Assembly (NCBI GenBank): GCA_018823905.1
Contig: JAHJHL010000176.1
Span: 1 to 57,337, forward strand
Source: Alphaproteobacteria bacterium
GTDB taxonomy: Bacteria; Pseudomonadota; Alphaproteobacteria; Sphingomonadales; Sphingomonadaceae
Length of the DNA stretch: 57,337 nucleotides
Reading direction: 5' to 3'
The translations under genes and the position numbers were made by a program. The notes under the pieces are model-generated. The model made no database searches, had not been told where the DNA came from, and was given only the letters and a program-made list of their open reading frames with translations. Below are positions 1 to 57,337 of this stretch, piece by piece. Position 1 is the stretch's first letter; every line of letters starts with the position of its first letter.

Positions 1-28
1 CATCGTTGCGGCTGGACGCACGGGAGAG

Positions 29-48
29 ATCCCGGCCTTCGCCGGGAT
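29..48. repeat. short palindromic intergenic repeat
   Basis: A perfect 8-bp inverted repeat (ATCCCGGC / GCCGGGAT) with a CTTC loop. It lies in the non-coding start of the window, before the DUF2066 gene. It resembles the CCTTCGCCGGG-type palindromes seen again near 5.7 and 8.9 kb. It could be a dispersed repeat or the terminator of an upstream gene outside the window; there is no T-run on the plus strand. Confidence 0.5.
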
Positions 49-93
49 GACGAGATGGAAATTGATGGCGCTGAGGGCTGAGCAAAGACTGAA

Positions 94-1365
94 ATGATTT
101 CCGTTGCTTCCCTTCCTTTCATGCTGCGTACCCCGTCTGTCGGTAAGCCGCGCGATAATCGCTGGCTGGCGCTTTTCGGCCTGTTCTTCGCGATCCTGCT
201 CGTCGGCGTCGTCGAGGGACAGATCAGCAGGGGCAATCGCGGCATCACCCCGATCAACAGCAGCGGCGATTTCTTGGCCAGCGGCATTCTGGTCGACGTC
301 ACCGGCGACAATGCCGATGACGCGCGGACCAAGGGCTGGCGCGAGGCGCAGCGCAAAGGCTGGACCCAGCTCTATCGCAAGTTGAACGGCAGCGACGGTC
401 CGGCGCTCGGCGATTCGGTGCTCGACGGCATCGTCACCGCGATCGTCGTCGAGGAAGAACAGATCGGCCCGCGTCGCTATGTCGCGCGCCTGGGCGTCCA
501 GTTCGACCGCGTCCGCGCCGGACAGATATTGGGCGTCAGCGGCCGGACGCTCCGTTCGCCGCCCTTGCTCGTGATTCCCGTCTATTCGATCGACGGCATC
601 CCGCAGGTGTTCGAACAGCGTAGCGCCTGGCAGCGCGCTTGGGCCGAGTACAATACGGGCCAAAGCGCGATCGACTATGTCCGCACCGCGGGCACTGGCG
701 CCGACACGCTGTTGCTCAATGCTGGCCAGACCGGGCGCCGCGGGCGCGTCTGGTGGCGGGTCATTCTCGACCAATATGGCGCTGCCGACGTGCTGACCCC
801 GATCGCGCGCGTCGAATATTCTTATCCGGGCGGGCCGATCAAAGGCACTTTCACCGCGCGCTTCGGCCCCGACAGCAAGCTGATTTCCAGCTTCACGATG
901 ACCGGCCCCAGCCCGGCGGCGCTTCCCGACATGATGGAAAAAGCCGTCGCGCGCATGGACCGCATCTATATCGACGCGCTGGCGGCGGGCGTGCTGCGCA
1001 CCGACACCTATCTTGTCCTCGAAAAGCCGGTCGAGCGCGAAGACCTGCCCGAGGAGGCCGCGACCACCGATGAGGACGCGCTGCCCAGCGAAACCGACAG
1101 CAGCGTTCCGACCACCGCGCCCGTCGGCGTACAGAGCTTCACCGTCCAGTACAGCTCGCCCGACGTCGAATCGGTGACTGCGACCGAGCGAGCGGTAGGC
1201 GGCATCGCGGGGGTTCAGTCGGCATCGACCACCAGCCTCGCGCTCGGCGGCACATCGGTTATGCGCGTGACCTTCCGCGGCGACATCGCAGCGCTCAGTG
1301 CCGCGCTCGGGGCGCGCGGGTATAAGGTGCAGGAGGGCGGCAGCACGCTGCGGATCAGCCGCTGA
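94..1365 (+). CDS. DUF2066 domain-containing protein
   Basis: A 423-residue protein of unknown function that matches the DUF2066 family in its central part. A hydrophobic segment at about residues 25-42 looks like a signal anchor, so the body is probably periplasmic. The C-terminal third is acidic and low in complexity (about residues 315-345), followed by a small compact domain. ATG 94 is taken as start; ATG 121 is a plausible alternative, since both leave the hydrophobic segment intact. The stop overlaps the start of hdaA in a TGATG arrangement, so the two are probably translationally coupled. Family assignment rests on sequence memory and gene context; no biochemical role can be stated. 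Confidence 0.75.
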   Translation: MISVASLPFMLRTPSVGKPRDNRWLALFGLFFAILLVGVVEGQISRGNRGITPINSSGDFLASGILVDVTGDNADDARTKGWREAQRKGWTQLYRKLNGSDGPALGDSVLDGIVTAIVVEEEQIGPRRYVARLGVQFDRVRAGQILGVSGRTLRSPPLLVIPVYSIDGIPQVFEQRSAWQRAWAEYNTGQSAIDYVRTAGTGADTLLLNAGQTGRRGRVWWRVILDQYGAADVLTPIARVEYSYPGGPIKGTFTARFGPDSKLISSFTMTGPSPAALPDMMEKAVARMDRIYIDALAAGVLRTDTYLVLEKPVEREDLPEEAATTDEDALPSETDSSVPTTAPVGVQSFTVQYSSPDVESVTATERAVGGIAGVQSASTTSLALGGTSVMRVTFRGDIAALSAALGARGYKVQEGGSTLRISR

Positions 1366-2013
1366 TGGCGCGCTCGACCAGCCAGATCGCTCTGCCGCTC
1401 GACTGGAGCGCCGGGGGTAACAACGACGCTCCGCTGGTGATCGGGACCAGCAACGCCGATGCGATCCGCTATCTACGCCACGTCGCGACCTGGCCGGTGC
1501 GAACCGCGGTGCTCACCGGCCCGCGCGGGTCGGGGCGCAGCCTGATCGGAAGGCTCTTTGCCGCCGAAACCGGGGGGCGGGTGATCGACGGGCATGACAG
1601 CGTGCCCGAAGAAGAGATTTTCCATGCGTGGAACGCCGCCCAATCGTCGAACATCCCCCCTGATCATCGCCGACTCGCCGCCGTCCGAATGGGGCATTGC
1701 GCTGCCCGACCTCGCTTCACGGCTGCGCGCGGTGCCGGTGCTGGCGATCGCCGAGCCCGACGATTGCCTCGCGCGCGACCTGATCGAGGCATTGTTCGCG
1801 CAGCGCGGTATTGCGCTGGCGCCCGAAGTCGCCGCCTATATCGTGCCGCGGATGGAGCGCAGCTATGCGATGATCCACCGCGTCGTCGCCGCACTCGACG
1901 CCGCGTCGCTCGAACAGGGACGGCGGGTCGGCATTCGTCTTACGCGTGAAACATTACTGTCACAGGGGCTGATCGATCCCGATCTGCTCGAACGACAGGA
2001 CCATGACGCATGA
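1365..2013 (+). CDS. hdaA: HdaA, DnaA-related regulatory inactivator (frameshifted)
   Basis: Hda-type proteins bind the beta clamp and stimulate DnaA-ATP hydrolysis, preventing re-initiation. The N-terminus carries a clamp-binding motif (QIALPL, residues 7-12) and a P-loop-like TGPRGSGRS near residue 50. The frame opened at 1365 is homologous only to about position 1655; after that the family-like sequence (LIIADSPPSEWGIAL onward) continues in the +1 frame to the stop at 2013. The break is at a run of six C (about 1655-1660), and removing one C restores a continuous protein of about 215 residues. The 3' end overlaps ppk1 by 4 bp. The gene is either a sequencing or assembly error or a real recent frameshift; the first seems likelier because both halves look intact. 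Confidence 0.82.
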
Positions 2014-4178
2014 CACTCTCCGGACAGCCCCTTCGCGCCGATAATGACGCCAATACGGGGCTTCCGTCCCTCGGACCCGAACGCTTCTTCAACCGCGAAC
2101 TCAGCTGGCTGGCGTTTAACCGCCGCGTGATGGAGGAGGCGCGCAATCCCGCGCATCCTTTGCTCGAACGGCTGCGCTTCCTGTCGATTTCGGGCAGCAA
2201 CCTCGACGAATTTTTCATGGTCCGCGTCGCGGGTTTGAAGGGACAGCAGCTGCAGGGGATCGACGATCCCTCGGCCGACGGTCGCTCGCCAGGCCAGCAG
2301 CTCGCCGAAATCGAGGCCGAGGTGAACCGGCTGGTCGATCAGCAGCAAAGCGAATGGCAACGGCTGCATAAGCTGCTCGGCGAACAGGGGATCGTCGTTC
2401 ACGGCACCGGGTCCGACCGCGAACCGCTGCGCGCCGCGCTGCGCCAATATTTCATCGACCAGATTTTCCCGATTCTGACCCCGCAGGTGCTCGATCCGGC
2501 GCATCCCTTTCCTTTCATTCCCAACCGCGGCCTGGGGATCATTTTCGACCTGCAACGCAAGGCGACCGGCGAGACGGTGCGCGAACTGGTGCTGATCCCC
2601 GCGGCGCTGCCGCGCTTCGTCGCGGTGCCGGGGCAGGCGCAGGCCTTTGTGCCGATCGAATATCTGATCGAGATTTTCGGCGACCTGCTGTTCCCAGGTT
2701 TCACCATCCGCTCGCTCGGCGTGTTCCGCATCATCCGCGACAGCGATATCGAGTTGGAGGAAGAGGCGGAAGATCTGGTGCGCCTGTTCCGCACTGCGAT
2801 CCGCCGCCGTCGCCGCGGCCGCGTCATTCTGCTCGAACTCGAGGCCGATATGCCCGGTGAGATTGCCGAAGTGCTCAACGCCGATATTCAGGGGCATGAG
2901 GCAATCGTCGCCAAGATCGGCGGTTTCGTCGGGCTGGCGGCGCTGTCCGCGCTCGTCGATGTCGATCGCCCCGACCTCAAATTCCCCGCCTATTCGGCGC
3001 GCTTCCCCGAACGCATCCGCGAACATGGCGGCGATTGTTTTGCGGCGATCCGCAGCAAGGACATCCTGGTCCACCATCCCTATGAAAGTTTTGACGTGGT
3101 GCTGGCGTTTCTGCGTCAGGCCGCCGCCGATCCCGACGTGGTCGCGATCAAGCAGACGCTGTATCGTGCCGGCGACCAGTCGCCGGTCATCCGCGCGCTG
3201 ATCGAGGCGGCCGAGGCGGGCAAGTCGGTCACCGCGGTGGTCGAGCTCAAGGCACGCTTCGACGAGGAGCAGAATCTGCTCTGGGCGAACCAACTCGAAC
3301 GCGCCGGGGTGCAGGTCGTGTACGGCTTCATCGAGTGGAAAACCCACGCCAAGATTTCGATGGTGGTGCGCCGCGAAGGGCAGGGGTATCGCACCTATTG
3401 CCACTTTGGCACCGGCAACTACCACCCGGTGACCGCGCGCATTTATACCGATCTCAGCTTCTTCACCGCCGACCCGCGTGCCGGGCGCGATGCCGCGCAG
3501 CTGTTCAACTATATCACCGGCTATGTCGAACCCGAACGGCTCGATATGATCACCATGTCGCCGCTCAACATGCGCGCGCATCTGTGCGACCTGATCGACG
3601 CCGAAATCGCGGCGGCGAAGGCCGGACAGCCCTCGGGCGTGTGGGCGAAGATGAACAGCCTGGTCGATCCCGACATCATCGACAAATTATACGAGGCGAG
3701 CGTGGCGGGGGTGCCGATCGAACTGATCGTCCGCGGCATCTGTTGCCTGCGCCCCGACGTCCCCGGCCTGTCGGAAACGATCCGCGTCAAATCGGTGGTC
3801 GGGCGTTTTCTCGAACATAGCCGCGTCTGGGCGTTCGCCAACGGCGCATCGCTGCCGAACCAGCGCGCCAAGCTGTACATCAGCAGCGCCGACTGGATGC
3901 CGCGCAACTTCGATCGCCGCGTCGAATATATGATCCCGATTGAGAATCCGACCGTCCACGACCAGATTCTGGACCAGGTTCTGGTCGCGAACCTGATCGA
4001 CAATGAACAAAGCTGGGTGCTGCAATCCGACGGCACCTATGTCCGTACAAGCCCGGGCGACAAGCCATTCAATCTGCACCATTATTTTATGAACAACCCG
4101 TCGCTGTCAGGCCGCGGGACGGCGCTCCACAAGCGCCAGGACGTCCCGACCCTCGCCTTCGACATGCGCGATGATTGA
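2010..4178 (+). CDS. ppk1: polyphosphate kinase 1
   Basis: PPK1 reversibly transfers the gamma phosphate of ATP to inorganic polyphosphate. The 722-residue length is normal. The N-terminal domain opens with the typical FFNRELSWLAFNRRV block (about residues 27-41). The catalytic histidine region KTHAKISMVVRREG is present, placing the phosphorylated His near residue 446. It is followed by the conserved HFGTGNYHPVTARIYTD segment. The gene overlaps hdaA by ATGA and the exopolyphosphatase gene by 8 bp, so ppk1 and ppx are almost certainly co-transcribed and coupled. A PPK2 gene lies 8.7 kb downstream. Confidence 0.97.
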   Translation: MTLSGQPLRADNDANTGLPSLGPERFFNRELSWLAFNRRVMEEARNPAHPLLERLRFLSISGSNLDEFFMVRVAGLKGQQLQGIDDPSADGRSPGQQLAEIEAEVNRLVDQQQSEWQRLHKLLGEQGIVVHGTGSDREPLRAALRQYFIDQIFPILTPQVLDPAHPFPFIPNRGLGIIFDLQRKATGETVRELVLIPAALPRFVAVPGQAQAFVPIEYLIEIFGDLLFPGFTIRSLGVFRIIRDSDIELEEEAEDLVRLFRTAIRRRRRGRVILLELEADMPGEIAEVLNADIQGHEAIVAKIGGFVGLAALSALVDVDRPDLKFPAYSARFPERIREHGGDCFAAIRSKDILVHHPYESFDVVLAFLRQAAADPDVVAIKQTLYRAGDQSPVIRALIEAAEAGKSVTAVVELKARFDEEQNLLWANQLERAGVQVVYGFIEWKTHAKISMVVRREGQGYRTYCHFGTGNYHPVTARIYTDLSFFTADPRAGRDAAQLFNYITGYVEPERLDMITMSPLNMRAHLCDLIDAEIAAAKAGQPSGVWAKMNSLVDPDIIDKLYEASVAGVPIELIVRGICCLRPDVPGLSETIRVKSVVGRFLEHSRVWAFANGASLPNQRAKLYISSADWMPRNFDRRVEYMIPIENPTVHDQILDQVLVANLIDNEQSWVLQSDGTYVRTSPGDKPFNLHHYFMNNPSLSGRGTALHKRQDVPTLAFDMRDD

Positions 4179-5667
4179 AACTTTGGGACTGTTGCGAACC
4201 TCAAAACAGGCGGTCCATCGCTCCGCCGTCATCGACATCGGATCGAACTCGGTCCGCCTCGTCGTCTATGAAGGACCGGCGCGCGCGCCCGCGGTGATCT
4301 TCAACGAAAAGGTCGCGGCGGGGCTGGGCCGCGGGCTCTCGATCGACGGCCGTATCGCCGACGAGGATGCCGCGCGCGGCCTGACCGCGCTGCGCCGCTA
4401 CGCGCTGCTCGCGAGGCATATGGAGGTCAAGAACCTGCAATGCGTCGCCACCGCCGCGGTGCGCGATGCCGAAAACGGTCCCGAGTTTATCGCCAGCGCC
4501 GCCGAGGCTGGGCTGAAAATTCGCCTGCTGTCAGGCGAAGAAGAGGCCGAAGCGGCGGGCTATGGCGTGCTCTCTGCTATCCCCGACGCGCACGGCATCG
4601 CGGTCGACCTTGGCGGTGGCAGTCTTGAGCTGGCCGAGGTGGTCAATGGCCAAGTCGGGCGCCGCGCGTCCTTCCCGCTCGGGGTGCTGCGCCTGCCCGC
4701 GCTGCGCAAGGAAGGGCAACAGACGTTCGAGCGCGCGGTTCGCAAGTTGTTGCGCGCGGCGGGCTGGCCCAACGGGATGACGGGGTTGCCGCTCTATCTG
4801 GTCGGCGGATCGTGGCGCGCGCTGTCGCGTCTTGACCTGGAACTGACGCAGGATCCGCTCGCGGTGCTCGACCAGCACAGCTTGCCGCGCGCGGCCTTGC
4901 GGCGGCTCGTTCGCGCGACCAACCGGCTGACGTTCGAGGAATTGCGGGCGATCCCCGGTATGGCGTCGAACCGTGCCGCGGCCTTGCCCGATGCGGCGGC
5001 CTTGCTCGCGGCGCTGGTGAACATTCTCGACGTCCCCGAAATGACGGTGTCGTCGTCAGGGCTGCGCGAGGGCCTGCTCTATCAGGCGCTCGATGCCGAA
5101 ACGCGCGCGCAGGATCCACTGATCGTCGCCGCCGAATTCGAAGGCCGCCGCCTCGCGCGCTTTGCGCCGCACGGCCGCGCGATCACTGAATGGATCGCGC
5201 CGCTGTTTACCGGCGAGGCGCCCGCCGACAACCGCGTCCGGCTCGCCGCCAGTCTGCTTAGCGACGTTGCCTGGTCGGCCAACCCCGACTTCCGCGCCGA
5301 ACGCGGGACCGAGATCGGCCTGCACGGCAATTGGCGCGGCATCGATATTCCGGGGCGTATCCTGCTCGCGCGCGCGCTCCATGCCGGGTTCGGCGGCGCC
5401 GACAGCGATTTTCCCGACATGGGGCCGCTGGTGGCGCCCGATCGACTGGCGCGGGCGCGGCAATGGGGACTCGCGATCCGGTTGGCGCAGCGGTTGACCG
5501 GCGGGGTCGAGGCGCCGCTGAAGGCCAGCCATATAGAGCTCGTCGATGGCAAGCTGCGGCTCAGCCTCGACAAGGGCTGGCATCATCTGGCGGGTGAATC
5601 GGTCGACCGCCGTTTGCGTTCGCTGGCGCAAGCGCTGGATACGAAGCCGGAGATGGTGCTGCTTTAA
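4171..5667 (+). CDS. ppx: exopolyphosphatase, Ppx/GppA family
   Basis: Ppx/GppA proteins release phosphate from polyphosphate chain ends or hydrolyse pppGpp. The ASKHA-fold phosphate-binding segments are visible: VIDIGSNSVRLVVYEG near residues 21-36 and AVDLGGGSLELAEV near residues 145-158. An HD-like C-terminal region follows and total length is 498 residues, typical of the long form. It overlaps the 3' end of ppk1, pairing synthesis and degradation of polyphosphate in one transcript. A dispersed palindromic repeat follows directly. Whether the enzyme prefers polyphosphate or pppGpp cannot be told from sequence alone, but the ppk1 context favours polyphosphate. Confidence 0.93.
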   Translation: MIETLGLLRTSKQAVHRSAVIDIGSNSVRLVVYEGPARAPAVIFNEKVAAGLGRGLSIDGRIADEDAARGLTALRRYALLARHMEVKNLQCVATAAVRDAENGPEFIASAAEAGLKIRLLSGEEEAEAAGYGVLSAIPDAHGIAVDLGGGSLELAEVVNGQVGRRASFPLGVLRLPALRKEGQQTFERAVRKLLRAAGWPNGMTGLPLYLVGGSWRALSRLDLELTQDPLAVLDQHSLPRAALRRLVRATNRLTFEELRAIPGMASNRAAALPDAAALLAALVNILDVPEMTVSSSGLREGLLYQALDAETRAQDPLIVAAEFEGRRLARFAPHGRAITEWIAPLFTGEAPADNRVRLAASLLSDVAWSANPDFRAERGTEIGLHGNWRGIDIPGRILLARALHAGFGGADSDFPDMGPLVAPDRLARARQWGLAIRLAQRLTGGVEAPLKASHIELVDGKLRLSLDKGWHHLAGESVDRRLRSLAQALDTKPEMVLL

Positions 5668-5675
5668 GGTCGTCC

Positions 5676-5765
5676 CGTCGCCTCCGCGAATGCGGGGGCC
5701 ATTATCGTTTTGCGCAGCGACGCAGGAGAAGGCTGCCTGCGGCCTCCGCCTTCGCGGGGGCGACG
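5676..5765. repeat. dispersed GC-rich palindromic intergenic repeat
   Basis: Two related arms face each other: CGCCTCCGCGAATGCGGG near 5679 and CTCCGCCTTCGCGGGGGCGACG near 5742. The element fills the space between the convergent ppx and rnd genes. A very similar element lies at 8912-8994. Such small mobile-like palindromes are common in sphingomonads and can also act as bidirectional terminators. Confidence 0.6.
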
Positions 5766-5770
5766 TTTCT

Positions 5771-6958
5771 TTAAGCTTCCGCCGCCGTCGCCGCGTCGAT
5801 CTCGCTCATCACCAGCTTGCCGTGCTTGACGGCAAAGCCCATCCGGCCTTCGACCAGATTGAGTGCGGCAAAACCGAACACATCGTAACGCCAGCCCTGC
5901 AACATCGCGATGCCCTCGCGGCCACCCGCCGCGAGCGCTTCCAGCTCGTCGCTGCGCGCGATCAGCCGCGATGCGACGTTGAGTTCGCGGGCGCGGATTT
6001 TCAGGAGCAGTTTCAGCAGGTCGGCGACCAGCGCGCCTTCCTTGCCCAGCCCCGGGCCGCGCGGGGCGCGGTCGGGCATGTCGTCCTTGTCCAGCGGTTT
6101 GGCATTGGCAATTGCATCCATCAACCGCCCGCCGATGTCGTTGCTGCGCCAAGTCGCCGACAGCCCGCGGACGCGGCCCAGGCCGTCCTGATCCTTGGGC
6201 GGATGCGCCGCGATGTCAGCGAGCGTTTCGTCCTTGACGATGCGTCCGCGCGGCAGGTTTTTCGACCGCGCTTCGCGTTCGCGCCAAGCCGCCAGCGCCT
6301 GCAACCGGCCCAGCACATCGGGCTTGCGCGACGGGATTTTGATCCGGTGCCAGGCGTTTTCGGGATCGAGGTTGTAGTTTGACGGATCGGCCAGCTTTTC
6401 CATTTCCTCGTCCAGCCAGTGACCGCGTCCGGTCTTGACCAGCTTGTCGAGCATCATCGGGAAAATCTTGGCGAGATGGGTGACGTCGCCGACCGCATAG
6501 TCGATCTGACGCTTGTCGAGCGGGCGGCGGCTCCAGTCGGTAAAGCGTGCGCCCTTGTCGAGTTGCAGCCCGATCCACGCCTCGACCAGGTTCGAATAAC
6601 CGACCTGCTCGGCCTGGCCGATCGCCATCTGGCCGATCTGGGTGTCGAAAATCGGATGCGGGGTCTTGCCGGTCAGGTTGAAGATAATTTCAACATCCTG
6701 CCCGCCGGCGTGAAAGACCTTGAGCATATCCTCATTGTCGACGAGCAGGTCGAGCAGCGGCTTCAAGTCCATGCCCGGCGCCAGCGGGTCGATTGCCGCG
6801 GCATGCTCGCGGTCGGCGACCTGGATCAGGCACAATTCTGGCCAGAAGGTGTTTTCGCGCATGAATTCGGTATCGACGGCGATGAAATCGCTGTTCCGAA
6901 TGAGGTCGCAGAAAGCGGCGAGCGCGGCGTTGGTTTCGATCAACGGATGGACTTGCAT
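5771..6958 (-). CDS. rnd: ribonuclease D
   Basis: RNase D is a 3'-5' exoribonuclease that trims tRNA precursors and other stable RNAs. The DEDD exonuclease motifs are present: FIAVDTEF near residue 25 (motif I), FHAGGQDVEIIF near residue 85 (motif II) and YAVGDVTHLAKIF near residue 158 (motif III). An HRDC region follows (LQALAAWREREAR), with a second helical domain to residue 395. Length matches the family. The gene is convergent with ppx and divergent from the small membrane-protein gene at 7067. Confidence 0.95.
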   Translation of the reverse strand: MQVHPLIETNAALAAFCDLIRNSDFIAVDTEFMRENTFWPELCLIQVADREHAAAIDPLAPGMDLKPLLDLLVDNEDMLKVFHAGGQDVEIIFNLTGKTPHPIFDTQIGQMAIGQAEQVGYSNLVEAWIGLQLDKGARFTDWSRRPLDKRQIDYAVGDVTHLAKIFPMMLDKLVKTGRGHWLDEEMEKLADPSNYNLDPENAWHRIKIPSRKPDVLGRLQALAAWREREARSKNLPRGRIVKDETLADIAAHPPKDQDGLGRVRGLSATWRSNDIGGRLMDAIANAKPLDKDDMPDRAPRGPGLGKEGALVADLLKLLLKIRARELNVASRLIARSDELEALAAGGREGIAMLQGWRYDVFGFAALNLVEGRMGFAVKHGKLVMSEIDAATAAEA

Positions 6959-7066
6959 AGCGCGCCTATACAGCTAGTTGAAAGGAACGGGCAGGAAAAA
7001 TTGCCCGTACTCTTCGGGTCGCGGAACCGGAATACCGGTCAGGGGAAAAACGAAGGGATTTGGGGC

Positions 7067-7396
7067 ATGATGTGGGTCGGTTGGGCGCTGGCTGCGCTCG
7101 GTTTTGCGCTGCTTGTCGGGCAATATGCGGCGGGGCATGCGGACATTTTCGTCTCGATCGCCAATCCGCGGCCGCTCGACGAAGAATCGATGGTGGTGAC
7201 GCTGAAAGGCTGGGGCTTTGCGGCGCAGGCGGCGCAGCCGTTTGTCACGCCCGAATCCGACCACGGCCTGTGCGATGTCCGCGTCTTCGCAACGCGGCGG
7301 CAGATGCTGGTCGCCATCGCGACTTTCGGTTTCCTGCGCCCGGTCACCGTAACGTGGCGCGCGCATGCCGGCGTGCTGCCGCTGGGAGACGCCTGA
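7067..7396 (+). CDS. small membrane-anchored hypothetical protein
   Basis: A 109-residue protein with an N-terminal transmembrane helix (MMWVGWALAALGFALLVGQ) and a soluble remainder. No family is recognised. Its TGA overlaps the ATG of the flavin oxidase gene (ATGA at 7396), so the pair is translationally coupled and the protein may be a partner or anchor of that enzyme. Start choice is between ATG 7067 and ATG 7070. Confidence 0.7.
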   Translation: MMWVGWALAALGFALLVGQYAAGHADIFVSIANPRPLDEESMVVTLKGWGFAAQAAQPFVTPESDHGLCDVRVFATRRQMLVAIATFGFLRPVTVTWRAHAGVLPLGDA

Positions 7397-8907
7397 TGCC
7401 GATCGTACGACTCGGCAATGAAGGGCGCTGGACCAATTATCACGGCACCGGCACCTGCGAGGCGGCGACGCGGTTTGCGCTGCGTAGCGGCGATGCGCCG
7501 CGCGGGCGCGACGAGATCGCGATTGCTGCCGGATCAGTACAGGACTGGCTGGTCGAGGCGGCGGCTGCAAAGCGGCGCGTCCGTCCGCTCGGGGCGGGTT
7601 GGTCACCGTCGAACATCAATATCGCATCGCAATGCTGGTTGCTCCACACGCGCCGCTTCAACCGCTGCTTCCTTATCGATGCCGCTGACGTCCGCCCCGG
7701 CGTCAACGCCGACGGCTTGATGCTGGTCGAGGCGGGGGCGCTCGTTGACGAAGTGTCGGACAAGTTCGAGGCGCAAGGGCGTTCATTGTGGACCAGCGGC
7801 GCAGGCAACGGTCAAACCTTTGCGGGTGCGTGTGCCACCGGCACTCACGGGTCGATGATCGCCAGCGGCGGCATCCAGGATCATATTCGCGCAGTGCAGA
7901 TTGTGACCCCTGCGGGCATCCACTGGATCGAACCCGCAACCGGTGTGATGACCGACGCCTTTGTCGCCGCGACGGGATCGACGGTGTTGCGCGACGACGC
8001 CCTCTTTGCGGCGGCGCAACTGCCCATGGGATCGCTCGGCATCATTACCGCGCTGGTCGTGGACAGTGTGCCGAAATTCCTGGTTCGCCCGATCCAGAAT
8101 CTGCGCAAGGTTGATCGCGCGGCGCTGGGTTGGCTGGCGGCCGGTGATTTTCGGCGCTTCTCGGCCAACTATGCGCTCGATCAGGATCCCGATTTTGTCC
8201 AGATGATCGTCAACCCCTACAAGCCGTTCAAACGCCCGGCGATGCTGCGCTTCCTTTATCGCGAGCCCTGGCGCGACGATTATCCGCGCGCCACGCCGGG
8301 GCAGTTGGGGGCAGGCTATGACGCGCTCAGCCTGCTCGGGCGCCTGCTCGACGATTACCCGTGGGCGCGCGGCGCATTGCTGCAATTTGCGATGAAACAG
8401 GGCTATGCGAGCGGTCCCGATGTCGATGCGCCACCGGTTTATGGCAGCTGGGGGGAGGGGCTCGACACCCATCGCCCCCTCGCCGACCTGTTCAACGCAT
8501 CCGTCACGATCGACCGCGCCGATCTGGCGCATGCGTTCGAGTTGATCTGCGCCGTCTATGCACGCCACGGCGGTTCGACCGTCGTCACCGTGCGCTTCAT
8601 GGCGCGCGCCGAAGGGCTGCTGGCGCCCGCGCGTTTCCCGCACAATGCGGTGATCGATTTTGATGGTCCGCGCAGTGCGCGCACTGCCGACGCCTATGCG
8701 CGCGTCGTCGAACGTCTCGATGCCGAGGGGATCGCCTTCACGCGCCATTGGGCCAAAAGCTGTCGCCTCGACGCAGCCCGCGTCGCCGCCGATTATGGCG
8801 AGGATTTTCGCCGCTGGCGCGCGGCGCGCGACCGGCTGCTGCCCGATCCGGAGCACCGGGCGCTGTTCGGTAGCGCGGTGCTCGATGGACTGGGGCTGAC
8901 GTGTTGA
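7396..8907 (+). CDS. FAD-binding oxidoreductase, aldonolactone oxidase-like
   Basis: A 503-residue flavoprotein of the VAO/PCMH fold. The FAD-binding half runs to about residue 215 and includes GAGWSPSNIN near residue 70, the LVEAGALVDEV segment and the GACATGTHGSM signature near residue 150. The latter resembles the GTHGS motif of L-gulono- and D-arabinono-lactone oxidases. The C-terminal half fits an ALO-type substrate domain (YGEDFRRWRAARDRLLPDP near the end). It probably oxidises a sugar lactone or related polyol with oxygen or another acceptor, but the substrate is unknown. It is coupled to the upstream small membrane protein; a palindromic repeat follows. Confidence 0.82.
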   Translation: MPIVRLGNEGRWTNYHGTGTCEAATRFALRSGDAPRGRDEIAIAAGSVQDWLVEAAAAKRRVRPLGAGWSPSNINIASQCWLLHTRRFNRCFLIDAADVRPGVNADGLMLVEAGALVDEVSDKFEAQGRSLWTSGAGNGQTFAGACATGTHGSMIASGGIQDHIRAVQIVTPAGIHWIEPATGVMTDAFVAATGSTVLRDDALFAAAQLPMGSLGIITALVVDSVPKFLVRPIQNLRKVDRAALGWLAAGDFRRFSANYALDQDPDFVQMIVNPYKPFKRPAMLRFLYREPWRDDYPRATPGQLGAGYDALSLLGRLLDDYPWARGALLQFAMKQGYASGPDVDAPPVYGSWGEGLDTHRPLADLFNASVTIDRADLAHAFELICAVYARHGGSTVVTVRFMARAEGLLAPARFPHNAVIDFDGPRSARTADAYARVVERLDAEGIAFTRHWAKSCRLDAARVAADYGEDFRRWRAARDRLLPDPEHRALFGSAVLDGLGLTC

Positions 8908-8911
8908 CACA

Positions 8912-8994
8912 CCGTCGCCCCCGCGAAGGCGGGGGCCGCAAGAGGCCTTTAGCAAGGTTGCCGGCGGCCCCCGCCTTCGCCGGGGCGACGAGCA
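8912..8994. repeat. dispersed GC-rich palindromic intergenic repeat
   Basis: Arms CGTCGCCCCCGCGAAGGCGGGGGCC (8912 onward) and GGCCCCCGCCTTCGCCGGGGCGACG (8970 onward) face each other and also contain their own short palindromes. The element is of the same type as 5676-5765. It separates the flavin oxidase gene from the aspS promoter and may serve as terminator of the former. Confidence 0.65.
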
Positions 8995-9000
8995 GAACCC

Positions 9001-9030
9001 TTGACAAATCGCTCCCCGCGCTGCCTTAGG
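9001..9030 (+). promoter_or_regulatory. candidate aspS promoter
   Basis: A perfect TTGACA -35 hexamer lies at 9001-9006, directly after the repeat and 80 bp before the aspS start. The -10 element is weak (around CTTAGG/TTAGGC, 18-19 bp downstream), so only the -35 is convincing. Confidence 0.4.
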
Positions 9031-9085
9031 CGCGGCCATATCGGCGCGTTTTTTCGCGCGCTCCCGAACCTTGAAAGACGATCTC

Positions 9086-10867
9086 ATGCACGCCTATCGG
9101 ACCCATAATTGCGGCCAGCTTCGCGCCGAACAGGTCGGCCAGTCGGTCCGCGTCTCGGGCTGGGTGCATCGCAAGCGCGATCATGGCGGGCTGCTGTTCG
9201 TCGATCTCCGCGATCACTACGGCCTCACGCAAATCGTCGCCGACAGCAGCGATCCGGCGTTCGCGATCCTCGACGGCCTGCGCGCCGAAAGCGTGGTGAC
9301 GATCACCGGCGACGTCGTTGCGCGCTCGCCCGAAACGGTCAACGCCAACCTGCCGACCGGCGCGATTGAAGTGCGCGCGCGCGACGTCACCGTCCAGTCG
9401 GCGGCGATCGAATTGCCGATGCCGGTCGCGGGCGAACAGGATTATCCTGAGGATATCCGCCTGAAATACCGCTTCCTCGATCTGCGCCGCGAACGCCTGC
9501 ACGCCAACATTATGCTGCGTTCGAACGTGATTTCCAGCCTGCGCCGCCGCATGACCGATCAGGGCTTCACCGAATTCCAGACCCCGATCCTGACCGCCTC
9601 GTCGCCCGAAGGCGCGCGCGACTATCTGGTGCCCAGCCGCGTCCATCCCGGCAAATTCTATGCGCTGCCGCAGGCGCCGCAGATGTTCAAGCAGCTGCTG
9701 ATGGTTGCGGGTTTCGACCGCTATTTCCAGATCGCACCTTGCTTTCGCGACGAAGACGCGCGCGCCGACCGTTCGCCGGGTGAATTCTACCAGCTCGATT
9801 TCGAGATGAGCTTCGTCACCCAGGACGATGTGTTTGGCGCGATCGAACCCGTGCTCGCGGGCGTGTTCGAGGAGTTCGCCAATGGCAAGTCGGTGACTCC
9901 GGCAGGCTCGTTCCCGCGCATTCCGTATCGCGAGTCGATGCTCAAGTACGGCAACGACAAGCCCGACCTTCGTAACCCGCTGATCATCACCGACGTGTCA
10001 TCGCACTTCACCGGTTCGGGCTTCGGCCGTTTCGCCGACATCGTCGCGGCGGGCGACGTCGTTCGCGCGATCCCGGCGCCCGCTACCGCCGAAAAGAGCC
10101 GCAAATTCTTCGACGACATGAACAGCTGGGCGCAGGGCGAGGGCTTTGCCGGGCTTGGCTATGCAACGCGCAAGGGCGGTGAGTGGGGCGGCCCGATTGC
10201 CAAGAACCATGGTCCGGAAAAGATGGACGCGCTCGCCGCCGAGCTCGGCATCGGCCCCGACGACGGCCTGTTCTTTGCCGCGGGCAAGGAAGCAACCGCG
10301 GCGAAACTCGCCGGTTTTGCCCGCACCCGCGTCGCCGAGCAGCTCGACCTCATCGATCCGAACAAGTTCGAAATGTGCTGGATCGTCGATTTTCCGATGT
10401 TCGAGGCCGACGAGGACACCGGCAAGATCGATTTCAGCCACAATCCGTTTTCGATGCCGCAGGGGGAACTCGAGGCGCTCGAAACCAAACACCCGCTCGA
10501 CATTCTTGCCTGGCAATATGACATCGTCTGCAACGGGGTCGAACTGTCGTCGGGTGCGATCCGCAACCATCGTCCCGACATCATGTACAAGGCGTTCGAA
10601 ATCGCGGGCTATTCGCAGGCGGATGTCGACGCGAATTTTAGCGGCATGATCAATGCCTTCAAATTCGGCGCGCCGCCGCATGGCGGTTCGGCCCCCGGCG
10701 TCGACCGCATCGTGATGCTGCTCGCCGACGAGCCAAACATCCGCGAAGTCGTCGTCTTCCCGATGAACCAGAAGGCCGAGGATCTGATGATGAACGCCCC
10801 GGCGCCGGTTAGCGACAAGCAGCTCAAAGAACTCGGCATCCGCATCGTGGATGGGCCGAAAGGCTGA
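9086..10867 (+). CDS. aspS: aspartyl-tRNA synthetase
   Basis: Class II synthetase charging tRNA-Asp (possibly also tRNA-Asn). An N-terminal OB-fold anticodon domain is followed by motif 2 region [19 protein letters not shown] and motif 3 region [16 protein letters not shown] near the C-terminus, with a bacterial GAD insertion between them. Length of 593 residues is typical of the bacterial form. ATG 9086 ([11 protein letters not shown]) is chosen over an in-frame TTG at 9071, since homologues start at this position. The alpha/beta hydrolase gene follows after 2 bp. Confidence 0.97.
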
Positions 10868-10869
10868 GC

Positions 10870-11745
10870 GTGAACGAAGCGCCGCACGAGCATCGGCTGG
10901 AAACGCCGCACGGCGAAATCTGCTGGTTCGAATGGGGGGAGCCGTCGGAGCGCCCGTCGCTGCTGTTGCTCCACGCGACGGGGTTTCACGCGCGGTTATG
11001 GGATCAGGTCGTCGCGGCGCTGCCCGCAGGCACCCACGTCATTGCGCCCGATCAACTCGGCCATGGCCGCAGCGCCAAGCCCGCGTCGCTGTTCGACTGG
11101 GCGAAAACCGCCGACGCGCTGCTGCCGCTGATCGACAGCTTTGCAGGCAAGCCGCTTGTCGGTTGCGGTCACAGCATGGGCGGTTACGTCCTGACCCGGC
11201 TCGCCGCCGAGCGACCCCATGCCTTTGCGCATCTCTTCCTGATCGATCCGGTCATCATGCCGCCTGAGTTTTACATCGGCGCGGCCGATGCGCCCGTACC
11301 CGACCCGGCCGAACATCCCGTGGCGCGGCGGCGCAGCCGTTGGGATAGCTGGGAAGCGATGAACGCGCATTTCGCCTCGCGTCCGCCCTATGCGCATTGG
11401 CAGCCGGAAGCGCTCGCGGACTATTGCCGTTTCGGCCTGCTCGTGTCCGCTGATGGAGAGGGCTGGGATCTTGCCTGTCCGCCCGCGCTGGAAGCGTCCG
11501 TCTATCAAAATGCGTTGCGTACCAATCCGCACGGCTGGCTGCCGAGCATCACCGCTCCGGTAACCGTCATTCGCGCCAAGACCGGTGAACGCTCGGGCAA
11601 TCTCGACTTCTCGGTCAGCCCGACCTGGGCTGGCGTTGGTGCTGCGTTGAGTGCGGTGCGCGACGAACAATGGGCCGATCAAAGCCATTTCATCCCGATG
11701 GAAGCGCCGCGGCGCCTCGCCGACTTAATCGCCACCGAATTCTGA
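10870..11745 (+). CDS. alpha/beta hydrolase
   Basis: A 291-residue alpha/beta-fold hydrolase starting at GTG. The oxyanion region HATGFHARLWDQV lies near residue 38, the nucleophile elbow GHSMGGY near residue 99, and the catalytic His probably in the C-terminal QSHFIP near residue 275. No signal peptide is seen, so the enzyme is cytoplasmic. The substrate is unknown. It follows aspS by 2 bp and may be co-transcribed with it. Confidence 0.88.
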   Translation: MNEAPHEHRLETPHGEICWFEWGEPSERPSLLLLHATGFHARLWDQVVAALPAGTHVIAPDQLGHGRSAKPASLFDWAKTADALLPLIDSFAGKPLVGCGHSMGGYVLTRLAAERPHAFAHLFLIDPVIMPPEFYIGAADAPVPDPAEHPVARRRSRWDSWEAMNAHFASRPPYAHWQPEALADYCRFGLLVSADGEGWDLACPPALEASVYQNALRTNPHGWLPSITAPVTVIRAKTGERSGNLDFSVSPTWAGVGAALSAVRDEQWADQSHFIPMEAPRRLADLIATEF

Positions 11746-11805
11746 CCCCGGTGCCTGCGCTGCTTTGACAGTATCATCGGGCTGCGATAGCCGGGAGCAA
11801 GGTTG

Positions 11806-12759
11806 ATGGTGGGGGCAATGATGACCGACGCACGATGGGTTTTTGGAGCCGCATTGCTGGCGTTTTCGGCGCCCGCGACCGCCGAAACCTTGCCGATCAA
11901 CGCCGCCGATCCCGCCGCCGCTGACGTTGTTGATCTGATCCGCATTTCGGTCGAGCGGTTCGAGGGTGAGGATGGCACCGCGTTCGCGCAGGCGCTCGAA
12001 GCCGAACTGGCCGATGCCAGCTTTCGCGGCAGCCCGTTCTACCGCGTCGTTGCGCCCGAATCGGGGGCGCCAACCGATGCGCTGGTCACTGGCACGGTGC
12101 GCAACAGCGTCGAAGAGGTGCCGGTCATCGAAAAGCGCAAACGCTGCACCGAATATGACCCCGCTGACAAAAAGAAATGCACCAAGGAAATCGACGTCGA
12201 CATCCGCTGCCGCCGCCGCACCGCGACCGTTGCGACAACGGTGCGGCTGGTGGTCATAAACGACGGTTCGATCCGCTACACCCGGCCACTCAACGCCCGC
12301 GATCAGGTCACCTATTGCCCCGACCGCAGCGCGCCGCAATCGGTCGAGGATTATTTCACCGCGGCGATCCGCAGCCAAGTGAGGACGATCCGCAGCGACC
12401 TCGCCCCGCGCGACTATTCGCTCGACGTGCGGGTCGACGAAAGCACCAAGGGACTGACGAAACCCGCACAGGCGGCGTTCAAGGCCGCGGTGCGGCTGAC
12501 CAAGACCGATCCGAACGGCGCATGTGCGGCGTGGGAGACGCTGACCCGCGATGCCGAACCAACGGCGGCGCTCGCCTTCAATCTGGGCCTTTGCGAAGAA
12601 ATGCAGGGCGATCTGGACGCCGCCGTCGATTGGTACGGCGAGGCGCAACGACAGGGATTGCGCAGCAAAGCCGTTCCAGACGCTTTGGCGCGCATTGCCA
12701 GCCACCAGCGTGCATTAAGCGAGTGGACCGCGAGGCAAGCGGCGAACAGCAGCGAGTAA
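11806..12759 (+). CDS. exported hypothetical protein with C-terminal TPR-like region
   Basis: About 317 residues with a signal peptide ending near the ATAETLP segment. Starts at 11806, 11818 or 11821 are all possible; the last gives the most compact signal peptide. The middle has paired cysteines and basic stretches (KRKRC, KKKC). The C-terminal part (about residues 220-300) has alanine-rich helical pairs like tetratricopeptide repeats (AFNLGLCEEMQGDLDAAVDWY). It is probably periplasmic. No specific function is recognised. Confidence 0.72.
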   Translation: MVGAMMTDARWVFGAALLAFSAPATAETLPINAADPAAADVVDLIRISVERFEGEDGTAFAQALEAELADASFRGSPFYRVVAPESGAPTDALVTGTVRNSVEEVPVIEKRKRCTEYDPADKKKCTKEIDVDIRCRRRTATVATTVRLVVINDGSIRYTRPLNARDQVTYCPDRSAPQSVEDYFTAAIRSQVRTIRSDLAPRDYSLDVRVDESTKGLTKPAQAAFKAAVRLTKTDPNGACAAWETLTRDAEPTAALAFNLGLCEEMQGDLDAAVDWYGEAQRQGLRSKAVPDALARIASHQRALSEWTARQAANSSE

Positions 12760-12842
12760 GGATGTTGGCGCGCCCTGTGCCAGAAATCGACATCGCCGCT
12801 TCGCGCTTGGTCTGACTGCACGGGTTAGTCTAAGGTGAGCGC

Positions 12843-13628
12843 ATGACCATTTCCCTTTCCGATCACGAAGTCGGCGTCAAATATGACGGCGACTATGACG
12901 ACACCATGGAAGCGCTGCAGGAGCGACTGGAGCGTGTGCAGGCGGCGCACATCACCCATGGCCAGCGCAGCGTCATCATGTTCGAGGGCTGGGACGCGGC
13001 GGGGAAGGGCGGGATCATCAAGCGGATGACCGCGCTGCTCGACCCGCGCTATTTCGATGTCTGGCCGATCAGCGCGCCGACCGACGAGGAGCGGGCGCGG
13101 CATTTTCTGTGGCGTTTCTGGAAACGCTTGCCCGGCAACCGCGAAATCGCGATCTTTGACCGTAGCTGGTACGGTCGCGTCCTCGTCGAGCGCGTCGAGG
13201 GATTTGCCACGGAGGCCGAGTGGCGCAAGGGCTATGACGAAATCAACGAATTCGAGGCGCAACTGACCGGCAGCCGGACCAATCTCGTCAAGGTTTTCGT
13301 TCATCTGACGCAGGAAGAACAGGACAAACGCTTTGCCGATCGCCTCGACGATCCGTGGAAGCGGTGGAAGACCGGCACCGAAGACTATCGCAACCGCGCC
13401 AAGCGCAAGGACTATCTCGCCGCGATGGACGAGATGTTCGCCCAGACGAACACCCGCTGGGCGCCGTGGAAGGTGATCGACGGCAACAACAAGAAGGCCG
13501 CGCGCATCGCGGCGCTGACCCATATCGCCGAGGCGCTGGAGGCGATCGTGCCAATGACGCCCCCCGATCTGGACCCCGCAGTGGTCAAGCTGGCGGGCAA
13601 AGCGTTCGGCTACAAGCCTAAAACCTAG
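12843..13628 (+). CDS. ppk2: polyphosphate kinase 2
   Basis: PPK2 enzymes use polyphosphate to phosphorylate nucleoside mono- or diphosphates. The 261-residue single-domain form is complete, with Walker A (GWDAAGKGGIIKR near residue 49), the lid-module arginines, and Walker B (IAIFDRSWYGRVLVERVEGF near residue 100). The conserved WKRWKTGTEDYRNR and WAPWKVIDGNNKKAAR segments follow. A short upstream GGTGAG acts as ribosome binding site. With ppk1 and ppx nearby, the region covers synthesis, hydrolysis and use of polyphosphate. Nucleotide preference is not predictable here. Confidence 0.94.
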   Translation: MTISLSDHEVGVKYDGDYDDTMEALQERLERVQAAHITHGQRSVIMFEGWDAAGKGGIIKRMTALLDPRYFDVWPISAPTDEERARHFLWRFWKRLPGNREIAIFDRSWYGRVLVERVEGFATEAEWRKGYDEINEFEAQLTGSRTNLVKVFVHLTQEEQDKRFADRLDDPWKRWKTGTEDYRNRAKRKDYLAAMDEMFAQTNTRWAPWKVIDGNNKKAARIAALTHIAEALEAIVPMTPPDLDPAVVKLAGKAFGYKPKT

Positions 13629-13673
13629 GTTTTTCGCGGCCTGCGGGTAGCCATCTCGCCCCCCGCTCGCTAC

Positions 13674-14219
13674 ATGGGCGTGATGAGCCGCGCAAAAAGA
13701 TCCGACGATTGGGGATTTCCCCGCTGGCGCTCCTATGGCTCGGGCAACGAAGCGCAAAAGGTTCGCCTGTGCGATCGGCACGGCTGCACCAACCCCGGTA
13801 ACTGCCCCGCACCCAAGTCGCCGAACAGCCCCGAGCGCTGGTATTTTTGCGAGACCCATGCCGCCGAATACAACCGCGGTTGGGACTATTTCGAAGGCTT
13901 GAGCGCCGAAGACGCTGCTGCGCGCGCCGCCGACGAAACGCGCGATGCGGGGGCTTATGCCAAGGCGCAGCACTATGCCTGGGGCGGCTCGGGCGACGGC
14001 AGCCGTAGCGCTGACGAAATGCGCGCGCTGGAAATCCTCGATCTGGAACCCGACGCCGATTTCGAAGCCACGAAAAAGGCGTGGCGCGCGCTAGCCAAGG
14101 ACACCCACCCGGATGTCAAGCCCGGTGACGCTGATGCCGCAAAGCGCTTTGCGGCTGGGCAGGCGGCGTTCGAGGTTCTGAAGCAGGCGGAAGATCGCAA
14201 AAGCTGGAAGCCAGCCTGA
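13674..14219 (+). CDS. J-domain (DnaJ-like) protein
   Basis: A 181-residue protein with a C-terminal J domain (about residues 118-178) containing the HPD tripeptide in THPDVKPG, which stimulates Hsp70 ATPase. The N-terminal half has clustered Cys and His residues (CDRHGCTNPGNC and FCETH), suggesting a metal-binding module. ATG 13683 is an alternative start. The 3' third recurs as a truncated second copy at 30248-30473. An IS5-family element lies about 200 bp downstream. Confidence 0.85.
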   Translation: MGVMSRAKRSDDWGFPRWRSYGSGNEAQKVRLCDRHGCTNPGNCPAPKSPNSPERWYFCETHAAEYNRGWDYFEGLSAEDAAARAADETRDAGAYAKAQHYAWGGSGDGSRSADEMRALEILDLEPDADFEATKKAWRALAKDTHPDVKPGDADAAKRFAAGQAAFEVLKQAEDRKSWKPA

Positions 14220-14404
14220 ACGGCACAACCGATTATGCTGCCTTAGCAGCCATTGAGTTGGCTGTCTGCTCGCGTGCAAAGTTGCGGACGACGATAGACG
14301 CGGAAAGCGGACGCTGAGCGAACCGAAGGCTGCATGGGGTGAGCCACGGGGAAGGCGATTGGCAGGTCACCTACCGTCGCTAGCCACATCAAGACATTTG
14401 GAAC

Positions 14405-15201
14405 CTATATACTTAGCTGGGTTTCGTGGACAAAGGGTATCCATAGTTTGACTGAGGCGAGTGCGACGAAGCCGAGGTAAGATTCCTTGGTTTTGTCGTA
14501 GCGTGTGGCGACACGCCGCCAGTTCTTGAGCTTGTTGAACAGACGCTCGATCAGGTTGCGCCATTTGTATTTCGTGCGATCGTGCGGGGCGGGATTGCGC
14601 CGGTTGACCTTGGCCGGGATCACCGCCTCTACACCGACTGCCTCGATTTCCTTGCGGATAGCGTCGGCATCGTAGCCCCGATCAGCCAGGAAGGCCTCGA
14701 TCCGGTCGCTAATCATGCGGAACAGCGGAGCAAAGCCCTGCACATCGTGCGCCTGTCCGGGTGTCAGCACGAAGCCGAGCGGGAGACCTCTGGCGTCGCA
14801 TCTGGCGTGGAGCTTGGTGGAGAAGCCTCCTCGCGATCGGCCAAGCGCCTCGGTTTGCTGAGTCCCCTTTTTATGCCGACGGCACAATGATGTGCCCGGA
14901 CCACCGTGCTATCGATCATGTCGGCGGATGTATCGCGCCCCGCCAACTCGCCCAACGTCTCGAGCATGGCATCGAACACGCCGGTCGTGACCCAGCGTCG
15001 ATAGCGCCGGAACACGCTGTTCCACTTGCCGTACTCATCGGGCAGATGTCGCCATTGCGCGCCTGTCCGGGCAATCCACATCATGCCTTCGAAATAGGGG
15101 CGGTTATCCTGTGCCGGCCGGCATCCACGACCATGCTTAGGCGGCAGAAGCGCCCCGATCACTTCCCATTCTTCGTCTGCAACGCCGATCCGCTCGCTCA
15201 A
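14405..15201 (-). CDS. IS5-family transposase, two frames with -1 frameshift
   Basis: The first frame (15201 to 14764) carries the N-terminal part and the first catalytic Asp (MIDSTVVRAHH). The second frame (to 14405) carries the second Asp (DRGYDADAI) and the Glu (RNLIERLFNKLKNWRRVATRYDK), completing DDE. The frames join at an A5 run (14868-14872, minus strand ATAAAAAGG): a -1 slip gives ...AVGIKKGTQQTE, as expected for this group, in which programmed frameshifting is established. The stop of the second frame lies about 10 bp outside the inverted repeat, because the usual TAG formed at the IS end is changed here. Confidence 0.87.
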
Positions 15202-15270
15202 GGTTGCCTCTAAAAGCCGGCTTTGAATCAGCGACCGCGTTCACAGTCAAGCATTGTCCACGAAGCCTAG
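14417..15270 (-). mobile_element. IS5-family insertion sequence (IS427-like)
   Basis: The element is bounded by imperfect 17-bp inverted repeats: CTGGGTTTCGTGGACAA at 14417-14433 and, inverted, CTAGGCTTCGTGGACAA at 15254-15270 (two mismatches). It carries one transposase in two overlapping frames on the minus strand. Total length near 850 bp fits the group. The exact outer ends and target duplication cannot be fixed because the ends themselves differ (CTGG versus CTAG). It inserted between the J-domain gene and the ECF sigma gene without touching the sigma promoter motif. Confidence 0.85.
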
Positions 15271-15348
15271 ATCGGTCGACAGCATGGGTGCTGATGAAGC
15301 ACAAAATCCAGTTTTCTTTGGACCGCTTGCGGTTTAATCGTTTGAAAT

Positions 15349-15377
15349 TGTCGGAAACCGCCTGCTCATTCGTCTAA
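15349..15377 (+). promoter_or_regulatory. candidate ECF promoter of the sigma gene
   Basis: The bipartite motif TGTCGGA-N15-CGTCTAA ends 27 bp before the sigma factor ATG. Exactly the same two heptamers with the same spacing occur before the receptor gene at 16925-16953, which suggests both are targets of this sigma factor. Confidence 0.65.
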
Positions 15378-15404
15378 CTGAACGAAGACAAATATTGGAG
15401 CGCT

Positions 15405-15881
15405 ATGTCGAGCCTGGCTGAGATGTTGGCAAAAGCCAGGCGTGCGGTAATGCGGCGCGGCGTTCCCATTGAAGATGCGGATGAACTTGTGCACGACGCA
15501 TTTATCAAGGTCGAGCAATTTGAGCAGACCCATCGCGCGCAGTCGCGCGAAGCGCTTTTGGTCAAGGCGGCGGTCAATCTGTCGATCGATCGTGCCAGGC
15601 GAAGCCGCCGGTCACCCTTTGTCGAATATGAAAATATCGCCGACATCCGCGATTCTACGCCGGACGCGGCGCAAATTGTCGAAGAGCGGGCGCGCCTGCT
15701 GCACGCCGCCGCAGGGCTGGAACAGTTGAGCGAGCGCGCCGGGCGAATTTTGCTGCGGCGACGGCTGGACAATCTCTCCTTCGCCGAGATCGCCGATCTG
15801 GAAGGGATGTCGGTTGCGGCGGTTGAAAAGCAGGTCGCGCGTGCGACGTTGCAACTGATGAAATGGATGGAGCAATGGTGA
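15405..15881 (+). CDS. ECF RNA polymerase sigma factor, FecI-like
   Basis: A 158-residue extracytoplasmic-function sigma factor with region 2 (DADELVHDAFIKVEQFEQ near residues 24-41) and region 4 (LSERAGRILLRRRLDNLSFAEIADLEGMS near residues 105-133). It probably directs its own gene and the receptor operon, which share a bipartite upstream motif. The stop overlaps the FecR gene start, giving a coupled sigma/anti-sigma pair. Cell-surface signalling of the FecI-FecR-FecA type is the expected mode. Confidence 0.9.
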   Translation: MSSLAEMLAKARRAVMRRGVPIEDADELVHDAFIKVEQFEQTHRAQSREALLVKAAVNLSIDRARRSRRSPFVEYENIADIRDSTPDAAQIVEERARLLHAAAGLEQLSERAGRILLRRRLDNLSFAEIADLEGMSVAAVEKQVARATLQLMKWMEQW

Positions 15882-16846
15882 CGCCGCTCGATCGATCCGA
15901 ACGGATCGCTGCCGAAGCTGCGGCGTGGCTCGCGCGATTGGAGTCGACGGGTCGTACAGCGGCGACCGAGGCAGGGCTCCAGACGTGGCTGGTAGCCGAT
16001 GACGCGCATCGGCGGTCGTTCGAACGGGCGATGGACGCCTGGGCAATTATCCCGGGCGCGGCAGCCCTGCTCGACCCGGGTACGGCGGGGGTCGCCGACC
16101 CGGCGCCGGCAAATGACCGGTGGCAGCCCGTCCGGGCGCTCGCGATCGCAGCGTCGCTTTGCTTTGTCATTTTTGCGTCCGGCTGGTGGTTCTTCGACCA
16201 ACCCACCGCCTATTCGACCGCGAAGGGCGAGCAAAAAATCGCGACGCTGGAAGACGGAACCCGCGTGGCCCTAAATGCCGAGACGCACCTTAGCGTCCGA
16301 TATGATCGGCAAACGCGGAGCATCCACCTCGACAAGGGCGAGGCGATGTTCGAGGTGAAGTATAATGCCAAAAGGCCGTTCAAGGTCGAGGTCGGTGACA
16401 AGACGGTGACCGCGCTTGGGACGAGTTTTCTGGTACGCAAGATGGGCGATGCTGTTGTTGTGACGCTGATTTCAGGCAAGGTGCGCGTCGACACGCGTAA
16501 CGCTTCAACCGGATCGCCGCCGCGGCTACCGACGGTGCTGACGCCCGGTGAGCGTCTGATCGCTGTCCCCGATTCTCCCGAGATGGTCACGCGCACCTCA
16601 TCCGAGGCCGCAACGGCGTGGCGGCGCGGCCAGGTGGTGTTCGAGGACACGTCCTTGTCGGCCGCGGTCGCCGAGCTCAACCATTATGGTGGGGTGCAGA
16701 TCGACGTGGCAGATCCTCGTCTGGGCGGCCTTACCGTGTCGGGGGTCTTTGCAACCAACGATGCGGCGGAGTTCGCTTCAGCCATCGCGGTATTGCACGG
16801 ACTGAAAGTAGAGCGGGAAGGCGACCGGCTGCGCTTGTCGCGGTAA
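15875..16846 (+). CDS. FecR-family anti-sigma/sigma regulator
   Basis: An inner-membrane regulator that transmits receptor occupancy to the ECF sigma factor. An N-terminal cytoplasmic domain (DUF4880-like, residues 1-80) is followed by a transmembrane helix near residues 85-107 (ALAIAASLCFVIFASGWWFF). The periplasmic FecR domain follows (LEDGTRVALNAETHLSV; FEVKYNAKRPFKVEVGDKTVTALGTSF). A C-terminal STN-like segment (AVAELNHYGGVQIDV) probably contacts the receptor. ATG 15875 overlaps the sigma stop; ATG 15863 is possible. The receptor gene lies 158 bp downstream with its own promoter motif. Confidence 0.92.
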   Translation: MVTPLDRSERIAAEAAAWLARLESTGRTAATEAGLQTWLVADDAHRRSFERAMDAWAIIPGAAALLDPGTAGVADPAPANDRWQPVRALAIAASLCFVIFASGWWFFDQPTAYSTAKGEQKIATLEDGTRVALNAETHLSVRYDRQTRSIHLDKGEAMFEVKYNAKRPFKVEVGDKTVTALGTSFLVRKMGDAVVVTLISGKVRVDTRNASTGSPPRLPTVLTPGERLIAVPDSPEMVTRTSSEAATAWRRGQVVFEDTSLSAAVAELNHYGGVQIDVADPRLGGLTVSGVFATNDAAEFASAIAVLHGLKVEREGDRLRLSR

Positions 16847-16924
16847 TTTCGGCTAACCAGAATCGAACAAAAGAGCGACACATAATTACGCGCCGTGCGC
16901 TACGGGCAATTTTTTGCGCTATTA

Positions 16925-16953
16925 TGTCGGATTTGCGACGCGCGCGCGTCTAA
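16925..16953 (+). promoter_or_regulatory. candidate ECF promoter of the receptor-peptidase operon
   Basis: TGTCGGA-N15-CGTCTAA, identical in both boxes and spacing to the motif before the sigma gene. It ends 51 bp before the receptor ATG, leaving room for a short leader with a strong GGGGGGA ribosome binding site. Confidence 0.65.
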
Positions 16954-17004
16954 ACAAATAGGGCGGAATGCGATCAACGCACCGACCGCAGGGGGGATAT
17001 ATCT

Positions 17005-20000
17005 ATGATTTCGAAGGCTATGCTGGGAGCCTGTGCTGCCGTTGTGGCGATTGCGGCAAATACGGCGGAGGCCCGCGACCAGGCGGAGTACAGCTTCGAC
17101 TTGCCGCAACAGCCGTTGGCTCGCTCACTGCGCGAGGTTGCCTCAACGACCAATAGCAATGTCGTCTTTGCCGGGGCTGTGGTGCAGGGCAAGACCGCTC
17201 CGGCAGTTCGGGGGCGCGTCACGGCTGGCGCCGCCTATCGGATGTTGCTGCAAGGTTCGGGCCTGGTCTTGCGCGAAACGACCGGGGGATCCTTCGTCGT
17301 CGCGCGGCCGCGTAACACGGTCTCGGCGGCCGCCCTGGGCGGCGCCTCGGCGAATTACGGTGCGGCGGCGCAAGAGCCGGCACCGCCGGCCGAAACCGTC
17401 GACACCACCGAGATCGTCGTCACTGGCTCGCAAATTAAGGGCGCTAAAATCGATGCCGTTCTTCCCGTCACGGTGTTGACCGAAGAAGATGTCGAGGCGA
17501 CCGGCGCGGTGACCGGCGACGAATTGTTCCGGTCGATCCCGCAAATCGGCGCGACGGCGTTCAACGACCAAAACACCGTTGGCAGCGCCAATGCCGCACG
17601 CGGCGACGTGGCATCGATCAACTTGCGCGACCTTGGCACCGGCAACACTTTGTTGCTGATCAATGGTCGCCGCATGGTGCTGAACCCCGGTTTCCAGACC
17701 GAATTGCTGGTGCCGGTCGTTTCGCCCAACACCAACACCATTCCGCCCGGCGCCGTCCGCCGCGTCGAGGTTCTGCGCGACGGCGCATCGCCGATTTACG
17801 GCGCCGATGCCGTCGCAGGGGTCATCGATACCCAGCTGAAAGGCAATATGAAGGGCGGATTCCTGCAAGGCCGCTATGATTTTTCCGACAGCACGTCGCA
17901 GTTCGAATATAATATCTTCGGCGGCTACGGTTTTGACTTCAATGGCGGCAAAACCAATCTGACCGTTTATGGCAGCTATTTCCACGGCAATGGCATCCTT
18001 GCGACCGAGCAGGATTTTTCATCGTCGGACAATTTGCAGCGCTTCTTTGAAGGCACCAGCTTTGAGGGCGATACCCAGCTCGATAACCGCAGCACGGTAA
18101 CCCCTTGGGGCCGTTTCAAGGCAAGCCGCAGCATCAACCGTGTTGGCGACGATGATTTCCATATCCAGCCGTCGACCAATACCGGTTGCAACATCCAGAT
18201 CGGCAATGGGCTGTGTATCGATAACGGCAGCACGACCGGTGCGATCACGAGCGACCTGCGTTACGATTCCGCGCCGGTATCCAATCTCTATTCGGAACGC
18301 GATCGTTACAACGCCTATGCCTTGCTCAACCATGATTTCGGCAATGGCATGGAGCTATATGCCGAGGGTTCTTATTATTATTCGAAACTGAACCGGACGA
18401 TCGAGCAATCGTCGCCACTCGGCGCCGCGCCGGTGACCGTTTCGACGACGGCTTATTATAATCCGTTCGGTGCCGCTGATCCGACCAACCCCAATCGCGT
18501 TACTGGCACCAATGTTCCCGCCAGTGGCGCCACGGTGTCGATCGTCGGCTATCGTCCGATTGACGCAGGGCCGCGTGTCATTCAGGTGACGGGCGACAGC
18601 TGGCGACTGCTCGCCGGGTTGCGCGGCGAAATCGGTGCTTGGGATTTTGACAGCGCAATTCTTTATACCCAGGCCAACACGACCGACCGCGCGCGGCGCA
18701 TTTCGCAGACGCTTTATCAGGCGGCAATCAACCGGACTGACGCAACGGCGTATAACCCCTTCAGCGGCGGCAGCCTGACAAACCCGAATACCGAGGGGAG
18801 CGGACGCAACAGCCAGGCGACGATCGACAGTTTCCTGGTTGATGTTTACCGCAAGGGTGAAACGACGCTGGCGCTCGCCGACTTCAAAATTTCGCGCAAC
18901 GATCTGTTCCAGCTTCCTGCTGGCGACTTGGGCATCGCCGTCGGCGTCGAGGCCCGCCGCGAAACCTTTATCGACGACCGCGATCCGCGCGCCGACGGGA
19001 CGATCACCTTCACCGACAGCGTGACCGGCCTGTTCGATGAAAGCGACATTCTGGGTACCAGCCCCAGCCCAGACACGTCGGGCAACCGCGAAGTCTATTC
19101 GGCTTTTGCCGAAGTCTTTGTGCCGGTGGTGAGCGAAGACATGAACATTCCGCTGGTGCATAAATTCGATGTCCAGCTGGCCGGTCGTTTCGAGAGCTTT
19201 TCTGACGTTGGCAGCACGTTCGTGCCGCGCATCGCGGCTTCGTGGGGGCTGAACGATTCGGTCACTTTGCGCGGTGCATGGTCGAAGGGCTTCCGCGCCC
19301 CGAACCTTGCCCAGGTCAATGACGTGGGCACCACCCGGAGCAATACCACCGACGATTTCGTCCGCTGCTTGCCGCGCGTTGAACGTGGCGAAGCGGGCAT
19401 CGACAACGTCGCCGATTGCGCTGGCACGAGCATTTCCAGCCTGCGAACTGGCACGAACGCGCTCAATCCCGAACACACCCAAAGCATCAACGCCGGGATC
19501 GTTATTTCGCCTCCCGAATTGCGCGGTTTCACTATCACCGCCGATTATTGGCGGATCAAGCAAACCGGCCTGGTCGGCACGTTCGGCTTTCAGAATCAGG
19601 TCGCGCTCGATCTGCTGCTGCGCACACAAGGCAGCTCGAACCCCAACGTGCTGCGCGATCCGGCCGATGCCGATACGATCGCCTTGTTTGCCGGGACGAG
19701 CCTCGCGGCCAATCCAGCGGGTCCGATCAACTTCATCCTCGACCCTTATCTGAATCTGGACAGCCGGACGTCCACGGGCATCGACTTCGGTCTTTATTAC
19801 GACATCGGCACCACCCCGATTGGCGATTTCAAATTCCGTTTCAACGCGGCGCGCCTGCGTTCGTTTTTCCAGGTGCCGAGTGTCGATGGTCAGGCCTTGC
19901 TTGACGGTAATTTCCCGGTCGAAGGTCTGGGCGAGCTGTTGCTGATCGACGGACGCCCGAAATGGCGTTTCAGCACGTCGCTCAACTGGGACATTGGCGA

Positions 20001-20286
20001 TTTCGACATCGACTTGTTCGGCAAATATACCGGCAAGTTCCTCGACCCGAGCACCACCAATAATGCAGGTGATTCCTTGCCCGTTCATTCGTGGTTCGTT
20101 GTCAACCTGTCGGCTGGCTATACGTTCAAGGGCCGGGGGCCACTGAGCGATACGCGCATCCGTATCGGCGCGAACAATTTGTTCGATCGGGATCCGCCGA
20201 TCGCCGACGAGAGCTATGGCTATTACGGCGCCGAACATAGCGGCAAAGGGCGCACGCTGTTTGCCGAGATTCGCAAGAAATTCTGA
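17005..20286 (+). CDS. TonB-dependent outer-membrane receptor with STN signalling domain
   Basis: A 1093-residue receptor. After a signal peptide (cleaved near EARDQ, about residue 25) comes an STN domain (about residues 30-98: YSFDLPQQPLARSLREVAS onward), the hallmark of FecA-type transducers. A TonB-box-like EIVVTG lies near residue 135. The plug domain (VLPVTVLTEEDVEA; LLLINGRRMV; VEVLRDGASPIYGADAVAGVI) is followed by a large beta-barrel ending in the C-terminal Phe of RKKF. It is adjacent to its sigma/FecR pair and 10 bp before a secreted M14 peptidase. The substrate is unknown; a peptide or peptide-conjugated ligand is an inference from the peptidase. Confidence 0.95.
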   Translation: MISKAMLGACAAVVAIAANTAEARDQAEYSFDLPQQPLARSLREVASTTNSNVVFAGAVVQGKTAPAVRGRVTAGAAYRMLLQGSGLVLRETTGGSFVVARPRNTVSAAALGGASANYGAAAQEPAPPAETVDTTEIVVTGSQIKGAKIDAVLPVTVLTEEDVEATGAVTGDELFRSIPQIGATAFNDQNTVGSANAARGDVASINLRDLGTGNTLLLINGRRMVLNPGFQTELLVPVVSPNTNTIPPGAVRRVEVLRDGASPIYGADAVAGVIDTQLKGNMKGGFLQGRYDFSDSTSQFEYNIFGGYGFDFNGGKTNLTVYGSYFHGNGILATEQDFSSSDNLQRFFEGTSFEGDTQLDNRSTVTPWGRFKASRSINRVGDDDFHIQPSTNTGCNIQIGNGLCIDNGSTTGAITSDLRYDSAPVSNLYSERDRYNAYALLNHDFGNGMELYAEGSYYYSKLNRTIEQSSPLGAAPVTVSTTAYYNPFGAADPTNPNRVTGTNVPASGATVSIVGYRPIDAGPRVIQVTGDSWRLLAGLRGEIGAWDFDSAILYTQANTTDRARRISQTLYQAAINRTDATAYNPFSGGSLTNPNTEGSGRNSQATIDSFLVDVYRKGETTLALADFKISRNDLFQLPAGDLGIAVGVEARRETFIDDRDPRADGTITFTDSVTGLFDESDILGTSPSPDTSGNREVYSAFAEVFVPVVSEDMNIPLVHKFDVQLAGRFESFSDVGSTFVPRIAASWGLNDSVTLRGAWSKGFRAPNLAQVNDVGTTRSNTTDDFVRCLPRVERGEAGIDNVADCAGTSISSLRTGTNALNPEHTQSINAGIVISPPELRGFTITADYWRIKQTGLVGTFGFQNQVALDLLLRTQGSSNPNVLRDPADADTIALFAGTSLAANPAGPINFILDPYLNLDSRTSTGIDFGLYYDIGTTPIGDFKFRFNAARLRSFFQVPSVDGQALLDGNFPVEGLGELLLIDGRPKWRFSTSLNWDIGDFDIDLFGKYTGKFLDPSTTNNAGDSLPVHSWFVVNLSAGYTFKGRGPLSDTRIRIGANNLFDRDPPIADESYGYYGAEHSGKGRTLFAEIRKKF

Positions 20287-20296
20287 GGACAGTCGT

Positions 20297-21562
20297 ATGA
20301 GAAAAGGCGTGACGGTAATGAAGCATATGATCCGTCACGCCTTTTCCGTATCGATAGCGGCTCCGTTGCTCGCGATTGGGTCGGCCCATGCCGCAGATAC
20401 CGCCTCGACGGCCGGTCAGGTCTCCGCGCCGGTAAAGGCAGGATGTGCAAACGCTCAGGTGCGGCTCGATACGAATTTTCCGACCGGCGCCGCGGCGCGC
20501 TGTGAAACGCTGGGCAAGCGCGAACTGGCGGTCACGCTGGCGCCCGAAGACGCTCCGCCGATCAATTGCAGCGCGTGGTATGCCTTTCGCCTGACCCCCC
20601 AACCCGGGGCAAAACGCGGCCAGCGGGTCACGATCACGCTAAACTATGCCGCTTGCGGGCATCGCTATTGGCCGAAGGTCAGCGAAGATGGGGTGCGTTG
20701 GACGTCCCTCCCTGCCAGCGACGTGACAGTATTCGAAAACAACGGGATCAAGCAGGCGCAGTTGCGGATCCAGGTGGGCGCCGGGCCGCTGTTTGTCGCC
20801 GGGCAGGAAATCATTGCCCCTTCGACCAACGAACATTGGCTCGCCGAAAAGGCGCGCCATCCCGACGCCCGCCGCACGATTCTTGGCCGGTCCGCCGAGG
20901 GGCGCAGCATCGAACAACTCACCATCACATCTGCCCCGACACCGCCGCGCGAACAGGTGGTGCTGGTCGGTCGCCAGCATCCGCCGGAAATCACCGGTGC
21001 GCAGGCGATGATGGCCTTTGTCGACACAATCCTGTCGGATGACCCGATTGCCATAGCCTATCGCGCGCGCTTTTCGACGATCGTCGTCCCCATGCTCAAT
21101 CCCGATGGCGTGGCGCGCGGGCATTGGCGCCATGCCACTGGCGGGCTCGACCTGAATCGCGACTGGGGGCCATTCACCCAGCCTGAGACCCGGTTGATGC
21201 AGGGGTTGTTGAAAGATATTGCCGACGACCCGGCCCGGACATTGCGGCTTTTCCTTGATTTTCATTCGACCCGCAAAGACGTCGTTTACACCTTGCCGGA
21301 CGCCAAGATCAGCGATCCGCCCCGGTTCGCTGCCGATTGGCTGGCACGTTATCAGGACCGCATGCCCGGCTATCGCGTCGAGCGTGATTCCAGCCATAAT
21401 CCGGGGCTGCCAACCTCGAAATCATGGGTCTATGAAACCTATCATGTTCCCACCGCGACGTTTGAAATCGGCGATGACACCGACCGAGCACTTATCGCAA
21501 GAATTGGGCGGGAGTCGGCGCTGGCGATGATGGAAACGATGCTCGCGACGCCCGCACCCTGA
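20297..21562 (+). CDS. secreted M14 zinc carboxypeptidase
   Basis: A 421-residue exported peptidase. The signal peptide ends near SAHAADT. A beta-rich N-terminal domain with several Cys (about residues 45-175) precedes the catalytic domain. Zinc ligands are visible as HPPE (H228, E231) and DFHST (H323), and the catalytic Glu is in TFEIGDD (E390). The arrangement resembles the cytosolic-carboxypeptidase branch of M14, but with export. It follows the TonB receptor by 10 bp and is presumably co-transcribed. It may trim peptides delivered by the receptor in the periplasm, or process them outside. Start may be ATG 20297, 20318 or 20327; a perfect hairpin spans this zone. Confidence 0.88.
   Translation: MRKGVTVMKHMIRHAFSVSIAAPLLAIGSAHAADTASTAGQVSAPVKAGCANAQVRLDTNFPTGAAARCETLGKRELAVTLAPEDAPPINCSAWYAFRLTPQPGAKRGQRVTITLNYAACGHRYWPKVSEDGVRWTSLPASDVTVFENNGIKQAQLRIQVGAGPLFVAGQEIIAPSTNEHWLAEKARHPDARRTILGRSAEGRSIEQLTITSAPTPPREQVVLVGRQHPPEITGAQAMMAFVDTILSDDPIAIAYRARFSTIVVPMLNPDGVARGHWRHATGGLDLNRDWGPFTQPETRLMQGLLKDIADDPARTLRLFLDFHSTRKDVVYTLPDAKISDPPRFAADWLARYQDRMPGYRVERDSSHNPGLPTSKSWVYETYHVPTATFEIGDDTDRALIARIGRESALAMMETMLATPAP
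20301..20346 (+). promoter_or_regulatory. perfect 15-bp stem-loop at the start of the M14 peptidase gene
   Basis: The arms GAAAAGGCGTGACGG (20301-20315) and CCGTCACGCCTTTTC (20332-20346) are perfectly complementary around a 16-nt loop. The structure begins 14 bp after the receptor stop. The upstream ATG (20297) lies just before the stem, and two in-frame ATGs (20318, 20327) lie in the loop. It can fold in RNA and could tune peptidase translation or protect the receptor mRNA 3' end. There is no T-run, so it is not a standard terminator. Confidence 0.6.
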
Positions 21563-21618
21563 GGGACTCGGCACGACGATCACCTTTTGCGAGGGCACAA
21601 GTGCGGGACTCAAGCGAT

Positions 21619-22953
21619 CTAAACTTTTGCAAAAGGATCCTCGCGGAGTGACCGTCCGGCCGTTTCGGGCATGAAACGCAGGGCGACCAGCCCGACAACG
21701 CAGGCCAGCATCATATAATAGGCGGGCATCAGCGGATCGCCGGTCAGGCTGATCAGCCCGCTCCCGATCATCGGCGCGGTGCCGCCAAAAATCGACGTCG
21801 AGATATTATAGGCAATCGCGAAGCCCGCGAAACGCACCGCGGTCGGGAACATCGCCGGAAAGGTCGCGGAGATCGTCGCGAGCTGCGGGACATAGAGGAG
21901 GCCCAGCAACAGGAATCCTGCAACAGCGCCCGCAAAGCCGGTGCCGATCAGCATGTAAAGCGGCACGACGAAAACGAGCAGGCCGATCAGCGACCAGCGC
22001 CACATCGGCCGCCGCCCGATCCGGTCGGACAATGCGCCCGCGAACGGCAGGAAGACCATCATGAAGACCATGCCGATGATCGGCACGATCAGCGCCTCTT
22101 CGTTCGACAGGCCGATACGCCGCTGCAAATAGGTCGGCATATAGCTGAGCAGCGAATAGTTGACGACGTTGAGCGCGACGACCAGCCCGCCGACGACCAA
22201 GAGCGGGCGCCAATATTCGCGCATCATCGCGGCGATGCCCGGCGGCTTGCGCCGGTCAGCCGACGCCATTTCCTCCCGAAAGACGGGGGTGTCCTCCAGC
22301 TTTGAGCGCAGATACATCCCGACCAGGCCGACCGGTCCGGCGATCAGGAACGGGATGCGCCAGCCCCATTCGTGCATGGCTTCGTCGCCAAGGTGCAGCG
22401 AATAGCCGAGCATCAGCGCAGCGCCGAAAGAGAAGCCCGCGAGCGTGCCGAACTCCAGAAAGCTGCCATAAAAGCCGCGCCGGTCGTCGGGCGCATATTC
22501 GGCCATGAAGGTCGCCGCGCCGCCATATTCGCCGCCGGTCGAAAAGCCCTGCAGCATGCGCAGGACGATCAAGATCGTCGGCGCCCAGAAACCGATGCTG
22601 TCGTATGAGGGGATCAGCCCGACGGCAAAGGTTGCCGCGGCCATCAGCAGGATCGTCATCGCCAGCACCGACTTGCGCCCGATGCGATCGCCCAGCGGAC
22701 CCCAGAACAGGCCGCCGAGTGGACGGACGAGGAAGGAAATGGCAAAAGTCGCGAGCGCGAACAGCACCGCCTCTTCGGTATCGCCGGGAAACAGCGCGGC
22801 AGAGATATAGGTCACGCCATAGGCATAGATGCCATAATCGAACCACTCGACCGCATTGCCCAGCGCCGACGCGCCGACCGCGCGGTTCAGCGGCGAGGGT
22901 TTGGCGAAGGGGGCTGGCTGGCCGGGCGCCGGGATCATCATATCATTGTCCAT
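21619..22953 (-). CDS. MFS transporter, metabolite:H+ symporter (MHS) family
   Basis: A 444-residue, 12-helix major facilitator. The MHS/ProP-like N-terminal signature is visible (GNAVEWFDYGIYAYG near residue 33), as are the cytoplasmic loop motifs GPLGDRIGRK and GALSDRIGRRP. It starts 3 bp after the preceding MFS gene and is the last gene of the ectoine cluster transcript. MHS proteins import osmolytes and dicarboxylates, so uptake of ectoine, hydroxyectoine or a precursor is plausible. It lacks the long coiled-coil C-terminus of E. coli ProP, so osmosensing by that means is unlikely. Confidence 0.88.
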   Translation of the reverse strand: MDNDMMIPAPGQPAPFAKPSPLNRAVGASALGNAVEWFDYGIYAYGVTYISAALFPGDTEEAVLFALATFAISFLVRPLGGLFWGPLGDRIGRKSVLAMTILLMAAATFAVGLIPSYDSIGFWAPTILIVLRMLQGFSTGGEYGGAATFMAEYAPDDRRGFYGSFLEFGTLAGFSFGAALMLGYSLHLGDEAMHEWGWRIPFLIAGPVGLVGMYLRSKLEDTPVFREEMASADRRKPPGIAAMMREYWRPLLVVGGLVVALNVVNYSLLSYMPTYLQRRIGLSNEEALIVPIIGMVFMMVFLPFAGALSDRIGRRPMWRWSLIGLLVFVVPLYMLIGTGFAGAVAGFLLLGLLYVPQLATISATFPAMFPTAVRFAGFAIAYNISTSIFGGTAPMIGSGLISLTGDPLMPAYYMMLACVVGLVALRFMPETAGRSLREDPFAKV

Positions 22954-22956
22954 GTG

Positions 22957-24213
22957 TCACCTGTTTGCGATTGCGCTTGTTTGCGGGGCGGGCGTGTCTG
23001 AGCCTGCGGGATCGAGCAGCGCGGCGACCGGCGTGGTGCGCGGCAGGATCTGGAAATCCTGCTGTTCGGTGCCGGGGACCGGGTCGCTGACTGCGAGGCG
23101 GAAAAGGCCGAAGGCGAGCATCGTGGCAGCGACCGCGGCGATGAAGAGGAAGAGCCCGCCCGCGCCCGCCAGCGTCATCGCTGCCGCGGCGCCGAGCGGG
23201 CCGAGTGCGGCGCCTGCCGAATAAAGCAGCACAAGTTGTCCGCTGGCGGCGACACGCTCCGACGCGAGCAACCGGTCGTTCACGAAGGCGACGCAAAGCG
23301 GATAGAGCGCAAAGCTGAGCCCGCCGAACGCCGCGCCAAGGGTGAGCAGGAGGATGCCGACGGGCTGCAACGCCAGCGCGACGCTGACCGCCAGCGTAGC
23401 GGCAAAGCAGGAAATGATGATGCGCCGCCGGTCGTAGCGGTCCGACAGGCGCCTGAGCGGCCATTGTAGCGCAACGCCGCCGAGGATCACCGTCATCATG
23501 AAGGTCGCGGTGTCGCCAAGATCGAGCCCGACGCGGCGAGCATAGATGGCGGCAAGGCCATAGAAGGCGCCGAGCAACAGCCCGGTCATGCCCGCCCCGG
23601 CGACGCCGAGCGGCGATGCTTCGAACAGGCGCCGCAGCGGCAGCGCGGCGGCATCGTCCAGCATCGGCGCGGGACTGCGCGTCAGGCAGACGGGGATGAT
23701 CGCCAGCGAGATCAGCATGGCGGCGATTTCGAAGGGCACATGCGGCGCGGTGTTGCCGGTGCGCAGAAAAAGCTGGCCAAGCGCCTGCCCCGAATAGAGC
23801 GCGACCATATAACCCGCGAGAACGGTGCCGCGGGTGCCGCTGTCGGCGCGGTCGTTGAGCCAGCTTTCGATGCAGATGAACACGCCCGCGACGCACAGTC
23901 CGTCGATCAACCGCAAACCGCCCCAAAGGAGCGGATGCTGGAACAACGCATAGGTCAAGGTGCTTGCCGAAAGCAGCGCCACAAACGCTGCGAAGGCGCG
24001 GATATGACCGACGCGGCGCACGACCTCGCCCGCGCGTATTGCGCCGATGACCAGCCCGGCAAAATAGGCGGTGGCTACCAGGCCGACCACCATCGTACCG
24101 CTGCCCGCGCGGTCGAGCCGCAGCCCGATCAGCGTCGACAGAAAGCCGCTGCCCGCCATCATCACAAAGATGGCGATCAGCAGGCTTCGCACCGGCAGGA
24201 TGGTTGAAAGCAT
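22957..24213 (-). CDS. MFS transporter (YcaD-like)
   Basis: A 418-residue, 12-helix transporter resembling the YcaD/sugar-drug efflux branch of MFS (YFAGLVIGAIRAGEVVRRVGHIRAF; LAGYMVALYSGQALGQLF). It lies 21 bp after the ask stop and 3 bp before the MHS gene. Its place in the ect transcript suggests osmolyte export or release, but substrate assignment is inference only. Confidence 0.85.
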   Translation of the reverse strand: MLSTILPVRSLLIAIFVMMAGSGFLSTLIGLRLDRAGSGTMVVGLVATAYFAGLVIGAIRAGEVVRRVGHIRAFAAFVALLSASTLTYALFQHPLLWGGLRLIDGLCVAGVFICIESWLNDRADSGTRGTVLAGYMVALYSGQALGQLFLRTGNTAPHVPFEIAAMLISLAIIPVCLTRSPAPMLDDAAALPLRRLFEASPLGVAGAGMTGLLLGAFYGLAAIYARRVGLDLGDTATFMMTVILGGVALQWPLRRLSDRYDRRRIIISCFAATLAVSVALALQPVGILLLTLGAAFGGLSFALYPLCVAFVNDRLLASERVAASGQLVLLYSAGAALGPLGAAAAMTLAGAGGLFLFIAAVAATMLAFGLFRLAVSDPVPGTEQQDFQILPRTTPVAALLDPAGSDTPAPQTSAIANR

Positions 24214-24234
24214 CTCGGGACACCGGCCGCCGCG

Positions 24235-25677
24235 TCAGGCGGCGCGCCGGTCCTTTGCGGCTTCGGCTTCGTCCTCGACCAAGACGCGGTGGAGGACGCG
24301 GACGGCTTTTTCGAAGTCGCGGCTTTCGATGATGAACTGGATATCGACGTTGCGGATCTGGTGCTGCATCGCGATCATCGTGATGCCGGCCTCGTCGAGC
24401 GCGCGCAGCGCATCGGGGACCAGCCCAGGCCGCGAGATATCGCTGCCGATCGCCGACACCATCGCCACCGGTTGTGCCGAAATGGCGGCGTCGGGATAGT
24501 CCTTTTGCAGGTCGGCGATCACCTTTTTCACCGCATCGGCACTGGCGAGCAGATAGTGGGTGATCGTGTTGGCGTTCGACGATTTACTGACGATCCACAA
24601 GCCATGGCGCTCCAGCGCGCCGAGGATCGCGGTGTCATACCCTTTGACCCCGACCATATCCTGTTCGAAAAACTGCAGCGCCTGCATGTGACGAATGCCG
24701 GTGATGATTTCGACGCGCGGGACGTCGGAGACATAGTGACCCGTCACCAGCGTACCGCCATCTTCGCGGTCGAACGTGTTGCGCACCCGCAGCGGAATGT
24801 CGGTTTGCCGCAGGCCGCGACCGGCGCCGGGGTGGATCGCTTCCATGCCCAGGTTGGCGAGCTGGTCAGCGACGTCGTAATTGGTCCGGCCGATCTTGCG
24901 CGCCTTGTCCTCGCCGACCAGCTTCGGGTCGGCGCTCGACAGGTGAAATTCCTTGTGAATGATCGCCTCGCGCGCGCCGGTGACCACCGCAAGGCGCGAA
25001 AAGGTCATTTCGGTGTAGCCGCGCGCATAGCGCCGTACCATGCCGCCCTCGCAGCCTGCATAGCCGGTGACGATCGGCAGGGTGGTCGTCAGGTCGATGT
25101 CGGCAAAGGCGTCGCCGATCCGGGTGTCGAGACTGCTGAGGTCGTCCTGATCCCACAGCGTCAGATCGACGAACCGTGCGTTGACGTCGCGGTCGCGCAG
25201 CAGCAGGCTGGTGCTGTGCGCGCTATGCGCTTCGCCGACCCCCGCGAGCAATTCGCGCACCGTCATCAACTGTTCCTTGACGCAGAAGCGGCCGTGGCTG
25301 CGCAACCGCGCCAGATCGTCGAGGCAGGCGGTGACCGCGGCGATCCGGCGATCGACAAAGGCATCGGCTTCGGCGCGGCTTTCGTCGCGCGCAAACATCG
25401 CGGCATTGCGGGCGTGCATCGCGTCATGGACCTCGCGCATCGCGGCGCGCCAACCGTCGGCGGCGTCATCGGCGACGAATCGCCCATAAACGCCCGGAAC
25501 GCCGGTCTTTTTATTCTCGAGCAGCAGGTCGGTCATCCCGGCATAGGCCGAGACGACAAAGATGCGGTTATACAGATCGGCGCCTGACCGACCGGCGATC
25601 AGGACGTTGTCGAACAATGTCGCGGTCGCCGCCATCGACGTGCCGCCGATCTTTTCGACGCTGTGCCGACCGGTCAT
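24235..25677 (-). CDS. ask: aspartate kinase, ectoine-type (Ask_Ect)
   Basis: Aspartokinase phosphorylates L-aspartate, the first step toward the ectoine precursor aspartate semialdehyde. The 480-residue protein begins with MTGRHSVEKIGGTSM, the usual K-x-GGTSM nucleotide site. The kinase domain includes GYAGCEGGMVRRYARGYTEMTFSR. Tandem ACT-like regulatory domains lie at the C-terminus (VAMVSAIGSDI; MIAMQHQIRNVDIQFII). The ATG overlaps the ectD stop (ATGA), confirming operon membership. Such operon-linked aspartokinases are known to be less feedback-restricted than the general enzyme. Confidence 0.95.
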   Translation of the reverse strand: MTGRHSVEKIGGTSMAATATLFDNVLIAGRSGADLYNRIFVVSAYAGMTDLLLENKKTGVPGVYGRFVADDAADGWRAAMREVHDAMHARNAAMFARDESRAEADAFVDRRIAAVTACLDDLARLRSHGRFCVKEQLMTVRELLAGVGEAHSAHSTSLLLRDRDVNARFVDLTLWDQDDLSSLDTRIGDAFADIDLTTTLPIVTGYAGCEGGMVRRYARGYTEMTFSRLAVVTGAREAIIHKEFHLSSADPKLVGEDKARKIGRTNYDVADQLANLGMEAIHPGAGRGLRQTDIPLRVRNTFDREDGGTLVTGHYVSDVPRVEIITGIRHMQALQFFEQDMVGVKGYDTAILGALERHGLWIVSKSSNANTITHYLLASADAVKKVIADLQKDYPDAAISAQPVAMVSAIGSDISRPGLVPDALRALDEAGITMIAMQHQIRNVDIQFIIESRDFEKAVRVLHRVLVEDEAEAAKDRRAA

Positions 25678-26594
25678 GCCGGTACCGTTTCGGCCAGCGA
25701 TCCGTGCTGCGGCATCAGCGGCACAGGTTCGCCGCGATTGGCGAGGAACCACGGCCGGGGCTTTTCGACCCCGAACGGTTTTTCCAGCCGGTTGCTGACC
25801 GCATTATAGACCAGGAACGCATTGGCGCGCGGGAAGGGCGTGATGTTGCCGTTCGACCCGTGCATCAGATTGCAGTCAAACAGGATCACCGTTCCCGGCT
25901 TGCCGGTGGGCGCGACGATGCCATGTTTGTGCGCCAGTTCGGCCAGGCTATCCTCGTCGGGCACGCCAAATTCCTGTTTCTTCAGCGAGCTCAGATAATG
26001 ATCGTCTGGGGTTTCGCCGACACAGGTCAGATAGGTTTTGTGCGAGCGCGGAATGACCATCAGCGGCCCGTTGTGCGGGGTGTTTTCAGCGAGCAGGATC
26101 GACATCGACAACGCGCGCATCCGCGGCATGCCGTCCTCGACATGCCAGGTTTCAAAATCGCTGTGCCAGTAAAATTCCTTGCCCTTGAACCCCGGTTTAT
26201 AGTTCAGGCGCGACTGGTGGATATACACCTCGTCGCCCAGCAGGAAGCGCGCGACATCGGCGAGCCGCGCATCGGCAGCGAGCCGTGCCATCACCGCATT
26301 CTGCTGGTGAATCTCGAAGATCGAGCGGATTTCCTTGCTCTGCGGCTCGGTCACGATCGTGTCGTCGTCGAGCGCAGACGGGTCGGCGAGCAGTTTGCCG
26401 GCGGCACGCTGCAGGAAAGTGACCTCGTCGTCCGAGAAAAGATCTTCCAGCACGATATAGCCGTCGCGGTCGAATTGTGCGGCCAGTTCGACGCCGATCG
26501 GTGCCTCGTCGCTCCATTCGTTATGGACGACAGGATCCTGGCGCGGCCGCATCTCGGCGGCAGCCGCGTGGCGGGATGGGTAGATGTCGGTCAT
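25674..26594 (-). CDS. ectD: ectoine hydroxylase
   Basis: An Fe(II)/2-oxoglutarate dioxygenase that converts ectoine to 5-hydroxyectoine. The iron ligands are visible: HSD in FYWHSDFETWHVEDGMP (near residue 145) and a distal His in LMHGSNGN (near residue 247). The family signature region includes these residues and the following LSMSILLAEN segment. Length of 306 residues is normal. A strong GGGGGA ribosome binding site precedes the ATG, and ask overlaps the stop. The cell should make both ectoine and hydroxyectoine. Confidence 0.97.
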   Translation of the reverse strand: MTDIYPSRHAAAAEMRPRQDPVVHNEWSDEAPIGVELAAQFDRDGYIVLEDLFSDDEVTFLQRAAGKLLADPSALDDDTIVTEPQSKEIRSIFEIHQQNAVMARLAADARLADVARFLLGDEVYIHQSRLNYKPGFKGKEFYWHSDFETWHVEDGMPRMRALSMSILLAENTPHNGPLMVIPRSHKTYLTCVGETPDDHYLSSLKKQEFGVPDEDSLAELAHKHGIVAPTGKPGTVILFDCNLMHGSNGNITPFPRANAFLVYNAVSNRLEKPFGVEKPRPWFLANRGEPVPLMPQHGSLAETVPA

Positions 26595-26626
26595 GGGACG
26601 TCCCCCTTTCTTGGTCTGAATGGATG

Positions 26627-27040
26627 TCAGGCGGCGGGTGCGGGCTCGCGCGCCGACGCCGTGTCGGCGGGATAGGCGCCAGTTGCGTCGTGGACTTCCT
26701 TGCCGGTCACCGGCGGATTGAAGACGCAGGCGGTCAAGATGTCGGTTTCGGGCCGCACGATGTGCCGGTCATGGTCGTTGAGTGCATACATCACGCCGGG
26801 TTCCAGCTTGTGCGTCTTGCCCGTACCCAGATCTTCAATCGTGCCGGTGCCTTTCAGGATGAACACCGATTCCAGATGATTCTGATAGTGCATCTTCAGC
26901 TCCGACCCCGCGAACAGCGTCGTGATATGGAAGGAAAAGCCCATCCCATCGTCCTTGAGCAACATACGGGCGCTGGCCCAGCCGTCCGAGCGGACATTCT
27001 GGTCGGTCTTGCGAATGGCGTTCAGGTTGCGAACGATCAT
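26627..27040 (-). CDS. ectC: L-ectoine synthase
   Basis: A cupin enzyme that cyclises N-gamma-acetyl-L-2,4-diaminobutyrate to ectoine. The metal ligands of the family are present at their usual positions: E57 ([10 protein letters not shown]), Y85 and H93 ([10 protein letters not shown]). Length is 137 residues, with a short flexible C-terminal tail. An AGGAGAA ribosome binding site precedes the ATG. It lies 15 bp after ectB and 32 bp before ectD. Confidence 0.97.
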
Positions 27041-27055
27041 GATATTTCTCCTGAG

Positions 27056-28360
27056 TTATTCGGCAGCGACGGCGTAGTCGGCAGCCATCGCCTCACGGAT
27101 TTTGGTTTCGAGGATGTCGAGCCCGGTCGCGAGCGTCGCGTCGTCGATGATCAGCGGGGCAAGCACCTTGATCACTTCGTCGTGCGCGCCGCTGGTTTCG
27201 ATGATCAGCCCGGCGTCGAAGCAGGCGGCGGTGACTGCGGAGGCCAATTCGCCCGATCCGGTGTTGACGCCGCGCATCATGCCGCGTCCGCGCGTCTCGA
27301 AGCCATGCTCGGCCGCGATCCGGTCGAGCCGCGTTTCCAGCAGTGCGCCGCGGCGCGCAACGTCGCGCTGAAAATCGTCGCCGCTCCAGAAATGGCGGAG
27401 CGCTGCGGTCGCGGTGACAAACGCATGGTTGTTGCCGCGAAAGGTGCCGTTGTGCTCTCCCGGCGACCATTGGTCGAGTTCGGGGCGGAACAAGGTCAGC
27501 GCAAAGGGCAGCCCCATGCCCGACAGCGATTTCGCCATGGTGACGATGTCGGGGGTGAACCCCATGTCTTCAAAGCTGAAAAAGCCGCCGGTACGACCGC
27601 ACCCGGCCTGAATGTCGTCGACGATCAGCAGCGCGCCGTGCGCCTTGGCAATGTCGGCGATCCGGCGCAGCCATTCGGGCGATGCGGCGTTGAGGCCGCC
27701 TTCGCCCTGGACGGTCTCAACGAGGATCGCGGCGGGCGCATCGAGTCCGCTCGACGGGTCGGACAGGCGTTGCTCAAGCAGGTCGGCGGTATCGACCTCC
27801 GGCCCGTAATAGTCATAATATGGCTCGTGCGCGACATGGCTCAGCGGCACCCCGGCGCCGCCGCGTTTTGCAGCGTTGCCGGTGCAGGCAAGCGCGCCCA
27901 ATGTCATGCCGTGGAAGCCGTTGGTAAAGGCGACCACCATTTCGCGCCCGGTGATCTTGCGCGCCAGCTTGATTGCGGCCTCGACCGCGTTGGTCCCGGT
28001 TGGCCCGGTAAACATCATGCGATAATCGAGCCCGCGCGGGTTCAGGATCACCTCTTCGAACGCGCGCAGGAAATCTTCCTTGGCATCGGTGTGCAGGTCA
28101 AGGCCGTGGGTGATGCCGTCGGCAGCGATATAATCGAGCAGCGCCTGTTTCAGCAGCGGATGATTGTGGCCGTAATTCAGCGTCGAACAGCCCGACAGGA
28201 AGTCGAGGTAACGGCCGCCCTGATCGTCGTGCATCCACACGCCCTGGGCCTTACCGAACTGGCGCGGCATCGAGCGCGCATAGCTGCGCACGCCGGATTC
28301 GCGTCGCTCATAAATTTTCCGGTCCGGAATCGCGCCGGACGGTTTCGGTGACATATTCAT
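27056..28360 (-). CDS. ectB: diaminobutyrate-2-oxoglutarate transaminase
   Basis: A class III PLP aminotransferase that makes L-2,4-diaminobutyrate from aspartate semialdehyde. The internal aldimine Lys lies in DIVTMAKSLSGMGLPFAL (near residue 272), with the PLP-binding Asp in LLIVDDIQAGCGRTG (near residue 247). Length of 434 residues is normal. ATG 28360 and 28354 are both possible; an AGGGG site at the end of ectA serves as ribosome binding site. The gap to ectA is 4 bp. Confidence 0.97.
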   Translation of the reverse strand: MNMSPKPSGAIPDRKIYERRESGVRSYARSMPRQFGKAQGVWMHDDQGGRYLDFLSGCSTLNYGHNHPLLKQALLDYIAADGITHGLDLHTDAKEDFLRAFEEVILNPRGLDYRMMFTGPTGTNAVEAAIKLARKITGREMVVAFTNGFHGMTLGALACTGNAAKRGGAGVPLSHVAHEPYYDYYGPEVDTADLLEQRLSDPSSGLDAPAAILVETVQGEGGLNAASPEWLRRIADIAKAHGALLIVDDIQAGCGRTGGFFSFEDMGFTPDIVTMAKSLSGMGLPFALTLFRPELDQWSPGEHNGTFRGNNHAFVTATAALRHFWSGDDFQRDVARRGALLETRLDRIAAEHGFETRGRGMMRGVNTGSGELASAVTAACFDAGLIIETSGAHDEVIKVLAPLIIDDATLATGLDILETKIREAMAADYAVAAE

Positions 28361-28364
28361 TCAA

Positions 28365-28922
28365 TTACCCCTGGACGTTCTGAAGTTTGCTAAAGGTCAA
28401 CGGCCCGATGCGGGCCTGATATTCGGTCGGATACGCGCCGGCGAAATGGGCCTCGCGCTCGAACAGCGCGCTGCGCTCCAGCTCGGCATCCCAATCGCGC
28501 GCGAGGCTGCGAAAGAGCGCCCATGACGCCTTGTTGTTGTCGGTGATCGTCGTGATCAGATGCGTAACATCGTGTTGCGCCGACCGGGTGAGCAGCGACT
28601 TGATCATCCGATTGGCCAGGCCTTTGCCGCGCCCTTCGGTTGCAACGGCAACCTGCCAGATAAAAAGGGCGCGTGGGTCCGACGCGGGGCGATGCCCAGA
28701 TACCCAACCGACGATCCGGTCACCGAGCTCAGCGATCACGCACTGATCGGCAAAATGCGTACACTGGATCAGATTGCAATAAGCCGAATTGCGATCGAGC
28801 GGCGGGCAGCGCGAGATGAGCGCGGTCACCGCCGGGCCGTCGGTGCTGACCGGTGAGCGAAAACGCAGCGATGCCCCGGACGAAGGCTCGGCGCTCAAAT
28901 CCGTTTGCGAGGGCAAGGGCAC
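28365..28922 (-). CDS. ectA: L-2,4-diaminobutyrate N-acetyltransferase
   Basis: A GNAT-fold acetyltransferase that acetylates L-2,4-diaminobutyrate in the second step of ectoine synthesis. The acetyl-CoA site is visible in VATEGRGKGLANRMI near residue 95. The 185-residue protein starts at GTG 28922, five bases after an AAAGGA ribosome binding site. An in-frame stop lies a short way upstream, so no longer ATG form exists. It is the first gene of the operon and is divergent from ectR. Confidence 0.95.
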   Translation of the reverse strand: MPLPSQTDLSAEPSSGASLRFRSPVSTDGPAVTALISRCPPLDRNSAYCNLIQCTHFADQCVIAELGDRIVGWVSGHRPASDPRALFIWQVAVATEGRGKGLANRMIKSLLTRSAQHDVTHLITTITDNNKASWALFRSLARDWDAELERSALFEREAHFAGAYPTEYQARIGPLTFSKLQNVQG

Positions 28923-29058
28923 ATCGTCCTTTTGCCGATATAAGATAATTCATCTCCTGAAATAAACTGCCAATCCAACTTCGTGGACTCGAGCAGAATG
29001 TGGCGTAAATATAGGCTTTGTTGCGAGGCAATCAACCCCCGTGCCATCAATATGATTC

Positions 29059-29073
29059 ATTATGCGAAATAAT
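29059..29073. promoter_or_regulatory. candidate EctR operator palindrome
   Basis: ATTAT-N5-ATAAT, a perfect 5-5-5 palindrome in an AT-rich patch of the 216-bp region between the divergent ectA and ectR starts. MarR-type regulators bind such palindromes. It is a candidate only, because other AT-rich stretches lie nearby. Confidence 0.35.
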
Positions 29074-29138
29074 ATCGGCATTGTCTGGCTCGGAAGATTG
29101 GCGTTGGTGAGAGCGCGCCGTCCGGCTAACAGGGGTGG

Positions 29139-29636
29139 ATGGAAGCCGTGATCGCCAATGCCACCTTAAAGGCTCTGCGCCGGATTTTGCGCGCGACCGA
29201 CGGCGGCAATCGCAAGCTTGCCACGGCGACCGGGCTCACGCCATCGCAGCTGCTCGTGCTGCGCGAAGTCGAAGCGCGTGAAGAGGTGACGCCGGGTTCG
29301 ATCGCCCAACGGCTTCAGTTCAGCCACGCGACGATCACCGCCATTACCGACCGGCTCGTCGACCTCGGACTGGTCACGCGGACGCGCGGCGAGCGCGACA
29401 AGCGGCAGATATTACTGAACGCCACGGCGGAGGGACGCCAGCGGCTCGCCGACGCTCCGGATATGTTGCAAGAAATCTTCGCTGAACGCTTCGCGGCGCT
29501 GCCGGCCTGGGAACAGGCGATGATCTTGGCCGGGACCGAGCGGCTTGCGGTCATTCTGGGTGCGGGCGACCTAGACGCCGCGCCGCTGCTCGATACCGGA
29601 ATAATCGACCGGTCGGGCGCCCGCGAAGGGGCATAG
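29139..29636 (+). CDS. ectR: MarR-family regulator of the ectoine operon
   Basis: A 165-residue winged-helix MarR protein. The recognition region spans ITAITDRLVDLGLVTRTRGERDKRQILL (about residues 66-93). It is divergent from ectA, the position of EctR repressors in methylotrophs and marine bacteria, in which EctR represses ect transcription. Its role here is inferred from position and family. Start ATG 29139 follows a GGGGTGG ribosome binding site. Confidence 0.88.
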   Translation: MEAVIANATLKALRRILRATDGGNRKLATATGLTPSQLLVLREVEAREEVTPGSIAQRLQFSHATITAITDRLVDLGLVTRTRGERDKRQILLNATAEGRQRLADAPDMLQEIFAERFAALPAWEQAMILAGTERLAVILGAGDLDAAPLLDTGIIDRSGAREGA

Positions 29637-30247
29637 AGGGCGCTGACCAAGCACCAACATCGTCTCCTCCATCGCCGTACGTGAGTGGGGTGCCAGGACG
29701 GGCGAATACCGCTCAAAGCTCAGGTGCTTTGGCGTAATCTCGCGTAAGTCTGGAAGCAAATGGCTTCCCGACGACGATGGGTACGAGAGCCTTTGACCGG
29801 AAGGCTTTGATAAACCGAAAAGGCACGGGCACACCCCAGCGAGGGGTGCTCAGGAAGCTCCAGGAGCCCCATTATCATTGCGCGAGATCATTGCGCGAGC
29901 GTCCGATAGCGCTGGCCGAACGGAATGAAATCGTCCGTGCCAAAGAGTTGGAGACTATCGGTGTTCCTCGCCAATTTCCTCTCATGATGTGCAGGGAAGG
30001 GCATCTCATCCGCACAGCTGTGGTGTGTACATAGCCGCCACCGACGATAGCAGACCAGCGGAACAAGGCACGCGGCGAATGGCGGCTATGTACTTCATCC
30101 TGGCCTTAGCCGAACTCAAAATTCTGCCCGAAAATGTTCGCGTTTTCACGTCAACGCGAGAGGTCGGCGACGCGCCTGATATCGGCCATTGTGATCGGCG
30201 TTGATCAGAGCCTGAAAGCGGACGCGAAGGCTTGTCATCGTCTGGTG
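29637..30247. other. non-coding scar region
   Basis: About 610 bp without a credible gene. The composition is less GC-rich and less codon-structured than its surroundings. It contains a 14-bp inverted repeat (30027-30093) and a tandem ATTGCGCGAG duplication near 29877-29900. It ends where homology to the J-domain gene resumes (30248). Short open frames here have no recognisable domains and no convincing ribosome binding sites. It probably marks a deletion or insertion junction. Confidence 0.5.
30027..30093. repeat. 14-bp perfect inverted repeat with 39-nt spacer
   Basis: Arms GTACATAGCCGCCA (30027-30040) and TGGCGGCTATGTAC (30080-30093). It could be the remnant ends of a small element or a recombination or regulator site; nothing between the arms is recognisable. 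Confidence 0.45.
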
Positions 30248-30473
30248 CGACGGCAGCCGCCGCGCTGACGAAATGCGCGCGCTGGAAATTTTCGATCTGG
30301 AACCCGACGCCGATTTTGAAGCGACGAAAAAGGCGTGGCGCGCGCTCGCCAAGGAAACCCACCCCGACGTGAAACCGGGCGATGCCGCAGCGGCCAAGCG
30401 CTTCGCGGCAGGGCAGGCGGCGTTCGAAGTACTGAAACAGGCCGAAGACCGCAAAAGCTGGAAACCAGCCTAG
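30248..30473 (+). pseudogene. truncated second copy of the J-domain gene
   Basis: This 226-bp stretch aligns with the 3' third of the J-domain gene at 13674-14219, beginning abruptly at GCGACGGCAGCCG and ending at the same terminal SWKPA codons. The HPD motif (THPDVKPG) is kept. Protein differences are few (about four residues), while third-position changes are many (about 25). So it is not a recent duplication but an older paralogue, or an orthologue from a relative, that lost its 5' end. A 66-codon open frame from ATG 30273 remains, but there is no sign that it is expressed. Confidence 0.75.
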
Positions 30474-30584
30474 ACCGACGCCGCGAGATGCCCCTGATGT
30501 ACCGGTTCGCTGACGCCATTGACGGCCGAGCCCGACGCGCGCTTTCCACAGCCGGATTGATTACGATCGAGCAAAGGGGCGAAC

Positions 30585-31001
30585 ATGCGGATTATCGGTG
30601 GACTACTTATCAGCGCGGCATTGACGACGTCCGCGGTCGCCGAACCCATGGCGTATCAAAGTGGCATGAGCCGCGTCGATGGCGTCGTCGGGCTCGGCCT
30701 CACGATCCCGATCGGCCGTCAGCATAAAAAGGCGCCGCCCCGCGTCGAACTGCGCTTGACCCGCGACGTGGTCAATTTCGACGGCACCCGCCAGTCGTCG
30801 AACATGGGCGTCAGGCCGACCGAGACGCGGATCGGCTTTTCGCTGGAGCGCGAACGACGGTTTCTGCTCAACGGTCAGCCGGTGGACAAGGCGCAGCGAA
30901 ACAATGTCTCGACCGTCGGCTGGATCGCAATCGGGGCCGGGGTGGTCCTGATCGGGGGCGCCTTGCTGGTCGCCGAAGCCGCGCGCGACGCGAGCGATTA
31001 G
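30585..31001 (+). CDS. exported hypothetical protein with C-terminal membrane helix
   Basis: A 138-residue protein with a signal peptide (MRIIGGLLISAALTTSAVAEP) and a C-terminal hydrophobic helix (GWIAIGAGVVLIGGALLVAEA, about residues 112-132). The middle is basic and has no recognised domain. A GGGGCGA ribosome binding site precedes the ATG. It is convergent with mtgA, with 6 bp between the stops. Confidence 0.7.
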   Translation: MRIIGGLLISAALTTSAVAEPMAYQSGMSRVDGVVGLGLTIPIGRQHKKAPPRVELRLTRDVVNFDGTRQSSNMGVRPTETRIGFSLERERRFLLNGQPVDKAQRNNVSTVGWIAIGAGVVLIGGALLVAEAARDASD

Positions 31002-31007
31002 CATCCT

Positions 31008-31721
31008 CTAATTATACACACACCCGTCCAGCCCGTCGCGCCGGACCTGGCCGATGCGGGCGCGGATGGTGTTGCCATAACGGCGGGTGAAGCCCGACGG
31101 GCTGACCGCTTCGCGCTTCTTGGGCAGCGGCAGGATCGCGGCGATGCGCGCGGCCTCGGCCGGGGTCAGCTTGCCCGCGCCATGCTTGAAATATCGCTGC
31201 GCCCCCGCCTCGACGCCATAGGTGCCGATGCCGGTTTCCGCGACGTTCAGATAGACCTCCATGATCCGCCGCTTGCCCCAGATCGTCTCGATCAGGAAGG
31301 TGAACCACACTTCGGGTACCTTGCGGACATAGCGCGTCCAGCCGCTGCCCTGCCACAGAAAGACATTCTTCGCGGTCTGCTGGCTCACCGTCGATCCGCC
31401 GCGCATCCGCTTGCCTTTGGCGTTGCGTTCGATCGCCTGTTCGATGGCTTCGGTGTCGAAGCCATTATGGGAGCAGAATTTGCCGTCCTCCGCCGCAATC
31501 ACCGCGCGCACCATATTGCGGTCGATGCCCGACAGGCTCGTCCAGTCCTTGGTGATCCCGTTGCTGTCCGCCAGCATCGTGAAGGTCACCGGTGGCGGCA
31601 CCACCGCATAGAGCAACACCCACAGCACCGAGATCGCAACGAACCACAGCAACCATTTGAATGGTCGCAAATACCAGGCGAGCTTGCGGCGCTTCGGGCG
31701 TTTTTTGGCGGCGGTCGTCAT
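31008..31721 (-). CDS. mtgA: monofunctional peptidoglycan glycosyltransferase
   Basis: A GT51 enzyme that polymerises lipid II into glycan strands. One N-terminal membrane helix (about residues 22-45) is followed by the catalytic Glu in AAEDGKFCSHNGFD (near residue 77) and GGSTVSQQTAKNVFLW (near residue 108). The RRIMEVYLNVAETG segment follows. The 237-residue length and the lack of a transpeptidase domain fit MtgA. A strong hairpin lies just upstream of the start. Confidence 0.95.
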   Translation of the reverse strand: MTTAAKKRPKRRKLAWYLRPFKWLLWFVAISVLWVLLYAVVPPPVTFTMLADSNGITKDWTSLSGIDRNMVRAVIAAEDGKFCSHNGFDTEAIEQAIERNAKGKRMRGGSTVSQQTAKNVFLWQGSGWTRYVRKVPEVWFTFLIETIWGKRRIMEVYLNVAETGIGTYGVEAGAQRYFKHGAGKLTPAEAARIAAILPLPKKREAVSPSGFTRRYGNTIRARIGQVRRDGLDGCVYN

Positions 31722-31732
31722 GCCGTTTTCAT

Positions 31733-31761
31733 AGCCGCTTGCCGCCTGTCGGCAAGCGGCT
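31733..31761 (-). terminator. 12-bp perfect hairpin between two minus-strand genes
   Basis: Arms AGCCGCTTGCCG and CGGCAAGCGGCT around a 5-nt loop. It lies after the 204-residue membrane-protein gene (stop 31780) and before mtgA (start 31721). There is no T-run on the minus strand, so it may be a factor-assisted terminator or an attenuator. Confidence 0.45.
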
Positions 31762-31779
31762 GATTGACATTATACCGCT

Positions 31780-32394
31780 TCAGGGCGCCTTCGGCGGCTC
31801 GTCGTCCTTTTTGTCCTTGGCGGCGTCGATCGCGTCGCTGGCTTTGGCAGCCGCGCCCTTCGCCGCATCAGTGGCATCGGCGGCGAGCGAGCGCATCTTG
31901 GCTTCGGCTTCGGCTTCCTTGCCGCTCATCACCAGCCACGCCATTGCTGCGGCAGCAATCAGCGCCAGTAGGGCGAGCCAGTAGCCAAAGTGCCAATTGA
32001 CCTGGATCATCGCCAGCGCCGCCTGGTCCATCGCCCTGCCGTCATTCTTTGCGGCTTCGGCCATGATCGCGTCCTTGCTGTAACGCCAGGTGCCGACGAT
32101 GACCAGCAACAGCGCGGCGACCGAGGTGCCGAGCACCAGCTTCGCCGCCTCACGCCCTTTGGTGAACAGCAGGAACAGTCCTCCCCCGATCGCCAGCAGC
32201 GCGAAGATCAACCAGACATTCATCGAAGCGCCGTCGCTGGCCTGAGAAGCCTGACCCATGGCGGTGACGCGCCCGAAAGCGAGACCGAAGCCGCTTGCCT
32301 CGACCAGTTTCTGGCCGGAACAACTGACGGTCATCCATGGCAACAGGAACGCCAGCAGCGCGATGCCTTTGGGAATCCGGATCCATTTCCACAT
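31780..32394 (-). CDS. multi-pass membrane protein with charged Ala/Lys tail, hypothetical
   Basis: A 204-residue protein with about four transmembrane helices (GIALLAFLLPWMTVSC; VWLIFALLAIGGGLFLLF; LVLGTSVAALLLVIVG; FGYWLALLALIAAAAMAWLVM). The cytoplasmic tail (about residues 158-204) is rich in Ala, Lys, Asp and Glu, with repeated KA(S)DAIDAAKD-like heptads. No function is recognised. The start is set by a GGGGGAAA ribosome binding site six bases before ATG 32394. Hairpins flank it on both sides, so it is probably monocistronic. Confidence 0.72.
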   Translation of the reverse strand: MWKWIRIPKGIALLAFLLPWMTVSCSGQKLVEASGFGLAFGRVTAMGQASQASDGASMNVWLIFALLAIGGGLFLLFTKGREAAKLVLGTSVAALLLVIVGTWRYSKDAIMAEAAKNDGRAMDQAALAMIQVNWHFGYWLALLALIAAAAMAWLVMSGKEAEAEAKMRSLAADATDAAKGAAAKASDAIDAAKDKKDDEPPKAP

Positions 32395-32431
32395 GATATT
32401 TCCCCCTTCGCGTGACCCGAGGAGGAGGCTA

Positions 32432-32474
32432 GCCCAATGCGCCCGCGAGTCAAATCGCGGGCGCATTGGCTAAT
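32432..32474 (-). terminator. rpoH hairpin terminator
   Basis: An 18-bp stem with one bulged C (TAGCCCAATGCGCCCGCGA / TCGCGGGCGCATTGGCTA) around a 6-nt loop, 12 bp after the rpoH stop. It is very stable but lacks a T-run. Confidence 0.6.
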
Positions 32475-32486
32475 TCGGTAAAATCG

Positions 32487-33386
32487 TCAGGCGTTGATGA
32501 GGCGCCGATCGCCGGCCAGCTTCAGCATCGCCTTTTGCAGCTTTTCGAACGCGCGCACTTCGATCTGGCGGACGCGTTCGCGGCTAACGTCGTACACTTG
32601 GCTCAGGTCTTCCAACGTCTTGGGATCGTCGGTCAGGCGGCGTTCGGTCAGGATATGGCGTTCGCGCTCGTTGAGCGTTTCCAGCGCTTCGCTGAGCAGT
32701 GAATGGCGCACGTCGCGTTCCTGCGCTTCGGCAACGCGTTCGTCCTGGAGCGGGCCTTCGTCGCCGAGCAGATCCTGCCACTGGCTGTCGCCATCCTCGC
32801 CCATCGGGACGTTCAGCGAAGTGTCGCCGCCCATCGCCATGCGGCGGTTCATGCTGGTGACCTCTTCCTCGGTGACGCCGAGGTCGGTCGCGATCTTGGT
32901 TAGATGTTCGGGCGACAGGTCGCCATCCTCGAACGCTTCCAGATTGTTCTTCATCCGCCGCAGGTTGAAGAACAGCTTCTTCTGCGCCGCGGTGGTGCCC
33001 ATTTTGACCAGGCTCCACGAACGCAGGATGAATTCCTGGATCGACGCGCGGATCCACCACATCGCATAGGTCGCGAGACGGAAGCCGCGTTCGGGGTCGA
33101 ATTTCTTCACCCCCTGCATCAGGCCGATATTGCCTTCGCTGATCAGCTCGCTGACCGGCAGGCCATAGCCGCGATAGCCCATCGCGATCTTGGCCACGAG
33201 GCGCAGGTGGCTGGTGACGAGCTGCGCCGCAGCTTCATTGTCGCCATGCTCCTGGAACCGTTTCGCGAGCATATATTCCTGCTCGGGGGTCAGCAGGGGG
33301 AATTTGCGGATTTCCGACAAATAGCGGTTCAGGCTGGCTTCGCCGCCAAGCGCTGGCACGGTGGCCGGAACATTGCTTTTAGCCAT
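32487..33386 (-). CDS. rpoH: RNA polymerase sigma-32 factor (heat shock)
   Basis: Directs transcription of heat-shock and protein quality-control genes. The 299-residue protein shows region 2 (AYRGYGLPVSELISEGNIGLMQGVKKFDPERGFR-type block near residues 70-105), the RpoH box near residue 130 (FFNLRRMKNN) and region 4.2 (LSQVYDVSRERVRQIEVRAFEKL near residues 262-284). It is not RpoD, because region 1.1 is absent. The start MAKSNVPATVP is that of sphingomonad RpoH. A strong hairpin follows the stop. Confidence 0.96.
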   Translation of the reverse strand: MAKSNVPATVPALGGEASLNRYLSEIRKFPLLTPEQEYMLAKRFQEHGDNEAAAQLVTSHLRLVAKIAMGYRGYGLPVSELISEGNIGLMQGVKKFDPERGFRLATYAMWWIRASIQEFILRSWSLVKMGTTAAQKKLFFNLRRMKNNLEAFEDGDLSPEHLTKIATDLGVTEEEVTSMNRRMAMGGDTSLNVPMGEDGDSQWQDLLGDEGPLQDERVAEAQERDVRHSLLSEALETLNERERHILTERRLTDDPKTLEDLSQVYDVSRERVRQIEVRAFEKLQKAMLKLAGDRRLINA

Positions 33387-33469
33387 TGGAGAGCGTCTTC
33401 CCTTTGGTATCTGGAGTCAGAATATGCCGCCGTTTGTGCAAGCGGTCGAGATAGATTTTCATTCGAAAC

Positions 33470-34426
33470 CTAAACGCGCAATTCGTCGATCAGTTCCCGC
33501 ATATCCGGGGGGATTTCGCTGTCGAGCGCGATATTGTTACCGGTCACCGGATGAATAAAGCCCAAATGGGCCGCATGCAATGCCTGCCGCACGAAATTCC
33601 GCGCCTTCAGCACCTCGGACAGCGGCTTTCGGGCGCGTCCATAGACCGGGTCGCCGGCCAGCGGATGGCCGATATGCGCCATATGGACGCGGACCTGGTG
33701 CGTGCGCCCGGTCTCCAGACGGCATTCGATCAGGCTGGCGTGGCGCAGCGGCTCGATCGTGCGGTAATGCGTGACCGCGCGCTTGCCGCGGTCGGCGGCG
33801 ACCACCGCCATCTTCTTCCGATTGGTGTTCGATCGGCCGAGCGCCGCGTCGACGGTGCCGCTGGCGGGCATCGGGCGCCCGGTCACGATTGCGATATAGC
33901 GGCGGTCGATGCTGTGCGCGGCGAACTGCTTGGCCAGCCCTTCGTGGGCGCGGTCGTGCTTCGCGGCGACGATCAGCCCGCTGGTGTCTTTGTCGATGCG
34001 GTGAACGATGCCCGGACGGGCGACGCCGCCGATCCCTGACAATTGTCCCGCGCAATGATGGAGCAGGGCGTTGACCATTGTGCCGTCGAAATTGCCCGCG
34101 GCGGGGTGGACGACCATGCCCGCGGGCTTGTCGACGACGATCAGATGTTCGTCCTCATAGGCGATGATCAGGCCCATGTCCTGCGCGACATTGTGCGTCG
34201 GCTTGGCGGCGGGGACGCGGATTTCGAGCGCTGCCGGGAGTACTGCTTTGGCCGATGGGTCGCGCAGGACCGCGCCACTCGCGTCGCTGACGCGGCCATC
34301 CTTGATCAGGCTCTTGACGCGCTCGCGCGACAGATCGGGCAAAGCTTCAGCCAGCGCGCGGTCTAACCGCACTCCAGCCGCGCTATCGTCCAGCGCTACG
34401 CTCAAAATATCATCATCCCCCTGCAT
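33470..34426 (-). CDS. rluD: 23S rRNA pseudouridine synthase, RluA/RluD family
   Basis: Isomerises uridine to pseudouridine in 23S rRNA. An N-terminal S4 RNA-binding domain (RLDRALAEALPDLSRERVKSLIKDGRV-type block, residues 20-48) is followed by the catalytic Asp in HRIDKDTSGLIVAAK (near residue 150) and a C-terminal RTHQVRVHMAHIGHPL segment. Start ATG 34426 (MQGDDDILS) is preferred; longer in-frame extensions run into a dispersed repeat. RluD, which modifies helix 69, is the likeliest member, but RluC cannot be excluded. Confidence 0.9.
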   Translation of the reverse strand: MQGDDDILSVALDDSAAGVRLDRALAEALPDLSRERVKSLIKDGRVSDASGAVLRDPSAKAVLPAALEIRVPAAKPTHNVAQDMGLIIAYEDEHLIVVDKPAGMVVHPAAGNFDGTMVNALLHHCAGQLSGIGGVARPGIVHRIDKDTSGLIVAAKHDRAHEGLAKQFAAHSIDRRYIAIVTGRPMPASGTVDAALGRSNTNRKKMAVVAADRGKRAVTHYRTIEPLRHASLIECRLETGRTHQVRVHMAHIGHPLAGDPVYGRARKPLSEVLKARNFVRQALHAAHLGFIHPVTGNNIALDSEIPPDMRELIDELRV

Positions 34427-34469
34427 TGATGCGGATGTGGAAATTGACGGCGGAATTTCAAGGTGCGCT

Positions 34470-34514
34470 CCCTCGGTTCCGTTCGTGTCGAGCGAAGTCG
34501 AGACACCCCGAGGG
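34470..34514. repeat. dispersed palindromic repeat (GTCGAGCGAAGTCGAGAC type)
   Basis: Outer arms CCCTCGG (34470) and CCGAGGG (34508) enclose an inner near-palindrome TGTCGAGCGAAGTCGAGACA. A related fragment (ATCTCGACTTCGATCGA) lies about 20 bp further on. It lies between the divergent rluD and chpT genes. This type is scattered through many sphingomonad genomes. Confidence 0.6.
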
Positions 34515-34650
34515 CGCGCGCTAACGATGAGCATCTCGACTTCGATCGATGCGAACGGGTTTGGGGATGCTACTTGCCTCTGGCTTGGTGCCTGTCCTAG
34601 GGAGCATCCGCGCGCCGGAAATGTCTGGCTTGCGGGGAGTTAACCAATCC

Positions 34651-35295
34651 ATGTCCGACGACCGCGTCGATTTCGCCTCCATGCTGGCCTCGCGGCTGTG
34701 CCACGATCTGCTCAGCCCCGTCGGCGCCTTTGCCAACGGGCTCGAACTGCTCGCCGACGAAAAAGACCCGGCGATGCGCGAACGCTGTTTCGAACTGCTG
34801 GAACAAAGCGCGCGGACTTCGGCAAACAAGCTGAAATTCTTTCGCCTCGCATTTGGTTCGGCCGGCGGTTTTGGCGAACTGGTCCCGGCCGATGAGGCCA
34901 AATCGGCGATCCAGGGGATCATCGGCGACCGCGCGATCGAGCTCAACTGGATGATCGGGGCTGAACCGCTGCCCAAGCCTGCGGTCAAGATCATCCTCAA
35001 TCTGTCGTTGCTGCTCGTCGATGCTCTGGTCCGCGGCGGACGGCTCGACATAGGTTGCGAAAAGCAGGGCGACGCCACTGAAATCGCGCTGCACGTCGAA
35101 GCCGAACGCATTTTCCTCGACGCCGATGTCGAAACCATCCTGCGCGACGGCGAAGGCGCGACCGCCATGACCTCGCGCACCGCCCCGGCAGTGCTGGTAC
35201 AGGCGGTCGCGGCGCAGAATGGCGGCACCGTGATGCTCGCGCGCGAAACCCCGACCTCGCTGCTGGTTGGCGCGGTGCTGCGCGGGCGCGGGTAA
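34651..35295 (+). CDS. chpT: histidine phosphotransferase ChpT
   Basis: ChpT relays phosphate from the hybrid kinase CckA to CtrA and CpdR. The 214-residue protein has the phosphorylated His in ASRLCHDLLSPVGAFANGLELL (near residue 17) in a helical hairpin, then a degenerate HATPase-like domain with no ATP-binding G-boxes. ATG 34651 gives the usual N-terminus; ATG 34621 is possible. CckA itself is encoded at 52231 in the same window. The che cluster starts 24 bp downstream on the same strand. Confidence 0.9.
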   Translation: MSDDRVDFASMLASRLCHDLLSPVGAFANGLELLADEKDPAMRERCFELLEQSARTSANKLKFFRLAFGSAGGFGELVPADEAKSAIQGIIGDRAIELNWMIGAEPLPKPAVKIILNLSLLLVDALVRGGRLDIGCEKQGDATEIALHVEAERIFLDADVETILRDGEGATAMTSRTAPAVLVQAVAAQNGGTVMLARETPTSLLVGAVLRGRG

Positions 35296-35319
35296 AGGCT
35301 CCCTTAACCATTGTCCGGC

Positions 35320-37752
35320 ATGGTGCAGCTTCAGTTTCTGGGGCGCACCGGTACCGTGATAGACGATCTGCTGAACGACTTTTTGGCCGAAACGGCCGAA
35401 ATCCTTGCCGATGCCGGTGGGGCGCTCGTCGCGTGGGAGGCCGATCCCACTGATCGCGCCCAGCTCGACGCCATTTTTCGCCTTGTCCACACGATCAAAG
35501 GCAGCTCGGGTTTCCTCGCTCTGCCGCGCGTCACCGCGCTCTCGCACGCCGCTGAAGACGCGCTTGATCAGGTGCGCCGCGGCAATCGAACAGCCAACGC
35601 TGCGCTCGTCACCCGGGTCCTTGCGATTATCGACCGGCTGCACACGCTTTGCACCGCATTGGGCCGGGGCGGCTTCGAGCCCTCCGGCGACGATGGCGAC
35701 GTGATCGCGGCGCTGGCCGAACAAGATTCGCCGTCGGACACCGGATATGATGTTGCCGGTGTCCCGCTACGCCGCGACGATGATTTTCAGTCCGAACTGC
35801 AAAGCTGGCGCTCGATCCGGGTGCCGCTGCCATTGCTCGACAGCGTGATGACCGGGGTCACCGACATCGTCCTCGCGCGCAATGAATTCGCCCGGATGCT
35901 TCGCGAATCGGGCGCCAGCCCCACCGTGATTGCGTCCTTCGATCGCTTGTCCGATTCGATCGCCGGGATGCGCCAGTCGGTCAGCCAGATGCGGATGCAG
36001 CGGATCGACAAGCTGTTCGCGCCGCTGCCGCGTATCGTGCGCGATCTGGCGCAGGACATGGGCAAGAAGATCGCGTTCCAGACCAGCGGCGGCGAGGTCG
36101 AGCTCGACCGCGAGATGATGGAAAATATCCGCGACCCGCTGATCCACATTGTCCGCAACGCGATCGACCATGGCATCGAAGCGCTCGAAGACCGGGTCGC
36201 TGCGGGCAAGGATATTACCGCGACCATTTCGGTGTCAGCACGTCAGTCGGGCAACCAGATCGAAATCGAAATCCGCGACGACGGCCGCGGCATATCGCCT
36301 GACGCGCTGGTCGCCAAGGCGATCGCATCGCGCGCGATCACCGCTGCCGAAGCGCGCACGCTGTCGGCCAAGGACAAGCTGGAACTCGTGTTCCGTCCCG
36401 GCTTTTCGACCGCGGCGAAAGTTACCGAAGTGTCGGGGCGCGGCGTCGGCATGGATATCGTCAAGGCAAATGTCGAAAAGATCGGCGGCGTTGTCGAACT
36501 GCGCAACGATGAGGGCCGGGGGCTGACGATTCTGCTCCGCGTGCCGATGACGCTGACGATCATTTCGGGGCTGATGGTGCGGGCGGCGGGACAATATTTC
36601 GCCATTCCGCGCGGAGCAGTGCGCGAAATCCTGCTCGAAAATGGCGACACGGTGCGCATCGACCGCGTCGGTGGCGGCGAACTGGCGACGGTGCGCGGCG
36701 AACAATATCCCTTGCTGCGGCTCGAAACGGTGCTCGGGCGTGAAGCGAGCGACGACGACGATGTTGATGATCGGGCGCTGGTGATCGTGCGGCCGGGGCA
36801 GGGGCAAAGCTACGCGCTGAGCGTTGCGGCGATCCACGATCATGAGGAGCTGGTGATCAAACCCGCGGCGCCGATGATCATGGCGACGGGGCTTTACGCC
36901 GGAACGACGCTACCCGACAATGGCCGCCCGGTCCTGCTGCTCGACGTGCAGGGGCTGGTGGCCGCTGCGGCGATCGACGCGACCGAAACCGGACGCAACC
37001 ATGATCAGATGGCCGCCGCCGAAGCGCAGGCGAATGCCGCGCGCAACGCCGCGCAGCTGCTGCTGTTCCGCGATACCAATGGCCGGGTCCGCGGGGTGCG
37101 GTTGTCGGTCATCGAGCGGGTCGAGGAAATCCCTGCGTCGGCGCTGTTCGAAAGCGCGGGCCACGTTCAGGCGCAGATCGGCGACGAGATTTTCCCGGTC
37201 CATACCGCGAACCTGCCCGAAGCCGAGGGATCGCTGAAGCTGCTGCGGCTGTTCGACGGTCAATCGGTGCTCTGTTATCCGATCGCCGAAGTCATCGACA
37301 TCGTTCGATTGCCCGACGCGGTGCAACCGTCGGCAGCGCCGGGGCTTATTGCGGGTGTCGTGCTGGTCAGCGGCGAACCCGTCGAGCTGATCGATCCCTT
37401 CTGGCTGATGGCGCAATATGCGGCACTGGATGGCGATGCCGCGCCGAACCAGCCGCTCTGCCGCCTCGCCGACGACGATGATGGCTGGGGCAGCAATTTT
37501 CTCGCGCCGATCCTGCGCAATGCTGGCTACCGCGTGGTATCGGGCGACGATGCAGCGGACGAGGCGCCCGATGTCTTGCTCTGCCTGACCGAAGATGGCG
37601 CGTCCTGCGCCCATGTCGGCGACGAAATCCCGGTTATCCGACTGCGCAGCGCGGTTGCCGCGGCGGGGCCCGATGACGAAACCGTTTATCGCTACGACCG
37701 TCAGGCGCTGCTCGACGCGTTGGCGCGCCGCGTCGGAGGAGGCCGCGCATGA
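35320..37752 (+). CDS. cheA: chemotaxis histidine kinase CheA
   Basis: An 810-residue CheA. The Hpt domain carries HTIKGSSGF (H57). The P3 dimerisation helices follow without a clear P2. The ATPase domain has the N-box (HIVRNAIDHGIE near residue 285), G1 (DDGRGIS) and G2 (GRGVGMDIVK) boxes. Two CheW-like domains follow in tandem (about residues 415-545 and 570-700) instead of one. The last 90 residues look like a receiver lacking the phosphoacceptor Asp (PDVLLCLTEDG). Its stop overlaps cheW (ATGA). No MCP or flagellar gene is in the window. The stimulus and output are unknown. Confidence 0.9.
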   Translation: MVQLQFLGRTGTVIDDLLNDFLAETAEILADAGGALVAWEADPTDRAQLDAIFRLVHTIKGSSGFLALPRVTALSHAAEDALDQVRRGNRTANAALVTRVLAIIDRLHTLCTALGRGGFEPSGDDGDVIAALAEQDSPSDTGYDVAGVPLRRDDDFQSELQSWRSIRVPLPLLDSVMTGVTDIVLARNEFARMLRESGASPTVIASFDRLSDSIAGMRQSVSQMRMQRIDKLFAPLPRIVRDLAQDMGKKIAFQTSGGEVELDREMMENIRDPLIHIVRNAIDHGIEALEDRVAAGKDITATISVSARQSGNQIEIEIRDDGRGISPDALVAKAIASRAITAAEARTLSAKDKLELVFRPGFSTAAKVTEVSGRGVGMDIVKANVEKIGGVVELRNDEGRGLTILLRVPMTLTIISGLMVRAAGQYFAIPRGAVREILLENGDTVRIDRVGGGELATVRGEQYPLLRLETVLGREASDDDDVDDRALVIVRPGQGQSYALSVAAIHDHEELVIKPAAPMIMATGLYAGTTLPDNGRPVLLLDVQGLVAAAAIDATETGRNHDQMAAAEAQANAARNAAQLLLFRDTNGRVRGVRLSVIERVEEIPASALFESAGHVQAQIGDEIFPVHTANLPEAEGSLKLLRLFDGQSVLCYPIAEVIDIVRLPDAVQPSAAPGLIAGVVLVSGEPVELIDPFWLMAQYAALDGDAAPNQPLCRLADDDDGWGSNFLAPILRNAGYRVVSGDDAADEAPDVLLCLTEDGASCAHVGDEIPVIRLRSAVAAAGPDDETVYRYDRQALLDALARRVGGGRA

Positions 37753-38186
37753 TGGAAAAACTCTATCTGATCGCGCGCATCGCCGACACCCGCGTCGCGC
37801 TGCGCAGCCGGGCGATCAACTCGGTGGTCACCGTCGGAATTCCGGTCGAAGTCCCAGGCGCGCCGCCGCATGTTGCAGGTCTGTTTGCGCTGCGCAGCCG
37901 CGTCTTCACGCTGATCGATCCGCATGTTGTCATCGGCCTGCCGCCGGTTCCGGTTGCATCGGGGCAACGGGTGATCGTCGTCGATGTCGCCGACCATGGC
38001 TATGCACTGCTCGCCGATGCGATCGAGGATGTCTGTTTTATCGAGGCGCCGGAGACGCGCGTCGCGGGCAAATTGCTGCCGGGATGGGCGCGCGTCGCCG
38101 ACGGGATGATCGAGCATCAGGGCGCTTCGCTGCTAGTCGTCGATCCGTCGCATTTCATCACCTTGCCGGTGATGAAAGCGGCGTGA
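37749..38186 (+). CDS. cheW: chemotaxis adaptor CheW
   Basis: A 145-residue CheW adaptor that links receptors to CheA. It shows the usual beta-barrel segments (LIARIADTRVALRSRAINSVV; VAGLFALRSRVFTLIDPHVVIGLP). It overlaps cheA by ATGA and precedes cheY by 64 bp. It is the third CheW-like domain encoded in this cluster. Confidence 0.9.
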   Translation: MMEKLYLIARIADTRVALRSRAINSVVTVGIPVEVPGAPPHVAGLFALRSRVFTLIDPHVVIGLPPVPVASGQRVIVVDVADHGYALLADAIEDVCFIEAPETRVAGKLLPGWARVADGMIEHQGASLLVVDPSHFITLPVMKAA

Positions 38187-38250
38187 GTTAACGGGCTAGA
38201 CACTCCTTGAAACTAGCATGACGTGAAATCTGGGTGTTGCGGAGGAATGA

Positions 38251-38625
38251 ATGTCGAAATCTTGTCTGGTCGTCGATGACAGCAAAGTCATTCGCAAGGT
38301 CGCGCGCCATATCCTTGAAAGCATGGCCTTTGCCGTCGAAGAAGCCGCCGACGGGCAGGAGGCGCTGACCTTTTGTCGCGCTAATCGCCCCGACGTGATC
38401 CTGCTCGACTGGAACATGCCAGTGATGAGCGGGATGGAGTTTTTGGGCGCGTTCAATGATCTTGATTATGGCCACGATGAACGGCCGCGGGTCGTGTTCT
38501 GCACCACCGAAAACAGCATCGACCATATTCGCGCCGCGATCGAAGCGGGCGCCGACGAATATGTCATGAAGCCGTTCGATCGCGAAACGCTGGAAGGAAA
38601 ATTGCAGCTCGTCGGCGTCGCGTAA
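38251..38625 (+). CDS. cheY: CheY-type response regulator
   Basis: A 124-residue single receiver domain. It has the acidic pair D9/D10 (LVVDDSK), phosphoacceptor D53 (VILLDWNMPVMSGM) and the conserved Lys in VMKPFDRETL near residue 109. No output domain is present. A GGAGGA ribosome binding site precedes the ATG. It probably acts as the CheA output or as a phosphate sink. cheB follows after 4 bp. Confidence 0.92.
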   Translation: MSKSCLVVDDSKVIRKVARHILESMAFAVEEAADGQEALTFCRANRPDVILLDWNMPVMSGMEFLGAFNDLDYGHDERPRVVFCTTENSIDHIRAAIEAGADEYVMKPFDRETLEGKLQLVGVA

Positions 38626-38629
38626 GCCG

Positions 38630-39737
38630 ATGTCGATGGCGCGACCGCTTCCCCTGATCTCCGATCCGGAACCGTCGGCGCGGACGGTGCGGGTCATGCT
38701 GGTCGACGACAGCCTAGTCGTGCGCAGCATCCTCGAACGTATCGTCGATCAACGCGCGGGGCTCGAAATCTGCGCCTCGGTTGCCTCCGCACATGACGCG
38801 CTCGCCTTCCTCGCCCGCGAACCCGTCGATGTCGTCGTGCTCGATATCGAAATGCCCGGGATGAGCGGCATCGACGCACTGCCGCATATTCTGACGCGCG
38901 CCGCCAAGGCGCGGGTGTTGATCCTCTCTTCAAACTGCGTCGAAGGCGGCCCGGCGGCGATCGAAGCGCTTGCGCTCGGCGCCAGCGACACCCTCGCCAA
39001 GCCCGGTCGTGGTAGTTTTTCGGGCCGCTTTGCAGAGGTACTCACCGACCGCATCATGACGCTGGGCAACCAGCAGGATTTCCCGGCGCCGGTCCCCGTC
39101 GCCGAACGCCGCGCGCCTGCGCCCGTCGCGCTGGCAATCGACAGCGACCAGCCGATCGAATGTATCGCTGTTGCGGCATCGACCGGCGGCATCCCCGCCT
39201 TCACCAATTTCCTCGCCAACCTCGACCCGCGCATCACCGCACCGATCCTGCTGACCCAGCATCTGCCCGATGCCTTCATGGAATTTTACGCCAAGCAGAT
39301 CGCGACGATGACCGACCGCAGCGTATCCGTCGCCCAAGCCGGAATGGTGATCGAGCGCGCCCATATCTACCTTGCGCCGGGGGATGCCCATTTGGTCGTC
39401 GTGAAGAACGGCCGCCGCTATGAAATCGCGCTCGACCACCGCGCTGTCGACAATGGCTGCTGTCCCTCGGCCGATCCGATGCTCGATTCGGTTGCCGAAG
39501 TTTACGGTAAAGGCGGCGTCGCCGTTATCCTCAGCGGTATGGGCCGCGATGGCGTCATCGGCGCGGCGCGGCTCAAAGAGGCGGGCGGCACAATCTTCGC
39601 GCAGGCACCCGAAAGCTGCGTCATCTGGGGGCATGCCCGGCGCGGTCGCCAAGGCAGGAATCGCCGCCGCCACGCTCAATCCCGACGCGATCGCGCTGAT
39701 GCTCGGCAGTTTTCTGCCGGGTCGGCGCCAGCCATGA
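38630..39737 (+). CDS. cheB: CheB methylesterase/deamidase (frameshifted near the 3' end)
   Basis: CheB removes methyl groups from chemoreceptor glutamates. A receiver domain (VMLVDDSLVVR; VVLDIEMPGMSGIDALP) is followed by the esterase domain with the active Ser in AVAASTGGIPA (near residue 186), a His in TQHLPDAF and SGMGRDGVIGA. At a run of five G (39627-39631) the frame shifts. Removing one G restores the family ending WGMPGAVAKAG and a stop at 39735-39737 overlapping cheR. As given, the frame instead runs on into cheR, giving a false 653-residue fusion. Assembly or sequencing error is likely. Confidence 0.88.
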
Positions 39738-40591
39738 TGGGCGGCAGCGCCAGTGAATCGGCCTACCGCGTCCTGATGGGCGTGCTTGAATCGCGGACCG
39801 GACAGACGCTGTCACCCAGCCGCATCTGGCGCATCGAAATGTCGCTGAAACCGGTGATGCAGCGCCACAATATCGCCGATCTCGACGCGCTGGTCGCGGG
39901 ATTGGTCACCTCGAACAGTCGCCAACTGCTTGACGATACCGTCGACGCGATGCTCAACAATGAAACCTATTTCTATCGCGAATACAGCCTGTTCGATGAC
40001 ATTGCTGCAACGGTGCTTGATAAGCTGCGCGAGATCAACAAGCTGCGCCGTCGGCTGACGATCTGGCATTGCGGCGTGTCGACCGGGCAAGAGGCCTATT
40101 CGCTGGCGATGCTGATCGCCGAACAGGGCGAGAAATGGGCGGGGTGGCAGGTCGATATCGTCGGCACCGACGTCAGCTATCACGCGATCAGCCGCGCCCG
40201 TGTTGGGCTCTACAGCCAGTTTGAAATCCAGCGCGGCCTTCCGGTCCAGCGCATGGTGCGCTGGTTCGACCAGACCGAGGCTGGCTGGCTGGTCAAAGCG
40301 GATATCCGCCGCCGCATCGATTTTTCGGTCCAGAACATGCTCACCGACCGACCGCCGCTCGCCAGCCCCGCCGACCTCATTTTCTGTCGCAACCTGCTGC
40401 TCTATTTCTCTCCCTCGATGCGGCAAAAGGCGTTCGCCAAGCTGCGGACAATGGCGGCGCCGCAAAGCTTCCTTGTGCTCGGCGCGGGCGAGACCGTGCT
40501 CGGCCAGACCGACCAGTTCGTCGCGAGCCCGCGTTTGCGGGGATTGTACGAACCCGCCGACCAGCAAGTGCGCCGCGCCGCGGCGGCCTGA
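39734..40591 (+). CDS. cheR: CheR protein-glutamate methyltransferase
   Basis: CheR methylates receptor glutamates using SAM. The 285-residue protein has an N-terminal helical domain, the NNETYFYREYSLFDDI block near residue 77, the SAM site WHCGVSTGQEAYSLAML near residue 112, and LIFCRNLLLYFS near residue 215. The start (ATGATGGGC) overlaps the restored cheB stop, the usual cheB/cheR coupling. Confidence 0.93.
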   Translation: MMGGSASESAYRVLMGVLESRTGQTLSPSRIWRIEMSLKPVMQRHNIADLDALVAGLVTSNSRQLLDDTVDAMLNNETYFYREYSLFDDIAATVLDKLREINKLRRRLTIWHCGVSTGQEAYSLAMLIAEQGEKWAGWQVDIVGTDVSYHAISRARVGLYSQFEIQRGLPVQRMVRWFDQTEAGWLVKADIRRRIDFSVQNMLTDRPPLASPADLIFCRNLLLYFSPSMRQKAFAKLRTMAAPQSFLVLGAGETVLGQTDQFVASPRLRGLYEPADQQVRRAAAA

Positions 40592-40668
40592 CCTTGCAAT
40601 TTGCGCCGCGCTGGCGCAGGTGGATCGGTATCCCGCACCGGGATGAAACAACATGGGCCGCGAACCGC

Positions 40669-41358
40669 ATGAGCGATTTTATCGAACGCTGGTCACCCAA
40701 TTTCGACGAGCGCGCGCTGCCTATCTCGATGATCGTGCTTCATTATACCGGCATGAAGACCGGCGCTGCGGCCATCGACTGGCTCGCCAATCCGGAAGCC
40801 AAAGTGTCGGCGCATTATGTCGTCAGCGAGGATGGCCAGATCACCCACATGGTGCCCGAAGAAAAACGCGCCTGGCATGCGGGGCAATCGCACTGGCGCG
40901 GAGTCAGCGACATCAACTCGGCGAGCGTCGGGATCGAGATTGTCAATCCCGGCCATGAATTCGGCTATGTCCCGTTCCCCGATCCGCAGGTCGCCTCGGT
41001 CGTCCGTCTCGTCCATCTGATCAAGGATCGCTACGCGATCACCCGCGGCAATGTCGTGGGTCATTCGGACATCGCCCCGACGCGCAAGCAGGATCCGGGC
41101 GAACTGTTTCCGTGGGAAGAACTGGCGCGCCGCCGCCTCGCGCTGCCGCGCCCGCGCAAAAAGCTGACCGATCCGCTGTGGACCGATGCGGGGTTCCTGC
41201 TGGCGCTCGAACGCTTTGGCTATGACGTGACCGACGGTTTTGCCGCAACGGTTGCCTTCCAGCGCCGCTTTCGACCCGAACTGATCGATGGTACGATCGA
41301 CGGCGAGTGCCGGGCGATCCTGCTGGGTTTGCTGCTGCCCCAACCCGAAGGGAACTGA
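40669..41358 (+). CDS. N-acetylmuramoyl-L-alanine amidase, AmpD-like
   Basis: A zinc amidase of the Amidase_2 family that cleaves the lactyl-amide bond of (anhydro)muropeptides. Zn-binding His residues are visible in IVLHYTGM (near residue 24) and VVGHSDIAPTRKQDPGELFPW (near residue 129). A C-terminal peptidoglycan-binding-like segment follows (GYDVTDGFAATVAFQRRFRP, about residues 185-205). No signal peptide is evident from ATG 40669, which favours cytoplasmic recycling as in AmpD. In-frame codons upstream to 40594 exist. Confidence 0.88.
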   Translation: MSDFIERWSPNFDERALPISMIVLHYTGMKTGAAAIDWLANPEAKVSAHYVVSEDGQITHMVPEEKRAWHAGQSHWRGVSDINSASVGIEIVNPGHEFGYVPFPDPQVASVVRLVHLIKDRYAITRGNVVGHSDIAPTRKQDPGELFPWEELARRRLALPRPRKKLTDPLWTDAGFLLALERFGYDVTDGFAATVAFQRRFRPELIDGTIDGECRAILLGLLLPQPEGN

Positions 41359-41366
41359 ACGAGCCG

Positions 41367-41394
41367 TTTTGTCGGCGCGTTCGCGACGACAAAA
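41367..41394. terminator. bidirectional terminator hairpin between convergent genes
   Basis: A 13-bp stem with one mismatch (TTTTGTCGGCGCG / CGCGACGACAAAA) and a tiny loop, with T- or A-rich outer ends on both strands. It lies between the amidase stop (41358) and the DUF3703 stop (41421), as expected of a shared terminator. Confidence 0.65.
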
Positions 41395-41420
41395 AGCACG
41401 CCGTCTTGTCGGGTATCAGT

Positions 41421-41840
41421 TTAGCGCACAACCAGCAGATAGGCGGCGACGAGCGCGGCGACCAGAACAGCGCGCAGGATCAAACCGTTACGCAGCGAAT
41501 GACCTTCAAGATGGGCTTGCAGGTCCGATGGGATCGGCATCGGCCGCGTTGCCGAAACGTCCGCGCCGCCCGTGTTGCCGACGGGAACCCAGCCCGCCAC
41601 GTGGAAGGGACCGGCACCGATCAGCCGGACAAGCTGTCCCCGCACTTCTTTGCCATCCGCCTGTTTGAGCGCGAGGCGCAGCATTTGGAAATGCGTCTGG
41701 ACGTGCGTCCAGTAGCGACGCTGGCCCAAGATATGCGCACGTTCCAAATGATGTTTGGCGAGCGTCATGTTGCCCGTCGCTGAGGCGGAGCGCGCTGCCG
41801 CCATTTCGTTCGCGAACGCCGATTTTAGGTTGGATTTCAT
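41421..41840 (-). CDS. DUF3703 domain-containing membrane protein
   Basis: A 139-residue protein that resembles the DUF3703 family: a helical N-terminal region (AFANEMAAARSA; LAKHHLERAHILGQRRYWTHVQTHFQML) and a C-terminal transmembrane helix (GLILRAVLVAALVAAYLLVV). ATG 41840 is chosen because a GGAGA ribosome binding site precedes it; a longer frame to 41888 lacks one. Function unknown. Confidence 0.78.
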   Translation of the reverse strand: MKSNLKSAFANEMAAARSASATGNMTLAKHHLERAHILGQRRYWTHVQTHFQMLRLALKQADGKEVRGQLVRLIGAGPFHVAGWVPVGNTGGADVSATRPMPIPSDLQAHLEGHSLRNGLILRAVLVAALVAAYLLVVR

Positions 41841-41896
41841 GGTGATGTCTCCATCGTGAGGACAAAATATTATCACGACCGTCGTCATTCCAGCCA

Positions 41897-41925
41897 GCGG
41901 CCGATGGCACTAGTGCATCGGCCGC
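41897..41925. repeat. 29-nt palindrome upstream of the DUF3703 gene
   Basis: GCGGCCGATG-G-CAC, then TA, then GTGCATCGGCCGC: a 13-bp stem with one bulged G. It is 57 bp before the DUF3703 start. It could be an operator or a repeat unit. Confidence 0.4.
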
Positions 41926-42004
41926 ACCCCATTGCCAACCTCGGTTTCTCATGCGGTTGCCGCCCATTGCCACGCGGCAGTTAGCGACCAATTGCGGCCA
42001 ACTA

Positions 42005-42142
42005 AATCCTCCCCGCTTGCGGGGAGGGGGACCACCGAAGGTGGTGGAGGGGGCTGGCGGAATTAAGCCGAGGTTGCGTTAGGGCGCGAACCCCCTCCGT
42101 CAGCGCTTTCGCGCTGCCACCTCCCCACAGGTGGGGAGGATC
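42005..42142. repeat. dispersed 138-bp repeat with nested hairpins
   Basis: Outer arms AATCCTCCCC and GGGGAGGATC face each other. Inside are three smaller hairpins, including CTCCCCGC-TTGC-style and CCACC-CGAA-GGTGG-style stems and GCGCTTTCGCGC. The composition differs sharply from coding DNA. It lies between the DUF3703 gene and rnpB. This class of large intergenic palindrome is common in sphingomonads and related alphaproteobacteria. Confidence 0.65.
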
Positions 42143-42208
42143 TAACGTCCGCTCCCCACCCCAAACCAGCCTTCCCCACAATCGCTCGTATTGCGCGTCT
42201 GATCGCGC

Positions 42209-42214
42209 TATACT
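42209..42214 (+). promoter_or_regulatory. -10 element of the rnpB promoter
   Basis: TATACT, six bases before the expected 5' end of RNase P RNA. The -35 hexamer is not obvious (around 42186-42196). Confidence 0.55.
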
Positions 42215-42220
42215 CGATCC

Positions 42221-42612
42221 GCCAGAGGGTTGGGCGATCGCCGCCGGTGGGGTATCCTGCCGGGGGAGGAAAGTCCGGGCTCCACGGAAATCACGGTGCC
42301 GGATAACGTCCGGCGGGCCGGTCTTCGGACCGGTTCAGGGAAAGTGCCACAGAGAGCAAACCGCCACGGCTTCGGCCCGGCGAAAGGTGAAAGGGTGCGG
42401 TAAGAGCGCACCGCGCGGCTGGTAACAGGCGCGGCACGGCAAACCCCACCGGGAGCAAGGTCGAATAGGGACGGTACGGATTTATCCAGGGCTGATTCCG
42501 GCCCAGCCGTCCGGGTTGACTGCTTGAGCGTTCGGGTAACCGTTCGCCTAGAGGAATGATCGCCCATCCCCGGTAACGGGGTGGACAGAACCCGGCTTAT
42601 AGACCCTCTGGC
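42221..42612 (+). ncRNA. rnpB: RNase P RNA, bacterial class A
   Basis: The catalytic RNA of RNase P, which removes 5' leaders of tRNA precursors. The conserved CR-I region is visible in GAGGAAAGTCCGGGCTCC (near 42264-42281) and the CR-V region in AGAGGAATGATCGCC (near 42549). Conserved AGGGAAAGTGCCACAGAGA and CGGTAAGAGCGCACCG segments lie between. The 5' GCCAGAGGGT pairs with the 3' ACCCTCTGGC to form P1, which fixes both ends to within a few bases. Confidence 0.95.
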
Positions 42613-42692
42613 ACTTACCTCCCCGGCGCCGCGCGGGAACCGCCCGCGCGCGGGCCGCGTATTAAGCGGACGAGTTGGAAGGGAAACGCATC

Positions 42693-42848
42693 ATGAAAAT
42701 CGTCGACGACCATGTCGAAGTGGATGAAACCGAAGCGAGTGGCGGCGTCAAAGGGCATAATGTTCGCTACGTCCTGGCCTTTTCGCTGATCGCGGTGGTG
42801 ATCGTGTTGTCGGCGATCTGGATCATCCCGACGCTGTTGCAGCCCTGA
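42693..42848 (+). CDS. 51-residue single-span membrane protein
   Basis: A small protein with an acidic N-terminal half (KIVDDHVEVDETEASGG) and one transmembrane helix (YVLAFSLIAVVIVLSAIWII), ending in PTLLQP. A GGAAGGGAA ribosome binding site precedes the ATG. It lies just after rnpB. The composition and clean helix argue for a real gene; function unknown. Confidence 0.65.
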   Translation: MKIVDDHVEVDETEASGGVKGHNVRYVLAFSLIAVVIVLSAIWIIPTLLQP

Positions 42849-42854
42849 TCGCGC

Positions 42855-43508
42855 TCATTTCGCCTTGGTAAGGCGGACCAACTCCTCCTCGGCGCCCGGG
42901 GTGTCTTCCATATAGATGGTCGACACCGGCTGCCTGAATTTTCGCGTATGAAGCTTGTCATATCCACGGTCGCCCGTGGTCGCGACCTTGAGCTGGGTGG
43001 TGATCGTATCGCCGGTCGCGACATCCCAGCTCATTTCATTGCCGTCATGCGCAAAGGTGCGGCTGTACACCGTTGCATCGAGCCCGATCAGCCGCATCCG
43101 TGGGCGCTCCGCTGTGCGGACGGCGCGATACCGATAGGTCGCGGATAAGGCCGTGGTGCCCCCGTTCAGATCGCGGATCGTCAGCACACCCTTGGCGATC
43201 GTCAGTGCCGCGGGACCGATTGGAAGGGGTTCGAGCTTCAATTCGCCGCCCGGTTCGTGACCGATATCGACCTCGCTGCGATAGCTGAGCATGACGCGCA
43301 GCGTTCGTGCGTCGGGGCTTGCGACGACATAAACAGTGTCGGTATCACCGTCGCCGTTGAGGTCGCCGTCGGCGCGCGTCTCGATCTCTTCGCCGAGTTC
43401 GAGCCAGTCGTTCAACATCGCGTCGGTAATCGGCGGCATCACTGGCCGGTCGGCCGCATGCGCCATCCCGCCCAGCGAAATCGCGGCGATCAATCCCAGA
43501 CTGCGCAT
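42855..43508 (-). CDS. exported hypothetical protein with DxNGDGD repeat motif
   Basis: A 217-residue protein with a signal peptide (MRSLGLIAAISLGGMAHAADR). A calcium-loop-like DLNGDGDTDTVYVV near residue 46 is typical of FG-GAP/dockerin-type Asp-rich loops. ATG 43508 is chosen because GGGGAGA precedes it at the right distance; longer frames lack one. It is convergent with the 51-residue gene. Probably periplasmic; function unknown. Confidence 0.72.
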   Translation of the reverse strand: MRSLGLIAAISLGGMAHAADRPVMPPITDAMLNDWLELGEEIETRADGDLNGDGDTDTVYVVASPDARTLRVMLSYRSEVDIGHEPGGELKLEPLPIGPAALTIAKGVLTIRDLNGGTTALSATYRYRAVRTAERPRMRLIGLDATVYSRTFAHDGNEMSWDVATGDTITTQLKVATTGDRGYDKLHTRKFRQPVSTIYMEDTPGAEEELVRLTKAK

Positions 43509-43647
43509 AAAATCATCTCCCCCAGTCACCAGCAGGTTATCAGCTGCTAGCAAATGGTCCAGCCGCCGCCGGTGATCGGGCGCACAGCCCAGTTTCCGCT
43601 TTCCTACATTATTTTGCTGACCTACCATCGGTTTTTGGGGGTCGTCT

Positions 43648-43669
43648 GAAATCACCGATAGGTGATTTC
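43648..43669. promoter_or_regulatory. 9-bp perfect hairpin upstream of the caspase-like gene
   Basis: GAAATCACC-GATA-GGTGATTTC, 68 bp before the TTG start, in the intergenic region with the divergent gene at 42855-43508. It could be an operator or an mRNA leader hairpin. Confidence 0.4.
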
Positions 43670-43736
43670 GGAGTGAAGTTGCGCAGATTTCCGCCATTCT
43701 TTGCGCGGAGCTGAACATGCGTCGGGGGGCAGGCAG

Positions 43737-45455
43737 TTGAGAAAATCATGGCGGATCGGCGCGCTGGGCGCGGCCCTTCTGGGGCTATTGCAGCTGGCGC
43801 CGCTGGCCGCTGCGCAGACGCCCGGAAGCTGCGGCACCGCGCCCTTGCAAGGCGAGCGTGCGGCACTGCTGATCGGCAACAGCGCCTATAATGACTGGGA
43901 ATGGCCGTCGCTTAAAAACGCGGTCAACGACATCGACTATGTCTGCGCCGCCTTTGCCAAGGCCGGAATTTCGCCGCGTATCGTCCGCAATGCCGACATG
44001 GCGACGCTCGACGCGGCGCTGACGCGCTTTGCTGCGGAGGCAGCGGGGGCGAAATCGGTCATCATCTATTATGCCGGTCATGGCTTTGAATATGGCGGGC
44101 GCAACTGGCTGGTGCCGATGGAGGCGCCGCCAGCGACGCGCCGCGCCGATGTCGAAAAACGCTATTTGTCGATTGAGGCGGCGGTGAAGCGGGTGGTGCC
44201 TGCGGGTGCCTTTACCCTGCTGTTCGTCGATGCCTGCCGCACCGCCGAGCCGGTGGTGCGGATCGAGGACGTCAATGTCGCGGCAGGCGATGCGGCATCG
44301 GCGCCGCTCGGGCTGCTCGACATCGGGCAGGGGGCGGTGTTCTATTCGACCGCCAAGGGGCGCCCCGCGCTCGACTTTGCGCCGATTGGGTCGCCGGTCA
44401 GCCCGTTTGCGGCGGCAGTGGTCAAGGAACTGGGCATTCCTGGGCTAGAAATATCAGATTATTTCAAGATCGTATCGCGCGAAGTTTATAAGCGGACGCA
44501 TGGTATGGAATTGGGGCCGCAGCAGCCGTTCCACTACGGTAGCTGGTTCGACGATTATTATCTGGTCGCACCGCCCGAGGTTCCCGCCGCTGCACCTGTC
44601 CGTCCGACGGCTGCGGCGGTGATCCCACTCCCTTCGAGTAGCGCGACGGCTCTCCCGTCGCGAGGCGCTGTGACAGACCCGCTCGCCGACATCTCGCTCG
44701 ATCGACTGGCGATCGAAGACGAGCCCGTGCTAATCGCAGACGTCCTATCGCGCCATCCTGCCAGCGAGTTGATCGCGCTGGCCGATGGGGGGCATCCGCT
44801 GGCGCAGCAGCTGGCGGGCTATATGTTCTCGCTGGGTGTCGGGTTGAAAAAGGATATGCCGCGAGCGCGGGCGTATCTCGAGGCTTCGGCGGCGCAGGGG
44901 TTTCCGGCGGGGCAGCAGGAGCTGGCCTATCTGCTGCTCGAAAACGACCCGTCGCCTGCCGACGTGACGCGCGCGTATGACCTGTACGTTGCGGCGTCGA
45001 ACGCTGGGTTTTCCAAGGCGAAGACGCATCTGGCGTATCGGCTGGCAGCCGGCACCTTCGGCCCCGCGGATTTTGCGCGATCGCAGGCGCTCTATGTGGA
45101 GGCGGCGGGAAAGGGGCATCCGGCGGCGATCTTTGCGCTGACCTATTTCGCCGATACCCGCGCCGCGAATCTTGCACGGTTGCGCACCATTGCGGCCACG
45201 GGCAACCCCGAAGGCAATCACTGGCTGTGCGAGGCGCATTTTGCCGCCAAGACGCTGGCGGGAGCGATCGAGGATTGCGGCCTCGCGGCGCGCGCCGGTT
45301 TTGCGGGGTCGCGTGCGATCCTGGCCGATGCCTATGCGAAGGGGATTGGAGTAACCGCAGATGCAAAGGAAGCGGCGCATTGGGCCAAGCTGGCGCGCGA
45401 CCTGCCCGAATTGCGCAAGGATCAGCGGGACATGATCGCGGGGATCGGTGAGTGA
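43737..45455 (+). CDS. secreted caspase-family (C14) peptidase with SEL1 repeats
   Basis: A 572-residue exported protein. Translation most likely begins at TTG 43737, behind a GGGGGGCAGG site, giving a signal peptide (RKSWRIGALGAALLGLLQLAPLAAAQ). A caspase p20-like domain follows with the catalytic dyad H115 (IIYYAGHGF) and C167 (LLFVDACR). After a Pro/Ala-rich linker (about residues 270-315), at least five SEL1-type repeats run from about residue 340 (HPLAQQLAGYMFSLGVG; GFPAGQQELAYLLLEN) to the C-terminus. Substrate and role are unknown; bacterial caspase-like proteins have been linked to cell death, defence and signalling. Confidence 0.85.
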   Translation: MRKSWRIGALGAALLGLLQLAPLAAAQTPGSCGTAPLQGERAALLIGNSAYNDWEWPSLKNAVNDIDYVCAAFAKAGISPRIVRNADMATLDAALTRFAAEAAGAKSVIIYYAGHGFEYGGRNWLVPMEAPPATRRADVEKRYLSIEAAVKRVVPAGAFTLLFVDACRTAEPVVRIEDVNVAAGDAASAPLGLLDIGQGAVFYSTAKGRPALDFAPIGSPVSPFAAAVVKELGIPGLEISDYFKIVSREVYKRTHGMELGPQQPFHYGSWFDDYYLVAPPEVPAAAPVRPTAAAVIPLPSSSATALPSRGAVTDPLADISLDRLAIEDEPVLIADVLSRHPASELIALADGGHPLAQQLAGYMFSLGVGLKKDMPRARAYLEASAAQGFPAGQQELAYLLLENDPSPADVTRAYDLYVAASNAGFSKAKTHLAYRLAAGTFGPADFARSQALYVEAAGKGHPAAIFALTYFADTRAANLARLRTIAATGNPEGNHWLCEAHFAAKTLAGAIEDCGLAARAGFAGSRAILADAYAKGIGVTADAKEAAHWAKLARDLPELRKDQRDMIAGIGE

Positions 45456-45459
45456 CGGG

Positions 45460-45942
45460 TCAGGGATAGCGGACCGCCATGACCTCCCACTCTTTCGGCC
45501 CAGACGGGAGCTGGACGACGCGAAGATCGCCGACCGCAGCACCGCGGAGGGCACGGGCAAGGGGGCTGTTCCAGCCGATCCGGCCATCGCCCGCTTCGGC
45601 TTCGTCGTCGCCGACCAGCGTGATCGTCCGCCGCGCGTCATCGTCGTCGGCGAGCTCGGCGGTGGCGCCGAACCAGATGCGGCTCTTGTCGGGCTGCTCG
45701 GCCGGATCGACGACGCGTGCCGACTTCATCCGCCGCGCCAGGAACGACAGCCGCCGGTCGATCTCGCGCAGCCGCTTGCGGCCATAGATATAGTCGCCAT
45801 TCTCGCTGCGGTCGCCGTTGCCAGCGGCCCAGCTGATCACCTCGACCAGCTTGGGCCGCTCCTGCCCAAGCAGTGCGTCATATTCGGCCCGCAGCGCGGC
45901 AAAGCCGGTCGGCGAGATGATATTGCTGCGTTCCCCCGCCAC
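45460..45942 (-). CDS. greB: transcription elongation factor GreB
   Basis: Gre factors rescue backtracked RNA polymerase by stimulating transcript cleavage. The 160-residue protein has the N-terminal coiled coil with the acidic tip (NGDRSENGDYIYGRKRLREIDRRL near residues 42-65) and the C-terminal FKBP-like domain (IGWNSPLARALRGAAVGDLR). ENGDYIYGRKRLREID is the GreB form rather than GreA. Convergent with the caspase gene. Confidence 0.92.
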   Translation of the reverse strand: MAGERSNIISPTGFAALRAEYDALLGQERPKLVEVISWAAGNGDRSENGDYIYGRKRLREIDRRLSFLARRMKSARVVDPAEQPDKSRIWFGATAELADDDDARRTITLVGDDEAEAGDGRIGWNSPLARALRGAAVGDLRVVQLPSGPKEWEVMAVRYP

Positions 45943-45948
45943 GCGGCC

Positions 45949-47976
45949 TTACCCCGGCGTGCGTTTGCCGAGGTAGAAGCTGAGCGGTGCCTGCGGCAGC
46001 GTCTTGCCCGGTTGCAGCGTGTCGTAAACGACCGCATTTTCCAGCACACGCTGGACATAATTCTTCGTCTCGAAAATCGGGATCGCCTCGATCCAGTCGA
46101 GCATCTCGATCGATCCAGTACGCGGGTCGCCATTGGCGCGCAGCCATTTGTTCACATTGCCTGGACCGGCGTTATACGCCGCGACCGCGAGCGGGTAGCT
46201 GCCGCCATAATAGCGCAGCATCTGCTGGAAATAGGTCGACCCGAGCGTCATGTTATAGTTGGTGTCGGCGGTCAGCTGGTCGCGGGTGTACGAAAGACCC
46301 AGCTTGCCAGCGACCTCATTCGCGGTGGCCGGCATCAGCTGCATCATGCCGCGCGCACCGGCGTGGCTGATCGCCTGCCGGTCGAACTGGCTTTCCTGCC
46401 GCGTAATCGCGTGGATGAAGGTCCAGTTGCCCTCATGTCCCGCGGGCACGCGCACGGTGGGGAAGCCCGCGACTTCGACCGCGTCGAGGCTGTTCGCTTG
46501 CGCGCTGCGGCCGATCATCACGCCAAGGTCGGGGCGGCCGATCTGCGACGCCAATTGTCCGGCAAGGACATGGTCGGCGGGCGATGTCGCCTTTTGCGAC
46601 AAGGCACGCAGGAACAAGGTCTGTTCACGCCAAGCACCGATCTCGCCCAGCGCGCGCGCCGCGCGGACCAGCCGGTCGTCATTGAAGTCGCGCTTTTCGT
46701 CATTGTTGACCTGGATCGTCGGGTTGGGGGTCGGCTTGGGCTGCGGACGGCCCAGCCGTTCAAGCGCCAACTGGCCATAGAACTGGTCATAATGCTGCGC
46801 GGCGTCGGCGAAGTGCGAATTGGCGGTGGCGCGGTCGCCCGCTGCGAGCGCGGCGCGGCCCGCCCAGTAAAAGCCCTTGGTGCGCGTCTGTGCCGATCGT
46901 GCGGCCTCGCCATAAGCGCGGTACAGTTTCACGGCCTCGGCCGGGCGACGCAAATCCTTGTATGCCAGCTGTCCGGCCAGCCATGCCAGCGAGGTATAGT
47001 CGTCGCGCACCGCCAGCGACGTTTCGCGGATCACCGTTCCCGGCGGGAAGGCATCGTCGATCTGCCGCGCGATATTATAGGCGGTGAGCTTGTCGCCGCC
47101 GCTGTCGGCCTGCCGCGCGTTGGTCAGCAGCGTTTCGATCCATTCCTCAGGATCGGTCGGCGCCTTGGTCAGCGCTCGCGGCGCCGCGAGCAGCGCGCGG
47201 GCTTCACCGACACGCCCCGACTGGCGCAACCAGGTCGCCTTGGCGGTGATATAACCGGGGTCGGTCCGGACGAGCGACGGGTTCGCCGCCTCGACCGCGG
47301 CGGCCTGCAACGCGGCATCGACCGATTTGCTCCGCATCGCAAGGCGCGCGGCGAAAACCGCGCGCTTGTCGGGCGACGTATAGGGCAATTGGCGGCTGGC
47401 GGCGGCGGTTGCATTCGACCACAGCAGCCGGTCCATCCGTGCGTCGTGATCGGCGAGCGTGATCGCGCCGGGGAACAGGCCGAGCGCGCGGCTGGTTTCC
47501 GCGTCGTCCAACGGGCCGGAGACCCACGCGCGGCGCACCGCGGCATTGGCGTCTTCGCGGCGGCCAGCTGCGTTGAGCGCCAGCGCTTGGCGCAAATGGC
47601 CGCTCGCCGTCTTCGGTGGATAGGCCTGAAAATAGGCGAGGGTGCGCGCAGGGTCGAAGCTGTCGATCGCGATCGCCTTTTCCGCGCGCACTTGCATTTT
47701 GTCGGCGTCGGGCCAGCCCTTGTTGGTCATCAGAAAGCGCGAGAGCTGGTCGAACGATGCGCCGGTGTTGGCGGTCAGTCGCCGCCATTCCATCACCGCG
47801 TCGCCGACCGAATTGGTCGATGGCGGCGGCCCCGATGTCGAGGCGAGGCCCATTTGGGCGCGATACCACGCCATCTGTTCGGGCGTGAGTTCGCTAGCCT
47901 GGGCAGCGGTCGGGACGAGCAAGGCAAAGGCCAAGGCCAAACGAGAAATTCGGGGCAGCGTAATCATGGCGGCCAT
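45949..47976 (-). CDS. slt: soluble lytic murein transglycosylase
   Basis: Cleaves glycan strands to 1,6-anhydromuropeptides. The 675-residue protein has a signal peptide (ITLPRISRLALAFALLVPTAAQASE), a long helical superhelix (residues 30-480), and a C-terminal SLT domain. That domain holds the catalytic Glu in TRQESQFDRQAISHAGARG, then MMQLMPATANEVA and AVAAYNAGPGNVNKW. Start is ATG 47976 (AAGGAG site) or ATG 47967. Its role in turnover pairs with the AmpD-like amidase at 40.7 kb. greB follows after 6 bp. Confidence 0.93.
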   Translation of the reverse strand: MAAMITLPRISRLALAFALLVPTAAQASELTPEQMAWYRAQMGLASTSGPPPSTNSVGDAVMEWRRLTANTGASFDQLSRFLMTNKGWPDADKMQVRAEKAIAIDSFDPARTLAYFQAYPPKTASGHLRQALALNAAGRREDANAAVRRAWVSGPLDDAETSRALGLFPGAITLADHDARMDRLLWSNATAAASRQLPYTSPDKRAVFAARLAMRSKSVDAALQAAAVEAANPSLVRTDPGYITAKATWLRQSGRVGEARALLAAPRALTKAPTDPEEWIETLLTNARQADSGGDKLTAYNIARQIDDAFPPGTVIRETSLAVRDDYTSLAWLAGQLAYKDLRRPAEAVKLYRAYGEAARSAQTRTKGFYWAGRAALAAGDRATANSHFADAAQHYDQFYGQLALERLGRPQPKPTPNPTIQVNNDEKRDFNDDRLVRAARALGEIGAWREQTLFLRALSQKATSPADHVLAGQLASQIGRPDLGVMIGRSAQANSLDAVEVAGFPTVRVPAGHEGNWTFIHAITRQESQFDRQAISHAGARGMMQLMPATANEVAGKLGLSYTRDQLTADTNYNMTLGSTYFQQMLRYYGGSYPLAVAAYNAGPGNVNKWLRANGDPRTGSIEMLDWIEAIPIFETKNYVQRVLENAVVYDTLQPGKTLPQAPLSFYLGKRTPG

Positions 47977-48076
47977 GTTAGTGGCAAACTCCTTGCGGGG
48001 CGCTGAATAGGCGTCCATTAGCGGCGCGCCGTCGGGACTCTACCGGCGCGGCCATGTTTTTGTAAAGGAGCGGGGC

Positions 48077-48952
48077 ATGTTTTCGGGGTCTATTCCCGCT
48101 TTGGTGACGCCATTTCGCGATGGGGCGTTCGACGCGCCTGCCTTCGCGCACCTGATCGATTGGCAGATCAAAGAAGGGACCAGCGCGCTGGTCCCGTGCG
48201 GTACGACCGGCGAAAGCCCGACGCTGGGGTTCGACGAACATTATCAGGTGATCGACAGCTGCATCCAGGCCGCAGCGGGCCGCGTTCCAGTGATCGCCGG
48301 CTGCGGATCGAACGACACCGCCACCGCGGTTCGCCACATGCGGTATGCGCAATCCGCGGGGGCCGCCGCGGCGCTGGTGGTTGCGCCCTATTACAACAAG
48401 CCTAGCCAAGAGGGGATGCTCGCGCACTTCAAGGCGCTGGCCGACGCCAGTGACCTGCCGATCGTCGTCTATAACGTCCCCGGTCGGACGGTTGCCGATA
48501 TCAGCGCCGAAACGATGTGTAAGCTCGCCGAAATCCCCTCGGTCGTCGCGATCAAGGATGCGAGCGGCGATCTGGCGCGGGTGACGGTCCACCGCGCGGG
48601 TGCGGGTCATGATTTCTGCCAGCTGAGCGGCAACGACGATCTGTGGCTGCCGCACGCGGTGATGGGCGGCGTCGGCTGCATCTCGGTCACCGCCAATGTC
48701 GCGCCACGCCTCTGCGCCGATTTCGCCGCCGCCAGCGCCGCCGCCGACTGGGCGCGCGCGCTGGTGCTGCACGACCGCCTGTTCGACTTGCATCAAGCGA
48801 TGTTCTCCGACACCTCGCCGGGGCCGGTGAAATATGCGCTGTCGCGCGTCCACGACTGGTTTTCGCCCGAAGTGCGCCTACCTATCATCCCGGCGAACGC
48901 AGCCTCGTGCGCCGCCGTCGATGCCGCATTGTCCGCGGCGGGAGTGATTTAG
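48077..48952 (+). CDS. dapA: 4-hydroxy-tetrahydrodipicolinate synthase
   Basis: Condenses pyruvate with aspartate semialdehyde in lysine and diaminopimelate synthesis. The Schiff-base Lys lies in VAIKDASGD (K160), with GTTGES near residue 42 and YYNKPSQEG near residue 105. Length of 291 residues is normal. It draws on the same aspartate semialdehyde pool as ectoine synthesis. smpB follows after 7 bp. Confidence 0.96.
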
Positions 48953-48959
48953 GTTTCCC

Positions 48960-49445
48960 ATGGCCCGTCCGCAGTCCGCCGCCGAATTCGATAAGAAAAA
49001 GGTCGTCGCCGAAAACCGGCGCGCGCGGTTCGACTTTGCCATCGAACAGGTGTTCGAAGCGGGAATTGCGTTGCAAGGGACCGAGGTCAAATCGCTGCGT
49101 TTCGGCGAAGGTACGATTGCCGAGAGCTATGCCGAGGTGAAGGGCAATGAGGTGTGGCTGATCAACAGCAACATTCCCGAATTCAGTCACGGCAACCGCC
49201 ACAATCACGAACCCAAGCGCCCGCGCAAGCTGCTCTTGAGCGGGCGTGAGATCAACAAGATGTACGCGGGCGTCGCGCGACAAGGCATGACGCTGGTGCC
49301 GCTCTCGGTCTATTTCAACAGCCGCGGTCGCGCCAAGGTCGAGCTTGCGCTCGCCAAGGGCAAGAAGGCGCACGATAAGCGCGAGTCGATCAAAGAACGC
49401 GACTGGAAGCGCGACAAGCAGCGGCTGATGAAAGAGCGCGGGTGA
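48960..49445 (+). CDS. smpB: SsrA-binding protein SmpB
   Basis: Binds tmRNA and delivers it to stalled ribosomes in trans-translation. The 161-residue protein has the characteristic [20 protein letters not shown] opening, GTEVKSLR near residue 40, and the basic C-terminal tail ([22 protein letters not shown]) that becomes helical in the decoding site. dapA-smpB linkage is common in alphaproteobacteria. The next gene overlaps the stop. Confidence 0.97.
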
Positions 49446-50056
49446 GCGGCGGTAAGCCCAAGGACAAGGCAGCGGTGATGAACTGGATCCGCCGCAATTC
49501 GCCGACGCGCGAAGAGCTGCTCGCGAGCCGTTTCGTCAAGCCGTTTGCTCATAGGGTTGCGCACAGCCATTTGTGGCGCTTCACTCGCACATCGGTGCCG
49601 CGCGGTACCGCGCTCGGACTGTTCGTCGGCATCTTTTTCCTGATTCCGGGCATCCAGATATTGGGGGTCGCGCTGCTCGCGCTGCCGGTGCGGGCCAACA
49701 TCCCGATCGGCGCCGCGATGACGTTTTTGTCGAACCCGGTGACGACGCCGTTCATCATTCTGGCGTCGGTGTGGCTGGGCGACTGGCTGTTTGGGTTGCA
49801 AGCCAATAGCGCGACCTTCTCGGCGATGATCGAACATGGCGCGTCGGCAGGCGAGTGGGCGCGCTGGGTGTTTTCGGACGCGGCGCCTGCGATGATGGCG
49901 GGACTTCTGGTCATTTCGGTCGTGTCGGCGGCGGTCGGCTATGTGCTTGCCTCGGTGTTCTGGGACAATTGGATTCGCCTGCGCTGGCGGCGCAAATTGC
50001 AGCGCGCGCGCGACCAACGACTTGAGGCATCGACCAGCGACACCCCCGCCGGTTGA
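49442..50056 (+). CDS. DUF2062 domain-containing membrane protein
   Basis: A 204-residue membrane protein of the DUF2062 family with the typical segment [20 protein letters not shown] and [17 protein letters not shown], and a further C-terminal helix ([21 protein letters not shown]). GTG 49442 overlaps the smpB stop, so the two are coupled. No defined function. Confidence 0.88.
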
Positions 50057-50152
50057 ACGGCCCGCGCGCTATCGTATAGCTGTCCCATCGCAATGGAGTG
50101 CCCAGCCGATGCGCCGCACAACATTGCTTCGTTTTTAGAACTGGGGACTATC

Positions 50153-52207
50153 ATGACTTGTTTGCATGTTTCTTCGCGTCTGCTGGCGACCGCCGCGCTG
50201 GGCGCAATGCTGATTTCTGCTGTGCCGGCGATGGCCAAGGAAGAAGCGACGCCTGCCGCCGAGACCGCCGCCAAACCCGAATTGGGCACCTTTGGTTTCG
50301 ACACCGCGGGCATGGACACCGAAGTGCAGCCAGGCGACGATTTCTACGCCTATGCCAACGGCACTTGGGCCAAAAACACCACGATCCCCGCCGATAAGTC
50401 GAATTATGGCATGTTCACCGCGCTTGGTGACCTGTCGCAGCAGCGCACCCGCGAAATTCTCGACGCGGCGAAAGCCGATCCGAACAGCATGATCGGCCGC
50501 AACTATGCCGCCTATCTGGATGGCGCCGCGGTCGAGGCCAAGGGGCTCGCGCCGATTCAGCCCTGGCTCACCAAGATCCGCGCGGTCGAAAAGCCCGGTC
50601 TCGCCGCGCTGCTCGCCGAGGCCGATCGCAACGGCGTCCAGCATTTCTTTGGCGGCTTCGTCGGACAGGACGACAAGAACCCCGACGTCTATATCTATAC
50701 GATGTTCCAGGGCGGGATCGGCATGCCCGACCGCGATTTCTACCTGAAGGACAATGAGCGCAACGCGAAGCTGCAGGCCGCGTACCTCAAGCATCTGGAA
50801 AATGTCCTGACGCTGGCGGGCGAAGCCAATGCCGCGGCGCGCGCCAAGGCGATCTATGATTTCGAAAAGCAGATCGCGACCGTCCATTGGGACAAGAACG
50901 ACAGCAGCGACGCGACAAAAGCCTATAACAAGATGACGATCGCCGAACTGGCGGCCGCGGCGCCCGGGTTCGACTGGGCGACCTTCATCCGCGGTATCGG
51001 CGTCAACGAAGACTCGTTGCTGGTGTCGCAGCCGAGCGCCTTCACCGGCGAAGCCAAGCTGCTCGCCGACGCGCCGATCGCGGTGATCCGCGATGCGCTG
51101 CTGGTGCGCAGCCTCGACGGCTTCTCGGGCGTGCTGCCCGAGAAATTCGCGCAGGAAAGCTTCTCTTTCTATGGCACCGCCTTGTCGGGTACGCCGCAGA
51201 TGCAGGAACGCTGGAAGCGCGCGGTTGATTTCACCACCGGCAATCTGGGCGAGGCCGTCGGCCAGGACTATGTCGCGAAATATTTCCCGCCCGAAACCAA
51301 GGCGGCGATGGACGAACTGGTCAAGAACGTCCTCGGCGCGATGGGCCGCCGCATCGACGGGCTGGCGTGGATGCAGCCCGCGACCAAGGTCAAGGCGAAG
51401 CAGAAGCTGGCCAATTTCACCACCAAGATCGGCTATCCCGACCGCTGGAAAGATTACAGCAAGCTCGAGATCAAGGCCGACGACCTGTTCGGCAACGCGC
51501 TGCGCTCGAACCAGTTCGCGCACGACGACAATATCAGCCGCCTCGGCGGGCCGATCCGCCGCTGGGAATGGGGGATGACCCCGATGACGGTCAACGCCTA
51601 TGCCAATTTCGGCATGAACGAGATCGTCTTCCCCGCCGCGATCCTGCAGCCGCCCTTCTTTGACCCGCACGCCGACCCGGCGATCAACTATGGCGGTATC
51701 GGCGCGGTGATCGGTCACGAGATCAGTCATCATTTCGACGATCAGGGTGCGAAATATGACGAGACCGGCAAGCTTGCCGATTGGTGGACCCCCGCCGACG
51801 TTGCGGCGTTTGAAGCCGCGGGCAAGGCGCTGATCGCGCAATATGACGCCTATGAAGTGCTGCCCGGTGAAAAGCTCGACGGCACCTTTACGCTGGGTGA
51901 GAATATCGGCGATCTGGCGGGCCTGACTGTTGCCTATGACGCGTATAAGGCGTCGCTCGGCGGCAAGGAAGCACCGGTGCTGGACGGGCTGACCGGCGAT
52001 CAGCGCTTCTTCCTGGGCTGGGCGCAGGTGTGGCGGCGCAATTATCGCGACCAGAATTTGTCGCAGCGGATCACCACCGATCCGCATTCGCCGTCGATCC
52101 AGCGGACTTGGGTCTCGCGCAACCTTGACCCGTGGTATAAGGCGTATCAGATCAAGGAAGGCCAGAAGCTGTATCTGGCGCCGAAAGACCGTGTTCGCAT
52201 CTGGTGA
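50153..52207 (+). CDS. exported M13-family metallopeptidase (PepO-like)
   Basis: A neprilysin-type zinc endopeptidase for short peptides. The 684-residue protein has a signal peptide ending near PAMAKEE. The zinc site is HEISHHFDDQ (H522, E523, H526), and the third ligand region is LGENIGDLAGL. NAYANFGMNEIVFPAAILQPP lies upstream and the family C-terminus ends in VRIW. ATG 50153 follows a GGGGAC site. Probably periplasmic. It precedes cckA by 23 bp. Confidence 0.94.
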   Translation: MTCLHVSSRLLATAALGAMLISAVPAMAKEEATPAAETAAKPELGTFGFDTAGMDTEVQPGDDFYAYANGTWAKNTTIPADKSNYGMFTALGDLSQQRTREILDAAKADPNSMIGRNYAAYLDGAAVEAKGLAPIQPWLTKIRAVEKPGLAALLAEADRNGVQHFFGGFVGQDDKNPDVYIYTMFQGGIGMPDRDFYLKDNERNAKLQAAYLKHLENVLTLAGEANAAARAKAIYDFEKQIATVHWDKNDSSDATKAYNKMTIAELAAAAPGFDWATFIRGIGVNEDSLLVSQPSAFTGEAKLLADAPIAVIRDALLVRSLDGFSGVLPEKFAQESFSFYGTALSGTPQMQERWKRAVDFTTGNLGEAVGQDYVAKYFPPETKAAMDELVKNVLGAMGRRIDGLAWMQPATKVKAKQKLANFTTKIGYPDRWKDYSKLEIKADDLFGNALRSNQFAHDDNISRLGGPIRRWEWGMTPMTVNAYANFGMNEIVFPAAILQPPFFDPHADPAINYGGIGAVIGHEISHHFDDQGAKYDETGKLADWWTPADVAAFEAAGKALIAQYDAYEVLPGEKLDGTFTLGENIGDLAGLTVAYDAYKASLGGKEAPVLDGLTGDQRFFLGWAQVWRRNYRDQNLSQRITTDPHSPSIQRTWVSRNLDPWYKAYQIKEGQKLYLAPKDRVRIW

Positions 52208-52230
52208 TGCGCCGATAAGAAAGACTGTCA

Positions 52231-54678
52231 TTGACCGCGACGAGCCTGCCTTCCGCTGATTCCGATATCGGCAGGGGGGCGGGCGCCGTCGGCCCGCTTT
52301 CGGTGCCGACGGGGCTGTCGCGGGTCGATATGGGCCTGCTCGGCGGGCTGGCGCTGTTGTCGACCGCGCTGCTGTTCTGGGCGACGCGCGATACGGTGCT
52401 GGCGGCGGGTTTTGTCGCCGGGCTTGCGGTTGCGGTCGGCGGGGTAGTGCTCGCGCGGCGGCTGTTTCCCGCCATCGTCGCGGGTGATGCGGTGCCGCCC
52501 GACTGGACGATGCTGCGTCAGGCGGTGAATCACGATGACGTAGCGATCGCGGTCACCGACCGCGCTGGCCGGATGGTGTGCGCGAATGATTTGTTCGGAA
52601 CCTGGATGGGCGGGTTCGTGACGCCACCGGGGCTGCCGCTCGAAGGCCGCGGCGCCGATGTGCTGAAAAACGCCGGTCGCATGGCGTGGCGCGATGGCGA
52701 GGGGCGCGCCGACGACCTGGCAATCGGCACGCTGCAATTGCGCGCGCAGGTGACCCGCACCGGCCAGGCCGAGGATTATCTTGTCTGGCGTTTCTCGGCG
52801 ATCGAGCGGCTCGATCTCGCGTCGGAAATCACCCGTCACCTCGATGGCCCCGCGGGCCGCACGCTCAGCCATGCGGGTGTGATGGCGGCGCTCGTCAACG
52901 CCGAAGGGCGGCTGCGCGTCGCCAATCAGGCGTTCTTGCTCCGCGCGCTGGGTGAGGATGACGCGGGTCATTATGCCGGCCGCGACGTCGCGCCGATGCT
53001 GCGCATCGACGATGGCGGCGCGCTCTATTTCGCGCGCGAGGGCGACCGCGCCACGCCGGTGCGGATGCTGCAAATCCCGCTCGCCCCCGCCGACAGCAAT
53101 ACCCCGGTGCTGCTCGCGCTGCTCGATGAGGAGATGGGACCGGCCGATCGCGGCACCGCGCAGACCTATGTCGAAACCTTGCTGTCGCTGTTGCCGTTCG
53201 GGCTGGCGATGGTCGATCGCGACGGGCGCTTCCTTTACATGAACCGCGCCTTTGTGCGTGCGGCGAACCTGGGCGAAGGCAAGATGCCGCGCTATCCCGG
53301 CGACATCGTCGTTGGCGAAGACAAGGGGCCGCTCGCCGACATGATCCGCCGCCACAGCAGCGGTCAGCAGGTCGGCGGCGACCTGTCGATCCGCCTCGCT
53401 GGGCAGAGCGGCGAGCCGGTGTCGATGCGCGTCGTCGGGGTGCGCGGGCTGGGTGAGGCGGCGGTGCTGCTGAGCCTCAAGGATTCGAGCGAGGAGTCGC
53501 GGCTGAAGCGCCAGGTCGCGCAGGCATCGAAGATGCAGGCGGTCGGCCAGCTGGCGGGCGGGGTTGCGCACGACTTCAACAACATCCTGACCGCGGTGCT
53601 CGGCGCCTGTGATCTGATGCTGATGCGTCACACGCCGGGCGACAGCGATTATGACGATATCCAGCAGATCCGCAGCAACGCCAACCGCGCCGCCAGCCTG
53701 ACGCGGCAATTGCTCGCCTTTTCGCGCCAGCAGACGCTGCGGCCGCAGATCCTGCAACTGCCCGACGTGATTTCGGAAGTTTCACACTTGCTCAAGCGGC
53801 TGATCGGCGAGACGGTCCAGCTGGTGGTCCATCACGGCCGCGGGCTGGGCGCGGTGCGCGCCGACCCCGGGCAGCTCGAGCAGGTGATCATCAACCTGGC
53901 GGTCAACGCGCGCGATGCGATGCCGGGCGGCGGGACGCTGACGATCGAAACCTATCCGGTATCCGCCGCCGACGTGCGCCAGATGGGCAATGAATTCATG
54001 CCCCCCGCCGATTATTGCGCGCTCAAGGTCAGCGACACCGGCACCGGCATCGCCGCCGACGTGCTGCCCAAGATTTTCGAACCCTTCTTCACCACCAAGG
54101 ATGTGGGGAAGGGTACCGGCCTTGGCCTGTCCACCGTTTACGGCATCATCAAGCAATCGGCGGGGTATATTTTTGCCGACAGCGCGCCGGACCAGGGGAC
54201 GAGCTTTTCCATCTACCTCCCCGTCCACCGCGTCGGCACCGACACGCCGGTGGTCGCGCCGCCGCCCGCCAAGCCCAAGAAAAGCCAGTGGGGGACGGGC
54301 GCCATCCTGCTCGTCGAGGACGAGGATATGGTGCGCGCGGTGGCCGAACGCGCGCTGACCCGTGCGGGCTACACCGTCGTTACCGCATCGCAGGGCGAGG
54401 AAGGGCTCGAACGCTTTGCCCAGATGGACAAGGTCGACCTGATCATCAGCGACGTCGTGATGCCGACGATGGACGGTCCCGCGATGGTCCGCGCGCTGCG
54501 CGCCAAGCGGCCCGACCTGCCGGTGCTGTTTATGTCGGGCTATGCCGAGGAGCAGCTCCGCCAGTCGATCAACATCGACGATGTCGCGTTCCTGCCCAAA
54601 CCTTTTTCGGTCGCGCAATTGGCCGAGGCAACATCGGCGGCGCTCGACGATGCCGCACATCGGGTGAAAAATGGCTGA
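52231..54678 (+). CDS. cckA: hybrid histidine kinase CckA
   Basis: CckA starts the CckA-ChpT-CtrA/CpdR relay controlling the cell cycle and motility in alphaproteobacteria. The 815-residue protein starts at TTG. Two membrane helices (about residues 35-75) are followed by PAS-like domains. The HisKA box is [12 protein letters not shown] (H447). HATPase boxes are [15 protein letters not shown] and [12 protein letters not shown], and a C-terminal receiver has phosphoacceptor D741 (IISDVVMP). The partner ChpT is encoded at 34651. A single-domain receiver gene overlaps its 3' end. Confidence 0.93.
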
Positions 54679-55021
54679 TAATTTGCGTATCCTGCTCGTC
54701 GAGGACGATGTGCTGATCGGCATGATGCTCGCCGATATGTTCGACGCGCTCGGCCTGCCCGAACCCGCGCAGGCGGCGAGCAGGGACGAGGCGCTGGCGA
54801 TCATCGCGACCGAATCATTGGGCGGCGCGCTCGTCGATATCAATCTGGGCGACGAAAAGGGGTGGCCGGTCGCCGATGCGCTGGCCGAGCGCGGGATTCC
54901 CTTTGCGTTTACGTCGGGCGGGGGTGACGTCTTACCGCCCGCGCACGCGCATCGACGACTGGTCGCCAAACCGTTTCGGATCAGCGATATCGAGGCAGCT
55001 TTGGCGGAATTTGGGGCATAG
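54671..55021 (+). CDS. single-domain response regulator
   Basis: A 116-residue receiver with the acidic pair in [11 protein letters not shown], the phosphoacceptor Asp in [13 protein letters not shown] (near residue 57) and the conserved Lys in [10 protein letters not shown] (near residue 99). No output domain. It overlaps cckA by 8 bp and so may modulate that kinase or act as a phosphate sink. Possibly distinct from DivK and CpdR; its identity is not settled. Confidence 0.85.
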
Positions 55022-55064
55022 CAAACCCGTCGCCTCCGCGAGAGTGACGGTGAAGAAATATTTT

Positions 55065-55088
55065 GTTCCACTCTTGTTCTATGAGAAC
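55065..55088. promoter_or_regulatory. LexA (SOS) operator of recA
   Basis: GTTC-N7-GTTC at 55065-55079 matches the alphaproteobacterial LexA box. A GAAC at 55085-55088 also forms a TGTTC-N5-GAACA palindrome with its right half. It is 68-91 bp before the recA ATG. Confidence 0.75.
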
Positions 55089-55155
55089 AAATGTCGTACA
55101 TGGGTTCGGCGTTGCGATGCTTCTGTCGTCGCTCTAGAGCTGGAAGGGTACGGTA

Positions 55156-56235
55156 ATGGCCGGACAATTGTCACTCGTCGAATCGGGGAAAGCAGTGAAC
55201 AACACGGACAGGCAGAAGGCGCTAGACGCCGCGCTCGCGCAGATCGATCGCGCCTTTGGCAAGGGCTCGGTGATGAAATTGGGCTCGAAGGAAGCGATGC
55301 AGGTCGAGGCGATCTCGACCGGTTCGCTCGGCCTCGACATCGCGCTCGGCGTCGGCGGTTTGCCGCGCGGCCGCGTCATCGAAATCTACGGTCCCGAAAG
55401 CTCGGGCAAGACAACGCTCGCGCTGCACGTCCTGGCCGAAGCGCAAAAGGGCGGCGGTACCGTCGCCTTTGTCGATGCCGAACATGCACTCGACCCGGTT
55501 TATGCCCGCAAGCTGGGTGTCAACATCGACGAACTGATCATCTCGCAGCCCGACACCGGCGAACAGGCGCTCGAAATCGTCGACACGCTGGTGCGTTCGA
55601 ACGCGATCGACGTGCTCGTCGTCGACTCGGTCGCCGCGCTGGTCCCGCGTGCGGAAATCGAGGGCGAGATGGGCGACACTCATGTCGGCCTGCAGGCGCG
55701 TTTGATGTCGCAGTCACTGCGCAAGCTCACCGGTTCGATCAGCCGCTCGCGCTGCATGGTGATCTTCATCAATCAGCTGCGCATGAAAATCGGCGTGATG
55801 TACGGCAACCCCGAAACCACGACCGGCGGCAATGCGCTGAAATTCTACGCCTCGGTCCGCCTCGACATCCGCCGCACCGGCCAGATCAAGAATGGTGACG
55901 AAATCGTCGGCAACACGACCAAGGTCAAGGTCGTGAAGAACAAGGTCGCGCCGCCGTTCAAGCAGGTCGAATTCGACATCATGTACGGGCAGGGCATTTC
56001 GAAGATCGGCGAGATTCTCGACATCGGCGTCAAGGCCGGACTGGTCGAGAAATCGGGCGCCTGGTTCAGCTATGACTCGATCCGCATCGGCCAGGGCCGC
56101 GAAAATGCGAAGAATTTCCTCAAGGAAAACCCCGAACTGATGGACCGGCTCGAAGCCGCGATCCGTAGCCGCACCGATGCGGTGGCCGAAGAAATGATGG
56201 TCGGCTCCGACGACGAGGGCGACGACATCAACTGA
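55156..56235 (+). CDS. recA: recombinase RecA
   Basis: Strand-exchange ATPase and SOS coprotease. The 359-residue protein has Walker [10 protein letters not shown] (near residue 75), Walker [13 protein letters not shown] (near residue 150), the L2 loop region [22 protein letters not shown] and the acidic C-terminus. A GGAAGGG ribosome binding site precedes the ATG. LexA box upstream, hairpin terminator downstream. Confidence 0.98.
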
Positions 56236-56274
56236 TCCCGATCCGGTCGGTTCGCATTGGCGGACCGATCGGGA
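56236..56274 (+). terminator. recA terminator hairpin
   Basis: TCCCGATC(C)GGTC and GACCGATCGGGA form a 12-bp stem with one bulge directly after the recA stop. No T-run follows. Confidence 0.55.
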
Positions 56275-56471
56275 AACGGCGGCGGGTCTCCAGCCCCTTG
56301 CACCTGCACTCCCCTCTCCCCGCAGGTGGACCCGCCGGCCGTTGACCTTTTTATGGTTTGGCGGTTTTTTGGCGTTGCCGAAGGTGGTGGTTTGGGGTGG
56401 GGAGTGAACTGGCAGATTTTGAGCGACAATGTGCGGCAGCGGTCGTGGACGGCACCGCTGAGCCATATTGC

Positions 56472-57140
56472 CTACCTCGCCTCTATACGTAGTCGTATGA
56501 TTCCATCGCCAGCCACCGGCTCCCCATATTCTCCACGTGCCGCCTTCCATCGCGCACCTGTGAGCACTTGGGCGCAAATGTCGTGGTCGAGCGGCTTTAT
56601 GCCAGTTTTGGATTCCAATTCGCAGTCATGTGCCTTCCCATTCGCATCGACGCTGACCTTTGCAATGACAGACGCGTCGTTCTCCAATTTTCCTGCGTGG
56701 CGTTTTCGGCTGAATTCGATGCTGCGGGTCAGTTCGTAATAGGAAGGTTTCGAAAGAAGCGTCGGGGGATCATGGAGTACGACGTTCGGCGTTTTCGTTA
56801 TGTAAGGCCGCATCTGATCAATCATCTTTCGCCATTGCAACGCTCGAGCGAATTGCATTGGCGAAGTCGGGGATGCCAGTCTCTGGCATGATGAACCTGA
56901 CGGAGACGCGCCGTGCTTCAGAAGAGCGGCAGCATGATCGCCGCGCCGATAGATAACCGCCCAAGCTAGCGGTGTTAGACCAAATGCGTCAGTCCGGTTG
57001 ATTACGCTGCTCGCCACTTGTGCCAGTCGCTCAACACTTTCTAACGTGCCTCTTCTTGCTGCCTCGCCGAGATCGACGGGCGAAGCAGTTTCTACAAGGT
57101 CGCGATACCCGTAAGATTCTACTGCGGGGTTGCCTGCCAT
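56472..57140 (-). CDS. ankyrin-like protein with TonB C-terminal-like domain
   Basis: A 222-residue protein. The N-terminal half has one to two ankyrin-type units (DLGEAARRGTLESVERL; DAFGLTPLAWAVIYRRGDHAAALLKHGASP, about residues 23-80). The C-terminal half (about residues 140-222) resembles a TonB C-terminal domain (VIAKVSVDANGKAHDCELESKTG; DHDICAQVLTGARWKAARGEYG). No signal peptide is evident from this start, so an upstream start may have been lost; an IS3-family end lies only 57 bp away. Function unknown. Confidence 0.6.
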   Translation of the reverse strand: MAGNPAVESYGYRDLVETASPVDLGEAARRGTLESVERLAQVASSVINRTDAFGLTPLAWAVIYRRGDHAAALLKHGASPSGSSCQRLASPTSPMQFARALQWRKMIDQMRPYITKTPNVVLHDPPTLLSKPSYYELTRSIEFSRKRHAGKLENDASVIAKVSVDANGKAHDCELESKTGIKPLDHDICAQVLTGARWKAARGEYGEPVAGDGIIRLRIEAR

Positions 57141-57196
57141 ACTAAACTGAGATGGTCGATCGATCGCTCGGCAAATGTCACGCCACGGATAGCGCG

Positions 57197-57337
57197 TGAC
57201 CTGACCCCCATTTTCTCCACCAGTTGAAGCTAGAGTCCGACCTGAAGAAGGGACGGACAGATGAAGCGGAAGCAGTTTTCGGAAGAACAGATTATCGGCA
57301 TCCTGAAGGAGGCCGAAGCGGGCGCGGTGGTCACGGA
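57197..57337 (+). mobile_element. left end of an IS3-family insertion sequence (cut by window)
   Basis: TGACCTGACCCCCATTTTC at 57197 is a typical IS3-family terminal repeat, and a transposase OrfA begins 64 bp inside it. The rest lies beyond the window. Confidence 0.75.
57261..57337 (+). CDS. IS3-family transposase OrfA (partial)
   Basis: The first 25 codons (MKRKQFSEEQIIGILKEAEAG...) match the helix-turn-helix start of IS3-family OrfA proteins. A GGACGGACAG stretch precedes the ATG. The 3' part is outside the window. Confidence 0.82.
   Translation, partial: MKRKQFSEEQIIGILKEAEAGAVVT

Follow-up and report, generated by a model that had tools for sequence, protein, structure and literature searches.

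Systems of the FecI/FecR/FecA type, such as fec of Escherichia coli and Fpv/Pup of Pseudomonas, combine an ECF sigma factor and a FecR-type anti-sigma factor with a receptor that carries a periplasmic signalling domain. The known FecI/FecR systems mainly serve iron carriers, and in E. coli the fecIR genes are transcribed by sigma70 (PMC9249621). The coupling of such sigma/anti-sigma pairs and a TonB transporter to a peptidase also has a precedent in the lasso-peptide isopeptidase clusters (astexin, sphingopyxin), in which the peptidase is an S9-type serine isopeptidase accompanied by lasso biosynthesis genes (PMC9266682). Carboxypeptidases of the M14D or CCP type, represented by BcCCP (4b6z), PaCCP (4a37) and mammalian CCP5, consist of an N-terminal beta domain and an M14 domain with a conserved active site, and the authors of the 2014 BcCCP structure described the function and substrates of the bacterial enzymes as unknown (PMC3940198). 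A set of ECF sigma factor, FecR, STN receptor and M14 peptidase was not described in any title or abstract opening listed by searches of the open-licence PMC literature, and it may exist elsewhere.

Here, we analysed a stretch of 57,337 nucleotides (the window) from a Sphingopyxis-like bacterium with a draft genome of 3.69 Mb in 216 contigs. Every component of the locus belongs to a known family. From the gene order, domains and motifs read in the sequence we infer signalling, promoter function, ligand chemistry, substrate specificity and a gain of parts, and propose with a probability of roughly two in three that a cell-surface-signalling operon pair controls how a peptide ligand is taken up and trimmed, and that its signalling parts were added to a receptor-M14 pair which functions in most relatives without them. 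The bacterium appears to have attached a known signalling switch to a pair that mostly lacks it, probably so as to make receptor and carboxypeptidase only in the presence of a suitable acidic peptide.

Layout of the locus and its promoter-like motif

All features lie on the forward strand. The gene for a FecI-like ECF sigma factor of 158 aa (15405..15881; Sigma70_r4_2, 3e-10; sigma70-ECF TIGR02937, 3.1e-14) overlaps at 15863-15881 with that for a FecR-like anti-sigma factor of 327 aa (15863..16846; FecR, 3.8e-21; DUF4880, 1.7e-7; FecR_C, 3.9e-4 and below its cut-off). The TonB-dependent receptor of 1093 aa (17005..20286) matches plug (4.5e-16), barrel (1.3e-27) and STN (5e-5) models, the last corresponding to a putatively grafted signalling domain at about residues 24-105 (17074..17319). 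Its Pfam STN score was 23.5 bits in a first run, against a cut-off of 28.4, and 28.6 bits when run with its neighbours, and its predicted fold matches the signalling domains of FpvA, PupB, PupA and FecA. A relic signal peptide between STN and plug was considered and rejected, the stretch being merely Ala/Gly-rich with a hydropathy outside the top peaks. The M14 carboxypeptidase of 414 aa (20318..21562; M14, 8.6e-20) follows after a gap of 10-31 nt in which no terminator-like site is listed. Its mechanical open reading frame begins at 20216, within the receptor gene; a start at 20297 or 20318 is likelier and would give, as judged by eye, the signal peptide MKHMIRHAFSVSIAAPLLAIGSAHA.

The bipartite motif TGTCGGA-N15-CGTCTAA that the original prediction placed before both the sigma and the receptor gene is exact in both copies, at 15349..15377, leaving 27 nt to the sigma start codon (ATG at 15405), and at 16925..16953, leaving 51 nt to that of the receptor (ATG at 17005). 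These are the only two exact matches in the 216 contigs (backward-read control, 0), and the other 396 family genomes sampled hold none. One mismatch adds a single site in the genome (G000:C194:22402-22430, minus strand), which we discarded as a promoter on inspection of the open reading frames, as what follows it is the 3' end of an opposite-strand gene and neither a sigma nor a receptor gene. Allowing as many as two mismatches yields 19 sites, compared with 29 in the backward control, so that looser matches are at chance level, and with just two exact matches a genome-wide regulon was likewise discarded. Together with the sigma factor, the FecR protein and the STN receptor, whose joint occurrence had been foreseen and is borne out by the domains and the predicted STN fold, the shared motif makes autoregulated cell-surface signalling well supported as the architecture of the locus. 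The arrangement differs from E. coli fec in that the motif precedes the sigma as well as the receptor gene.

The motif also occurs in relatives, here named L119 and so on. Besides the window and L141, the counts covered 13 of the 20 fetched FecR loci, leaving out L128, L130, L132, L134, L136, L137 and L138 (sigma 26-36% identical). At spacing 15 and with up to three mismatches, the motif was present in 16 of the 20 upstream regions of ten relatives (L119-L127 and L141; sigma 51-73% identical), compared to 1.0% of 6000 random 195-nt stretches and to 1/80 in the same regions at spacings 13, 14, 16 and 17, although the 16 regions are not independent because L124, L125 and L127 are close kin. Within this group, L119 carries it ahead of the sigma gene only and L120 (sigma 57%) in neither region, and four loci with a sigma factor 33-41% identical have it in none of eight regions. 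One-mismatch matches in the genomes of L139-L141 (5, against 9 in the backward control) do not exceed control. The motif, a putative promoter, therefore seems to travel with this sigma clade.

The receptor-M14 pair among relatives

Linkage of the M14 gene with the receptor, which the original prediction had put forward for a survey of other genomes and whose absence would have refuted it, is conserved: a receptor adjoins the M14 gene in 36 of 38 family relatives, directly upstream of it and with a barrel homologous to that of the window (most 52-58% identical). The coupling is thus widespread rather than unusual, as had been supposed, and the uncommon part is the sigma/FecR/STN set. An SDF symporter lies in the fetched stretch of 32 of the 38, and the barrel family sits in relatives with M14, dicarboxylate symporter, deacylase-like and D-amino-acid dehydrogenase genes, a neighbourhood that amounts to an amino-acid or peptide setting. 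It argues against ordinary signalling by an iron carrier (a ferric siderophore or similar) with M14 as a bystander or a processor of a peptidic siderophore, a reading that we consider improbable even though iron carriers are the usual business of FecI/FecR systems and the top NCBIfam scores of the receptor are for siderophore-receptor models, all far below their cut-offs.

Marginally less probable again is a self-made peptide pathway resembling the isopeptidase clusters, in which the receptor would recover the cell's own peptide and M14 would dismantle it. The same genome does carry one lasso-type contig with Transglut_core3, Asn_synthase, an S9 peptidase and an STN receptor, as well as one more Transglut_core3 locus. 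However, the Transglut_core3 matches of the genome are on contigs C160 and C207 and none is in the window, the lasso contig encodes an STN receptor of its own and lacks the motif at up to three mismatches, and the peptidase of the window is a zinc M14 enzyme of a class unrelated to the isopeptidase.

The fetched stretches of the 38 M14-bearing family relatives contain no sigma/FecR pair, which points to a FecR-independent role of the peptidase and makes it very improbable that M14, albeit exported to the same compartment (signal judged by eye) from the receptor operon, itself acts in signalling, for instance by shortening FecR or the receptor at the periplasmic C-terminus. These Sphingomonadaceae-like loci have other regulators alongside: the closer M14 group has LysR in 8 of its 10 loci, and the other group an NtrC-type response regulator with a histidine kinase in 21 of its 28. 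Among the three nearest M14 genes, L139 and L140 (92% and 91% identical) have no receptor, sigma or FecR gene alongside, and the catabolic partners that adjoin M14 in relatives are located elsewhere in the genome studied here. The description of the system as self-contained is consequently too strong, and L139 and L140 speak against a strict four-gene unit.

Origin of the signalling parts

The kin of the window receptor are receptors without STN, in contrast to FecI/FecR/FecA systems, and its STN stretch is left uncovered by the alignments with receptors of 37 family relatives. That stretch is instead 37-59% identical to the STN regions of L141 and of five other receptors of the sigma clade, and for these five the local match to the window receptor is STN alone. 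Sigma, FecR and STN resemble loci with different barrels, several of which have an M16 peptidase downstream; it is the next gene after the receptor in L121, L122, L124 and L127 among the eight loci inspected (L119-L127 except L125, which has a short receptor ORF).

The full order of sigma, FecR, STN receptor and M14 was absent from the fetched stretches of the 38 family relatives, whereas L141, from Sphingopyxis jiangsuensis, has all four genes as in the window. Signalling parts were also found in a second lineage, the Parvularculaceae loci L175, L183 and L202, whose sigma and FecR proteins share only 26-32% and 29-31% identity with those of the window. Pfam STN scores of L141, L175, L183 and L202 are all below the cut-off. 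The window motif is absent from the three Parvularculaceae loci at up to three mismatches, and a search there for another shared bipartite promoter word gave nothing convincing. L182 and L192 were rejected as the same architecture, since their receptor has no STN, even though the fetched stretch includes sigma and FecR.

In a receptor tree whose named loci were taken from the top 80 among 555 confirmed relatives (79 rows, after receptors shorter than 700 aa and L146, L154, L155 and L184, duplicates of family genomes, had been dropped), the signalling parts sit at two separate placements. A single clade for all STN forms was rejected with p-AU 1.55e-24, in a test of 28 of the 79 receptors that we chose ourselves and that was devised after the tree had been seen. 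The receptor-M14 lineage would accordingly have acquired signalling parts on at least two occasions, in Sphingopyxis and in Parvularculaceae, if gain is the direction of the change.

The M14 carboxypeptidase and its candidate ligand

The peptidase carries an export signal, as judged by eye, and the complete CCP-like M14 active site that had been predicted: H221, E224, H316, N280-R281 and E383 (414-aa numbering) do not vary across the 18 sequences aligned, with zinc-binding and catalytic roles that we presume from the M14 family. Its predicted fold matches BcCCP, CCP5 and PaCCP (Foldseek TM 0.71/0.77 for BcCCP), and profile matches to 3l2n, 4a37 and 4b6z span profile positions 39-45 to 372, covering the N-terminal beta domain and the catalytic domain as in M14D CCPs; identity to the structures is about 19%. 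In view of the N-terminal signal peptide (by eye), the name CCP-type refers to the fold and not to a cytosolic location; several relatives have lipoprotein-like signals (by eye). A search for the gene on plasmids matched 14 records, none covering more than 80% of the query or exceeding 60% identity, and was set aside.

The authors of the BcCCP structure proposed acidic substrates from a lysine in the S1' site, and found BcCCP to have no more than low activity towards the glutamate derivative assayed (PMC3940198). Lysine K368 of the window M14 is invariant in 18 of 18 aligned sequences and lies one column off BcCCP Lys330 in the profile alignment, an offset that leaves the equivalence of the two pockets unproven. 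The closest folds include the deglutamylase CCP5 with glutamate analogues; as a sign of the deglutamylase activity of eukaryotic members, the invariant K368 is suggestive only. With the neighbouring genes, the lysine near the S1' site suggests an acidic, possibly D-residue-containing peptide, which would narrow the generic oligopeptide ligand proposed originally.

In the mechanism that we favour, peptide uptake and trimming under cell-surface signalling, the ligand would bind the TonB receptor, whose STN domain would pass a signal through the periplasm to FecR. FecR would then release or activate the sigma factor, which would transcribe its own gene from the first motif and the receptor-M14 operon from the second. 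The receptor would import the ligand, the exported M14 would act in the periplasm, cleaving off C-terminal residues that are probably acidic, and the product could be taken up by an inner-membrane symporter encoded elsewhere.

More tentatively, exported CCP-type M14 enzymes in general may serve as periplasmic carboxypeptidases in a widespread TonB-receptor system through which acidic, D-residue-containing peptides are used, e.g., gamma-glutamyl polymers or cell-wall stem peptides. Signalling would then be a plug-in attached at least twice, from different donors, by fusion of STN onto the receptor, the old receptor signal peptide being left inside the fused protein in one lineage. The gain of STN, sigma and FecR by a mostly STN-less barrel family in two lineages would show a route from a transport receptor to a signalling receptor. 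As the exported CCP branch is accompanied by a receptor, a symporter and D-amino-acid enzymes, candidate substrates can be named, and if the proposal is true, bacterial CCP-type enzymes would gain a function.

A shared motif at the sigma and receptor genes

The ECF sigma gene (15405-15881), the overlapping fecR (15863-16846), the STN TonB receptor gene (17005-20286) and the M14 carboxypeptidase gene (20318-21562) lie on the same strand within 15405-21562, with 10-31 nt, depending on the choice of start codon, and no listed terminator-like site between the last two. A transposase of the IS4/5 family, split over two overlapping reading frames (14405-15201, minus strand), precedes the sigma gene and ends about 150 nt before the first copy of the motif described below. 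The window also carries a tRNA-Ser gene (8807-8883), a polyphosphate kinase 2 gene (12843-13628) and the ectoine synthase gene EctC (26627-27040, minus strand), whose adjoining ORFs within 24235-27040 resemble, by eye, ectoine hydroxylase and aspartate kinase; this ectoine cluster may also include an MFS gene (21619-22953).

The motif TGTCGGA-N15-CGTCTAA, present before the sigma gene (15349-15377) and the receptor gene (16925-16953), has only these two exact matches genome-wide compared to none for the reversed motif, and the exact form is absent from all 396 other sampled family genomes. The shared bipartite motif of the original prediction is therefore real and beyond chance, with no exact copy at an unrelated site. 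Looser searches of the same genome gave one extra site at one mismatch and 19 at two mismatches against 29 for the control, so that only the exact pair stands out. Among the loci of the nearest FecR homologues, both upstream regions were read in 13 of the 20 fetched and in L141 (Sphingopyxis jiangsuensis). Where the sigma factor was 51-73% identical (ten loci), the motif occurred at up to three mismatches and spacing 15 in 16/20 regions, compared to 1.0% (60/6000) of random stretches from the same loci and 1/80 at spacings 13, 14, 16 and 17, although these loci include close kin and the counts are thus not independent. The FecR-homologue locus L120 lacked it in both upstream regions and L119 before the receptor, and it was found in 0/8 upstream regions of the four loci with sigma factors 33-41% identical. 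One-mismatch searches of the genomes of the three closest M14 loci (L139-L141) gave 5 matches against 9 for the control; given this lack of a whole-genome excess, the signal lies in position and spacing.

Probable attachment of signalling parts to a widespread receptor-M14 pair

An M14 homologue at E 1e-20 or better was found in 39/298 family genomes, that of the window counted, and its surroundings were fetched for all 38 others, with some stretches cut by contig ends. A same-strand receptor of at least 700 aa lay within 500 bp in 36/38, confirming the expected conserved linkage; the receptor of L085 is split into two ORFs, and none was found in L087, the weakest M14 match of the 38. These receptors align to that of the window from residue 87 or later, and in all but one from at least 103. 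The regulatory settings are of two recurring kinds. The ten loci with M14 at least 49% identical carry LysR (8), an N-acyl-D-amino-acid deacylase-type amidohydrolase (9), a DadA-like dehydrogenase (8) and an SDF symporter (8); the remaining 28 carry an NtrC-type response regulator (21), a histidine kinase (21), an SDF symporter (24) and an alpha/beta hydrolase (20).

The three nearest M14 genes come from Sphingopyxis (92, 91 and 76% identical), so the window probably belongs to Sphingopyxis or a near relative. Among 80 named M14 loci, the best 80 of 555, a receptor of at least 700 aa was present in 46 stretches, 25 of which encode it on the M14 strand no more than 500 bp away, and sigma and FecR were both present in six. 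In four of these six an STN receptor adjoins the M14 gene, namely L141 (sigma 73, FecR 65, receptor 70 and M14 76% identical) and the Parvularculaceae loci L175, L183 and L202, with Pfam STN scores of 16.4-25.0 bits, below the cut-off of 28.4; the receptors of L182 and L192 lack STN. In the same 80 loci, blastp found CapA-like (PGA_cap) genes near M14 in nine (L153, L155 (identical to L058), L171, L173, L180, L192, L196, L200 and L208), Pfam-checked for L058 only.

The set of sigma, FecR, STN receptor and M14 genes recurs in L141, L175, L183 and L202. Sigma and FecR occur together in 0/38 of the fetched family stretches, L060 having a sigma match without a paired FecR. The original interpretation was right in kind but too narrow, since the receptor-M14 link is widespread; the unusual part is the attachment of signalling parts to this pair, in two lineages. 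The receptor tree (79 rows) requires two changes to account for the rows with STN, and a single STN clade was rejected on 28 rows in a test performed once the tree had been inspected (p-AU 1.55e-24). Between the Sphingopyxis and Parvularculaceae groups, identity is no more than 26-32% for sigma, over short stretches, and 29-31% for FecR, which is compatible with separate acquisition. The receptors of L175, L183 and L202 contain a further signal-peptide-like stretch between STN and plug, preceded by a Met, at the position where STN-less receptors begin; it looks like a former receptor start, left as a fusion relic, or an alternative start still used.

Several results speak against a strict four-gene unit. 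In L139 and L140, whose M14 genes are 92 and 91% identical, no receptor, sigma or FecR gene adjoins M14, with no masked bases there. Both genomes encode a 57% identical receptor at another site, aligning from residue 94, whose neighbours are two-component, symporter and alpha/beta-hydrolase genes, with no M14. At L241 (S. bauzanensis) the place 3' of the receptor that M14 takes in relatives is filled by a peptidase gene of the S58 family (11561-12688), and many more distant M14 loci, including the listed planctomycete and verrucomicrobial ones, have no receptor in the stretch.

Nearest signalling sets and a second STN receptor

The nearest sigma/FecR sets adjoin receptors of other kinds, which in L121, L122, L124, L125 and L127 match the window receptor over STN only (40-47% identity). 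In the eight loci inspected, the next gene 3' of the receptor encodes an M16 peptidase (L121, L122, L124 and L127) or a tyrosine-phosphatase family protein (L123 and L126), or lies on the opposite strand (L119 and L120). The predicted STN structure, with a mean pLDDT of 67.1 overall and a well-predicted core at about residues 27-101, matches the signalling domains of FpvA, PupB, PupA and FecA.

An STN search of the window's own draft genome, with a threshold of E 0.01, gave this receptor and another on contig C160, where the neighbouring genes encode an S9 peptidase and lasso-type proteins (Transglut_core3, Asn_synthase); each of the two STN receptors detected thus precedes a peptidase gene. 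The second lacks the motif at up to three mismatches, and its contig ends before a sigma or FecR gene could show. Lasso-peptide-type gene sets with S9 peptidases occur in this genome on C160 (L247) and C207 (L248). Lasso clusters are the known precedent for such coupling of receptor and peptidase (PMC9266682).

The M14 enzyme and its possible ligand

The structures nearest to the M14 model (mean pLDDT 84.9) are BcCCP, human-type CCP5 bound to glutamate analogues, and further bacterial CCPs. All 18 aligned M14 sequences share K368, which precedes the catalytic Glu by 15 residues and which we take to be position 255 in carboxypeptidase A numbering. In a profile alignment it falls one column off Lys330 of BcCCP. 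The BcCCP paper lists Ile255 among the S1' residues and takes Lys330 to point to acidic substrates, although the activity that it reports on the derivative assayed was only low (PMC3940198). Within the genome of the window, the nearest homologues of the symporter (65% identical, contig C158) and the amidohydrolase (50% identical, contig C27, adjoining a divergent LysR gene) are on separate contigs, so a catabolic route could be present in dispersed form. We infer that the likeliest ligand class is an acidic peptide, possibly with D-residues.
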